From positions 1 through 51,016 of the forward strand of contig SHVB01000006.1 in NCBI GenBank assembly GCA_009694375.1: 51,016 bases of DNA. The letters run 5' to 3'. Below are positions 1 through 51,016 of this stretch, in pieces. How positions within the stretch are numbered: position 1 is the first letter of the stretch; each line of letters begins with the position of its first letter. Made by a program: the position numbers and the translations under genes. The notes under the pieces are model-generated. The model searched no databases. It worked only from the letters and a program-made list of their open reading frames with translations, and had not been told where the DNA came from. This DNA comes from Acidimicrobiia bacterium (lineage in GTDB: Bacteria; Actinomycetota; Acidimicrobiia; Acidimicrobiales; VFJN01).

Positions 1-1
1 G

Positions 2-148
2 GGTACGGAGATGTGCATGCCGGGTGATAACACGGTGATGCATGTGGAGTTGATTCATCCGATTGCGATGGACGAGGGCCTGCGGTTTGCTATCCGTGAG
101 GGTGGCCGTACCGTGGGCGCCGGTCGCGTCACCAAGATCATCAAGTAG
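2..148 (+). CDS. tuf: elongation factor Tu, C-terminal fragment (cut by window edge)
   Basis: The last 48 codons of EF-Tu, the GTPase that brings aminoacyl-tRNA to the ribosome. The reading frame begins at base 2 and ends at TAG 146-148. The visible residues are the end of beta-barrel domain 3: a PGDN turn, the HPIAMDEG segment, the [13 protein letters not shown] block and the terminal VTKIIK, all diagnostic of EF-Tu. The 5' part lies outside the window. Its position directly before rpsJ is the usual end of the str operon (rpsL-rpsG-fusA-tuf), so rpsJ is probably read from the same transcript. Confidence 0.97.
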
Positions 149-156
149 CCTTTCCA

Positions 157-172
157 GGCTCCGTCCGGAGCC
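157..172 (+). other. small hairpin between tuf and rpsJ
   Basis: A 6-bp GC-rich stem with a 4-base loop (arms 157-162 and 167-172) nine bases after the tuf stop. There is no T-run after it, so it is more likely a partial attenuator or mRNA-processing or stabilising element than a full terminator. Position and pairing are seen; role is inferred. Confidence 0.4.
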
Positions 173-200
173 GATCCTTGAAAAGTGAGCAGAGCAAGAC

Positions 201-521
<321 letters not shown>

Positions 522-539
522 GACCCCTTCAGAGTTCAG

Positions 540-566
540 AGAGGACCAGCCGGTGGCTGGTTCTCT
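540..566 (+). terminator. hairpin terminator after rpsJ
   Basis: Arms 540-551 and 555-566 form a 12-bp stem (one G-U pair) with a 3-base loop, 18 bases after the rpsJ stop. The 3' arm is T-rich near its end. This is the strongest hairpin in the rpsJ-capA gap and would end the tuf-rpsJ transcript, fitting a break in the S10 operon. Pairing is seen; termination is inferred. Confidence 0.6.
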
Positions 567-583
567 TCGCGCCCTCTGGCAGA

Positions 584-1747
584 ATGAGCGGAATGGGTTC
601 CCCTCGCCATCGAGCGTCTCCTGTTTCGGCTCGACGGCGCCGGATCACTCTGGGGCTGGTCGCCATGATCAGCGCGGCCGTCCTGGCGGTGAGCTACGGC
701 GCGAGTCGGCTGGACAGTGCGGATACCGCCACGCTCGGAACGGATTCCCCCAGTTCCCCTCCTTCCACCCCAGTTGCTGAGACCACTACCACCACGGAGC
801 CGCGGGGGGACCTCGGCAGTGGCGAGCCAGTCACGATCGCCTTCGCGGGCGATATCAACTTTGAGGGAACGAACCGCCTTCGCCTCGATAACGACCCCTC
901 CGGGGCCCTTGGTCCGTTTGCACCGGTCATCAGCGCCGCTGACCTCGCCATCGGGAACCTCGAAGCGGCGATTGCCGTCGGCGGTGCTCCGGCCCCCAAG
1001 CAGTTCACCTTTCAGGCACCCCCAATGGCGGTGGATGCGCTGCGCTCCGCCGGCTTCGATGTGGTGAGCATGGCCAACAACCACGGGGTGGACTACGGCC
1101 CCGATGGTCTGGCGGAATCGCTGGCGGTGGCGCGCGCCCAACGAGATCACTTCATGGTGGGGATCGGCGCCAACGAGGACGAGGCCTTCGCTCCCTTCAC
1201 CACCACGATCCGCGGCCAGCGCATTGCGGTCATTGGTGCCACCCAGGTAATGGGCGACAGCCTGATCGAGGCTTGGACCGCCACGGCAGACCATGCGGGT
1301 TTGGCGTCGGCCAAGCGCGTGGACCGCTTGGTGGCCGAGGTAGAGGCCGCCCGGGCCACTAACGACACGGTGATCGTCTTCCTCCACTGGGGGGTGGAGA
1401 AGGAGACATGTCCAAGTGGGGACCAACAGCGGTTGGCTCGTACTCTCGTCGATGCCGGAGCCGACCTGGTGGTGGGAGGTCATGCTCACCGCCTTCAGGG
1501 GGCCGGGCGCCTCGGGAATGCCGTGGTCAACTACGGCCTCGGTAACTTTTTCTTCAAGGAAAACAGTGCCGCCGGGGCGCAAACCGGCGTCTTTACCGTG
1601 ACGGCCACGGGTCGGCGCATCGATCGTTACCAGTGGACCCCCGGCCGTATCACCAACAGCGTTCCCTCGCCGCTGATGGGAGCCGAGGCGGAGCGCGCCC
1701 GGGCCGACTGGGAGGGCCTGCGGGGCTGCACGGGCCTGGCTCCCTAG
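584..1747 (+). CDS. CapA-family (PgsA-like) membrane-anchored metallophosphatase-fold protein
   Basis: A 387-residue member of the CapA/PGA_cap family, named after poly-gamma-glutamate capsule synthesis but widespread outside capsule loci. Residues 17-40 are a basic stretch then a hydrophobic segment, giving a signal anchor or signal peptide; 44-80 is a Ser/Thr/Pro-rich linker with a run of Thr. The domain follows: GDIN (89-92), GNLE (124-127), ANNH (164-167), HWG (268-270), GGHAH (298-302) and GLGNFF (318-323), i.e. the metal-ligand motifs of the calcineurin-like fold are all present. It is placed outside the membrane. No clear ribosome binding site precedes ATG 584; ATG 593 is an alternative. 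The gene lies between rpsJ and rplC, an unusual place; it may be read from its own promoter or by read-through past the hairpin at 540-566. The substrate is unknown. Confidence 0.9.
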   Translation: MSGMGSPRHRASPVSARRRRITLGLVAMISAAVLAVSYGASRLDSADTATLGTDSPSSPPSTPVAETTTTTEPRGDLGSGEPVTIAFAGDINFEGTNRLRLDNDPSGALGPFAPVISAADLAIGNLEAAIAVGGAPAPKQFTFQAPPMAVDALRSAGFDVVSMANNHGVDYGPDGLAESLAVARAQRDHFMVGIGANEDEAFAPFTTTIRGQRIAVIGATQVMGDSLIEAWTATADHAGLASAKRVDRLVAEVEAARATNDTVIVFLHWGVEKETCPSGDQQRLARTLVDAGADLVVGGHAHRLQGAGRLGNAVVNYGLGNFFFKENSAAGAQTGVFTVTATGRRIDRYQWTPGRITNSVPSPLMGAEAERARADWEGLRGCTGLAP

Positions 1748-1775
1748 CCCCTCGCCCGCCGCCGTGGCGGCCCCT

Positions 1776-1805
1776 TTGGACGGTGGAGCCCAGTACGGCT
1801 ATCTT
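1776..1805 (+). promoter_or_regulatory. predicted promoter for the rplC operon
   Basis: TTGGAC (1776-1781) and TATCTT (1800-1805) are spaced by 18 bases, a reasonable match to housekeeping sigma factor sites, in the 247-base gap between capA and rplC. Transcription would start near 1812, just before a chain of three hairpins. Prediction by eye only. Confidence 0.45.
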
Positions 1806-1820
1806 GTTACCTTCGTGCTA

Positions 1821-1966
1821 CCGGACCGGTTGGGTCCGGCGGCCGAAGATCGAAACCGATGTCCGGGCAGGCCCGAACCAACCTCGGGAACCGCACGGCA
1901 CAACCTAATCACGCTCCGCCGGGTCCCCCGTGCGGAGCGTTCGCGTGAACAGGGTTCGCTCTGTTC
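1821..1966 (+). promoter_or_regulatory. structured 5' leader of the rplC operon (three hairpins)
   Basis: Three stem-loops lie in order upstream of rplC: 1821-1839 (7 bp, 5-base loop), 1911-1940 (9 bp, 12-base loop) and 1947-1966 (6 bp, 8-base loop). The last ends 28 bases before the rplC start. A long structured leader after a promoter is what one expects of autogenous control by a ribosomal protein; the E. coli S10 leader is controlled by L4, encoded here as the second gene. No sequence identity to a known leader family was recognised. Confidence 0.45.
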
Positions 1967-1994
1967 CTCCGCAGATGAGAGAGACGTAGCCGTC

Positions 1995-2636
1995 ATGGCC
2001 ACCAAAGCAATCGTGGGTGAGAAAATAGGAATGACGCAGGTCTGGGACGACGAGAACCGCGTGGTGCCCGTTACCGTCCTTCGGGTCAAGCCGTGTCGTG
2101 TCGTGAAGGTCAAGACCGACGAGCGGGATGGTTACACCGCCCTCCAGGTCACCTTCGGCACGAAGAAGGCTTCCAAGATCACCAAGCCCAAGCTCGGGCA
2201 GTTTGAGAAGGCGGGCGTCGAACCCGGTCCGCGGCTCGTGGAACTGCGGCTTGACGACGTCTCAGAGTATTCGGTGGGCCAAGAACTGAAGGCCGACCTC
2301 CTCTCCAACGGCGACAAGGTTGATGTCACGGCCGTCAGCAAGGGCAAGGGCTTTGCCGGGGCGATGAAGCGCCACGGCTTCGGCGGCATGCCCGCCTCCC
2401 ACGGCACCCACCGCACGCACCGAGCCCCGGGCTCAGTGGGCGCTTGCGCTACGCCCTCGCGGGTATTCAAGGGCCAGCGGATGGCCGGTCGCATGGGTGG
2501 CGAGAAGGTCACCACCTTGAACCTCCTGGTGGTGACGGCCGATGCCGATCGCGACATCGTCCTCGTCCGCGGCTCGGTACCCGGGCCCAAGGGTGGGCTT
2601 GTGCTGATCCGTAACGCTGTGAAGGCGGATGTCTGA
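1995..2636 (+). CDS. rplC: 50S ribosomal protein L3
   Basis: L3 is an early-assembly 50S protein whose long loop reaches the peptidyl transferase centre. The start is placed at ATG 1995 because the product then begins MATKAIVGEKIGMTQVW, the family's N-terminus; an in-frame extension back to 1764 has no similarity and would cover the leader. The 213-residue length is normal. The conserved loop with GFGGMPASHGTHRTHRAPGS is present, followed by the GRMGGEKVTTLNL block. It is the first gene of the operon as organised here; its stop overlaps the proposed rplD start. Confidence 0.97.
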   Translation: MATKAIVGEKIGMTQVWDDENRVVPVTVLRVKPCRVVKVKTDERDGYTALQVTFGTKKASKITKPKLGQFEKAGVEPGPRLVELRLDDVSEYSVGQELKADLLSNGDKVDVTAVSKGKGFAGAMKRHGFGGMPASHGTHRTHRAPGSVGACATPSRVFKGQRMAGRMGGEKVTTLNLLVVTADADRDIVLVRGSVPGPKGGLVLIRNAVKADV

Positions 2637-3285
2637 GATGCCCACGTTGGAGAAGAAGGACGCCGCCGGGAAAGCCGCCGGGTCGGTGGAACTCGATGAG
2701 GCCATGTTCGGGATTGAGCCGAACCTCCCGGTTCTGCACCAGGTGGTGACGGCACAATTGGCCGCCAAACGCTCGGGTTCGCAGTCCACCAAGACCCGCG
2801 CCGAAGTGCGCGGTGGCGGAGCGAAGCCGTGGAATCAGAAGGGCACCGGCCGGGCCCGGGCCGGGTCGAGTCGTTCCCCCATCTGGACTGGCGGTGGCGT
2901 GATTCACGCCCCCAAGCCTCGGAGTTACGCCCAGCGCACCCCCAAGAAGATGATTCGTCTGGCCCTGAAGTCCGCCCTTTCCGACCGTGCCGCTTCGGAG
3001 CGGATTCTGGTACTCGATTGGGGCATCGATGCTCCGAGCACCAAGAGCGCCATGGCTGCCTTGGCGGCCAATGGCGTGGATGGTCGGGTGCTGGTGGTGC
3101 TCCGCCCCGAGGACCAGGCCATCTGGAAGAGCCTCCGCAACCTGGACAACATCCACGTGTGCGGCATTGGCGAGTTGAACGCCTACGACATCCTTGTGTC
3201 GGACTGGCTGGTCTTCACCCCCGACACGCTGCCGGTCGATCGCCCCGTTACCCGGGGCCACCACGCCGCTGAGGAGGCCTCGTGA
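2629..3285 (+). CDS. rplD: 50S ribosomal protein L4
   Basis: L4 binds 23S rRNA domain I, lines the exit tunnel, and in gamma-proteobacteria also represses its own operon. The 218-residue product contains the tunnel-loop sequence [15 protein letters not shown] followed by [13 protein letters not shown], and a C-terminal globular domain. ATG 2629 overlaps the rplC stop by 8 bases; ATG 2638, two bases beyond that stop, is an alternative three codons in. Either way translation is probably coupled to rplC. Confidence 0.97.
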
Positions 3286-3575
3286 TCAAGGACCCCCGCG
3301 ACATCATCCTCGCTCCCATTGTGAGCGAGAAGTCCTTCGCCCTCTCCGAGGGCGGGGCCTATACCTTCAAGGTGCACCCCAGCGCTTCTAAGCCCGAGAT
3401 ACACGACGCCGTCGAGGCGATCTTTGGGGTGAAGGTCCTGAAGGTGAACACCCTCAACCGGAAGGGCAAGCGGAAGCGCAACCGCAAGACCTCCGGGTTT
3501 GGCAGCCGACCCGACACCAAGCGAGCGATCGTGACCCTCATCGAGGGTCAGACGATCGACCTCTTCCAGGGATAG
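3282..3575 (+). CDS. rplW: 50S ribosomal protein L23
   Basis: L23 lies at the tunnel exit and is the docking site for trigger factor and SRP. It starts at GTG 3282 in a GTGA overlap with the rplD stop. The 97-residue protein shows the family pattern: [15 protein letters not shown] at the start, [14 protein letters not shown], and the [12 protein letters not shown] segment. Normal length, no oddities. Confidence 0.97.
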
Positions 3576-3582
3576 AGCAGAC

Positions 3583-4419
3583 ATGGCCCTTCGCAAACGC
3601 AAGCCCACCAGCCCCGGTCGTCGATTCCAGACGGTCTCCGACTTCGCCGAGCTCACCAAGACGACGCCCGAGAAGTCACTGCTGGCGCCCAAGCACAACA
3701 CTGGTGGCCGCAACAACTACGGCCGCAAAACGGCCCGTCACAAAGGTGGCGGCCACAAGCAGCGCTACCGCATGATCGACTTCAAGCGCACCAAGGACGG
3801 CGTGCCGGCCAAGGTGGCTGCGGTGGAGTACGACCCCAACCGCAACTGTCGCATACTGCTCCTCCATTACCTCGATGGTGAGAAGCGTTACATCCTCGCC
3901 CCGAAAGACGTAGGCGTGGGCGCCATGCTGCAGTCGGGCCAGGGTTCGGAGATCCGTCCGGGCAACGCCCTTCCGCTGCGCTACATCCCCGTGGGCACCA
4001 CCGTGCACGCCATTGAGTTGTACCCCGGCGGTGGCGCCAAGATGGGTCGTTCCGCCGGCACGGCCGTGCAGTTGGTGGCCAAGGAAGGCGACTACGCCAC
4101 GCTGCGTCTGCCCAGCACCGAGATGCGCCGGGTTCCGATCAACTGCCGGGCGACCGTTGGTGAAGTTGGCAACTCCGAAGCCGAACTCATCAAGATCGGC
4201 AAGGCAGGCCGCAACCGCTGGAAGGGCGTCAAACCCCAAACCCGCGGTGTGGCGATGAACCCCGTCGACCACCCCCTCGGTGGCGGCGAGGGCAAAACCT
4301 CCGGTGGTCGGCACCCAGTGTCGCCATGGGGCAAGCCCGAAGGCCGCACCCGAGACAAGACCAAGCCGTCCCAAAAACTCATCGTCCGCCGGCGCCGTAC
4401 GCGCGGCAGTCGGAGGTAG
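3583..4419 (+). CDS. rplB: 50S ribosomal protein L2
   Basis: L2 is needed for subunit association and peptidyl transfer. The 278-residue protein has the N-terminal [10 protein letters not shown] block, the SH3-like and OB domains, and the C-terminal region [16 protein letters not shown] then [10 protein letters not shown]. The His after the conserved Asp (residue 230, equivalent to E. coli His229) is kept, but the second His of the usual DHPHGGG is Leu (residue 232, codon CTC). It lies 7 bases after rplW with an AG-rich ribosome binding site. Confidence 0.97.
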
Positions 4420-4425
4420 GAACCC

Positions 4426-4710
4426 ATGCCCCGCAGCCTCAAAAAGGGTCCCTTCGTGGACGATCATCTTCTCAAGAAGGTGGACGTCCTCAACGAGAAG
4501 GGCGAAAAAAAGGTCATCAAGACTTGGAGCCGTCGCTCGACCATCATCCCGGAGATGGTTGGTCACACCATTGCCGTTCACGATGGTCGTAAGCATGTCC
4601 CGGTGTATGTCACCGAGGCCATGGTTGGGCACAAACTCGGCGAATTCTCCCCCACGCGAACCTTCAGGTTCCACGCGGGTATGGAGAAGCAGGCTCGAGG
4701 GCGGCGATAG
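4426..4710 (+). CDS. rpsS: 30S ribosomal protein S19
   Basis: S19 sits in the 30S head, contacting S13 and the A-site region. The 94-residue product begins [18 protein letters not shown] and contains [23 protein letters not shown] split over the middle and the [12 protein letters not shown] block, all strongly conserved. It starts six bases after rplB and ends two bases before rplV, so it is an internal gene of the operon. Confidence 0.97.
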
Positions 4711-4712
4711 CA

Positions 4713-5411
4713 ATGGCCTTCGGAACCAAGACCAACGAACGTCCCGGTACCCGTGCCGAGGTGAAGTACCTTCGAGTTTCCGCCTACAAGGCACGCGAGG
4801 TCCTCGACCTCATCCGGAACCTGCACGTCGACGATGCCGACGGGGTGCTCGAGTTCACCGATCGGGCAGTGGCGGGCGAGATTCGCAAGGTCCTGGCGGC
4901 GGCCGTGGCCAACGCGGAGCACAACGACTCGATGGACCCCAATGAACTGTGCGTATCGGCTTGTTTCGCCGATGAGGGCCCCACCCTCAAGCGGTGGCGT
5001 CCCCGGGCCCGTGGCCGAGCGACCCGCATCCGCAAGCGCACCTGCCACATCACCGTGATCGTCAGCCGCATGGACCCCAAGAAATTGGCTCAACGCCAGG
5101 CTCGTACCACCGCGGCGGTGGGTCGGGGGGGTGTCCGGCGCGATGCGGCGGAGGCCCGGCGGGCCCGCGTGGCCAAGAGCCAGGCGGCTCGGGCGGCGCG
5201 TCAGCCCGACCACGACCACGATGCCGACGAGGTGAGCACCGACGAGGTGAGCACCGACGAGGTGAGCACCGACGAGGTGATTGAGGCGGAAGCCCCGGCG
5301 GAGACGGTGGTCACCGATGCACCCGAGGACAACCTCGAGGCGGGCGAACCCCCCCTCGAGGTACCCACCGATGAGTCCGAGGCATCAGCCTCGGATGAGG
5401 AGAAGAGCTGA
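4713..5411 (+). CDS. rplV: 50S ribosomal protein L22 with long acidic C-terminal extension
   Basis: L22 lines the polypeptide exit tunnel. Residues 1 to about 120 are the normal protein ([19 protein letters not shown] near the start, then the [22 protein letters not shown] hairpin region, here written across residues 94-115). The usual L22 is about 110-120 residues; this one is 232. Residues about 121-165 are very basic and Arg/Ala-rich, and about 166-232 very acidic, with three and a half copies of a five-residue DEVST repeat encoded by a 15-base tandem repeat. The tail probably lies outside the ribosome surface; its role is unknown. The stop overlaps the rpsC start by one base. Confidence 0.96.
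5226..5280 (+). repeat. 15-bp tandem repeat inside rplV
   Basis: Three perfect copies of GACGAGGTGAGCACC (5226-5240, 5241-5255, 5256-5270) and a 10-base partial copy (5271-5280). The unit is a multiple of three, so changes in copy number keep the frame and only lengthen or shorten the acidic tail of L22. Confidence 0.95.
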
Positions 5412-6316
5412 TGGGTCAGAAGGTCAACCCCTACGGCTTCCGCCTCGGTGTTACCACCGAGTGGAAGTCCCGTTGGTTCGCCGACCGCAAGGAGTACGGC
5501 GCCTTCATTATCGAGGACTGGAAAATCCGTGACTTCATCATGGTTCAGCTTCCCCATGCCGCCATCTCGCGGGTGGAGATCGAGCGCACCCGGGACAAGC
5601 TTCGGGTAGATGTGCACACCGCCCGACCTGGCATTGTGATCGGCCGACGCGGTGCCGAGGCTGATCGCATGCGGGCAGGGCTCACCGTCATTACTGGCAA
5701 CAACAAGGTGCAGCTCAACATCCAAGAGATCAAACAACCCGAGCTGGATGCCGCCCTTATTGCCCAGGGCGTCGCCGATCAACTCGCTGGCCGCGTGGCC
5801 TTCCGTCGAGCCATGAAGCGTGCCGTCCAGAATGCGCAGAAGGCCGGTGCCCTTGGTATCCGGGTTCAGTGCTCGGGCCGCCTCGGCGGGTCGGAGATGT
5901 CTCGCACCGAGTGGTACCGCGAGGGCCGGGTACCGCTGCATACGCTCCGGGCCGACATCGACTACGGCTTCCGTGAAGCCCGCACCCCCGTTGGGCGGAT
6001 CGGCGTAAAGGTGTGGCTCTACAAGGGCGACATTCTTCCGTACAAATCTTCCAACGACGATAAGATCAACCGTGAGGCCGCTATGGCCGTGGGTGAGACC
6101 TCCGGCGCTGCCGGTGCTCCCCGCCGAGTGGTGTCGAGTTCCGCGGCTTCTCGTCGGCCCGTGACCGCCGATGGCGACTTGGCGGCCGAAGCTGAACCCC
6201 TGGTCAAGGAGGCTGATCCCGAGTTGGAGCGCCTTTTGGCCGAGGAAGAGGAGATCGAGCGCCTTACCGTTGAGCACCACGAGACGCCCAAGTTCCACCC
6301 GGGAGATGCCGACTGA
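5411..6316 (+). CDS. rpsC: 30S ribosomal protein S3 with acidic tail
   Basis: S3 forms part of the mRNA entry helicase of the 30S subunit. The 301-residue protein begins [14 protein letters not shown], has the KH domain with [12 protein letters not shown] near residue 75, and the C-terminal domain [15 protein letters not shown]...[13 protein letters not shown]. The core ends near residue 215; residues 216-301 are a low-complexity Ala/Ser then Glu-rich tail. It begins in the rplV stop (one-base overlap) and its own stop overlaps rplP. Confidence 0.97.
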
Positions 6317-6732
6317 TGTTGATGCCTAAGAAGGTCAAACACCGCAAGCAGCATCGTGGGCGCATGCGCGGTCAGAGCAAGGGTGGTAGCGAGGTCACCT
6401 TCGGCGACTACGGCATCCAGGCCCTAGAGCCGGGGTGGATCACCGCCCGTCAGATCGAAGCGGCTCGTATCGCCATGACCCGTAAGACCCGCCGGGGTGG
6501 CAAGGTCTGGATCACCGTCTTCCCGGACAAACCCGTCACCGAAAAGCCCGCCGAGACTCGGATGGGATCGGGCAAGGGCAACCCGGAACGTTGGGTCGCC
6601 GTGGTGAAGCCGGGCCGCATCCTCTTCGAACTTTCCTATCCCGATCCGGTCTTGGCCCGCGAAGCTATCGAGCGCGCCATTCAGAAGCTGCCAATCAAGG
6701 CCCGCTTCGTCGCTCGTGAGGAGGCCCTCTAA
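6316..6732 (+). CDS. rplP: 50S ribosomal protein L16
   Basis: L16 organises the A-site tRNA binding region of the 50S subunit. The 138-residue product starts [15 protein letters not shown], matching the family's MLxPxxVKxRKxH opening, so ATG 6316 is preferred over ATG 6322. The [22 protein letters not shown] block (around residues 78-99) is typical. One-base overlaps at both ends (rpsC stop, rpmC start) show tight coupling. Confidence 0.97.
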
Positions 6733-6962
6733 TGGCCAAGGACATTGTCTACCGGGAGCTCGACGATGCCGCGCTGCTGCGGGAACTGGCCGAGACCAAG
6801 GACGCCTTGTTCAAGAAGCGTTTCGAGAACGCCACCGGCCAACTCGACAACGTGAGCGTCCTGAAGAAGCTTCGCAAGGACATCGCACGATTCAACACCG
6901 AGCTTCGGTCCCGCGAGATTGAGGCGGCCGAAGCGCTTGAGAACCAGAGGGAGAACGCCTGA
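6732..6962 (+). CDS. rpmC: 50S ribosomal protein L29
   Basis: L29 is a small helical-hairpin protein near the tunnel exit beside L23. The 76-residue sequence has the two-helix pattern: an N-terminal [23 protein letters not shown] helix and a second helix with [21 protein letters not shown]. Single-base overlaps with rplP and rpsQ at the two ends. Confidence 0.95.
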
Positions 6963-7234
6963 TGGCCGACGAGACCACTACTCGGCCCAACGCCCGCAAG
7001 TTGCGCGAGGGAGTTGTTACTTCCGCCGGCATGGACAAGACCGCCGTCGTTACGGTAACTACCCGCAAGCCGCACCCGCTCTACAACAAGACCATGGTGC
7101 GCACCAAGAAGCTCTACGTGCACGATGAGACCAACGACGCCAAGCTGGGCGACAAAGTTCGGGTCCAAGAGACCCGGCCCCTGTCCAAGCTGAAGCGCTG
7201 GCGGCTTGTGGAAGTGCTGGAGCGAGCACGATGA
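6962..7234 (+). CDS. rpsQ: 30S ribosomal protein S17
   Basis: S17 is a primary 16S rRNA binding protein with an OB fold. The 90-residue product carries the diagnostic blocks [38 protein letters not shown] and [17 protein letters not shown]. It is the last gene of the S10 group; a 64-base gap follows before rplN, the largest gap inside this run, with a GGAG ribosome binding site near its end. Confidence 0.97.
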
Positions 7235-7298
7235 GAGAGAGACGCGACGCGCCATTCATGCTCCCTGACTTTGGCGTGAAGTTTGATCGGAGTTACGC

Positions 7299-7667
7299 AT
7301 GATTCAACAGGAGAGCCGTCTTCGGGTGGCGGATAACAGCGGGGCCAAGGAGGTCCTGTGCATCCGTGTGCTCGGTGGAACGAAACGGCGCTACGCCAGC
7401 ATCGGTGACGTGTTCGTCGCCACCGTCAAGGACGCTATCCCCGGCGCAGCGGTCAAGAAGGGCGAGGTCGTCAAGTGCGTCGTCGTGCGGGTGAAGAAGG
7501 AGAAGCGCCGTCCCGACGGTAGCTACATCCGCTTCGACGAGAACGCCGCCGTGCTCATCAACGACCAGATGAACCCTCGGGGCACCCGAATCTTCGGCCC
7601 GGTGGGCCGAGAGTTGCGGGACAAGAAGTTCATGAAAATCGTGTCCCTGGCTCCGGAGGTGCTGTAA
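7299..7667 (+). CDS. rplN: 50S ribosomal protein L14
   Basis: L14 lies at the subunit interface and is the docking site of RsfS. The 122-residue sequence starts [18 protein letters not shown], includes the [23 protein letters not shown] block and ends [13 protein letters not shown], all family-typical. It opens the spc-type gene group; a GGAG motif lies about 8 bases before the ATG. The 64 bases upstream could hold an internal promoter but I see no convincing one. Confidence 0.97.
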
Positions 7668-7669
7668 CC

Positions 7670-7990
7670 ATGGCCGGCCTCAAGATCAAAAAGGGCGACA
7701 AGGTGCAGGTGCTGACCGGCAAGGATCGTGGCGAAACCGGCCAGGTCGCGCGGGTGTTCCCCTCCGCGGGGAAGATCATCGTCGACGGCGTCAATGTGGC
7801 CAAGAAGCACCAAAAGGCCACCAAGGCCACGATGCAGGGCGGCATCATCGACAAGGACATGCCCTTGCCCATCGCCAACGTGGCGCTGGTGTGCCCGGCG
7901 TGCGGCCAGCCCACTCGGGTGGGTTACCGGCACGACCCCGACGGCACCAAGGTACGCATGTGCAAGAAGTGTGGAAAGGACATCGAGTGA
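7670..7990 (+). CDS. rplX: 50S ribosomal protein L24, zinc-ribbon form
   Basis: L24 initiates 50S assembly. The 106-residue protein has the N-terminal KOW motif ([21 protein letters not shown]) and the [15 protein letters not shown] segment. The C-terminal half has a CPAC / CKKC pair (Cys 75, 78, 98, 101), consistent with a metal-binding ribbon; many bacterial L24 proteins lack these cysteines. The stop overlaps the GTG start of rplE. Confidence 0.96.
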
Positions 7991-8565
7991 CCACCGCCAC
8001 CGCTACCAACCCGGTACCGCGGCTCAAGACCAGGTATGAGACCGAAATCCGTGATGCCCTCAAGGAGCAACTCGGGTTCGGAAACATCATGCAGGTTCCC
8101 CGCCTCGAAAAGATCGTGATCAACATGGGCGTCGGCGCCGCTGTTGGGCAGCCTTCACTGCTCGAGGGAGCCGTGAAGGACCTCACCCGGATCTCTGGTC
8201 AGAAGCCGATCATCACCCGGGCCCGTAAGTCCATCGCCAACTTCAAACTCCGTGAGGAGAACCCCATCGGCACGAAGGTCACCCTGCGGGGTGCGCGCAT
8301 GTGGGAGTTCCTCGACCGGCTCATCAGCCTCGCCATCCCGCGGGTCCGTGACTTCCGGGGGCTCAACCCCCGTTCGTTCGACGGCCACGGCAACTACACG
8401 TTCGGTGTGAGCGACCAGCTGATTTTCCCGGAGGTCGACTACGACTCGATCGATGCCCCGCGAGGCATGGACATCACCATCGTGACGACCGCCAAGACCA
8501 ACGCCGAAGGCAAGGCCCTCCTCGACGCCTTTGGCTTCCCGTTCAAGCGCGAGGGACAGGAATAA
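7987..8565 (+). CDS. rplE: 50S ribosomal protein L5
   Basis: L5 binds 5S rRNA and contacts P-site tRNA. GTG 7987, in a GTGA overlap with the rplX stop, is chosen because the sequence from there (192 residues) has a short linker and then [18 protein letters not shown]; an open frame running back to 7891 has no L5 similarity. Conserved blocks: [34 protein letters not shown] and the [20 protein letters not shown] stretch near residues 118-137. Confidence 0.96.
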
Positions 8566-8750
8566 TGGCCAAGAAAGCACTGATCGAAAAACAACAGCGG
8601 ACCCCGAAGTTCAAGGTTCGTGCCTACACCCGCTGTAAGCGCTGTGGGCGTCCGCATTCCGTCTACCGCAAGTTCGGCCTGTGCCGGATCTGTTTGCGGG
8701 AGATGGTCCACGCCGGGGAAATCCCCGGTGTGACGAAGGCCAGTTGGTGA
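8565..8750 (+). CDS. rpsN: 30S ribosomal protein S14, zinc-binding type (S14Z)
   Basis: S14 lies in the 30S head and is needed late in assembly. The 61-residue length and the two CxxC pairs (Cys 24, 27, 40, 43) mark the short zinc-binding form rather than the 100-residue zinc-free form that some actinobacteria also carry. It begins in the last base of the rplE stop. Confidence 0.97.
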
Positions 8751-8763
8751 GGGGAGTCGACCA

Positions 8764-9168
8764 ATGACCATGACCGACCCGATCTCCGACATGCTCACTC
8801 GCATTCGCAACGCCAACGTTGCGATGCACGACGACGTGCGCATGCCCAGTTCCAAGGTGAAAGAGGCCCTCGCCACCATCCTCCACAAGGAGGGCTACAT
8901 CGATGGCTTTGATGTGGCCGACAACACCGAACGCCCTGGACGCGTGCTGTCCATCAAGATGAAGTACTCGCCCGAGCGAGCCCGTGTGATCTCCGGCCTG
9001 CGCCGGGTGTCCAAGCCGGGCCTGCGTGTCTACAGTCAGTCCACCAAGGTCCCCCGGGTCCTCGGTGGTCTCGGGGTGGCCGTCCTCTCAACCAGCCAGG
9101 GGCTCATGACCGACCGCGAAGCGCGCAAGCGCAACGTGGGCGGCGAGATCCTCTGCTTCGTGTGGTGA
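8764..9168 (+). CDS. rpsH: 30S ribosomal protein S8
   Basis: S8 is a primary 16S rRNA binder, and in E. coli the repressor of the spc operon. The 134-residue product begins [18 protein letters not shown] and has the C-terminal block [26 protein letters not shown], split here by normal family residues. A GGGGAG ribosome binding site is 8-12 bases upstream. ATG 8770 is a possible alternative start. Confidence 0.97.
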
Positions 9169-9174
9169 CCTGAC

Positions 9175-9714
9175 ATGAGCCGAATCGGAAAATCCCCCAT
9201 CCCGGTCCCCCGCGGCGTCGATGTGACCATCGCCGGGAGCCATGTCACCGTGAAGGGTCCCAAGGGCACTCTGGAGCGCGTGCTGCCGGGCGCTATCACC
9301 GTGCGTCAGGATGGCGATGAGTTGCTGGTGGAACGTCCCGACGATGAGCGCGAGAACCGGGCCATGCATGGCCTGGTTCGCTCGCTGGTGAACAACATGG
9401 TCGTGGGTGTGAACGAGGAGTTCGTGAAGGAGCTGGAGATCATCGGCGTGGGTTACCGCGCCGCCGCTCAGGGCACCAGCAAGCTTGATCTGGCTCTCGG
9501 GTTCAGTCACCCGGTGTCGGTTGACGCTCCCGCTGGCATCACCTTCGAGACCCCCACCCCGAACCGCATCATCGTGAAGGGTATCGACAAGGAAATCGTC
9601 GGCCAAGTGGCCGCCAACATCCGCAAGATCCGTAAACCCGAGCCTTACAAGGGCAAGGGCGTCCGGTACCTTGGCGAATTCGTCGCCAAGAAGGCCGGAA
9701 AGACGGGTAAGTAA
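9175..9714 (+). CDS. rplF: 50S ribosomal protein L6
   Basis: L6 sits near the factor-binding site and sarcin-ricin loop. The 179-residue protein starts MSRIGKSPIPVPRGVDV and carries the repeated alpha/beta domains typical of L6, with GVGYRAAAQG in the second domain and the C-terminal signature KIRKPEPYKGKGVRYLGE. Six bases separate it from rpsH. Confidence 0.97.
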   Translation: MSRIGKSPIPVPRGVDVTIAGSHVTVKGPKGTLERVLPGAITVRQDGDELLVERPDDERENRAMHGLVRSLVNNMVVGVNEEFVKELEIIGVGYRAAAQGTSKLDLALGFSHPVSVDAPAGITFETPTPNRIIVKGIDKEIVGQVAANIRKIRKPEPYKGKGVRYLGEFVAKKAGKTGK

Positions 9715-9723
9715 GGACACCTT

Positions 9724-10089
9724 ATGACCGTGACCGCACAGCACAAGCGAGAAGCCCGCATCCGTCGCCACCGTCGCGTGCGCAAAAAGGTGGAAGGTTC
9801 GGCCGAGCGCCCGCGCCTGGCTGTCTTCCGCTCGAACAAGCACATCTCCGCTCAGGTGATCGACGACCGCTCCGGTTGCACGATCGCATCGGCGTCCACC
9901 CAAGAGACCGACCTGCGAGAGGGTGGAACCAGCAACAAGGGTGCTGCCATCAAGGTTGGTCAGCTCGTCGCCGAGCGGGCTAAGGCCGCTGGCGTCACCA
10001 AGGTCGTCTTCGATCGAGGCGGCAACCTCTACCACGGTCGGGTGGCGGCAGTCGCTGACGCCGCCCGTGACGCTGGACTGGAGCTCTAG
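9724..10089 (+). CDS. rplR: 50S ribosomal protein L18
   Basis: L18 carries 5S rRNA into the 50S subunit. The 121-residue product has the basic N-terminus [19 protein letters not shown], then [20 protein letters not shown], and ends with the family block [24 protein letters not shown]. rpsE starts directly after its stop codon. Confidence 0.97.
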
Positions 10090-10713
10090 ATGGCTAACGG
10101 ATCAGGTCCCCCCCGCCGAGAGCGCGAGAAAGCAGAGCGCGAGAACCCTCGGCAGTCCACCGACACCACCCTGCGTGAGTCGCGCGTGATCAACATCAAC
10201 CGCGTGTCCAAGGTCGTGAAGGGCGGTCGGCGCTTCAGCTTCACCGCTCTCGTGGTGATCGGTGATGGTCATGGGCGCGTCGGCTTGGGTTATGGCAAGG
10301 CGAAAGAGGTGCCCCTGGCGATTCAGAAGGGCACCGAAGAAGCTCGCAGGAATCTCTTCCAGGTGCCGCTGGCGGGCACGACGGTGACGCATACGATCGT
10401 GGGCCGCATGGGAGCAGGCCGAGTGTTGTTGAAGCCGGCGGCTCCCGGTACCGGTGTGATCGCCGGTGGGGCTGCCCGCGCCATCCTCGAAGAGGCGGGC
10501 GTGCGCGACGTGCTGTGCAAGTCCCTCGGTTCCTCCAACCACATCAACGTGGCCCGCGCCACCATCAACGGTCTCAAGTCGCTTAAGCGGCCTGATGAGA
10601 TTGCTCGTCTCCGTGGTCTCGATCCTGAGGACTTTGTGCCCAAGGGAATGCTCGCCGCCTATAACCTGAGCGAGCGCGGTCCGCAGGCCTCCGTGCCCGA
10701 AGAGGTTGCGTGA
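10090..10713 (+). CDS. rpsE: 30S ribosomal protein S5
   Basis: S5 takes part in decoding accuracy and the mRNA entry channel. The 207-residue protein has an N-terminal charged extension of about 30 residues, then the S5 signature [21 protein letters not shown], the GMGYGKA-like [17 protein letters not shown], and the C-terminal domain with [19 protein letters not shown]. It abuts rplR with no gap and overlaps rpmD by one base. Confidence 0.97.
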
Positions 10714-10910
10714 TGACTGAAGCAGGCACGATCACCGTCACCCAGATCCGTAGCGCCATCGGAACCAAGCCCAAGCAGCGGGGAACGCTACGGGCGCTTG
10801 GTCTCGGTCGCATCGGCAAGTCGAACACCCTTCCTGATCGCCCCGAGATTCGTGGGATGGTGGCCCGAGTGCCCCACCTCGTCTCGGTTGAGGAGCAGAC
10901 CAACTCATGA
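10713..10910 (+). CDS. rpmD: 50S ribosomal protein L30
   Basis: A 65-residue L30 with the usual TITVTQIRSAIGTKPKQRGTL opening (written across residues 6-26) and the LGLGRIGKSNTLPDRPEIRGM block. ATG 10713 overlaps the rpsE stop by one base; GTG 10710 immediately before is an alternative. The 3' end overlaps rplO by four bases. Confidence 0.95.
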   Translation: MTEAGTITVTQIRSAIGTKPKQRGTLRALGLGRIGKSNTLPDRPEIRGMVARVPHLVSVEEQTNS

Positions 10911-11401
10911 CCATCAAGATCCATGACCTCCAGCCCCCCAAGGGCTCAAACCGTGGCAAGAAGCGCGTCGGTCGGGGTATCGCCGGCAAGGGCGGTAAAA
11001 CCGCTGGCCGAGGCACCAAGGGCCAAAAGGCACGCGGCAGCGTCCCGGCCCGGTTCGAGGGCGGCCAGATGCCCCTCAACATCCGAATCCCCAAGCTCAA
11101 GGGCTTCAACAACCCGTTCCGGGTTGAGTATCAGGGCATCAATCTCGACTCCATCGAGGAAAGCGGCATGGACGAGATCAGTCCTGCCGCCCTCCAAGCC
11201 AAGGGTCTGGCGCACAAGGGTGCCCTCATCAAGGTCCTGGGCCGGGGTGACCTCACGCGTAAGGTCACCGTGAAGGCCCATGCCTTCTCAAAGTCTGCCG
11301 AGGCAGCCATCGCGGCGGCGGGCGGTACGGTGGAGATCCTGCCCAAGCCGTGGGGCGATCGTCGTCCTCCGGTGCAAGGAAACCAGTTCGCTAACCGCTA
11401 G
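10907..11401 (+). CDS. rplO: 50S ribosomal protein L15
   Basis: L15 is a late-assembly 50S protein with a long, basic, Gly-rich N-terminal arm. The 164-residue product starts with IHDLQPPKGSNRGKKRVGRG and GKGGKTAGRGTKGQKARG, then RFEGGQMPLNIRIPKLKGF, and ends in the domain containing VTVKAHAFSKSAEAAIAAAGG. It starts in an ATGA overlap with rpmD and precedes secY as in most bacteria. Confidence 0.97.
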   Translation: MTIKIHDLQPPKGSNRGKKRVGRGIAGKGGKTAGRGTKGQKARGSVPARFEGGQMPLNIRIPKLKGFNNPFRVEYQGINLDSIEESGMDEISPAALQAKGLAHKGALIKVLGRGDLTRKVTVKAHAFSKSAEAAIAAAGGTVEILPKPWGDRRPPVQGNQFANR

Positions 11402-11416
11402 TCCTATCGATCCAAT

Positions 11417-11433
11417 CGCTGCCGCTGGCAGCG
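11417..11433 (+). other. hairpin between rplO and secY
   Basis: A 7-bp stem with a 3-base loop (arms 11417-11423 and 11427-11433) in the 55-base gap. It is followed by an AGGAG ribosome binding site for secY, not by a T-run. It may adjust expression between ribosomal genes and secY; role inferred. Confidence 0.35.
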
Positions 11434-11456
11434 CCCGCTGATCAGGAGCCCAGTCC

Positions 11457-12773
11457 GTGCTGTCCAGCGTTCGTAACGTGTTCAGAATCCCTGACCTCCG
11501 GGGAAAGATTCTCTTCACGCTGCTGATGATCGCGCTCTACCGCATCGGTGCCTACATTCCCGCGCCGGGTATCGATCTCGATGCGGTGGCCGAACTCAAG
11601 CGACAAGCCGACCAAGGCGCTGGCGTGTTGGGCTTCCTGCAGCTGTTCTCGGGGGGCGCCCTCACCCAGTTTGCCATCTTTGCGTTGGGGATCATGCCCT
11701 ACATCACCGCCTCGATCATCATGCAAGTCCTCACGGTGGTGATCCCGAAGCTGGAGGAATGGCAGCAGATGGGGGCCGTGGGGCAGCGCAAGATTACCCA
11801 GTGGACCCGCTACTTCGCCGTGTCTATCGCCTTGTTGCAATCCACCGGCTTGGCCTTCCTCTTCCACAATGGAGGTGGCGGTTTGCTCGGCGGCGGCAAC
11901 AGCCTCGGGATCGACGTCCTCCCCAACTTCACTCCGTTCCGGGTGATCCTGGTGGTGTTCACCCTCACGGCGGGCACGGCCCTGCTGATGTGGTTGTCCG
12001 AACTCATCAGCCAGCGCGGCATTGGTAACGGCATGTCGTTGATGATCTTCGCCTCGGTGGTGAGTATCTTCCCGGCTGCGGGTGCCCAACTGAATGCGGA
12101 GAAGGGTTCCGCGCTCCTGATCTTCCTGCTGCTGCTCGCCGTGGTCCTGCTGGTGGCCATCGTGTTTGTCGAACAAGGTCAGCGCCGCATCCCCGTGCAG
12201 TTCGCCAAGCGGGTGGTGGGTCGTCGGATGTATGGGGGCCAGAGCACTTACATCCCCCTCAAGGTGAACCAATCAGGCGTGATCCCGATCATTTTCGCCA
12301 GTTCGGTCCTCTACCTCCCGATTCTGTTCACCAACGTTTTGCCAGCCGAGGGTTACGGAAGGTCGATCCAGGGCTGGGTGAACGACCACCTGGTCCAACC
12401 CGACTCGATCGTGTACGTCCTTGTGTACGGCCTGCTCATCATCGGCTTTGCCTACTTCTACACCGCCATTGCCTTCGATCCTGCGCAGCAGGCCGAGAAC
12501 ATCCGAAAGCAGGGTGGGTTTATCCCCGGTATTCGCCCCGGGCCCCAGACCGAGCGCTACCTTGCCAAGATCTTGTCTCGGATCACTCTGCCCGGTGCGT
12601 TGTTCATCGCTTTCATCGCGCTCCTGCCCTCGATTCTGCTGGCTACCGCTGACGTAGAGAACTTCCCCTTCGCCGGCACCTCGCTGCTCATCGCAGTGGG
12701 CGTGGCCCTCGAGACGATGAAGCAGATTGACAGCCAGTTGATGATGCGCAACTACGAGGGCTTCTTGAAGTGA
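11457..12773 (+). CDS. secY: protein translocase subunit SecY
   Basis: SecY forms the membrane channel of the general secretion pathway with SecE and SecG. The 438-residue protein begins at GTG 11457 behind an AGGAG motif. It shows about ten hydrophobic segments, the first near residues 18-37, a GGALTQFAIFALGIMPYI block in TM2, and the cytoplasmic loop with PGIRPGPQTERYL near residue 357 that contacts SecA and the ribosome. The C-terminus ends MMRNYEGFLK, typical of SecY. Position after rplO and before adk is classical. Confidence 0.97.
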   Translation: MLSSVRNVFRIPDLRGKILFTLLMIALYRIGAYIPAPGIDLDAVAELKRQADQGAGVLGFLQLFSGGALTQFAIFALGIMPYITASIIMQVLTVVIPKLEEWQQMGAVGQRKITQWTRYFAVSIALLQSTGLAFLFHNGGGGLLGGGNSLGIDVLPNFTPFRVILVVFTLTAGTALLMWLSELISQRGIGNGMSLMIFASVVSIFPAAGAQLNAEKGSALLIFLLLLAVVLLVAIVFVEQGQRRIPVQFAKRVVGRRMYGGQSTYIPLKVNQSGVIPIIFASSVLYLPILFTNVLPAEGYGRSIQGWVNDHLVQPDSIVYVLVYGLLIIGFAYFYTAIAFDPAQQAENIRKQGGFIPGIRPGPQTERYLAKILSRITLPGALFIAFIALLPSILLATADVENFPFAGTSLLIAVGVALETMKQIDSQLMMRNYEGFLK

Positions 12774-12792
12774 TGGCGGCTGGGGTCCTGGC

Positions 12793-13452
12793 GTGATCCC
12801 CGGCGCTCGTCTGGTCCTGCTGGGTCGGCAGGGTGCGGGCAAGGGAACCCAATGTGTGCGCCTCTCGCACCATTACGTGATCCCTCACATCTCCACGGGT
12901 GACATGCTCCGCTCGGCGGTCCGTGAGGGCACCGAGTTCGGCCTCCAGGCCAAAGCGGTGATGGACCGTGGCGAACTCGTGTCGGACGGGGTCATCGGGG
13001 GAGTGGTGGCCGAGCGGCTAGCCGCCGACGACACCCGAGAGCGCGGCTACATTCTCGACGGTTTCCCGCGCACCGTGGGCCAGGCGGAAAGGCTGAGCGA
13101 GATCACGGTGGGGGCGGCGTTGGACCTAGTGATCGACCTTGTCGTGCCCACCCAGGTGGTGTTGGAGCGATTGGCTGGCCGGCGCGTATGCGTGGATTGC
13201 GCCACGAACTTCTCGGTGGACTCCCCGCCGCGTTATGGCTGGGTGTGCGACAACTGTGGCGGTGAGGTGGTGCAGCGGGCCGACGACACCTCCGCCGCCA
13301 TCCAGATTCGCCTCGATCTCTACGAGCGCGAAACGGCACCGCTGATCGCCTGGTATCTCGAACGCGAGCTTCTCACCGCCGTGGATGGTCTCGGCACCGC
13401 CGCCGAGGTCACCGCCCGCCTGGTCGCCGCCGTGGACGCCCGCCGCTCCTAA
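12793..13452 (+). CDS. adk: adenylate kinase, zinc-type LID
   Basis: Interconverts ATP, AMP and ADP in the cytosol. The 219-residue product starts at GTG 12793. The P-loop GRQGAGKGTQ is at residues 11-20, the NMP-binding ISTGDMLR at 33-40, DGFPRT at 89-94. The LID region carries CVDC and CDNC (Cys 133, 136, 152, 155), i.e. the zinc-stabilised long form. The secY-adk-map order is widespread in Gram-positives. Confidence 0.96.
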   Translation: MIPGARLVLLGRQGAGKGTQCVRLSHHYVIPHISTGDMLRSAVREGTEFGLQAKAVMDRGELVSDGVIGGVVAERLAADDTRERGYILDGFPRTVGQAERLSEITVGAALDLVIDLVVPTQVVLERLAGRRVCVDCATNFSVDSPPRYGWVCDNCGGEVVQRADDTSAAIQIRLDLYERETAPLIAWYLERELLTAVDGLGTAAEVTARLVAAVDARRS

Positions 13453-13547
13453 CCCCCCCATTGGCGGCGGCGGTGAGCCTGATCCCGGCGATGGGCGAAA
13501 CGGGTCGCATTGAGGTCTGGAGCCAGGGTGGGTTCTAGCCTGGGGGG

Positions 13548-14294
13548 GTGCGTCGATCGAGTGAGGATCTGGGAAAGATGCGTAAGGCGGGACGGGTCGT
13601 GGCTGAGATGCATGCAGCGATCCGTGCCGCCATTCGCCCGGGGGTAACCACGGCCGCTCTGGATCGCATCGGGCGCGACGTCATCGAGCGTCGCGGCGCG
13701 CAGTCCAACTTCCTGGGCTATGGGTACCCACCGTTCCCCGGGGTGATCTGTGCATCACCCAACGACGTGATTGTGCATGGAGTACCAGGGCCCTATTGCC
13801 TCGCGGAGGGCGACATCATCTCCATCGACTGCGGGGCGATCATCGAGGGGTGGCATGGTGATGCCGCCTTCACCGTGGGCGTGGGCCGGATCCACCCCGA
13901 AGCGGAACGGCTGATCGCGGTGACCGAGGCGTCGCTGGCGGCGGGGATCCGGGCGATGGTTCCCGGCGGTCGACTGTCTGATATCGGCTCGGCGGTGCAG
14001 GGCGTGGTCGAGGCGGCTGGATTCTCGGTGGTGCGCGATTACACCGGCCACGGGATCGGGACTGCCATGCACGAGGCGCCCGATGTCCCTAACTGGGGAC
14101 GACCAGGCAAGGGTCGACGATTGGGGTCCGGCCAGACCTATGCGGTGGAGCCGATGGTCTGCGCGGGCGGCCCCGAGGCCAAGGTCTTGGAGGACCAGTG
14201 GACCGTGGCCACCCTCGATGGGCGCCTCGCCGCCCACACGGAGCACACCATTGCCATCACCGACCACGGCCCGGAGATCCTCACCCTGCCCTGA
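13548..14294 (+). CDS. map: methionine aminopeptidase, type I
   Basis: Removes the N-terminal Met from new proteins. The 248-residue product starts at GTG 13548. All five metal ligands of the pita-bread fold are present: Asp94, Asp105, His168, Glu201 and Glu232, with motifs SIDCGAIIEGWHGDAAFTV, GHGIGTAMHEAP, and AVEPMV. It lacks the N-terminal SH3-binding extension of type Ic enzymes. A 95-base gap separates it from adk; the G-run just before the GTG may serve as ribosome binding site. Confidence 0.96.
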   Translation: MRRSSEDLGKMRKAGRVVAEMHAAIRAAIRPGVTTAALDRIGRDVIERRGAQSNFLGYGYPPFPGVICASPNDVIVHGVPGPYCLAEGDIISIDCGAIIEGWHGDAAFTVGVGRIHPEAERLIAVTEASLAAGIRAMVPGGRLSDIGSAVQGVVEAAGFSVVRDYTGHGIGTAMHEAPDVPNWGRPGKGRRLGSGQTYAVEPMVCAGGPEAKVLEDQWTVATLDGRLAAHTEHTIAITDHGPEILTLP

Positions 14295-14305
14295 TTTCTC
14301 CGGTA

Positions 14306-14344
14306 GGGTCCCGGTTCTGGCCGGTCTGTGAACCCGCTGGACCC
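14306..14344 (+). terminator. bulged hairpin after map
   Basis: Outer arms 14306-14311 with 14339-14344 (6 bp) and inner arms 14313-14317 with 14330-14334 (5 bp), separated by a small internal loop, 12 bases after the map stop. It probably ends or thins the secY-adk-map transcript. No T-run follows, as is common in high-GC actinobacteria. Confidence 0.45.
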
Positions 14345-14376
14345 AAGGTCGCTAGATCGGCCCTGACGCGGTCGAA

Positions 14377-14405
14377 TTGGAGCGCTGTCGTCCCTGCGAT
14401 AGCAT
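14377..14405 (+). promoter_or_regulatory. predicted promoter for the infA operon
   Basis: TTGGAG (14377-14382) and TAGCAT (14400-14405) with a 17-base spacer, in the 205-base gap between map and infA and just downstream of the hairpin at 14306-14344. It would give an 85-90 base untranslated leader. By-eye prediction. Confidence 0.4.
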
Positions 14406-14499
14406 CCACCCTCGGCCCTGGGACGAAGTTGTCCGCTGCACGTGCCTGATTATGGCGCGCTGACTTGGCCTGTTGATCCCGCAATTCAGGAGCACCATT

Positions 14500-14724
14500 C
14501 TGGCCAAGCCCAAAGAAGACGCGATCGTGCTGGAAGGCACGGTAACTGAGCCCCTCCCGAACGCCATGTTCCGGGTGGAACTCGAAAACGGCCACAAGGT
14601 ATTGGCCCATATTTCCGGAAAGATGCGGATGCACTACATCCGCATCCTCCCCGGGGATCGCGTCCAGGTGGAGCTCACCCCCTATGACCTCAGCCGAGGT
14701 CGCATTACCTATCGCTACAAGTGA
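14500..14724 (+). CDS. infA: translation initiation factor IF-1, apparent CUG start
   Basis: IF-1 occupies the 30S A site during initiation. The protein from [13 protein letters not shown] onward matches IF-1 fully, including [21 protein letters not shown] and the C-terminal [14 protein letters not shown]-1 normally begins M-A-K; here the codon before Ala-Lys is CTG (14500-14502), seven bases after an AGGAG motif (14488-14492), ideal spacing. The only in-frame ATG/GTG/TTG candidate upstream is TTG 14473, which has no ribosome binding site and would add nine unrelated residues. From CTG the length is 74 residues, normal. ATT at 14497 is a further candidate but sits only four bases from the AGGAG. 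Confidence 0.93.
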
Positions 14725-14737
14725 ACGAGATCGACTG

Positions 14738-14851
14738 ATGAAGGTCCGACCCAGCGTCAAGAAGATGTGTGACAAGTGCAAGGTGATCCGCCGTCATGGG
14801 CGAGTTCAGGTCATCTGCACCAACCCCCGGCACAAGCAGCGCCAGGGCTAA
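14738..14851 (+). CDS. rpmJ: 50S ribosomal protein L36, zinc-binding form
   Basis: A 37-residue L36, too short for ordinary gene-length cut-offs. It starts [14 protein letters not shown] and ends with RHKQRQG. Cys11, Cys14, Cys27 and His32 are the zinc ligands of the C+ form. It is 13 bases after infA, the standard infA-rpmJ-rpsM order. Confidence 0.97.
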
Positions 14852-14871
14852 GAGGAGACAGCAACCCGCTT

Positions 14872-15249
14872 ATGGCTCGTATCGCCGGCGTTGACATCCC
14901 CCGTGAAAAGCGGTTGGAGATCTCGCTCACCTACATCTTCGGCATTGGCCGGAGCACGTCGCAGAAAATCTGTGACGCAATCGGGCTCAATCGCAGCACT
15001 CGCGTGCGCGATCTCACCGATGAAGAGGTGAACCAAATCCGCGCCTACGTCGACCAGAACCTCGAGGTCGAAGGCGATCTCCGCCGCGAGGTACAGCAGG
15101 ACATCCGCCGCAAGATGGAGATCGGTTGTTGGCAGGGATTGCGGCACCGCAAGGGCCTGCCGGTTCGCGGCCAGCGCACCCAGACCAACGCCCGCACCCG
15201 CAAGGGACCCAAGAAGACCGTCGCCGGTAAGAAGAAGGTACGCAAGTGA
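14872..15249 (+). CDS. rpsM: 30S ribosomal protein S13
   Basis: S13 forms inter-subunit bridges from the 30S head. ATG 14872 is chosen because the product then begins [21 protein letters not shown], the family start; an in-frame upstream extension to 14776 overlaps rpmJ and is not S13-like. The 125-residue product has the [16 protein letters not shown] helix-hairpin-helix region and the C-terminal [22 protein letters not shown] stretch (residues about 93-114). GAGGAG lies upstream. Confidence 0.97.
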
Positions 15250-15314
15250 GCAAGCGAGTCAGTGCCGAAGGTTGCCGGTTGCCGGTTGTCGCAGCGGGTG
15301 GGGGTCGAATCTAA

Positions 15315-15713
15315 ATGGCCAAACCCAAGCCCGGTGGTCGGCGGCCGCGCAAGCGCGAGCGCCGCAATGTCTCTCATGGCGTTGCCCACATCAAGAGTTC
15401 CTTCAACAACACGATCATCACGATCAGCGACCAACAGGGCAACGTTCTGTCCTGGGCCTCGGCGGGCAACGTTGGCTTCAAGGGCAGCAAGAAGAGCACG
15501 CCCTACGCCGCCCAGATGGCTGCCGAGAAGGCCGCTCGTGGGGCGATGGAGCACGGCATCCGTAAAGTTGACGTGCAGGTGAAGGGTCCCGGCTCCGGCC
15601 GCGAGACCGCCATTCGCTCGCTGCAAAGCGTAGGTATCGAAGTTACCGGCATCAAAGACGTCACCCCTGTCCCCCATAACGGCTGCCGCCCTCCCAAGCG
15701 GCGCCGAGTCTGA
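15315..15713 (+). CDS. rpsK: 30S ribosomal protein S11
   Basis: S11 lies in the 30S platform near the Shine-Dalgarno helix. The 132-residue product has an Arg-rich N-terminus, then [18 protein letters not shown], the [19 protein letters not shown] block and the invariant C-terminus [11 protein letters not shown]. The 65-base gap after rpsM contains no other gene. Confidence 0.97.
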
Positions 15714-15723
15714 GGCTCCCCGC

Positions 15724-16338
15724 ATGGCTCGCTACACCGGACCCAAGGTAAAGATTTCGCGCCGCTTGGGTGTGAACATCTTCGAGAACGAGAAGGGTAG
15801 CAAGGCGCTGGAGAAGCGCCCTTACCCGCCGGGCGAGCACGGGCGCTCGCGTCGCCGTCAGCCTTCCGAGTACTCCTTCCAGTTGCAGGAGAAGCAGAAG
15901 GCGAAGCACATTTATGGTCTGCTCGAGCGCCAGTTCGAGAACCTCTACAAGGAGGCCACCCGCTCCAAGGGGGTGACCGGCGAAAATCTGCTCCGTTTCC
16001 TAGAGCAGCGCCTGGACAACATCGTGTTCCGGGCGGGTTGGGCCAGCACCCGGCCGCAGGCTCGCCAGTTCGTGAACCACGGACTGATCGATGTCAACGG
16101 TCGTCGGGTCGACATCCCCAGTTACCGGGTCAGGAAGGGCGACGTGGTGTCGCTTCGGACCAAGAGCCAAGCCATGATCGTGATCCAACACAACATCGAC
16201 ACCCTTGACGCTCGCCTCCCGGCTTGGTTCGACGCCGGTGAGGATGCCAAGTCGATCACTGTGCGAGAACTCCCGCTGCGTGAGCAGATCGATGTTCCCG
16301 TGCGTGAGCAGCTCATCGTTGAGTTGTACTCCAAGTAG
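15724..16338 (+). CDS. rpsD: 30S ribosomal protein S4, zinc-free form
   Basis: S4 starts assembly of the 30S body and often controls its own operon. The 204-residue protein begins MARYTGPKVKISRRLGVNIF; the N-terminal Cys cluster of the zinc-binding form is absent, so this is the C-minus type. The S4 domain with RLDNIVFRAGWASTRPQARQ and GLIDVNGRRVDIPSYRV is present. It lies 10 bases after rpsK. Confidence 0.96.
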   Translation: MARYTGPKVKISRRLGVNIFENEKGSKALEKRPYPPGEHGRSRRRQPSEYSFQLQEKQKAKHIYGLLERQFENLYKEATRSKGVTGENLLRFLEQRLDNIVFRAGWASTRPQARQFVNHGLIDVNGRRVDIPSYRVRKGDVVSLRTKSQAMIVIQHNIDTLDARLPAWFDAGEDAKSITVRELPLREQIDVPVREQLIVELYSK

Positions 16339-16376
16339 CCCTGTTCCCATTGCCCCCCCAGTTCACGAGGTAGATC

Positions 16377-17315
16377 ATGCTGGTAATCCAACGCCCCACG
16401 GTTGAGGCGATCGGCGATGCCGAGGGCAACCGTCAGACCTTTTCTGTAGGTCCACTCGAGCCCGGCTTCGGCCACACGTTGGGTAACTCCCTGCGTCGCA
16501 CCCTCCTGTCCTCGATCCCGGGGGCAGCCATCACGCAGCTCCGCTTCGACGACGCTCTCCACGAGTTCGACACCATTGCGGGGGTCACCCAGGACGTCAC
16601 CGATGTGATCCTGAACCTCAAGGACCTCGTGCTCGTCTGTCACAGCGATGAGCCCGTGACCCTGCGCCTTGATGCCAAGGGTCCGGCCGAGGTCACCGCC
16701 GGTGCCATCACGCCGAACGCTGATGTGGAGATTCTCAACCCGGACATGGGTATCGCCACGCTGAGCAAGTCGGCCCGGTTGGCCATCGACATCACCGTGT
16801 CGAAGGGTCGGGGCTACGTCTCGGCTGATCGCAACAAGGGAAGCGCCACCATCGGCGTGATCCCGGTCGACTCGATCTTCTCGCCGGTGCGCCGGGTGGC
16901 GTTCCTCATCGAGCCCGCCCGGGTGGAGCAGTCCACCGAGTACGACCGCCTCGTGCTCGATATCGAGACCGACGGCTCCATCTCTCCCCGCGAGGCCCTG
17001 GCCTCGGCGGGCGACACCTTGCGCTCCCTCGTGGGCCTGGTGGCGGAAATGAGCGACGATCCGCAGGGTCTTGAGCTCGGCGAGCTCGCCACGATCGCGG
17101 CGGGGTCGCCCGATCTCGACCTCCCCATCGAGGATCTCGACTTGTCTGAGCGGCCCCAGAACTGCCTCAAGCGGGCTCAGGTAAACACCGTGGGCGAACT
17201 ACTGCTGAAGACCGAAGACGATCTGTTGGCCGTCACCAACTTCGGCCAGAAGTCGCTTGATGAGGTCATCCAGAAGCTTGACGAGCGTGGCCTGCGGCTG
17301 CGGACCAAGGATTAG
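16377..17315 (+). CDS. rpoA: RNA polymerase subunit alpha
   Basis: Alpha assembles the RNA polymerase core and its C-terminal domain reads UP elements and activators. The 312-residue protein has the N-terminal dimerisation domain ([23 protein letters not shown], residues about 28-50), a short acidic linker, and the C-terminal domain from about residue 245 with [20 protein letters not shown] and [14 protein letters not shown]. Normal length. It is followed directly by rplQ. Confidence 0.97.
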
Positions 17316-17323
17316 GACACGCC

Positions 17324-17677
17324 ATGCCTGCTACCCCAAAGAAGGGGCGTCGCTTCGGCGGCAGTTCCCAGCACCAGCGCCTGATGATGGCGAACCTCGT
17401 GGCATCCCTCGTGGCCGCCGAAGGCATCGTGACCACCGAGGCCAAGGCCAAGGCGTTGCGCCCCATTGCCGAGAAGGTCATCACCAAGGCCAAGAAGGGC
17501 GGCCTGCACAACCATCGCCAGGTGGTCTCCTACCTCGGCGATAAGGAGATGGCCCACAAGCTCTTCACTGATGTGGGTCCCCGGTACGCCAACCGCAACG
17601 GTGGCTACACCCGGATCCTGAAGCTCGGCAACCGGCAGGGCGACAACGCCCCGATGGCGCGCATCGAACTCGTCTGA
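17324..17677 (+). CDS. rplQ: 50S ribosomal protein L17
   Basis: The 117-residue product matches L17, which lies at the tunnel exit: [20 protein letters not shown], then the [26 protein letters not shown] region and the C-terminal [20 protein letters not shown] block. It starts 8 bases after rpoA, the classical alpha operon end. Confidence 0.97.
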
Positions 17678-17689
17678 GCCGGCCGCAGC

Positions 17690-18490
17690 ATGACGCTGTT
17701 CGATACCCCCTACGTTCCGTCGGCCCCCGCCGGGCCGGTAGTGCGCGTACGGATGCTGGTGGCCTATGACGGCTCGGAGTTTCATGGATTCGCGGCGCAG
17801 GATGGGCCGGTCACGGTGGCCGGCACGCTGCGCAGCGCCATTGAGCGGGTGGTGCGCCACTCGGTGGAGATCACCTGCGCCGGCCGCACCGATCGCGGGG
17901 TGCACGCCTGGGGGCAGGTGCTCTCGCTGGATCTAGCGGGCAGCGTCGACCTCGGCGCACTGCACCGATCGCTCGTCAAGCAATGCGGTCCCACCATCGC
18001 CGTGCGTGAGCTGTCCCTTGCCCCCGCCGGTTTCGATGCCCGCTTCTCGGCCACTGCTCGTACCTACCGCTACACGGTGCTCAATCGCCCGGTGCCCGAT
18101 CCGTTCCTGGCCCGGACCACCTGGCACGTGCCGACCCCCTTAGATATGGAGTTGTTGGCGCTGGCCTGCGATCCATTCGTGGGGGAGCACGATTTTAGCG
18201 CCTTCTGCCGGCGGCCCAAGGTGAACGACGGGGAAGAGTCGGTGTCGTTGGTGCGGCGAGTGAAACGGGCGGGGTGGACCGACCTCGGCGACGGTCTGCT
18301 GCGCTTTGAGATCACCGCCACGGCGTTCTGCCATCAGATGGTGCGCGCCATCGTGGGGACCGAAGTAGCCGCCGGACGGGGACAGATCCGCCCCGGCGAG
18401 ATCCGGGGAATCCTGCACAGTGGCGACCGCGCTCGGGCGGCCGCCATCGCCCCTCCCGAGGGCCTCTGCCTGTGGCACGTGGATTACTAG
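17690..18490 (+). CDS. truA: tRNA pseudouridine synthase A
   Basis: Makes pseudouridine at positions 38-40 of the tRNA anticodon arm. The 266-residue product has [15 protein letters not shown] near residue 23, the catalytic motif [14 protein letters not shown] with Asp68, and the C-terminal block [18 protein letters not shown]. Residues 1-17 are a short extra N-terminus; GTG starts a little downstream are possible. Position after rplQ is common in actinobacteria and Firmicutes. Confidence 0.95.
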
Positions 18491-18551
18491 GCCCCCCACT
18501 GGAGCCCTCGCCCCCGTCGGCCCGCCGCGATGGTCCCCCGCGGGAGCAGAG

Positions 18552-18581
18552 TTGCGGTACGACCCGCTCTGGCCGTAGTTT
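18552..18581 (+). promoter_or_regulatory. possible promoter for rplM-rpsI
   Basis: TTGCGG (18552-18557) and TAGTTT (18576-18581), 18 bases apart, in the 155-base gap between truA and rplM. The match is moderate and the call weak. Confidence 0.3.
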
Positions 18582-18645
18582 TGTCCTTCGCTTAGGGCGC
18601 TCCTGTGCCCGCAGCAATCCCTCGATTTACTCAAGGACGCTCCGC

Positions 18646-19095
18646 GTGCGCACGTACAGCCCCAAGGCCAGCGAGATCACCCGCAAGTGGTGGGTCATCG
18701 ATGCCGAAGATCTGGTTCTCGGCCGGCTCTCCACCGAGGCCGCCCGCATTCTGCGTGGCAAGCACAAGCCCACCTTCGCTCCCCACATGGACATGGGCGA
18801 TCACGTCATCGTGATCAATGCCGAGAAGGTCGTCCTCACCTCCAACAAGGCCGAACAGAAGATGGTGTATCGGCACTCCGGTTATCCGGGCGGTCTCAAG
18901 GCTGAGACGTTCGCTCGCTCCCAGGCTAAGAATCCCGAGGACGCTGTGCGTCGTGCCATTCGAGGGATGATCCCCAAGAACCGTCTCGGTGCCCAGATGC
19001 TTACCAAGTTGAAGGTGTACGCCGGCCCCAACCACCCCCACTCGGCACAACTGCCCGAGCCCCTCGAACTGCCCGCCGCCCGGCGCACCGCGTAG
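18646..19095 (+). CDS. rplM: 50S ribosomal protein L13
   Basis: L13 is an early-assembly 50S protein. GTG 18646 is chosen since the product then begins [20 protein letters not shown], as in the family, with AAGGA about 9 bases upstream; a longer open frame back into truA is not L13-like. The 149-residue length is normal. Key blocks: [18 protein letters not shown] and [16 protein letters not shown], then [22 protein letters not shown]. Confidence 0.96.
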
Positions 19096-19106
19096 GAGAA
19101 CCAAGC

Positions 19107-19511
19107 GTGTCCCAGCCTCTCATTCAGTCCACCGGTCGCCGCAAGCAGGCCGTCGCTCGTGTCCGGGTGCGCCTCAACGAGACCGAAGGCGACGGCACCA
19201 TCACGGTGAACAAGCGTGCCTTGGCCGACTACTTCCCGTCGCAGACGCACCAGATGATTCTCACCGAGCCGCTGCGGGCCACTGAGCTCACCGGGGCCTA
19301 CAACATCGACGCCACCCTCGGCGGCGGCGGCCCCACCGGCCAGGCGGGCGCCCTGCGTCTGGGCATCTCGCGGGCGCTCATTGAACTCGACCCGGAGTTA
19401 CGACCGCTCCTTAAGCGTCTCGGTTTCCTCACGCGAGATCCGCGCAAGAAGGAGTCCAAGAAGTACGGCCTCAAGAAGGCTCGCAAGGCTCCGCAGTACT
19501 CCAAGCGGTAG
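19107..19511 (+). CDS. rpsI: 30S ribosomal protein S9
   Basis: S9 touches the P-site tRNA with its C-terminal Lys-Arg tail. The 134-residue product starts at GTG 19107 and carries [14 protein letters not shown], the [19 protein letters not shown] block, and ends [12 protein letters not shown] with the terminal Arg that contacts tRNA. It forms a two-gene unit with rplM, 11 bases apart. Confidence 0.97.
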
Positions 19512-19606
19512 TCCCCAGCCAAGGTGACCACCCCGGTGCGAATGCGCCGATGGGGCCGCGCCCGGCGGTTCGTAGTGCGGCGGCGGGCTGCGTGACAAGA
19601 TCGGAC

Positions 19607-20944
19607 GTGCTCAAGTTCGGGACTGATGGGGTTCGGGGGGTGGCCAACCTCGACCTAACCAACGAGGTGGTGACCGCCTTGGGTCGAGCTGCAGCGCGGG
19701 TGCTCGGCGGGGACCGCTTTGTGGTGGGTCGAGACACCCGCCGTTCCGGTGGCCGGCTGGAGGCATCCCTGGTGGAGGGCCTGGTGGCCGAAGGAATGGC
19801 CGTACGGGTGCTGGCCGTGGCCCCGACGCCAGCGGTGGCCTGGGTGGCGGCGGCCGAAGGGATCCCCGGCGCGGTGGTCTCGGCCTCGCACAACTCCTTC
19901 GAAGACAACGGCGTGAAGTTGTTTGCGGCGGGGGGACTGAAGTTGGGCCGCGAGGTGGAGGTTGCCGTGGAAGCCGAGTTTCACCGCCTCCTGCGCGGTG
20001 ACCCCGCGACGGTGGTCGAGGCCGCCGCCGCTCCGGGATCGGTGGTGCAAGGCATGGGGGATGTGGCCCGGTGGGCCGCCAGTGTGGCGGCGTCTATCGA
20101 CGGTCGGAGTCTTGAGGGTCTGCGCGTCGTCGTGGATTGTGCCAACGGTTCTGCGAGCGGGATCGGCCCCGAGGTGCTGCGCTCGCTCGGGGCGCAGGTG
20201 GAGGTGCTGCATGCGGACCCCGACGGCACCAACATCAACGCCGGTTGCGGTTCTACCTACCCGAGGGAACTGCAGCGTGTGGTGGTGCAACGAGGGGCCG
20301 ATGCCGGTATTGCGTTCGATGGTGATGCCGATCGCGTACTGGCGGTGGATGCTGCCGGTCGCGTGATCGATGGCGATCAGATCATTGCGGTGTGTGCCGT
20401 AGACCGCCGCGTCCGCGCCTGCCTGCCCCAGGACACCGTCGTGGTAACGGTCATGACGAATTTGGGGTTTCGGCTGGGGATGGCCGATCACGGCGTAACC
20501 GTGTTTCAGGTTCCGGTAGGAGACCGCCATGTGCTCGAAGCGATGGCGGAGGGCGGATATGCCCTGGGGGGCGAACAGAGCGGCCATGTGATCTTTAGTG
20601 ATCTCGCCACCACGGGAGATGGTCTGCTCACTGCGGTACAACTTCTCGATGTGGTGGCACGTGCGGGTCGTCCGCTGGCCGAGTTGGCCGATGCCGCGAT
20701 GACGCGGCTCCCGCAGGTGCTGCGCAATGTCTCGGTCTCGGTTGCGAGCCCGGATGCCATTGCCGCGCTGGAGGCTGAGATTGCCGCGGTGGAGGCCGAA
20801 CTTGGCGAGCACGGGCGGGTACTCATCCGCGCCAGTGGAACCGAGCCAGTGGTGCGGGTGATGGTGGAGGCAGCTACTGCGGCGCAGGCGGAGCGGGCCG
20901 CCGAACACCTCGCCGGCTTGGTGGCCGATCTACCCCCCAGGTAG
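19607..20944 (+). CDS. glmM: phosphoglucosamine mutase
   Basis: Converts glucosamine-6-phosphate to glucosamine-1-phosphate for UDP-GlcNAc and peptidoglycan. GTG 19607 gives 445 residues and a start (LKFGTDGVRGVAN) like other GlmM; GTG 19592 is an alternative five codons upstream, and the open frame runs back to 19550. Motifs: SASHNSFEDNGVKLF with the phosphoserine, the metal loop DGDADR, and the C-terminal phosphate-binding RASGTEPVVRVMVE. It directly precedes the GlmS-like gene that makes its substrate. Confidence 0.94.
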   Translation: MLKFGTDGVRGVANLDLTNEVVTALGRAAARVLGGDRFVVGRDTRRSGGRLEASLVEGLVAEGMAVRVLAVAPTPAVAWVAAAEGIPGAVVSASHNSFEDNGVKLFAAGGLKLGREVEVAVEAEFHRLLRGDPATVVEAAAAPGSVVQGMGDVARWAASVAASIDGRSLEGLRVVVDCANGSASGIGPEVLRSLGAQVEVLHADPDGTNINAGCGSTYPRELQRVVVQRGADAGIAFDGDADRVLAVDAAGRVIDGDQIIAVCAVDRRVRACLPQDTVVVTVMTNLGFRLGMADHGVTVFQVPVGDRHVLEAMAEGGYALGGEQSGHVIFSDLATTGDGLLTAVQLLDVVARAGRPLAELADAAMTRLPQVLRNVSVSVASPDAIAALEAEIAAVEAELGEHGRVLIRASGTEPVVRVMVEAATAAQAERAAEHLAGLVADLPPR

Positions 20945-21037
20945 CCGTGGCGGAGGGGATTATGCCCCTTCGTCAAGGCGGCGGTCGTCGTAGCCCGTAC
21001 GATGGGGATCTCTCCCACCCGGAAGGCCCTTCTGAGC

Positions 21038-24000
21038 GTGTGCGGCATTATCGCCATCCTTCGCAGTCCCGGCGTTCGTCGCCCCTTGCCTGCCTCCGAG
21101 GTGTTCGCTCGTCTCGATGCCATCGTGGGTTCGCGGCTGGGCTCCGATGGGCTGGATGCGGCCGGGGTGGCGGCGCTCCGCCTCGAGGAACTCGACGCTG
21201 TTCTGCAGGGCATGGACGGCATCGCCTTGTTGGTGCACAACCGCGAGGTGGCGATCCGTATCGCGGCAGCCATGGTGGTGGTGGGGGATTGGGTCACGGC
21301 GCTGGAAACCGCCTTGGACAGCGACGACGCGTTGGTTCACCAGCCCCTCGAAGAGATCAACGCCACCCTCCTGCGGCTCAAGGATGCCCGCTGGGCCATC
21401 GAGCGCGATCGTTTGCCTACCGCGGAACGGGTGCGCGAACTGGTGGGGGCGGCCCCGGGGTGGTCGGCCATTGAGATCGCCACCTCGATTCAGCAGGCGC
21501 TCTCCGCCTTGGATCGCCTCGAGGTACGAGGGCGCGATTCCGCCGGGCTGACCGTGTTAGTGCGAGACCACGGCCTGGATCTTACCGACCCCGCTATCTC
21601 GGCTCTCCTGGCTTCCCGCCAGAGCGACGGACTGTTCCGGTCGAAGGCGGTGCGGACGGCCGAGGGTCATCTCAGCTTCGTCTACAAGGCCGCCGCCGAG
21701 ATTGGCGAACTCGGCGACAACACCTCGGCGATGCGAGCGGAGATCTTGGCCGATGACCTGTTGCGCCTGGCGCTGGGTGGTGAAGAGGGGGCCGCCGTGG
21801 TGCTCGGTCACACCCGATGGGCGAGCGTCGGCATCATCTCGCAGCCCAATGCCCACCCGGTGGACAGTCTCGAAGTGGACCGATCCGATGGCCCGTACGT
21901 CACCGCCGCCCTGAACGGCGACGTCGATAACTTCGCCGATCTCAAGGCGGCCGATGGGCTACGCGTGGCCGCCGAGATCACCACCGACGCCAAAGTGATC
22001 CCCACGATGGTGTCGCACCGCCTGGCGGAGGGGGCCAACCTCACCGATGCCTTTCGCAACACCGTGGCGGGTTTCGAGGGGTCGGTGGCTATAGCGGCGA
22101 GCGCCGCTTCCTACCCCGACCAACTCCTGTTGGCCCTGCGGGGCAGCGGGCAGGCCCTCTACATAGGGCTGGCCGAGGGCTGTTTCGTGGTGGCTTCTGA
22201 GCTCTACGGATTGGTTGAACTCACCCGCACCTACGTGCGGATGGATGGCGATACGCCCGCCAATGTCGAACACCCCACGGCCAGCCGCGGCCAGATCATC
22301 GTGCTTGATGGCCGCCAGGCGGGAACCCTTGAGGGCATCTACCGGCAGGCCTATGACGGCAGCGAAGTGGTGCTCACCCCCGGCGACGTGGAGTCGGCCC
22401 CGGTTACCACCCGTGATATCGATCGGGGAGAGTTCCCGCATTTTCTTCTGAAGGAGATCACCGAATCGCCTACCAGTTTCCGCAAGACGCTGCGCGGGAA
22501 GCTCGTGGAGCGCGACGGGCACCTGCGGGTCATGCTCGACGACAGCGCGCTCTCAGCAGCGGTGAGGGACGGACTTCGCTCCGGGCGTATCACTCGGATC
22601 CAGGTCATCGGCCAGGGCACCGCCCACGTGGCCGGCCAGAGCCTGGCGGCCGCCTTGGTGGCGGCGCTGCCCGCCGACCACCACCTACGCGTGGAGGCGC
22701 TGCCGGCCACCGAGCTTTCCGGTTTCGGACTCCGCCAAAGAATGTCCGACACCCTGGTGGTGGCCATTAGCCAATCGGGGACCACCACCGACACCAATCG
22801 CACGGTTGATCTCGCCCGCGATCGCGGTGCCACGGTGCTGGCCATCGTGAACCGGCGCGGCACCGCCCTCACCAACAAGAGCGACGGGGTGCTCTACACC
22901 TCCGACGGCCGTGATGTGGAGATGAGCGTGGCCTCTACCAAGGCCTTCTATGCGCAGATCGCGGCGGGCTTCATGTTGGCGTGGGCCATCGCCGAGGAGG
23001 TGGGGGGCCGCGTGGACCCAACCCTGGTGGCGGCTCTGCGTGATCTACCCGCTGCCATGGAGACCACGATTTCCCGTCGCTCCGTCATCGCCGCCATCGC
23101 CCAGCAGTTAGCGCCGTCGAAGCGGTACTGGGCCATGGTTGGCAATGGGACCAACCGCATCGCCGCCGAGGAACTGCGGATCAAGCTCAGCGAGCTCTGC
23201 TATCGCTCCATCGCCTGCGATGCCACCGAGGACAAGAAACACATTGATCTGTCCTGTGAACCGTTGGTCCTTGTTTGTGCCGCCGCGCTGGAGGGCTCCA
23301 CCGCCGATGATGTGGCCAAGGAGGTGGCGATCTATCGAGCCCACAAGGCCTCGCCCATCGTGATCGCCACCGATGGCGAGACGCGTTTCGCGGCAGCCAT
23401 GCAGGTCATCTTCGTACCGAGGACCCATCCCCAGTTGGCGTTCGTACTCACCGCGATGGCTGGCCATCTGTTTGGGTATGAAGCGGCCTTGGCCATCGAT
23501 GCGCAGGCGCATCCCCTCCGCGAGGCCCGCGCGGCCATTGAGGAGGCGGTGGGGGAACACGCCCCCGAAGACGGCGACGAGCTGTTGCGGTTGCTCCAGC
23601 CCGCCATCGCTACCGCGGCCGGGCGGTTCTTCGACGGGCTCCGTGGGTTGGCCTACGACGGCAACCTCGATGCCAGTACTGCGGTGCGGTTGGCGTCCTC
23701 ATTCCGCTACGCCCTCGGCATCGTCCCGCTCGACTCGTACCAGACCGAACTCGGTCGTATCGGCACGCCGGCGGTGGTCGTGGAAGATCTCACGGCGGCT
23801 CTGACGGCGGGCATCGAGGAACTCACGCGGCCGGTAGATGCCATCAAGCACCAGGCCAAGACGGTCACCGTGGGCATCTCGCGCAGCGACGAGACGCTGC
23901 TGCAGCCCCCGTTGGTGCAGGCGGTCCTCGCCGCCGGAGCCGCCCGCGATCGCCTCAGTTACAAGACGTTGCGCACCTTGGCCGACATCGACCCCGCCGT

Positions 24001-24460
24001 GGCCGAGGTCACCGGTTGGATTCGTTACGAACTCGACCGCGAGAGCGAGGATGGCGAGGTGCGGGTGGCCATTGTGGATCGCGGCGGGATCGCGCTGGAT
24101 ATCCCATCACGGGCGGAGCGCCACGGTGTTCTGCGCGGCACGAAGCACACCGTGGCACGTGAACGTCAGGTGTTCGTAACCCGGGGGCGGGAAGATAGCC
24201 GCACCGTAGTGATCGTGCCGGAAACGAAAGATGACCGCGCCGTGGGGATCACCTTGTTGCATGTTCGGTTCCACGACTACCTCTCACTGGCCGCTGCCCG
24301 GGGTGCCCTCCAGGGGTACCGGAACCGGTGGTCGGTTCTACGGGACGCCGTGTTGGAGACCGAACCGACCTTCCGGGAAGACCGTCTGGCGGCCGTGCCG
24401 ACGGCCGATCTGTTGGTGGAGCCGATTCGTGAATTGGCCGACCGCTGGCGCTCGGGGTGA
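21038..24460 (+). CDS. glmS: oversized GlmS-like glutamine-fructose-6-phosphate aminotransferase
   Basis: GlmS makes glucosamine-6-phosphate from fructose-6-phosphate and glutamine. GTG 21038 is chosen because it puts Cys at position 2, needed as the N-terminal nucleophile; an ATG 12 codons upstream would bury it. From there the protein is about 1140 residues, against about 610 for normal GlmS. Order: CGIIAI (2-7); an insertion of about 150 residues; RGRDSAGL (164-171); HTRWAS (258-263); NGDVDN (293-298); first SIS domain with ISQSGTTTDT (577-586) and STKAF (633-637); second SIS domain with GNGTNRIAAEELRIKL (702-717) and EDKKH (731-735); PVDAIKHQAKTVTV (932-945), like the normal GlmS C-terminus; then about 195 extra residues with no domain I recognise. 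Since glmM lies just upstream, it is very likely the cell's GlmS, but acceptor specificity is inferred. Confidence 0.85.
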   Translation: MCGIIAILRSPGVRRPLPASEVFARLDAIVGSRLGSDGLDAAGVAALRLEELDAVLQGMDGIALLVHNREVAIRIAAAMVVVGDWVTALETALDSDDALVHQPLEEINATLLRLKDARWAIERDRLPTAERVRELVGAAPGWSAIEIATSIQQALSALDRLEVRGRDSAGLTVLVRDHGLDLTDPAISALLASRQSDGLFRSKAVRTAEGHLSFVYKAAAEIGELGDNTSAMRAEILADDLLRLALGGEEGAAVVLGHTRWASVGIISQPNAHPVDSLEVDRSDGPYVTAALNGDVDNFADLKAADGLRVAAEITTDAKVIPTMVSHRLAEGANLTDAFRNTVAGFEGSVAIAASAASYPDQLLLALRGSGQALYIGLAEGCFVVASELYGLVELTRTYVRMDGDTPANVEHPTASRGQIIVLDGRQAGTLEGIYRQAYDGSEVVLTPGDVESAPVTTRDIDRGEFPHFLLKEITESPTSFRKTLRGKLVERDGHLRVMLDDSALSAAVRDGLRSGRITRIQVIGQGTAHVAGQSLAAALVAALPADHHLRVEALPATELSGFGLRQRMSDTLVVAISQSGTTTDTNRTVDLARDRGATVLAIVNRRGTALTNKSDGVLYTSDGRDVEMSVASTKAFYAQIAAGFMLAWAIAEEVGGRVDPTLVAALRDLPAAMETTISRRSVIAAIAQQLAPSKRYWAMVGNGTNRIAAEELRIKLSELCYRSIACDATEDKKHIDLSCEPLVLVCAAALEGSTADDVAKEVAIYRAHKASPIVIATDGETRFAAAMQVIFVPRTHPQLAFVLTAMAGHLFGYEAALAIDAQAHPLREARAAIEEAVGEHAPEDGDELLRLLQPAIATAAGRFFDGLRGLAYDGNLDASTAVRLASSFRYALGIVPLDSYQTELGRIGTPAVVVEDLTAALTAGIEELTRPVDAIKHQAKTVTVGISRSDETLLQPPLVQAVLAAGAARDRLSYKTLRTLADIDPAVAEVTGWIRYELDRESEDGEVRVAIVDRGGIALDIPSRAERHGVLRGTKHTVARERQVFVTRGREDSRTVVIVPETKDDRAVGITLLHVRFHDYLSLAAARGALQGYRNRWSVLRDAVLETEPTFREDRLAAVPTADLLVEPIRELADRWRSG

Positions 24461-24822
24461 AAGGGATCGGGGTGGATGTGTGTGAGGTGGATCGGATGCG
24501 CGCCGCCCTGGTGCGTACCCCCACCCTCCGGGGCCGTGTATTCACCGACGCGGAGCAGGCCTACTGCGACCGTCGAAAGGACCCGGCGGAACGGTATGCG
24601 GTGCGGTGGGCCGCCAAAGAAGCCGTGTTGAAGGCGCTGGGCGAGGGGGTAGGGGCGTGTCGCTGGACCGAGATTGAGGTGGTGCGGGCCGTCACCGGCG
24701 CTCCCTCGGTGGTCCTGCACGGTGGGGCCCGGACCCTGGCGTTGGAGCAAGGAGTCAGCCGCTGGCTTCTCACGATGACCCATACCCGCCGGGTGGCCGA
24801 AGCCATCGCGGTGGCCCTGTGA
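24457..24822 (+). CDS. acpS: holo-[acyl-carrier-protein] synthase
   Basis: Transfers the phosphopantetheine group from CoA to acyl carrier protein. The 121-residue product starts at GTG 24457 in a GTGA overlap with glmS. The two metal-binding motifs of AcpS are present: GVDVCEVDRM (residues 4-13) and WAAKEAVLKALGEG (around 47-60). It ends in a GTGA overlap with the next gene. Confidence 0.95.
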   Translation: MKGIGVDVCEVDRMRAALVRTPTLRGRVFTDAEQAYCDRRKDPAERYAVRWAAKEAVLKALGEGVGACRWTEIEVVRAVTGAPSVVLHGGARTLALEQGVSRWLLTMTHTRRVAEAIAVAL

Positions 24823-26183
24823 TCGCGGTCCTCACACCGGCCGAGATGGCGGCGGTAGACGCGGCCGCTCCGGAGGCGGTGGAGGTGCTGATCGAACGCG
24901 CCGGTGCCGCCGTGGCTGCCACGGCGCTGGCCATGCTGGGCGGAGGCTACGGCCGACGGGTGGTGGTGCTGGCGGGAAAGGGCAACAACGGCGCTGATGG
25001 TCGTTCGGCGGCGGTGCGCCTGCGTCGTCGCGGGGTGCGGGTACAAGTAGTTGATGCGGCGGCGGCGCCCGAGCGCTTGCCACCCGCCGACTTGGTGGTG
25101 GACGCCGCCTACGGCACCGGATTCCGGGGGTCCTATGAGGCACCGGCCAGCGCCGGCGCGCCGGTGTTGGCCGTGGACATCCCCAGCGGCGTGGATGGCC
25201 TCACCGGGAGGGCGGGTGGGCGCGTCCTGGCCGCCACTCGAACGCTCACCTTGGCGGCGCTGAAGCCCGGGCTTCTCCTGCCGCCGGGTCGCGCCCTGGC
25301 CGGCGAGGTGGTGGTGGCCGACATTGGCCTCACGACGACCTCGCCCACCGGTGTGGTGGAAGCATCCGATGTACGGGATTGGCTGCCCCGGCGAGCGAGC
25401 GAGACCCACAAATGGATGGCGGCGGTGCTGGTGGTGGCCGGTTCGCCGGGTATGGGTGGGGCGGCGTATTTGGCGGCGGCCGCCGCCCAACGGGCCGGTG
25501 CTGGCATGGTGCGGGTGGCTTCCCCCGGGGGGGCCCACGAAGCCGCTGCGCCAGTGGAGGCGGTCGGCCTCGCGCTGCCCGCCGAGGACTGGGCCGCTGG
25601 GGTGCTCGACGGGCTGGAGCGATGCCACGCCTTGGTGATCGGACCGGGCCTGGGTACGGCGGAGGCTACCCAGGAGGCGATCAGAGCGGTGCTGGCCGCC
25701 GCCACCGTACCCGTGGTGCTGGATGGCGATGGGCTCAGGGCGGTTGGCCGCGCCGTCGGGGGCGCTCTCCGGGCCCGCACCGCCGGCACCGTGCTCACGC
25801 CCCACGACGGGGAATACGAGCGACTGACGGGCGAGCGGCCCGGAGCCGATCGTCTCGCCGCGGCCCGGTCGTTGGCGTCGGCCACGGGCGCGGTGGTGTT
25901 GCTCAAGGGGAGCACAACGGTGGTGGCTGATCCCGGTGGTCTCGTACGTATCATCACCAACGGTGACGCGCGTTTGGCTACCGCCGGTACCGGCGATGTC
26001 CTCAGTGGCATCATCGGTGCCCTTTTGGCGCGCGGCCTCGCCCCTTTGGAGGCCACCGCCGTGGGGGCCTGGCTTCACGGTTCTGCCGCCACACTCGCTA
26101 CCGCCCCCGGGTTCGTGGCCCGCGACCTGATCGCTACGTTGCCGGGCGCTCTTGGTCTGCTCTCCGCAGCCGGGGAGGTCTAA
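24819..26183 (+). CDS. nnrD: bifunctional NAD(P)H-hydrate epimerase / ADP-dependent dehydratase
   Basis: Repairs hydrated NADH and NADPH. The 454-residue protein is a two-domain fusion: an N-terminal YjeF_N epimerase domain (about 1-190) with GKGNNGADGR and DIPSGVDGLTG, and a C-terminal ribokinase-like dehydratase domain (about 200-450) with VVAGSPGMGGAAYLAA, GPGLG, the LTPHDGEYERLTG stretch and GTGDVLSG with the catalytic Asp. It starts at GTG 24819 overlapping acpS by four bases. The acpS-nnr-alr order is common in actinobacteria. It could equally be named nnrE/nnrD. Confidence 0.94.
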   Translation: MIAVLTPAEMAAVDAAAPEAVEVLIERAGAAVAATALAMLGGGYGRRVVVLAGKGNNGADGRSAAVRLRRRGVRVQVVDAAAAPERLPPADLVVDAAYGTGFRGSYEAPASAGAPVLAVDIPSGVDGLTGRAGGRVLAATRTLTLAALKPGLLLPPGRALAGEVVVADIGLTTTSPTGVVEASDVRDWLPRRASETHKWMAAVLVVAGSPGMGGAAYLAAAAAQRAGAGMVRVASPGGAHEAAAPVEAVGLALPAEDWAAGVLDGLERCHALVIGPGLGTAEATQEAIRAVLAAATVPVVLDGDGLRAVGRAVGGALRARTAGTVLTPHDGEYERLTGERPGADRLAAARSLASATGAVVLLKGSTTVVADPGGLVRIITNGDARLATAGTGDVLSGIIGALLARGLAPLEATAVGAWLHGSAATLATAPGFVARDLIATLPGALGLLSAAGEV

Positions 26184-27307
26184 TGGCGCGGGCCTGGGCC
26201 GACATTTCACTCGACGCCGTGGGGGCCAATGTGCGCGCCCTGTGCGAACGAGTGGCCCCCGCCTCGGTGTGCGCGGTGGTGAAGGCCGACGGCTACGGAC
26301 ATGGTGCGGTCCCCGTGGCTCGCGCCGCGTTGGGGGCGGGCGCCACCTGGTTGGCGGTGGCCCAGGTGCCCGAAGCGACGGCTCTACGGGCCGGAGGCAT
26401 CGTGGCGCCGGTACTGCTGCTGTCGGAACCGCGACCCGATGAGGTTGATGAGGCGCTGGCGGCTCGGGTCGACGTCACGCTGCACACGGCTTCTCTCATC
26501 GCCGCCGTGGGCCGCGCGGCCGCCGATCGCCCGGACGGGTCGTCGCCGGTGAAGGTGCACCTCAAGGTCGACACCGGGATGCACCGGGTGGGTGCCGCCC
26601 CCGCCGACATGGTGGCCCTCGCCCGCCAAGTGCAGGCGCACCCGGAACTTGATCTGCAGGCCGTGTGGACTCACTGCGCGGTGGCCGATGAGCCGACCCG
26701 GCCCGAGACGGCGATGCAGTTGGAGCGCTACGAGGCGTGCCTGACCGACCTCGCCGCCGCCGGGATCACCGTGCCCCTCCGCCACGCGGCCAACTCGGCC
26801 GCGGCCCTGTTTCACCCCGCCAGTCGGTACGACCTGGTCCGGTGTGGCATTGCGATCTATGGGATCGCGCCGGCGCCGTCGCTGGCGGTGGGTCTCCCCC
26901 TTACTCCCGTGGTGCGGCTGGCCACCGAGGTGTCCTTCGTGAAGCCGGTGGCCCAGGGCGAGGGAATCTCCTACGGCCACCGGTTCCATACCGAGCGCGA
27001 CACCGTTATCGCCACGTTGCCTATCGGCTACGCCGACGGTGTGTTTCGGCGGCTGGGTGAACTTGGCCAAGAGGTGCTCATCGGTGGTCGCCGCTATCCA
27101 ATGGTGGGCGCGGTGACAATGGATCAGATCATGGTGGATGTGGGTCCCCACGCCGAGGTGCGGGCCGGTGACGAAGCCGTGCTTCTCGGAACCCAGGGCG
27201 ACGAGCAGATCAGCCCGGAGGATTGGGCGGTACGGCTCGGCACCATCTCCTATGAGGTGGTGTGTGCGATCGGTGCTCGAGTCGAGCGCCGTCACTTGTC
27301 CTCCTAG
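26183..27307 (+). CDS. alr: alanine racemase
   Basis: A PLP enzyme that makes D-alanine for peptidoglycan. The 374-residue product has the PLP lysine in VVKADGYGHG (Lys34), HLKVDTGMHRVG in the barrel, the RCGIAIYG block, and the second-domain ISYGHRF with the catalytic Tyr near residue 263, plus GAVTMDQIMVD. The ATG overlaps the stop of the preceding gene by one base. Confidence 0.96.
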   Translation: MARAWADISLDAVGANVRALCERVAPASVCAVVKADGYGHGAVPVARAALGAGATWLAVAQVPEATALRAGGIVAPVLLLSEPRPDEVDEALAARVDVTLHTASLIAAVGRAAADRPDGSSPVKVHLKVDTGMHRVGAAPADMVALARQVQAHPELDLQAVWTHCAVADEPTRPETAMQLERYEACLTDLAAAGITVPLRHAANSAAALFHPASRYDLVRCGIAIYGIAPAPSLAVGLPLTPVVRLATEVSFVKPVAQGEGISYGHRFHTERDTVIATLPIGYADGVFRRLGELGQEVLIGGRRYPMVGAVTMDQIMVDVGPHAEVRAGDEAVLLGTQGDEQISPEDWAVRLGTISYEVVCAIGARVERRHLSS

Positions 27308-27316
27308 GATCAGGGC

Positions 27317-27805
27317 GTGCCTATCGTCGCTACCACCGCCTCGGTCGAGGAGACGCGACTCCTCGGCGAGGCAGTGGCCACGCTGGCCAGTCCGGGCGAT
27401 GTGGTGGTTCTGGCGGGCGACCTAGGGGCGGGGAAGACTGCGTTCGTGCAGGGCTTTGGTCGGGGCCTGGGGGTGCAAGAGAGAATCACCAGCCCCACCT
27501 TCACCCTGGTGCATGTCTACGACGGGCGTCTGGCGGTGCACCATCTCGATGTGTATCGGTTGGAGCACTTGAGCGAGGCGTCCGACCTCGGCCTGGCCGA
27601 GATGCTCGACGATGGTGGGGTGGTGCTGATTGAGTGGGGGGATGCGATTGCTCGTCTGCTCCCGCACGACCATCTCGACGTGCGGCTCACCTTTGGAGCC
27701 GACGACGATGACCGGGTGATCGAGTTGGTTCCGGTGGGTCCGCACTGGGCTCGTCGCACCGATGCGTTGTTGGCCGCGCTGCAGCCGTGGGCGGGTGGTG
27801 GATGA
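27317..27805 (+). CDS. tsaE: tRNA t6A synthesis ATPase TsaE
   Basis: TsaE is the ATPase that cycles the TsaB-TsaD complex in making N6-threonylcarbamoyladenosine at tRNA position 37. The 162-residue product begins at GTG 27317. Walker A GDLGAGKT is at residues 34-41, followed by RITSPTF and the LYHIDVYR-like HHLDVYRLE segment, and IEWGD in the C-terminal half. It overlaps tsaB by four bases. Confidence 0.95.
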   Translation: MPIVATTASVEETRLLGEAVATLASPGDVVVLAGDLGAGKTAFVQGFGRGLGVQERITSPTFTLVHVYDGRLAVHHLDVYRLEHLSEASDLGLAEMLDDGGVVLIEWGDAIARLLPHDHLDVRLTFGADDDDRVIELVPVGPHWARRTDALLAALQPWAGGG

Positions 27806-28509
27806 TGCTGATTTTGGGGATCACGACCTCCACCTCCCAGGTGGGCTGTGCCATCGGTGGCCATGAGGGGGTGTTGGGCTCAGTGCACTCGGCGCGCGGA
27901 CGTCGACATGCCGAGACGCTTACCCCGGCCATCGAGTTCCTGTGCCGTCAGACCCGGGTGGAGCTGAGTGAGATCAGCGCTATCGCCGTGGATCTCGGGC
28001 CCGGAATGTTCACGGGGCTACGGGTGGGTGTGGCGGCGGGTAAGGCCTTGGCCTACGCCCGGCGCCTCCCGATGATCGGGGTCACCAGTCTCGACTTGGT
28101 GGCTTTCCCGCTGCGTCACTCACCGCGACGGATTGTGTGCGCTCTCGATGCGGGACGCGGGGAGCTCTACCACGCCGCCTACCGACGGTCGCCCGGCGGG
28201 GTGGAACGGCTCACCGAGCCGGTGGTGGCCTCACCCGAGGAGTTGGCGGCGGACCTCTCCGCTCGCGCCGACGAGATGCTCCTCGTCGGCGATGGCGCGC
28301 TGCGTTACCAGTCGTTGTTCGACTCGTTGCGGAGGGTAGAGATGGCCGACGTAGGGGAGGCCTACCCGTTGGCGGGGTCATTGGTGCAGCTCGCCCATGC
28401 TCGGGCCCTGCGCGAGGACTGGATCAGTCCCGCCGAACTCACACCGCTGTATCTGCGCAAACCCGACGCCGAGATCAACTGGACAACGCGCGATGGAGTG
28501 TCGAGTTGA
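27802..28509 (+). CDS. tsaB: tRNA t6A synthesis protein TsaB
   Basis: TsaB is the non-catalytic partner that scaffolds TsaD. ATG 27802, in an ATGA overlap with tsaE, gives 235 residues; ATG 27805 and an upstream GTG 27787 are alternatives. The ASKHA-fold N-terminus LILGITTSTSQVGCAIGG and GPGMFTGLRVGVAAGKALA are diagnostic. The C-terminal half ends LTPLYLRKPDAE, typical of TsaB. Confidence 0.94.
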   Translation: MMLILGITTSTSQVGCAIGGHEGVLGSVHSARGRRHAETLTPAIEFLCRQTRVELSEISAIAVDLGPGMFTGLRVGVAAGKALAYARRLPMIGVTSLDLVAFPLRHSPRRIVCALDAGRGELYHAAYRRSPGGVERLTEPVVASPEELAADLSARADEMLLVGDGALRYQSLFDSLRRVEMADVGEAYPLAGSLVQLAHARALREDWISPAELTPLYLRKPDAEINWTTRDGVSS

Positions 28510-29069
28510 TGGAGCAGTCGTTACCCCGGGTTGATTCGACCGACATCACCATCACTGCGATGCGCCGACGGCACCTGCGCAGCGTGTTGAAAATCGAAGC
28601 GCAGGTCTATCCGCGTCCGTGGTCGATGGGCCTATTTAACAGCGAGATCGGCTACCGCGAGAGCCGCCGGTACATCGTGGCCCGGGTGGGTACGCGGGTG
28701 GTGGGCTACGGCGGGTTGCTGCTGGTGCTTGACGACGGACACATCACCACGCTGGCGGTTCATCCAGCGTGGCACCGGCAGCAGATCGGTACGCGCCTTC
28801 TCCACTGCTTGACCTCCGCCGCTATTGATCAAGGGGCCAAGAACCTCACGCTGGAGGTGCGGGCGAGCAACCAGGCCGCCCAGGGGCTCTACCGGGCCTT
28901 TGGGTTCGCTCCGGCAGGAATCCGCAAGGGGTATTACGCAGAAAACAAAGAGGATGCCATCGTGATGTGGGCGAGCGATGTGGATACCGCCGACTACGCC
29001 GCTCGGCTGGCGCGGCTCACCGCTGGCATCACCGGAGCGACGGTGGTGGAGGAGTTGGATCACCGATGA
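28509..29069 (+). CDS. rimI: ribosomal-protein-alanine N-acetyltransferase RimI
   Basis: A GNAT acetyltransferase of about 186 residues that modifies N-terminal amino groups, named for S18. ATG 28509 overlaps the tsaB stop; a longer frame upstream lies wholly within tsaB. The GNAT core is seen: ITTLAVHPAWHRQQIGTRLL (about 78-97) for acetyl-CoA, then LEVRASNQAAQGLYRAFGF and RKGYYAENKEDAIVMW. The tsaB-rimI-tsaD order is typical. Its partner substrate here is not proven. Confidence 0.93.
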   Translation: MEQSLPRVDSTDITITAMRRRHLRSVLKIEAQVYPRPWSMGLFNSEIGYRESRRYIVARVGTRVVGYGGLLLVLDDGHITTLAVHPAWHRQQIGTRLLHCLTSAAIDQGAKNLTLEVRASNQAAQGLYRAFGFAPAGIRKGYYAENKEDAIVMWASDVDTADYAARLARLTAGITGATVVEELDHR

Positions 29070-30100
29070 CCATGTCCAACCCCGGCCGGGGGCGCATCCT
29101 CGGCATCGAGACTTCCTGTGACGAGACGGCCGCCGCGGTGGTGCAGCGCGGGACGTCGGTGCTCTCGTCGGTGGTGAGTAGCCAGGTGGATCTGCACGCC
29201 CGCTACGGCGGGGTAGTACCGGAGATCGCCAGTCGGGCGCATGTGGATGTGCTGGTGCCCGTGGTGGCCCAGGCGTTCGTGGAGGCTGGTCTCTCGGAGG
29301 TGTCGGCGGGTGGTGAGTCCGCTATTGATGCGGTAGCGGCTACCTACGGGCCCGGCCTGGTGGGGGCGCTTCTGGTGGGGGTATCGGCCGCTAAGACATT
29401 GGCCTTGGCGTGGGACGTTCCCTTTATCGCCGTAAACCATCTCGAGGCGCATCTGTACGCCGCCTTGTTAGAGGACCCCGATCTCGAGTTCCCTCTCGTG
29501 GTGTTGCTGGTCTCGGGGGGTCACACGATGATCGTTCTGATGGAGGGCCACGGGCAGTACCAGGTGCTCGGCTCCACCATCGACGATGCCGCCGGTGAGG
29601 CCTTCGACAAGGTGGCGCGCTACCTCGGGCTCGGCTACCCCGGTGGGCCGGCCATCGATGCACTATCGGTGCACGGCGACCTCGAGGCGATTCGGTTTCC
29701 TCGGCCCATGGCGGGCGACGGCACCTACGACTTTTCGTTCAGCGGCCTGAAGACGGCGGTGGTGAACCATGTGCGCAAGCACCCGGAGGTGACCGCTGCT
29801 GATGTGGCGGCCGGTTTCCAGGAGGCCGTGGTAGATGTGTTGGTCACCAAGACGCAGGCTGCTGCGCGCTCGGTTGGGGCGCGCGGGCTTTGTCTCGGTG
29901 GGGGCGTGGCAGCCAACTCGCGTCTGCGCGAGCGTTTCTTGGACGTGTGCCTGGCCGACGGAATCCGCGGCTTTCTACCGAGCCGGGCGATGTGCACCGA
30001 CAATGCCGCCATGGTGGCGAGCACCGCCTGGTACCGGTGGCAGTCCGACGGCCCATCGCCTCTCGACACGGGAGCCCACCCCAATCTCGGGCTGAGCTGA
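29066..30100 (+). CDS. tsaD: tRNA N6-adenosine threonylcarbamoyltransferase TsaD
   Basis: The catalytic subunit of t6A synthesis. ATG 29066 (ATGA overlap with rimI) or ATG 29072; 344 residues from the first. Motifs: GIETSCDETAAAVV at 13-26, NHLEAHLYAAL with the metal-binding His125 and His129, LLVSGGHT, and the C-terminal SRAMCTDNAAMVA. The gene ends exactly where the opposite-strand beta-propeller gene ends. Confidence 0.96.
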   Translation: MTMSNPGRGRILGIETSCDETAAAVVQRGTSVLSSVVSSQVDLHARYGGVVPEIASRAHVDVLVPVVAQAFVEAGLSEVSAGGESAIDAVAATYGPGLVGALLVGVSAAKTLALAWDVPFIAVNHLEAHLYAALLEDPDLEFPLVVLLVSGGHTMIVLMEGHGQYQVLGSTIDDAAGEAFDKVARYLGLGYPGGPAIDALSVHGDLEAIRFPRPMAGDGTYDFSFSGLKTAVVNHVRKHPEVTAADVAAGFQEAVVDVLVTKTQAAARSVGARGLCLGGGVAANSRLRERFLDVCLADGIRGFLPSRAMCTDNAAMVASTAWYRWQSDGPSPLDTGAHPNLGLS

Positions 30101-30109
30101 TCAGCCGAG
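30086..30109. terminator. hairpin across the convergent tsaD / beta-propeller stops
   Basis: Arms 30086-30095 and 30101-30109 make a 9-bp stem with one bulged base and a 5-base loop. The structure contains both stop codons (TGA 30098-30100 on the plus strand, TCA 30101-30103 for the minus strand) and could work in either direction. Seen pairing; bidirectional termination inferred. Confidence 0.5.
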
Positions 30110-32158
30110 CACGGCCTCGACCTCGCCGGTCGAGCCCACCCGGGTGAGTTCGGTTCCGACCACGAGGAAGTCGCCGCCGTCGAGCCGCAGCACGCGCTGG
30201 GCTTCCCCAGCACCGGTGGCGACGGCCGTTATGCGGAGGCTGGTGCCGGTCGGGTCGAGCATCACCAGGCGAGCCTGCGGGAAGGTCGAGGGGTAGACGC
30301 ACTCCAAGAGCGCCGTCACCCGGGCTTCAATCTGCGGCAGGACGGGTGGCACCTCGCTGTCGCCTCGCACCTCCATCTGGCGGTACTGCTCTTCGACCTG
30401 GCGCTGCGCCTCCTCGAGCTCGGCCTGGGCGTTGGCCAGTGGACCGCACCGGGCCGGGCGCTCGGCCACCCGGTCGTTGGCGGCTAGGAGCAGCTGCTCC
30501 CCTTCGGCGCGCAGGGCGTGGTGGTCCCACACCACCGGGCTGTCGGCGCCGACCCGCACCGTGTGGAGGAGCCGGGGCGCCGTGGGTTCGCCCACGTCGA
30601 ACAGGCGCGCCAACACGTCGCCATCGTCGCCGGGACCGAACCCGATCACCTGGGTGGGGCTGATCGGGTGCAGGTAGGCGGAGAAGCCCGGGATCTCGAT
30701 CTCGCCGAGCACCCTTGGTGCGGCAGGGTCGGCCAGGTCGATCACGTAGAGCGGATCGGTCTGCAGGAAGGTCACGGCATACGCGGTGTCACCCGCGAAG
30801 CGGATGCCGTGCAGCGTCTCCCCCTCGTGCCCAAAGCGCGGGCTGCGGCCCACCACGTCGAGCGCGCCGTCGAGGTCGAGGGTCACGATCTCGCTGAGGC
30901 CCACTCCGGCCGAGGCCACCGTGGTGGTGGTGGTCGGCGCTTCGGTGGTGGTGGTGGTGGTCGGCGCTTCGGTGGTGGTGGTGGTCGGCGCTTCGGTGGT
31001 GGTGGTGGTCGGCGGCTCCGGCGGGGTCGTGGTCGTCGTGGGCTCGTCTGGTGCCGGCTCGCGGGCGGCTGAGCTAGCGGTGTCCTCCACCACCACGCCC
31101 ACGTCGGGCTCGATGGCCATGGGCCCCTCCGGCGGAGCGAACCCGCCGAGGGTGACCGCGGCGCGGAGGTGTCCATCGTGCTCGTCGAGCGCGAACTGGT
31201 TGATGAGCTGACCGGTCACGGAGCCGGATCCCGTGAGCTGGAGATCGTCGAGGTCGAAGCGGTGGATGCCCGTCACCGGTCGCGGGGCGTCGATCGCCGG
31301 GGTACTCACGTAGAGCGCCGTTGCGGTGACGAGCACGTTGTCGCCGGCGCCCACGATCTCGGCGGCCGCGGTGGGTCGAAGCGCCCCGGTGGTCGAGAAG
31401 GAGGTCACCAGGGTGGTGGCCGGGCCGCCGGGCAGCGGGGAGTGGAGCACCTCGTCGCAGGGCACCGGCGACGTGCCGCGGAAGGGCAGTACCTCGTTGG
31501 GGGCCACCTCCCCGTCGCGCTCGATGGCGATCCCTGACTCCATTGGCAGCACGTCGTCGTCCACGACCACCAGGTGCACCGCGGCTCCGTCGCGGCGCAG
31601 GTCCACGAGCCGCCCGGCGACGCTCCACGAGGTGGCATCCGTGAAGCCGTCCCCGGTGAGGACGGCTCGGGTGAGGGTGGTCGACTGCCCCTCGTAGCTG
31701 ACGGCCCAGAGCGTTGTCCCCTGCTCATCGACGGTGATCTGCGGAGCCGGTGGCACCGGCAGTGTGGCGAGGACCACCTCCCCGCCGGCGTCCACGAGGA
31801 CCACACGGTCGTCGCGGGCGACGAGTAGGCGGCCATCAGCCAGCACCTCCACCACGTCGAGCTCGTCGACCCCGGCTACCTGGGTGTTCGTGCCGCCGCC
31901 GCCGCCGGAGGCCGACTCGGCCGTGGGCACGGCGACCGACCGGCTGTCGGCCTCGTCGAGGGTGAGGGGCCCGGCGTCGGTCGCCGCCTGGACGAGGTGG
32001 GCCCGGAGCTCGCCGCACCCCGAGAAAGTCTCGAGGCCGACGGCGGAGGCGTTGTCCACGCTGAGCACGATCGAGGCCCCCACCACGGCGAGGCTGGCGA
32101 CGAGGCTGGCGACGAGACGGAGCCACCGCGACGGGTGGGGAGTGGTGGGATGGGGCAC
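30101..32158 (-). CDS. secreted C-terminal beta-propeller domain protein
   Basis: Matches the COG4880 / Beta_propel type of secreted protein known mainly from actinobacteria and archaea; function unknown. GTG at 32158 is chosen: a GGAGG motif lies 8 bases upstream, and the product (685 residues) then opens with a signal sequence (residues 11-39, hydrophobic LRLVASLVASLAVVGASIVL). An open frame continues upstream over the CIRCE operators and into groES and is not used. Visible pieces: an N-terminal GGGGGTNTQVAGVDELDVVE block (about 88-107), characteristic of the family, propeller blades with repeated short beta strands, a Thr/Pro/Glu-rich linker (about 375-413) between blades, and a coiled stretch rich in Glu/Gln near 600-620. 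Probably outside the cell. Confidence 0.85.
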   Translation of the reverse strand: MPHPTTPHPSRWLRLVASLVASLAVVGASIVLSVDNASAVGLETFSGCGELRAHLVQAATDAGPLTLDEADSRSVAVPTAESASGGGGGTNTQVAGVDELDVVEVLADGRLLVARDDRVVLVDAGGEVVLATLPVPPAPQITVDEQGTTLWAVSYEGQSTTLTRAVLTGDGFTDATSWSVAGRLVDLRRDGAAVHLVVVDDDVLPMESGIAIERDGEVAPNEVLPFRGTSPVPCDEVLHSPLPGGPATTLVTSFSTTGALRPTAAAEIVGAGDNVLVTATALYVSTPAIDAPRPVTGIHRFDLDDLQLTGSGSVTGQLINQFALDEHDGHLRAAVTLGGFAPPEGPMAIEPDVGVVVEDTASSAAREPAPDEPTTTTTPPEPPTTTTTEAPTTTTTEAPTTTTTTEAPTTTTTVASAGVGLSEIVTLDLDGALDVVGRSPRFGHEGETLHGIRFAGDTAYAVTFLQTDPLYVIDLADPAAPRVLGEIEIPGFSAYLHPISPTQVIGFGPGDDGDVLARLFDVGEPTAPRLLHTVRVGADSPVVWDHHALRAEGEQLLLAANDRVAERPARCGPLANAQAELEEAQRQVEEQYRQMEVRGDSEVPPVLPQIEARVTALLECVYPSTFPQARLVMLDPTGTSLRITAVATGAGEAQRVLRLDGGDFLVVGTELTRVGSTGEVEAVLG
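30921..31020 (-). repeat. imperfect 24-27 bp repeats coding a Thr-rich linker
   Basis: Four imperfect units, each a run of GTG/GGT triplets followed by CGGCGCTTCG or a variant (plus-strand reading), inside the beta-propeller gene. On the coding strand they spell runs of Thr separated by Glu-Ala-Pro. All length differences are multiples of three. Such linkers are frequent in secreted proteins of Acidimicrobiia-like genomes; the repeat is likely prone to slippage. Confidence 0.85.
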
Positions 32159-32234
32159 GGTGGCGACCTCCGGTATGGCTAGTTGCGTAGCGGGACCCCT
32201 GTTGGACGTTGTCGGGGGGCTCGTTGGTTCCGCG

Positions 32235-32261
32235 CTGGCACTCGACGGTTGCGAGTGCTCA
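32235..32261. promoter_or_regulatory. distal CIRCE-like HrcA operator
   Basis: GCACTC (32238-32243), nine bases, GAGTGC (32253-32258): the inner part of the CIRCE inverted repeat is perfect and only the outer bases deviate (CTG for TTA, TCA for TAA). Its right arm overlaps the proposed -35 site TTGCGA (32249-32254). Center-to-center distance to the perfect CIRCE is 43 bp, about four helical turns. Confidence 0.7.
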
Positions 32262-32278
32262 TCTTCCCGGCCTACAGT
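32249..32278 (+). promoter_or_regulatory. predicted groES promoter
   Basis: TTGCGA (32249-32254) and TACAGT (32273-32278), 18 bases apart, placing the transcript start near 32285, inside the perfect CIRCE. This puts one operator on the -35 side and one on the start site. By-eye prediction supported by the operator layout. Confidence 0.5.
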
Positions 32279-32304
32279 TAGCACTCGCACTATCCGAGTG
32301 CTAA
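32278..32304. promoter_or_regulatory. perfect CIRCE operator (HrcA site)
   Basis: TTAGCACTC, nine bases, GAGTGCTAA: an exact match to the CIRCE consensus, 33 bases before the groES start. HrcA bound here represses groESL and is released on heat stress. hrcA itself is not in the window. Confidence 0.97.
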
Positions 32305-32337
32305 CCCGTATTGCCAGCGTCACGGAGGCGCCCAGAC

Positions 32338-32628
32338 ATGTCACTACAGCCCCTTGAAGATCGAATCATTGTCCTGCCTGGCCAGGCCGAGGAGACCACC
32401 GTTAGCGGTTTGGTCATCCCCGACACGGCTCAGGAGAAGCCCCAACAGGGGAAGGTGCTCGCCGTCGGCCCCGGCCGTCGGTCCGAGCAAACCGGAGAGG
32501 TCATCCCGCTTGACGTCAAGGTGGGCGACATCGTCGTCTACAGCAAGTACGGCGGCACCGAGATCTCTGACGGTGGCGATGACGTCCTTATCCTGAACGG
32601 TCGCGACGTGCTCGCGATCGTCAAGTAG
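32338..32628 (+). CDS. groS: co-chaperonin GroES
   Basis: GroES caps the GroEL chamber. ATG 32338 follows GGAGG by nine bases and gives 96 residues, the normal length; an in-frame extension back to 32311 would run into the operator region. Motifs: [27 protein letters not shown] at the N-terminus (given here as the recognised region, residues 3-29), the mobile loop, and the [14 protein letters not shown] block. Regulated by CIRCE/HrcA. Confidence 0.97.
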
Positions 32629-34290
<1,662 letters not shown>

Positions 34291-34318
34291 TTCAGGCCCA
34301 ACGCCTGCCATGGTGTGG

Positions 34319-34346
34319 GAACGGCCGCCCTTCGGGGCGGTCGTTT
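34319..34346 (+). terminator. strong hairpin terminator after groL
   Basis: A 12-bp stem (arms 34319-34330 and 34335-34346) closed by a UUCG tetraloop, 29 bases after the groL stop, with a short T-run at the end of the 3' arm. It lies just before the end of the oppositely oriented dus gene and may serve both. Confidence 0.8.
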
Positions 34347-34357
34347 CGCGTGCTGGA

Positions 34358-35485
34358 TCAGCCGCCCGAGACGAGGAGTTCGGCGCCGGCCGGGGGCGTG
34401 GGGTCTTCGACCAGATCCAGCCAACCCTCGGGGAGATGCACCGGCCGCGGGCCGTTGGTGTGGCCGCGGGCGGCCCGGAGGGCGTTGTCCTTGATTCTGG
34501 CCTCGGGGTCGAATTCGGCGATGAGGGCGTCGAGGTCGGCGAGGGTGGCCACGAGGGCGGCCCGGGCCCGGCGCTGACTCCCGGCGGGATACCCGGTGAG
34601 GTACCAACTGGCGTGCTTGCGGAAGGACTTCATGCCCCCGACTTCGCCGTTCCAATCCACCAGCCGTTCGGCGTGGTCGCGCATCACGGTGCACACCTCG
34701 CCGAGGAGCGGGGGAGGCTGTACCGGGCGGCCGGCAAAGGCATCGACGAGGTCGCGAAAAAGCCACGGGCGTCCGAGACACCCCCGCCCCACCACCACCC
34801 CGTCGCAGCCGGTTTGCTCCACCATGGCGAGAGCGTCGTGGGCCTCCCAGATGTCGCCGTTGCCGAGCACCGGGATGGCGGTCACGTGGGCTTTGAGGGC
34901 GGCGATGGCCTCCCAGCGAGCCGTCCCACTGTAGAGCTGCTCGGCGGTGCGGGCGTGCAGGGCCACCGCGGCGGCACCCTCCTCTTGCGCAATGCGACCA
35001 GTGGGCAGATAGGTGAGCAGGCCGTCATCGATGCCCATCCGGAATTTGATCGTCACCGGCACGGCCCCGGCCGCCGCCACGGCCGCCCGCACGATGTCGC
35101 GCAGGAGTCGTTGCCGCACCGGTAGGGCCGATCCTCCGCCCTTGCGGGTGACCTTGGGAACCGGGCAGCCAAAGTTCATGTCGACGTGGTCCACGCCCAC
35201 TTCGTTGACCAGGAATCTCACCGCCTCGCCCAAGGTGAGCGGGTCGGTGCCGTAGAGCTGCACGGAGCGAGTGGCCTCGGACCCATCGAAGCGCAGCATC
35301 GACAGGGTGCGCTCGTTGCGCTCCACCAGGGCACGGGCGGTGATCATTTCCGAGACATAGAGCCCCGCACCGAAGCGGGAGCACACGCCCCGGAAGGGTG
35401 CGTCGGTTACCCCCGCCATGGGGGCCAGCACGATAGGGGGGTCCACCACGAGGGGGCCGATCCGGAGGGTCACGGCATTCGCCAC
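34358..35485 (-). CDS. dus: tRNA-dihydrouridine synthase (DusB/Nifr3-like)
   Basis: An FMN enzyme that reduces uridines in tRNA. 375 residues from GTG at 35485; GTG at 35473, in a GTGA overlap with the maf stop, is an equally plausible start four codons in. Motifs: LAPMAGVTDAPFR near the N-terminus for FMN, DHVDMNFGCPVPKV with the catalytic Cys, TIKFRMG, and IPVLGNGDIW, VVVGRGCLGRPW. It is downstream of maf on the same strand. Confidence 0.94.
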   Translation of the reverse strand: MANAVTLRIGPLVVDPPIVLAPMAGVTDAPFRGVCSRFGAGLYVSEMITARALVERNERTLSMLRFDGSEATRSVQLYGTDPLTLGEAVRFLVNEVGVDHVDMNFGCPVPKVTRKGGGSALPVRQRLLRDIVRAAVAAAGAVPVTIKFRMGIDDGLLTYLPTGRIAQEEGAAAVALHARTAEQLYSGTARWEAIAALKAHVTAIPVLGNGDIWEAHDALAMVEQTGCDGVVVGRGCLGRPWLFRDLVDAFAGRPVQPPPLLGEVCTVMRDHAERLVDWNGEVGGMKSFRKHASWYLTGYPAGSQRRARAALVATLADLDALIAEFDPEARIKDNALRAARGHTNGPRPVHLPEGWLDLVEDPTPPAGAELLVSGG

Positions 35486-36066
35486 AGGCTGGTGATCTCA
35501 ATGTGGATTTCGGCGAGCAGCCGACGCAGCAGCGGAAGCGACAAGCCGAGCACGTTCCCGTGGTCGCCCTCGATGCGCTCCATGAAGGGAGCGGCGTAAC
35601 CGTCGATGGTGAATCCACCGGCCACTGCCAGCGCTTCGCCGGTGGCCAAATAGGCATCCATCTCCTGCTCAGAGGGAGTGCCGTAGTGCACGATCGTGGT
35701 GGCGACACCACTGGCCTGGCGACCGTTGGCCGTGTCGATGACGCAGAGTCCTGAGTGCAGGATGGCGCTGCGCCCCGCCACCGAGGCCCACCACGAACGC
35801 GCCTGGTCCACGGAAACGGGCTTGCCGCGAGTGGCGCCGTCCACATCCAGGACGGTATCGGCCCCCACCACCACGGCGGGGTGGGGGAGCCTCTCGGCCA
35901 CCTTCTGCGCCTTACGCTCGGCCAATCGCTGGGCCACCTCGGCGGTGGGGCCGGTTACGTCGTCTTCGGCCACGCCACTCACGACGACCTCGGGATCGAA
36001 GCCCGCGTCGAGCAACAGCCGGAGGCGGGCCGGCGAAGCCGAGGCGAGCACGAGGCGGATAGTCAC
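35470..36066 (-). CDS. maf: Maf-family nucleotide pyrophosphatase
   Basis: Maf proteins hydrolyse non-canonical or canonical NTPs and influence division. GTG at 36066 is chosen because the product then starts VTIRLVLASASPARLRLL, the family's opening, with a G-rich ribosome binding site; 198 residues, normal. Motifs: the ASASPAR loop, VVGADTVLDVDG, and DGYAAPFMERIEGDHGNVLGL. An open frame runs about 60 codons further upstream without similarity. Confidence 0.94.
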   Translation of the reverse strand: MTIRLVLASASPARLRLLLDAGFDPEVVVSGVAEDDVTGPTAEVAQRLAERKAQKVAERLPHPAVVVGADTVLDVDGATRGKPVSVDQARSWWASVAGRSAILHSGLCVIDTANGRQASGVATTIVHYGTPSEQEMDAYLATGEALAVAGGFTIDGYAAPFMERIEGDHGNVLGLSLPLLRRLLAEIHIEITSLWRMP

Positions 36067-36133
36067 CCCCCCAGCGTGGCCGGTGGTGACCACGGCGGTC
36101 GAACCGGGGGATGGGGCCGATAGTCTCTGATGT

Positions 36134-36298
36134 ATGGATAAGCCTCTCCCCGACCCCAGCAAACTCCTCGTGGATTGGATGGAGTGGGAGACGGGTACCA
36201 CCCCGCCCGGCAAGGTGATCAGCAACCTCAAGACGCACGGCATGCGGGATCTGCTCGAGTCGCTGGCGGCGGCCCAGGGCGGCAGTGCCGCCCACTGA
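36134..36298 (+). CDS. small conserved-looking protein of unknown function
   Basis: A 54-residue open frame, too short for usual cut-offs, divergent from maf. The sequence is well formed: DPSKLLVDWMEWETGTTPPGK, then SNLKTHGMRDLLESLAAAQ, i.e. acidic and helical with two Trp, and no low complexity apart from the end. Codon third positions are G/C-rich like the neighbours. I do not recognise a family with certainty. There is no strong ribosome binding site. It overlaps the start region of the NUDIX gene by 14 bases if that begins at GTG 36285. Confidence 0.6.
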   Translation: MDKPLPDPSKLLVDWMEWETGTTPPGKVISNLKTHGMRDLLESLAAAQGGSAAH

Positions 36299-37130
36299 TC
36301 GGTCGTCCGGCGACTGGCCGAATCGTTCGGCTCGCCAAGCGGCGGCCGCCGGTATGGCCGGATGGCCGGGCCCCGGGGAGGCTTCCCCGCCGCCGACCAT
36401 CCCCGTACCCTCCGGCCGCGGGGGCGCGCAGATCATTCCGAGGCCGCTGAAGGCCCGACCGGGCAGGCCGGCTCCGTGGGCCGATCTGCCTGTCGAGCAG
36501 CGGCGCCCCACCCTGGCCGATGTACGGGTCGTGCTGGCGGCGACGGGCCCACCGGCGGCGGAGCGGGTGGCGGCGGCGGAAAACGTTCTGGCGGCCGCCG
36601 TGTTGGCGCCGTTGTACGAGGAGGACGGTGAGCTCTTTGTGCTCCTCACCCGGCGCAGTTGGGAGATGCGAAGCCATTCCGGCGAGGTGAGTTTTCCCGG
36701 CGGGCGACGCGACCCGAACGACATTGACCTGTGGGCGACGGCCTGTCGGGAGGCCCACGAGGAGATCAATTTGATGCCGTCGTCGGTGGAGCAGATCGGG
36801 GAGCTCAACCATCTGGACATGGTGACCGGGCAGTCCTTGATCGTCCCCTACGTCGGGGCTCTGGCGGGTCCACCCACCATTGCGGCCAACCCCCAGGAGG
36901 TGGAGGCCATCCTGTCCGTCGCGGTGGCCGAGTTGCTCGACCCGGCCATCTTTCGTGAGGAGCGCTGGACGTTCCCCTGGGCGGCGGATCATCCGATCTA
37001 CTTCTTTGAGTTGGTGGGTGACACCGTCTGGGGGGCCACTGGCGACATGCTGCATCAGTTCTTAGGTCTGATCACCGGAACCGGTGCCGGCGGCCCACCA
37101 GCCCCCCGCTCGAGCCACGGCCGGGCGTAG
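36285..37130 (+). CDS. NUDIX hydrolase, CoA-pyrophosphatase (NudL)-like
   Basis: Likely cleaves CoA or related nucleotides. The catalytic region shows LLTRRSWEMRSHSGEVSFPGGRRD across residues 124-147, with the HSGxVSFPGG signature of the NudL/YeaB subfamily, then the NUDIX box core REAHEEINL. The Gly normally ending the box (EEIGL) is Asn here. The start is uncertain: GTG 36285 gives 281 residues with about 70 low-complexity Pro/Ala/Arg residues first; ATG 36354 gives 258. Neither has a good ribosome binding site. Confidence 0.85.
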   Translation: MPPTDRSSGDWPNRSARQAAAAGMAGWPGPGEASPPPTIPVPSGRGGAQIIPRPLKARPGRPAPWADLPVEQRRPTLADVRVVLAATGPPAAERVAAAENVLAAAVLAPLYEEDGELFVLLTRRSWEMRSHSGEVSFPGGRRDPNDIDLWATACREAHEEINLMPSSVEQIGELNHLDMVTGQSLIVPYVGALAGPPTIAANPQEVEAILSVAVAELLDPAIFREERWTFPWAADHPIYFFELVGDTVWGATGDMLHQFLGLITGTGAGGPPAPRSSHGRA

Positions 37131-37179
37131 TTGAGGCGGTGGTTCTCGCCCCTTGGCGGTGGGCGGCCAAGATAAGGGC

Positions 37180-38124
37180 ATGACCGCCACCTTCTCCAAC
37201 CGTGTCACTGAACTCCTCGGTGTCGACATCCCCATCGTCCAAGCGCCGATGGGCTGGATCGCTCGGTCCCCGCTGGCCAGCGCCGTCTCCAACGCCGGCG
37301 CCATGGGGATCATCGAGACGTCGTCGGGCGAGCTCGACATCATCCGTGACGAGATCCGCAAGATGCGCGACCTCACCGACAAGCCGTTCGGGGTGAACAT
37401 CGCCCAGGCCTTCGTGCGCGACCCGTCCATCGTGGAGTTCGTCGCCGATCAGGGCGTGAAGTTCGTGACCACCTCGGCCGGCAGCCCCATGAAGTACACG
37501 GGCGCCCTCAAGGCCGCCGGGCTCACGGTGTTCCACGTGGTGCCCGACCTGAAGGGCGCGCTGAAGGCGGTGGATGCCGGGGTCGACGGCCTCATCGTCG
37601 AAGGCGGGGAGGGCGGCGGCTTCAAGAGCCCCCGACCCGTGTCCACGATGGTGCTGCTACCGCTGGTGGTATCGAAGGTCGACATTCCCGTGATCGCCGC
37701 CGGTGGCTTCGTGGACGGACCGACCATGGCCGCCGCCCTGGCGTTGGGCGCCGAAGGTGTGCAACTCGGCACTCGCATGGTCTCCGCCCTCGAGTCACCC
37801 ATCCACGAGAACTGGAAGCAGGCGGTGATCGATGCCCGCGAGACCGACACGGTGTTCCTGAACCAGCACACCTCGCCCGCCTTGCGGGCCCTGCGCACCG
37901 ATCGCACCAATGCGCTGGAGTTCGATACGGAGACCAACGCCATGGTCCTCTTCGGCAACGCCATGGACCTCTACTTCGGCGGCGACATGGAGGCGGCCGT
38001 GGCGCTCTCAGGCCAGGTCGCCGGCCGCATCGACGACATCAAGCCAGTCGCCCAGATCATCGAGGAGTGCGCCCGGGACTGCCTCCAGGTCCTCGCCGAT
38101 CTCGCTCAGCGCTATCCGGGCTGA
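37180..38124 (+). CDS. nitronate monooxygenase / 2-nitropropane dioxygenase family flavoprotein
   Basis: An FMN TIM-barrel protein of 314 residues from ATG 37180 with an AAGG motif just upstream. Motifs: PIVQAPMGWIARSPLASAVSNAG for FMN near residues 18-40, GLIVEGGEGGGF, and PVIAAGGFVDGPTMAAALALG with GVQLGTRM. The family includes nitronate monooxygenases and FabK enoyl reductases; without acyl-chain genes nearby, nitronate monooxygenase-like is the safer name. The end overlaps the opposite-strand acetyltransferase gene by 13 bases. Confidence 0.9.
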   Translation: MTATFSNRVTELLGVDIPIVQAPMGWIARSPLASAVSNAGAMGIIETSSGELDIIRDEIRKMRDLTDKPFGVNIAQAFVRDPSIVEFVADQGVKFVTTSAGSPMKYTGALKAAGLTVFHVVPDLKGALKAVDAGVDGLIVEGGEGGGFKSPRPVSTMVLLPLVVSKVDIPVIAAGGFVDGPTMAAALALGAEGVQLGTRMVSALESPIHENWKQAVIDARETDTVFLNQHTSPALRALRTDRTNALEFDTETNAMVLFGNAMDLYFGGDMEAAVALSGQVAGRIDDIKPVAQIIEECARDCLQVLADLAQRYPG

Positions 38125-38570
38125 TCGAGCCTGCGGGAGAAGTGGGTGTCGGTGTCGTCGTGGCCGGTCTCCACGAACCCGCACGCTCGATAGAGCGCAC
38201 GAGCGCTCACCCACGGGGTGTCGGTGAGGACGATCACCTCCGCCAGGCCCCGCTCCCGCGCTCGGCGTAGGAGGTGTTCGACCACCCCGCGAGCCAGGCC
38301 CTCGCGGCGATGGCGGGCATCGACCGACATGCGCACGATCTGCCCCGTTCCGTGGTCTAGCGGCACGAGCGTGCCCGTCGCGATGATCCGCCCGCCGGCC
38401 TCGATCACGACGACATCGGCCCCTCGGTCGACGTAGGTTGAGCGGATGTCGTCGAGGTCTGGATTGGCGGACGGCTCGTAGGCGTCGCCCCACCGCTCAC
38501 GCATGCCCGCCAGGATCAGGTCCCGCACCGAGGCGTGATCGTCCGCCACGAACGGGCGCGCGTCACTCAT
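38112..38570 (-). CDS. GNAT-family N-acetyltransferase
   Basis: A 152-residue acetyltransferase of unknown substrate. ATG at 38570 overlaps the stop of the upstream TIGR02569-like gene (ATGA). The acetyl-CoA motif is IVRMSVDARHRREGLARGVVEHLL, residues about 78-101, followed by LTDTPWVSARALYRACGF. Last gene of the guaB run on this strand. Confidence 0.88.
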   Translation of the reverse strand: MSDARPFVADDHASVRDLILAGMRERWGDAYEPSANPDLDDIRSTYVDRGADVVVIEAGGRIIATGTLVPLDHGTGQIVRMSVDARHRREGLARGVVEHLLRRARERGLAEVIVLTDTPWVSARALYRACGFVETGHDDTDTHFSRRLDQPG

Positions 38571-39313
38571 GGACACCGCAGGAGCGGTGTGGCGCGCTCT
38601 GCCTCCGCGCGTCCGGCCGCCTCGGACTGGAGGGCCGCGGCAACGATGCGGAAGACGGCCGCTCGCGCGAGGTCTCCGGGGTCGATGAGGTCCGACCTTT
38701 CGGCCGGGGCTCCGTGCCAGCAGATCTGATCGAGCACCGCGACGGCAGTGGCGAAGCCGACGGGACGGCGGTAGGGCGACAGGTCGATCACGACACCGGG
38801 GCCCCGCGCGGGGAACAGCACGTTGCCGGCGAGGTCACAGTGCACGACCTGCACCGGTCGGTCGTCGTGAGCCGGGACGAGCTCCAACGCCCGTGCCATG
38901 CTCGCCTGCACCTCCGCGGAGAGCTCGGCGGGCACAGGCTGTTCGTGCCAAGCGACGCGATCGGCGATCGCCCAGGGCGTGGTGCGCGCGGCGAGGGCGT
39001 CGGGCCAATCGGGCCGCAGACCCTTGAGGGCGGCGTGGAGTCCTTCGCCGATGGCGAGCACCTCGTCCCACCGCTCGGGTTCGGGCTTCGCGTCGATCCA
39101 CTCGGTCGCTCCCCAACCACCCGCGAGCCAATCACCGGCATCCGTTTGCACCGGCCGGGCGACCATCGGCAGTGCCGCGCTCACGACGGCGATGTAGTCC
39201 GCCTCCACGGGATCGCCGATCTGCTTGAGGACGAGCCACCCAACGCGCCACGCTCCGAGGCTCGCGTCACTCAAGAGCACGGGCTCGCCCTGGGTGCCGA
39301 AGGCCCGACACAC
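38567..39313 (-). CDS. TIGR02569-like actinobacterial kinase-fold protein
   Basis: Resembles the actinobacteria-restricted TIGR02569 family, which is distantly related to aminoglycoside phosphotransferases; function unknown. From GTG at 39313 there are 248 residues: RAFGTQGEPVLLSDASLGAWRVG near the start, VLKQIG, then the kinase-like VVHCDLAGNVLF with DLSPYRRP (the HxD and metal-binding Asp equivalents). The start is uncertain, as no ribosome binding site precedes the GTG and the frame stays open into guaB. It follows guaB by about 14 bases. Confidence 0.75.
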   Translation of the reverse strand: MCRAFGTQGEPVLLSDASLGAWRVGWLVLKQIGDPVEADYIAVVSAALPMVARPVQTDAGDWLAGGWGATEWIDAKPEPERWDEVLAIGEGLHAALKGLRPDWPDALAARTTPWAIADRVAWHEQPVPAELSAEVQASMARALELVPAHDDRPVQVVHCDLAGNVLFPARGPGVVIDLSPYRRPVGFATAVAVLDQICWHGAPAERSDLIDPGDLARAAVFRIVAAALQSEAAGRAEAERATPLLRCP

Positions 39314-39327
39314 GGCGGGCGGCGGCG

Positions 39328-41907
<2,580 letters not shown>

Positions 41908-41989
41908 TGGGAAGGCCAGTTGTGCGGGAATTGGTCGCCCACGGGCTACGGTACTCCCTTCCTCAAACGGGACGGAGCGCCCCGCCGCC

Positions 41990-43096
41990 ATGACTGACGT
42001 CGAGATCGGCATCGGTAAGACCGGACGTCGTGCCTACGGCTTCGACGACATCGCCATTGTGCCCAGCCGACGGACGCGCGATCCAAAAGACGTTGACATC
42101 TCCTGGGATGTCGACGCCTTTCACTTCGACCTGCCGGTGATGGCGGCGCCCGCCGACAGCGTCGTCTCGCCCGCCACCGCCATCGCCTTGGCTGGCTTGG
42201 GCGGCCTGGGGGTGCTGCACGTCGAAGGCCTCTGGACTCGTTACACCGACCCGGAACCATTCCTTGATGAGATTGCCGCCCTCCCTGCCGAGGCCACCCT
42301 GCGGCGGATGCAGGAGATCTATTCCGCTCCGGTGCAACCCGATCTTGTGGCGCAGCGCATCGGCGATCTGAAGGCGTCTGGGATCACCGTGGCGGTGGCC
42401 TGTACCCCCTCGGGTATTCCCGCCCTAGCGGCCACCATCCTGCAGGCCGAACCCGATCTGTTGGTCATCCAGGGCACGGTGGTATCGGCCGAGCACGTCT
42501 CGCGCGATAACGACCCGCTGAACCTGAAGGAGTTCGTCCGCCATTACGAGATTCCCGTGATCGTGGGCGGTTGTTCGTCGTACCAAGGGGCCCTGCACCT
42601 CATGCGCACCGGTGCCGCGGGGGTGCTGGTGGGGGCTGGATCGGCGGCCTCGGGCACCACCCGGCGGGTGATCGGCGTGGGGATCCCGATGGCCACGGCC
42701 CTTGCCGATGCTCGCGCCGCCCGGATGCGTCATCTCGACGAAACCGGTGTGTACGTGCACGTGGTGGCCGATGGCGGGATGACCACCGGTGGCGACATCG
42801 CCAAGGCCATTGTGTGCGGGGCTGATGCGGTGATGATCGGCGCCCCCCTGGCGGCGGCCGCCGAAGCCCCCGGCCGCGGGTATCACTGGGGCACCACCAC
42901 GGCTCATGCCACCTTGCCCCGCGGTCAGCGCGTCGTCGTTGAGAGCCATGGCACCCTCGAGGAAATCTTGGTGGGGCCGGCGCGTGAGGCCAACGGCCGG
43001 TCGAACCTCCTTGGCGGTCTGCGACGGTCGATGGCGCTGTGTGGTTACCAGACGCTGAAGGATTTCCAGAAGGCTGAGGTGGTGGCGCTGTCATGA
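41990..43096 (+). CDS. guaB3: GuaB3-family IMP dehydrogenase-related protein
   Basis: A 368-residue protein related to IMP dehydrogenase but without CBS domains, of the type encoded beside guaA in actinobacteria. Motifs: [20 protein letters not shown] at the N-terminus and [27 protein letters not shown]. The loop that holds the catalytic Cys in GuaB reads [12 protein letters not shown] here, with no Cys. It overlaps guaA by four bases (ATGA). Cyanobacterial GuaB3 acts on IMP, but activity of this type cannot be told from sequence. Confidence 0.92.
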
Positions 43097-44664
43097 CTGC
43101 CGGGCTCGAAACCGTGCTCGTGGTGGACTTTGGCGCGCAGTATGCCCAGTTGATTGCGCGGCGGGTGCGGGAGGCGCACGTGTACAGCGAGATCGTGCCC
43201 CACACGATGTCGGTCCCCGAACTACTCGCCCGCAACCCGGCGGCCATCGTGCTCTCGGGGGGTCCGGCGTCGGTCTACGCCGAGGGTGCCCCGAGCGTGG
43301 ACCCGGCGTTGTTCGAGGCGGGCGTGCCGATCTTGGGGATCTGTTACGGCTTCCAGGCCATGGCCCAGGCGTTGCAGGGCACGGTGCAGCGCACCGGGGT
43401 GGCGGAGTTTGGTCGCACGCGCCTCACCGTGACCGCCGCCAACTCCGTGTTGTTGGCGGGGCTACCGGTTGATCAGTCGGTGTGGATGAGCCACGGCGAT
43501 GCCGTGTCGGAGGCCCCGGCGGGGTTTGTGGTGACCGCCCACACCCCCGACGCCGCCGTCGCCGCCTTCGAAGACCCCCGCCGCCGCCTCGCCGGTGTGC
43601 AGTTCCATCCCGAGGTCGTGCACAGCGAACACGGTCAGGCGGTGCTGGAGCACTTTCTCTACGACATCGCCGGGCTGGCCCCGTCGTGGACGATGACCAA
43701 CGTGATCGAGGAACAGGTTGCGTCCATCCAAGCCACCGTGGGCGACAAACGGGTGCTCTGTGGCTTGTCGGGCGGGGTGGACTCTGCGGTGGCGGCGGCC
43801 CTCGTGCAGGCAGCGGTGGGCGACCGCCTCACCTGTGTGTTCGTGGACCACGGCCTTCTGCGGGCAGGGGAAGCCGAACAGGTGGAACGAGATTTCGTGG
43901 CCGCCACCGGGGTATCGCTCAAGGTGGTGGATGCCCAGGAACGCTTTCTCACCGCTCTCGTGGGCGTCACCGATCCGGAGGAGAAGCGCAAGATCATCGG
44001 GCGCGAGTTCATCCGCGTGTTCGAGGCCGCCGCTCGCGAGGTGGTGGCCGCCCCGGGGGCGCAGGGGGAAGCAGTGGACTTTCTCGTGCAGGGCACCCTC
44101 TATCCCGACGTGGTGGAGTCCGGGGGTGGGGCCGGGACCGCCAACATCAAGAGCCACCACAACGTGGGCGGACTCCCCGATGATCTGCAGTTCTCCCTCG
44201 TGGAACCCCTCCGCACGCTCTTCAAGGACGAAGTGCGCCAGGTTGGCTTGGAGTTGGGCCTTTCCGAGGCCATCGTGTGGCGTCAACCCTTTCCCGGCCC
44301 GGGCCTGGCCATCCGCATCGTGGGGGAAGTGACCCAGGAGCGGATCGACATCCTCCGCCACGCCGACCAGATCGCGCGTGATGAGTTGTCGGCGGCGGGG
44401 CTCGACCGCGACATCTGGCAGTGCCCGGTGGTACTCCTCGCCGCCGTGCGTTCCGTGGGGGTGCAGGGCGATGGCCGCACCTACGGCCACCCGGTGGTGC
44501 TGCGCCCCGTGTCGAGTGAAGATGCCATGACCGCCGACTGGACACGAGTTCCCCACGACGTGCTCGCCCGCATCTCCACTCGCATCACCAACGAGGTGCG
44601 TGAAGTGAATCGGGTGGTCCTCGACATCACTTCGAAGCCGCCGGGAACCATTGAATGGGAGTAG
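43093..44664 (+). CDS. guaA: GMP synthase (glutamine-hydrolysing)
   Basis: Aminates XMP to GMP. The 523-residue protein has the class I glutaminase domain (about 1-195) with [13 protein letters not shown] (Cys84) and [10 protein letters not shown], the ATP-pyrophosphatase domain with [14 protein letters not shown] near residue 224, and the C-terminal dimerisation domain ending PPGTIEWE, invariant in GuaA. It is coupled to guaB3 and overlaps the next gene by 10 bases. Confidence 0.97.
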
Positions 44665-45245
44665 CGAGTCGCCTCGGGGTGGCTGCGTTGGTGGTGCTGG
44701 CGGCGTGCGCGGGAGGGGGGACCGATGATGATGACGGCGCGTCGCTGGGCGACACCGTGCCGCCCGTGCCCGTTACCGCTCCTGTCCCACCGGCGGTTTC
44801 ACCGGAGGGCACAGGGGTGGTGGTGGTAGGTGGCACCAGCAGTTCCTTCGTCGTCACCGCCTGCCGACTGGAGGCTGCCTCGCCCGCCGCGTCCGACCCC
44901 GCCCGGTTGCCGCCGGTGGTGCTGGTCACCGGGGAGGGTTCCACCGCCTTGGGCGTGCCCTTCACCGTGGAGGTCAACCGGTTTGTGACCGGTGTCGATG
45001 TGCAGACCTTCACCGACACGATCTCCTACGCCGACACCGCTCGGATTCTGCAGGCACAGCGCATCGAGGTGACCGGCCAGGTACGGGATCTCCGCGACCC
45101 CGATGCCGCCACGTCGCTGATTCGCACCCGCGCCGATGGCCTGTCGGCCGTGGGCATCGCTGGTCCCCCCGGAGCCGACGCTGATGCCGACGGCACCGTG
45201 GGGTTTGCCCTCGACGCCACCTGCCTGGCCGAACCCAAGGCCTAA
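44655..45245 (+). CDS. small lipoprotein of unknown function
   Basis: A 196-residue predicted lipoprotein. The N-terminus is a signal peptide with lipobox LAAC (Cys18), then a Gly/Asp and Pro/Val-rich linker. The rest has a possible small beta-rich domain ([12 protein letters not shown]-like segment near residue 135, reminiscent of OB-fold pieces but not assigned). It overlaps the end of guaA in another frame and is likely translated from the same mRNA. Confidence 0.75.
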
Positions 45246-45263
45246 TCCGTCCTCCTGGTGAGA

Positions 45264-46199
45264 TCAGGTGCCGGTGAGTTGGGCTACCACCGGGGCGAGG
45301 GCATCGAGTTGGTCGCCGGAGACCCCGAGGTAGGAGATGCCCCACCGCTCCCGTTGGGCCAGGAGTTGCTCGGCGATTTGGGGCACGGTGCCCACCATGG
45401 CGTGGGGGGTGGCCGCCGCCTCGGCGGGGGTGAGGTGGAAGGCCGGGGCCAATTCCTCGATCACCCCGGCCCGGTCCTCGGTGATCATGGCGAGGTGCAC
45501 GCGTACCTGGAGTTCAATGCCCCCCAGGCGCTCCCCAGCGGCCTCGCGGACCCAGCGGATCTTGCGGTCGGTGGCCTCGGGCGTGCCGTCGGGGAAGACA
45601 CGGGCGTCCATCACCCCGGCCCCGAGATTCACGTTGAGGGCCACGACATCGGCGTGGTGCGCGGCCAGGCGCAAGACCCGTTTTCCGCCGCCCCCGATCA
45701 CGATCTTGGGGCCACCGGGGGTGAGGGGTTGCGGGTACCCCACCAGGTCGGTAATCCGGTAATGACTGCCGTCGTGGTGTACCGGGTGGGTATCGAAGAT
45801 CTCGCGGATGATGTGCAGCGACTCCTCGAGCCGGTCCACCCGGCGTCCGGCCGATTCCAGTGCCATCCCCGCCGCCGCGTAGTCGGTGGCCATCCATCCG
45901 GCGCCGAGCCCCAGTTCGAAACGCCCGCCGCTCAAGACGTCGAGAGTGGCGGCTTCCTTGGCTAGCACCACGGGGTGGCGGTAATCGTTAGCCAGCACCA
46001 TGGTGCCGACCCGCAGTGAGGTGGTGGCATCGGCGGCGGCCATGAGGGCCGGAATGGGTGCGAAGCCGTCGTCGAAGTGGTCGGCGATGGTCAGCGTGGA
46101 GTAGCCGAGATCCTCCACCTTGCGCGCCAGGGCCCGCCAGCCCACCCCGTGGGCGGGTCCGCGGCACTGGATCCCGAACCGAAAGGGGTGAGGGGTCAC
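45264..46199 (-). CDS. LLM-class F420-dependent oxidoreductase
   Basis: A luciferase-like TIM barrel of 311 residues, closest in pattern to the actinobacterial F420-dependent group. GTG at 46199 overlaps the stop of the upstream gene (GTGA). Motifs: FRFGIQCRGPAHGVGWRALARKVEDLGYSTL at the N-terminus (residues 6-36), LTIADHFDDGFAPIPAL, ELGLGAGWMATDYAAAG, and PKIVIGGGGKRVLRLAA. The substrate is unknown. Last gene of a three-gene minus-strand set. Confidence 0.87.
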   Translation of the reverse strand: MTPHPFRFGIQCRGPAHGVGWRALARKVEDLGYSTLTIADHFDDGFAPIPALMAAADATTSLRVGTMVLANDYRHPVVLAKEAATLDVLSGGRFELGLGAGWMATDYAAAGMALESAGRRVDRLEESLHIIREIFDTHPVHHDGSHYRITDLVGYPQPLTPGGPKIVIGGGGKRVLRLAAHHADVVALNVNLGAGVMDARVFPDGTPEATDRKIRWVREAAGERLGGIELQVRVHLAMITEDRAGVIEELAPAFHLTPAEAAATPHAMVGTVPQIAEQLLAQRERWGISYLGVSGDQLDALAPVVAQLTGT

Positions 46200-47059
46200 G
46201 CCAGCGGGCGGCCGAAGGGGAGCGCTGGGCGCCAGTTGGCGAGGTGGGTCTCGGCCTGGAGGGTGGCGGCCATCCACAGGTTCGTGCCTTCTTGCGCCAG
46301 CGCCGCCACCGCATCGTGGACCCGAGTGGTGGGATCGCCGCCGTCGGGGTCCATGGCGGCCAAGAGGGGAGCGGCGGTGGAGAGGTAGTCCGGCACCACG
46401 ACTACCCCGGCGCGACCGAGCACGGCGAGGGCACGCGCGGTTACCGGCACCGGTGTGAGCGGCACCACGACGGCGGCGTTCACGGTGTCGGCCAGATCGT
46501 GTTCGAGCACACCGGCCTTGCCCGCCACCAGCAGCGCGTCGCAGGGGCTGTCGAAACCGGCCTGGGTGTGGGCGATGGCTCCATTGGCCCTCGCCGACGC
46601 GGCGGCCGCTTCGGCGAGGGGACCGCTTCCCACGATGGCCAGCCGCTTGCCCTCCAGCGAGCCCAAGGCGCCGAGGGTGGCGGCCACGACGCCCTCGCCG
46701 GCGGTGGTCCCCTCAAAGGCGGCGCGGCGCTGTTCCACCCGCCCCAGGCCCGTGAGGTCGGTTGCTCCAATGCCCACGCCCGGTCCGGGGAGCCAGCGGC
46801 CTTCCTCCACGAGCGGAGCCACTTCCTCCACAAAGGCGGCTACGGCGGCCTCCCGGTCGTCGGGTTTGGCGTTGATACCGGCCGAGCCGCCACCCACCGC
46901 CAAGCCGAAACTGGCGGCCGCATAGGTGGTGGAACGCGCCAGCAACTCGGCGCCATCCCGCAGCACTTTGGGGGCCTGGCGAACCACTCCCATGGCGGGG
47001 GTGTCGTCTAGGTCGAAGACGATGAAGGCATCGGTGGAGGTGAGCTTGTGAAACTGCAC
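46196..47059 (-). CDS. Glu/Leu/Phe/Val dehydrogenase-like protein, short, catalytic residues apparently missing
   Basis: A 287-residue protein with the layout of amino-acid dehydrogenases: a dimerisation domain with STTYAAASFGLAVGGGSAG (43-61) and RWLPGPGVGIGATDL (88-102), then a Rossmann-like domain with AIVGSGPLAEAAAA (141-154). True members have 350-450 residues, a catalytic Lys in GGGK and an Asp near PGPD. Here Ser59 replaces the Lys, Gly/Val replace the Asp, and the coenzyme domain is short. It may be a pseudo-enzyme or have a new role. It starts at GTG 47059, 10 bases after the sulfatase gene. Confidence 0.7.
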   Translation of the reverse strand: MQFHKLTSTDAFIVFDLDDTPAMGVVRQAPKVLRDGAELLARSTTYAAASFGLAVGGGSAGINAKPDDREAAVAAFVEEVAPLVEEGRWLPGPGVGIGATDLTGLGRVEQRRAAFEGTTAGEGVVAATLGALGSLEGKRLAIVGSGPLAEAAAASARANGAIAHTQAGFDSPCDALLVAGKAGVLEHDLADTVNAAVVVPLTPVPVTARALAVLGRAGVVVVPDYLSTAAPLLAAMDPDGGDPTTRVHDAVAALAQEGTNLWMAATLQAETHLANWRPALPFGRPLA

Positions 47060-47069
47060 GGTGTTGGTT

Positions 47070-48590
47070 CTAGCCCAGGCCGAGACGGATGCGTTGCTCA
47101 GTGGGGGCTTCGATGGTATTGAGCGCCTCCAGCAGGAGCTCAGTCATCTCCGTCTCGGCCACTCCGCCGGTGTCGTTGCGGACCTCGCCGGTGGCGTCGG
47201 CCTCGTCGCGGTCGTAGAGCAGATCGTCGCTGAAGGTGCCGCCGGCCCAGAAGGGCAGCGCGTCGCTGGCGTCGAAGGGCTGGCGAATCACGGGTGTGTC
47301 GCTGCCGGGCAGATGATCCAGCCAGGCGCGGTGATCGGGGCGCGGCATTCGGTAGCCCAGTACACGGATCGGCATGGTGGTCCAGCGATTGGAGAACATC
47401 GACAGCGGGCGATTTCCCTCCACCGGTGCCCGCGCGAAGGTGCGGGTGGCGTCGGCTACGTGCACCTCGCGTCCCCACACGCCGCACAGGGCCCATTCCC
47501 GCACACTGCTGGTGCGGCCTTCCAGTAACGGCACGAGCGAATGGCCGTGCGTGCGGTGCTCGGGGTTTACCCCGAAGGCATCGCACAGGGTGGCGTGGAG
47601 ATCCACGGTGGTGGTGAGGGCGTGGGTGGTGGTGGGGGCGACGCCGGGCCAGGAGATCAGGAGCGGGATGTGGCCCATCTCGGGGTGCACGGGAACCTGC
47701 GGTTTGCCCCAGAAGCCGCGTTCGCCGAGGTAGTGGCCATGATCGGTACACAGCACGAAGGCGGTGGTGTCCCAGGCATGGTGACGATCCACGACGTCGA
47801 GGATCCGCCCGAGCCAGTGGTCGATCATGGAAAGTTTGGCGCCGTACTGGCTCCGCAGGTGCACGCTCTCGCGGTCACTGAGGCCCGATTCGGCCTGGTT
47901 GCGGGCGTAGGGCGGCCAGATCATGCGCTCGCCTTCCCAGTCCGGGTCGTAGCGGGTGGCCCAGGGCTCGGGAACGTCGAAGGGTTCGTGGGGGTCGAAC
48001 TCGTCGACCACCAGCAGGGCCCGCTCATGGGGTTGGCGTTCGGCGCTGAGTTCGGCGTCCAGCCACCGGGCCCCGGCGGTCATCGTTTGTGGCCCGGGGA
48101 AGTCGGCCTCGGACCGGAACCAACTGCGAGAGATGTCGTAGGCGTGCTCCCACTGGCCGCGCCGCGTCGGCGCGCCGATGAAGGAGGGATCCACGCGGGT
48201 GCGCCAGGGGTCGTCCTCGTGGCCCCGGCGGTAGTCCCAGGCACCGAAGTCGGCGTGGTAGTTCTCGCCGCCGCTCTCAAATAGGTGCGGGTGGTCCGAG
48301 ACGAGCATCGTGGAGATCCCTGCGTCTCGGCGCAGCAGGTGGGTGATGGCTTCCTCCCACACCTCAATGGACCCCCACGGACGCCAGGGGAAGTCGAGGG
48401 CCCCCACGAGGAGGTCGTGGCGGGCTGGCATGCAGGGGAGCGAGCCGGTCTGGTGGTTGGTGAAGCGCACCGACCGTGCGGCCAGCCGATCAAGGTTCGG
48501 CGTGTCGAACTCACTGCCGCCGTAACTTCCGAGCAAATGCCGGTTGAGGCTGTCGAGTAAGACCACGACAACATCCCGGGGGGCAGTCAC
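47070..48590 (-). CDS. sulfatase-family hydrolase
   Basis: A 506-residue member of the type I sulfatase / alkaline phosphatase superfamily. From GTG 48590: VVLLDSLNRHLLGSYGG with the metal-binding Asp13, the CxPxR formylglycine motif as CMPAR (Cys53-Arg57), and DHGHYLGERGFWGK with metal ligands further on. The residue after the Cys is Met, where Ser, Thr, Ala, Cys or Gly are usual. No signal peptide is seen, so it may be cytosolic. ATG 48665 is an alternative start, which would overlap the pcrA start. Confidence 0.88.
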   Translation of the reverse strand: MTAPRDVVVVLLDSLNRHLLGSYGGSEFDTPNLDRLAARSVRFTNHQTGSLPCMPARHDLLVGALDFPWRPWGSIEVWEEAITHLLRRDAGISTMLVSDHPHLFESGGENYHADFGAWDYRRGHEDDPWRTRVDPSFIGAPTRRGQWEHAYDISRSWFRSEADFPGPQTMTAGARWLDAELSAERQPHERALLVVDEFDPHEPFDVPEPWATRYDPDWEGERMIWPPYARNQAESGLSDRESVHLRSQYGAKLSMIDHWLGRILDVVDRHHAWDTTAFVLCTDHGHYLGERGFWGKPQVPVHPEMGHIPLLISWPGVAPTTTHALTTTVDLHATLCDAFGVNPEHRTHGHSLVPLLEGRTSSVREWALCGVWGREVHVADATRTFARAPVEGNRPLSMFSNRWTTMPIRVLGYRMPRPDHRAWLDHLPGSDTPVIRQPFDASDALPFWAGGTFSDDLLYDRDEADATGEVRNDTGGVAETEMTELLLEALNTIEAPTEQRIRLGLG

Positions 48591-48663
48591 GGAACGCGAG
48601 GGTACTCCTGGCGGATGTGGGTCGGTGAGCGATGTCCCGGTGGGCTTGTAGCGTGGGGCGCCC

Positions 48664-50907
48664 ATGAGTCCTCCCGATGATTCCCTCCTCGCCGGGCTGA
48701 ACCGCATGCAACTCGAGGCCGTCACGCACACCGGGGGGCCGTTGCTGGTCGTGGCCGGCGCTGGCTCGGGAAAAACTCGCGTGCTTACCCACCGGATCGC
48801 GTATCTCATCGAACATCACGGGGTGAGCCCGTTCGAGATTCTGGCCATCACCTTCACGAACAAGGCAGCCGAGGAAATGAAGCACCGCGTCGGTGCCCTA
48901 GTGGGTCCGGTGGCCGAGAAGATGTGGGTGTCCACCTTCCATTCCGCCTGCGTGCGGATCCTGCGCCGAGATGCCGATCGCATCGGCTACCCCAAGCAGT
49001 TCACGATCTACGACCAGGCCGATGCCAACCGCCTCACCGGCTATGTGATCCGCGATCTTGGGTTGGACGCCAAGCGGTTTCCCGCCCGGGCGGTGCACGC
49101 CACCATCAGCGCGGCCAAGAACGACCACGTGAGCGTGGCCGCCTACACCGATCGGGCGCAGGTGATCTACGAGCGCAAGATCGCCGACATTTACGCCGAG
49201 TACCAGGCCCGCCTCGAGCGCGCCGGAGCGATGGACTTCGACGACCTCCTCAGCCTTGCCGTCACCCTTTTCCAGCGTTACCCCGATGTGTTGGAGAGTT
49301 ATCGCCATCGCTTCAAACACGTGATGGTCGATGAGTATCAAGACACCAACGCGGTGCAGAACGAGCTGGTGCTCCTGCTGACAAAGGAGCATCGGAATGT
49401 GTGCGTGGTGGGCGACGGCGACCAGTCCATCTACAAGTTCCGGGGCGCCGACATGCGGAACATCCTCGAGTTCGAGAAGGCGTTCCCCGATGTCACCATC
49501 GTGCCCCTCGAGCAGAACTACCGGTCGACGCAGACGATCCTTGATGCCGCCAATGCCGTGATCGCCAACAACGTGAGTCGGCAGCCCAAGGTGCTGTGGA
49601 CCGACCGGGGTGAGGGTCGCCAGATCGTGCGCTACCACGGCAACGATGAGGTGGAAGAAGCCCAGTGGGTCACTCGCGAGATCGCTACCCTCCACGATGG
49701 TGGCGACCTGCGCTGGGATGACGTGGCGGTGTTTTACCGCACCAACGCCCAGAGTCGGGTGGTGGAGGAACACCTCACCCGCTTCGGTGTGCCGTACAAG
49801 GTCATCGGGGGTACCCGGTTCTACGACCGGCGAGAGGTGAAAGACGCGCTGGCTTACCTGAAGGCGGTGGTCAACCCCACCGACGAGGTCTCGGTGAAAC
49901 GGGTGATCAACAGTCCTAAGCGGGGAGTGGGCGACGGCAGCATCGCCAAACTGGACCTCTACGCCGCCACCCACGGGGTTCCCTTTATGGAGGCTCTCAC
50001 TCAGGCGGCGGCGGCGGGGGTAACGGGCACGGCGGTGAAGGGGATCGCCGAGTTCCTCGGATTGCTCGAGGGCGTGGCCGACTTGGCCCAGGCCGATCGG
50101 CCGGCGCCCCTGCTGCAGGCCCTCCTCGACCGGTCGGGCTACCTGATCGAACTGCAGGAAGAGCGCGGGATCCAGACCGAGGGGCGCCTGGAAAATCTGG
50201 CGGAGTTGGTGGGGTCGGCTGAGGACGCCGAGACCATCGCCGAGTTCCTGGAGCAGGTGAGTTTGGTTGCCGACACCGACGAGATCGGTGGCGACACCAG
50301 CCAGGTCATGCTCATGACGGTGCACGCCGCCAAGGGTCTCGAGTTCCCGGCCGTGTTCATCGTGGGCTTCGAGGAGGGCGTGTTTCCCCATCTGCGATCC
50401 ATCGGGGAACCCACCGAGATGGAGGAGGAACGTCGTCTCGCCTATGTCGCCATTACCCGGGCGCGTGAGCGCCTCTATGTGAGTCACGCCTGGTGCCGCA
50501 CCCTCTACGGCAGCACGCAGTACAACCCGCCCAGTCGTTTCCTGGTGGAGATCCCCGAGCATCTGGTGGAGCCCATCGAACAACGGCGGGCGAGTCGGGG
50601 AGGCCACACCAACGGCGGGGGCGGCTACACGCCCGGTGGCGGGTCGAGTTACCGCTCCGGTGCCGCGACGGTGGGGGCCAATCGCGATCGCATCGTGGAG
50701 CGGGCACTCTCGGCTGGCCCGGGCCGTCCGACCGGGGCCGAGCAACTGGGCTTGAGCACCGGCGATGACGTTGAGCATCCCAAGTGGGGCGAGGGTGTGA
50801 TCCTGCAGATTCGCGGGGAAGGCGACCGGGCCGAGGTGGTCGTGCATTTCCGAACGGCCGGGGAGAAGGTGCTGCTCCTGTCGTGGGCCCCGCTCACCAA
50901 GATCTGA
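48664..50907 (+). CDS. pcrA: ATP-dependent DNA helicase PcrA/UvrD
   Basis: A superfamily 1A 3'-5' helicase for DNA repair and replication-transcription conflict. 747 residues. Motifs: Q-motif LNRMQLEAV, Walker A AGAGSGKTR (31-39), FTNKAAEEMK, VDEYQDTN as Walker B, GDGDQSIYKFRGAD, QNYRST, the MTVHAAKGLEFPAVF block and AYVAITRAR. Residues about 640-700 are a Gly/Ser-rich linker, and the last 50 residues form the Tudor-like domain (GDDVEHPKWGEGVIL) that binds RNA polymerase in PcrA. Divergent from the sulfatase gene with a 73-base gap. Confidence 0.97.
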   Translation: MSPPDDSLLAGLNRMQLEAVTHTGGPLLVVAGAGSGKTRVLTHRIAYLIEHHGVSPFEILAITFTNKAAEEMKHRVGALVGPVAEKMWVSTFHSACVRILRRDADRIGYPKQFTIYDQADANRLTGYVIRDLGLDAKRFPARAVHATISAAKNDHVSVAAYTDRAQVIYERKIADIYAEYQARLERAGAMDFDDLLSLAVTLFQRYPDVLESYRHRFKHVMVDEYQDTNAVQNELVLLLTKEHRNVCVVGDGDQSIYKFRGADMRNILEFEKAFPDVTIVPLEQNYRSTQTILDAANAVIANNVSRQPKVLWTDRGEGRQIVRYHGNDEVEEAQWVTREIATLHDGGDLRWDDVAVFYRTNAQSRVVEEHLTRFGVPYKVIGGTRFYDRREVKDALAYLKAVVNPTDEVSVKRVINSPKRGVGDGSIAKLDLYAATHGVPFMEALTQAAAAGVTGTAVKGIAEFLGLLEGVADLAQADRPAPLLQALLDRSGYLIELQEERGIQTEGRLENLAELVGSAEDAETIAEFLEQVSLVADTDEIGGDTSQVMLMTVHAAKGLEFPAVFIVGFEEGVFPHLRSIGEPTEMEEERRLAYVAITRARERLYVSHAWCRTLYGSTQYNPPSRFLVEIPEHLVEPIEQRRASRGGHTNGGGGYTPGGGSSYRSGAATVGANRDRIVERALSAGPGRPTGAEQLGLSTGDDVEHPKWGEGVILQIRGEGDRAEVVVHFRTAGEKVLLLSWAPLTKI

Positions 50908-50946
50908 GCCAAGCCGCGCCGCTGCCGACCCTTCGGCACCTCACTT

Positions 50947-50973
50947 CCCCGGCCGGGCAAACCCGGCGCGGGG
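50947..50973 (+). terminator. GC-rich hairpin after pcrA
   Basis: Arms 50947-50957 and 50962-50973 form an 11-bp stem with one bulged G and loop CAAA, 40 bases after the pcrA stop. No T-run. A second, perfectly self-complementary 14-base stretch follows at 50975-50988. A terminator of the actinobacterial type is likely. The remaining bases to 51016 hold an ATG at 51004 that could open the next gene, but too little is visible to call one. Confidence 0.5.
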
Positions 50974-51016
50974 TGGCGGGCGCCCGCCGTCCCCGGTAGA
51001 CCAATGCCTATGACCA

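Follow-up and report, generated by a model that had tools for sequence, protein, structure and literature searches.

A long form of GlmS with a predicted PAS/GAF-like C-terminal domain in Acidimicrobiia

The long glmS gene and its conserved residues

The window (the whole stretch of DNA that was analysed, 51,016 nucleotides from an Acidimicrobiia bacterium) carries a gene for a GlmS-type protein of 1140 residues, within the gene order rpsK-rpsD-rpoA-rplQ-truA-rplM-rpsI-glmM-glmS-acpS-nnrD-alr. The gene, its two immediate neighbours and the parts of the encoded protein are as follows.

19550..20944, + strand: glmM, a same-pathway, same-strand neighbour, with its start probably nearer 19607
21038..24460, + strand: coding sequence of the long-form glmS, 1140 aa, GTG start, TGA stop, frame open throughout
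21038..21064, + strand: residues 1-9, catalytic N-terminal Cys (residue 2) and glutaminase strand 1; C2 is invariant in 102 relatives and the strand covers residues 3-9 in the model
21065..21475, + strand: insert 1, residues 10-146, an all-helical bundle directly after strand 1, from alignment and model
21527..21550, + strand: RGRDSAGL motif, residues 164-171, equivalent to E. coli Arg26-Gly27, with Tyr28 replaced by an invariant Arg166
21578..21679, + strand: insert 2, about residues 181-214, inside the glutaminase domain; approximate boundary, from alignment with GlmS of E. coli and of the class
21788..22405, + strand: remaining glutaminase domain, residues 251-456, with HTRW 258-261, NG 293-294 and D317
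22406..23500, + strand: isomerase part with two SIS domains, residues 457-821, with SQSG 578-581, STKAF 633-637, E719 and KKH 733-735
23501..23827, + strand: insert 3, residues 822-930, five helices that separate SIS2 from the catalytic tail
23828..23875, + strand: catalytic C-tail, residues 931-946, RPVDAIKHQAKTVTVG, in which K941 is equivalent to E. coli Lys603
23876..24457, + strand: predicted C-terminal PAS/GAF-like domain, residues 947-1140, from an isolated-domain model and fold matches; found only in long GlmS
24457..24822, + strand: acpS, with a four-base overlap with the glmS stop

A longer open frame begins at ATG 21002, upstream of the GTG at 21038. We prefer the GTG start, because all relatives begin with M/V-C-G-I, as required for an N-terminal-nucleophile glutaminase. 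The NCBIfam GlmS model (TIGR01135) matches residues 252-819 (E 2e-69) with 234.7 bits, whereas the curated equivalog cut-off is 418 bits; the long form is thus not filed in the equivalog, and appears to be a divergent form that works like GlmS. Pfam recognises the SIS and glutaminase domains only, while a sequence search returns full-length conserved relatives in the hundreds. Judged from these sequence comparisons, the observation is far beyond chance. In an Rfam scan near the gene neither the glmS ribozyme nor any other RNA reached its gathering score.

The long form shares with standard GlmS (TIGR01135; E. coli PDB 1jxa, 2j6h) the glutaminase and double-SIS fold, the N-terminal Cys, the equivalents of Glu488, His504 and Lys603, the slot after glmM and the status of sole GlmS of the cell, and differs from it by four additions, which we placed by aligning the long form with the GlmS of E. 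coli and with four standard enzymes from the same class. Two lie in the glutaminase domain, where the Cys and R(G)RDSAG are 162 residues apart, compared with 25 in E. coli GlmS (net +137), and the Arg26 equivalent and HTRW are 94 apart, compared with 45 (net +49). Insert 3 adds about 110 residues ahead of the tail, and a further 194 residues lie beyond the tail motif AKTVTVG. The sequence-only reading of a nearly double-length GlmS with a glutaminase insertion and a C-terminal extension is thus borne out, although insert 3 was absent from it.

Cys1, Glu488, His504 and Lys603 (E. coli numbering) are invariant in 102/102 long-form relatives, as are Arg26, Arg73, Trp74, Asn98, Gly99 and Asp123, and also Ser347, Gln348, Ser349, Thr352 and Lys485. 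We take Arg73, Asn98, Gly99 and Asp123 to be the glutamine site and Ser347-Gln348-Ser349-Thr352 to be the sugar-phosphate loop, with Lys485 presumably among the binding residues. In the long GlmS the motif residues are Cys2, R260/W261, N293-G294, D317, S578-Q-S-G, T583, S633-T-K-A-F, E719, H735 and K941. Cys1, Glu488, His504 and Lys603 have catalytic roles in GlmS (PMC9272926). With the motifs present and their residues invariant in the relatives, the earlier statement that the catalytic and sugar-phosphate motifs are kept and the gene is not decayed holds.

The identity of the long form to standard GlmS is 28-31%, and several residues of the standard enzyme are as a rule changed: Tyr28 to Arg, Thr76 to Ser, His77 to Val/Ile, His97 to Leu, Asn600-Leu601 to His-Gln, and Ser303 to Ala (Ala is also found in one standard form). 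The kinetics or specificity of the long form may therefore differ, as conserved positions of standard GlmS are altered. Mean column identity among long forms is highest in the tail (residues 931-946, 97%), followed by the C-terminal domain (68%) and the mid insert (62%), and lowest in insert 1 (48%). In the C-terminal domain 53/194 columns reach 90% identity or more, and R1025, K1036, D1053, R1055 and E1107 are invariant polar residues.

Predicted structure of the core and the added parts

The full-length model of the long GlmS has a mean pLDDT of 90.3 and a pTM of 0.86. Its best structural match is human GFAT-1 (PDB 6r4i; Z 43.5 over 602 residues, VIA), and E. coli GlmS matches with Z 42.5 (VIA); the aligned span is 2-947, which indicates that the core is a complete GlmS, tail included. 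The tail itself (931-946) has a low pLDDT of about 51, as expected for a mobile lid. Insert 1 is modelled as a bundle of five helices, and matched no known domain by sequence in Pfam or in PDB sequence profiles. The Pfam matches on the inserts, a sub-threshold DUF7124 and scattered weak ones, were taken as chance, as were the PDB sequence-profile matches, which were helical.

Human GFAT-1 is likewise an extended GlmS-type enzyme. Mapped onto E. coli GlmS, the GFAT insert presumably lies late in the glutaminase domain, before the VASE motif, a position at which the alignment shows no insert in the long form; the four additions of the latter, among them the PAS-like C-terminal domain, lie elsewhere. 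The insertion was therefore rightly described as unlike that of the eukaryotic enzyme, since its position is different. The GFAT insert is one internal glutaminase loop of about 46 residues (PMC7948480), and the GFAT isomerase domain binds UDP-GlcNAc (PMC7948480, PMC7000685).

Modelled alone, the C-terminal domain has a pLDDT of 94.0 and a pTM of 0.90. Its elements run as a helix, two strands, three short helices and three strands, followed by five helices, and the order a-bb-aaa-bbb is that of PAS domains. The top Foldseek match is a GAF domain (E 5e-4), and GAF, PAS or similar sensor domains make up nearly all of the 50 VIA rows, the best of them being the cAMP-binding GAF domain of Lcd1 (Z 9.2 over 80 residues). 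Because such values lie just above the Z of 7-8 that is typical of models lacking a clear match, the assignment depends on the agreement within the list and on the topology. With GAF/PAS sensors (Lcd1 GAF with cAMP, PDB 5w10; ptsP GAF, PDB 3ci6) the domain shares the antiparallel sheet and the PAS/GAF-type order of elements. It differs from these folds, which serve as small-ligand sensors, in having no significant sequence match to them and five extra C-terminal helices; in sequence profiles PAS_3 is found in 3/98 members, weakly (best E 0.13). From the predicted model, we assign a PAS/GAF-like fold with moderate confidence.

A further match is to residues 174-359 of the mycobacterial large glutamate dehydrogenase (Z 8.6 over 162 residues, 9% identity), which covers almost all of the C-terminal domain. 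This enzyme, L-GDH180 (PDB 7jsr), found in Actinomycetota among others, is also a core nitrogen-metabolism enzyme that has gained helical motifs and a PAS-type domain, which lie in its N-terminal segment together with ACT-like domains (PMC8175468). Its catalytic core is unrelated, and with a crystal structure at 6.27 Å the match is only suggestive.

Across 396 genomes of the phylum the C-terminal domain was found in no other protein, except for one 49-residue match (E 4.7e-4). We also considered an origin of the long GlmS from mobile elements and rejected it, as a plasmid search gave no relative of the C-terminal domain and a search of viral contigs gave no relative of the long GlmS.

Distribution and exchange at one chromosomal slot

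The genome from which the window comes (96% complete) has a single GlmS-type locus, plus one glutaminase-only match that is taken to be PurF. A second, normal glmS, for which the sequence-only reading had left room, was sought in this genome and none was found. In the class as a whole the long form is present in 118/296 genomes and standard GlmS in about 162, of which 159 score over the cut-off. The two forms occur together in 0/296 genomes, with 16 undetermined, in a tally combined by hand from two search tables. By family (n=55) there are 31 long, 24 standard and 0 mixed, and six genomes that consist of a single contig have only the long form. Named relatives with the long form, among the best 80 matches listed, include Aquihabitans, Candidatus Microthrix, Ilumatobacteraceae and Acidimicrobiales. 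The long form is thus a widespread alternative in its class and no isolated curiosity.

Outside the class the long form is also present in a few families of the phylum. Eight of the nine such genomes are without a standard GlmS over the cut-off, and the remaining one, flagged as 5% contaminated, has both forms on different contigs. A literature search for a long GlmS of these bacteria found nothing, and it is apparently an undescribed, though real and widespread, form of a textbook enzyme.

Both forms have a common slot, rplM-rpsI-glmM-glmS-acpS. In a synteny sample of 40 loci (20 long and 20 standard), glmM adjoins the long glmS in 20/20 loci, and acpS follows it, apart from four loci in which acpS was not detected. 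The standard glmS occupies the same slot in most of its 20 loci. On a tree built from eight neighbouring markers with FastTree and a quick IQ-TREE run, the two forms interleave: six changes are needed, compared with 11.8 for shuffled labels, and well-supported branches require at least three of the six. One family with standard GlmS (f49) is nested within a long clade with strong support. This indicates that the gene was repeatedly exchanged or lost. The replacement at the slot would have proceeded either by exchange in place or by the loss of one form where two had been present. A swap would most likely have come about by recombination in the flanking genes, because the slot is constant although the forms share only about 30% identity; alternatively, an ancestor may have had both GlmS forms, which were then lost differentially.

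Function and possible regulation

The kept catalytic residues, the glmM slot and the status of sole GlmS uphold the identification as GlmS rather than another SIS-domain family, and we have high confidence that the long form is a functional GlmS. Its replacement of standard GlmS as the enzyme is well supported. The fuller description, in which the protein is the working glutamine:fructose-6-phosphate amidotransferase of the cell, with helical inserts and a PAS/GAF-like sensor domain attached at the catalytic tail, we consider probable.

In standard GlmS a short C-tail with Lys603 closes over the sugar site. Binding of Fru-6-P shuts the isomerase site and switches on the glutaminase (PMC9272926), and the ammonia channel is formed by the Q-loop Trp74 and the C-tail (PMC7948480). 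In the long form K941 is only about 9 residues ahead of the first helix of the PAS-like domain, so that the tail is no longer a free end. A sensor-type domain tethered to the lid in this way could let its ligand state tune lid closure, and hence flux: a small molecule or partner would bind the PAS-like domain, with the helical inserts perhaps serving as a docking surface, and the bound domain would alter tail closure and so set the output of GlcN-6-P. The first-guess ligands are an end product or a redox or energy signal; UDP-GlcNAc or a nitrogen signal, as suggested in the sequence-only reading, is no more than a possibility.

Our confidence that the C-terminal domain regulates the enzyme in this manner is low to moderate, with both ligand and regulation inferred. 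As for the combined proposal, in which a small molecule acts through the PAS/GAF-like domain behind the tail lysine to gate the closing of the tail and the transfer of ammonia, as a direct allosteric control of hexosamine synthesis independent of that of GFAT, with the two forms swapped repeatedly at the slot, we put it forward tentatively, as somewhat short of an even chance. The earlier suggestion that the extra parts are regulatory domains fares accordingly in part: the sensor-type fold of the C-terminal domain fits it, but the N-terminal insert, a helical bundle, has no counterpart by sequence among known domains. Absence of the GlmS activator GlmR/YvcK was also considered as a correlate of the long form; a first sample was suggestive, but class-wide both long and standard families include genomes with and without GlmR, and the idea was dropped.

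The extra modules could instead be structural and non-sensing, building a larger oligomer or holding the halves together, with the PAS/GAF-like domain used for dimerisation or packing. The N-terminal and mid inserts are indeed plain helical bundles of lower conservation (48% and 62% mean column identity), and comparable extra segments in the mycobacterial large GDH form intersubunit contacts (PMC8175468); however, the C-terminal domain is well conserved, and its invariant R1025, K1036, D1053, R1055 and E1107 suit a binding site more than packing alone. We consider a purely structural role unlikely, although it deserves some weight. Much less probable is that the long form is a different SIS-type amidotransferase acting on another amino sugar, with GlcN-6-P coming from elsewhere. 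Its low identity to standard GlmS, its score under the curated cut-off and the several altered positions would be in line with this, but it is mutually exclusive with standard GlmS (118 and 162 genomes of the class, respectively), lies at the same locus by glmM in a genome with no second GlmS, and retains all catalytic and phosphate-binding residues.

The GlmU of the same genome, and of the order, ends before the acetyltransferase catalytic stretch, which raises the idea of a bifunctional protein whose C-terminal domain, as a fused acetyltransferase, would offset the truncation. The truncated GlmU follows the order and not the form of GlmS, being found also in the standard-GlmS families of the order, whereas a full GlmU is present in long-GlmS families of other orders. 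Since the truncation is independent of the GlmS form the idea fails, and the predicted PAS-like topology also stands against an acetyltransferase; we regard it as highly improbable. The preferred reading thus remains that of a working GlmS with a sensor-type domain at its tail.

The product of GlmS is the first committed peptidoglycan precursor, and the known control of bacterial GlmS lies outside the enzyme, in a ribozyme, small RNAs and GlmR. Direct inhibition by UDP-GlcNAc is reported for eukaryotic GFAT only (PMC7000685). The curated models miss the long gene, and pipelines based on TIGR01135 would score 118/296 genomes of the class as without GlmS. If the proposal is true, coupling of a sensor-type domain to the catalytic tail would be an independent way of regulating the GlmS step, and the presence of either form at the same locus in related bacteria would provide a natural experiment.

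Apparently interrupted long GlmS genes, and a genome with both GlmS forms

Two genomes, G149 and G087, carry apparently interrupted genes for the long GlmS:
contig C1:1179746-1183184 (locus L211), G149, split by an apparent frameshift
contig C23:307488-310955, G087, with a TGA inside the gene

The frameshift and the internal TGA are probably sequencing errors, because neither genome has a second GlmS above the curated NCBIfam TIGR01135 cut-off (418 bits).

One genome of a different class, G335 (6.5 Mb, 5% contamination), has both forms on separate contigs, which reflects either contamination or a true double:
contig C313, locus L142, long GlmS
contig C155:14039-15844, standard GlmS

A probable secreted protein in the window

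30101-32344, minus strand, open frame of 747 aa with a Thr/Pro-rich TTTT linker mid-protein, its product probably secreted

GlmU length in the order

C1:285175-286233, GlmU of the source genome (loci L224 and L264)

Most of the genomes tested in this order have a GlmU of about 365 aa, which stops just short of the acetyltransferase catalytic stretch; at loci L260-L262 GlmU ends as in the source genome. Among the tested genomes, the short GlmU of the order occurs alongside long or standard GlmS alike; full-length GlmU is the state in the other orders of the class.
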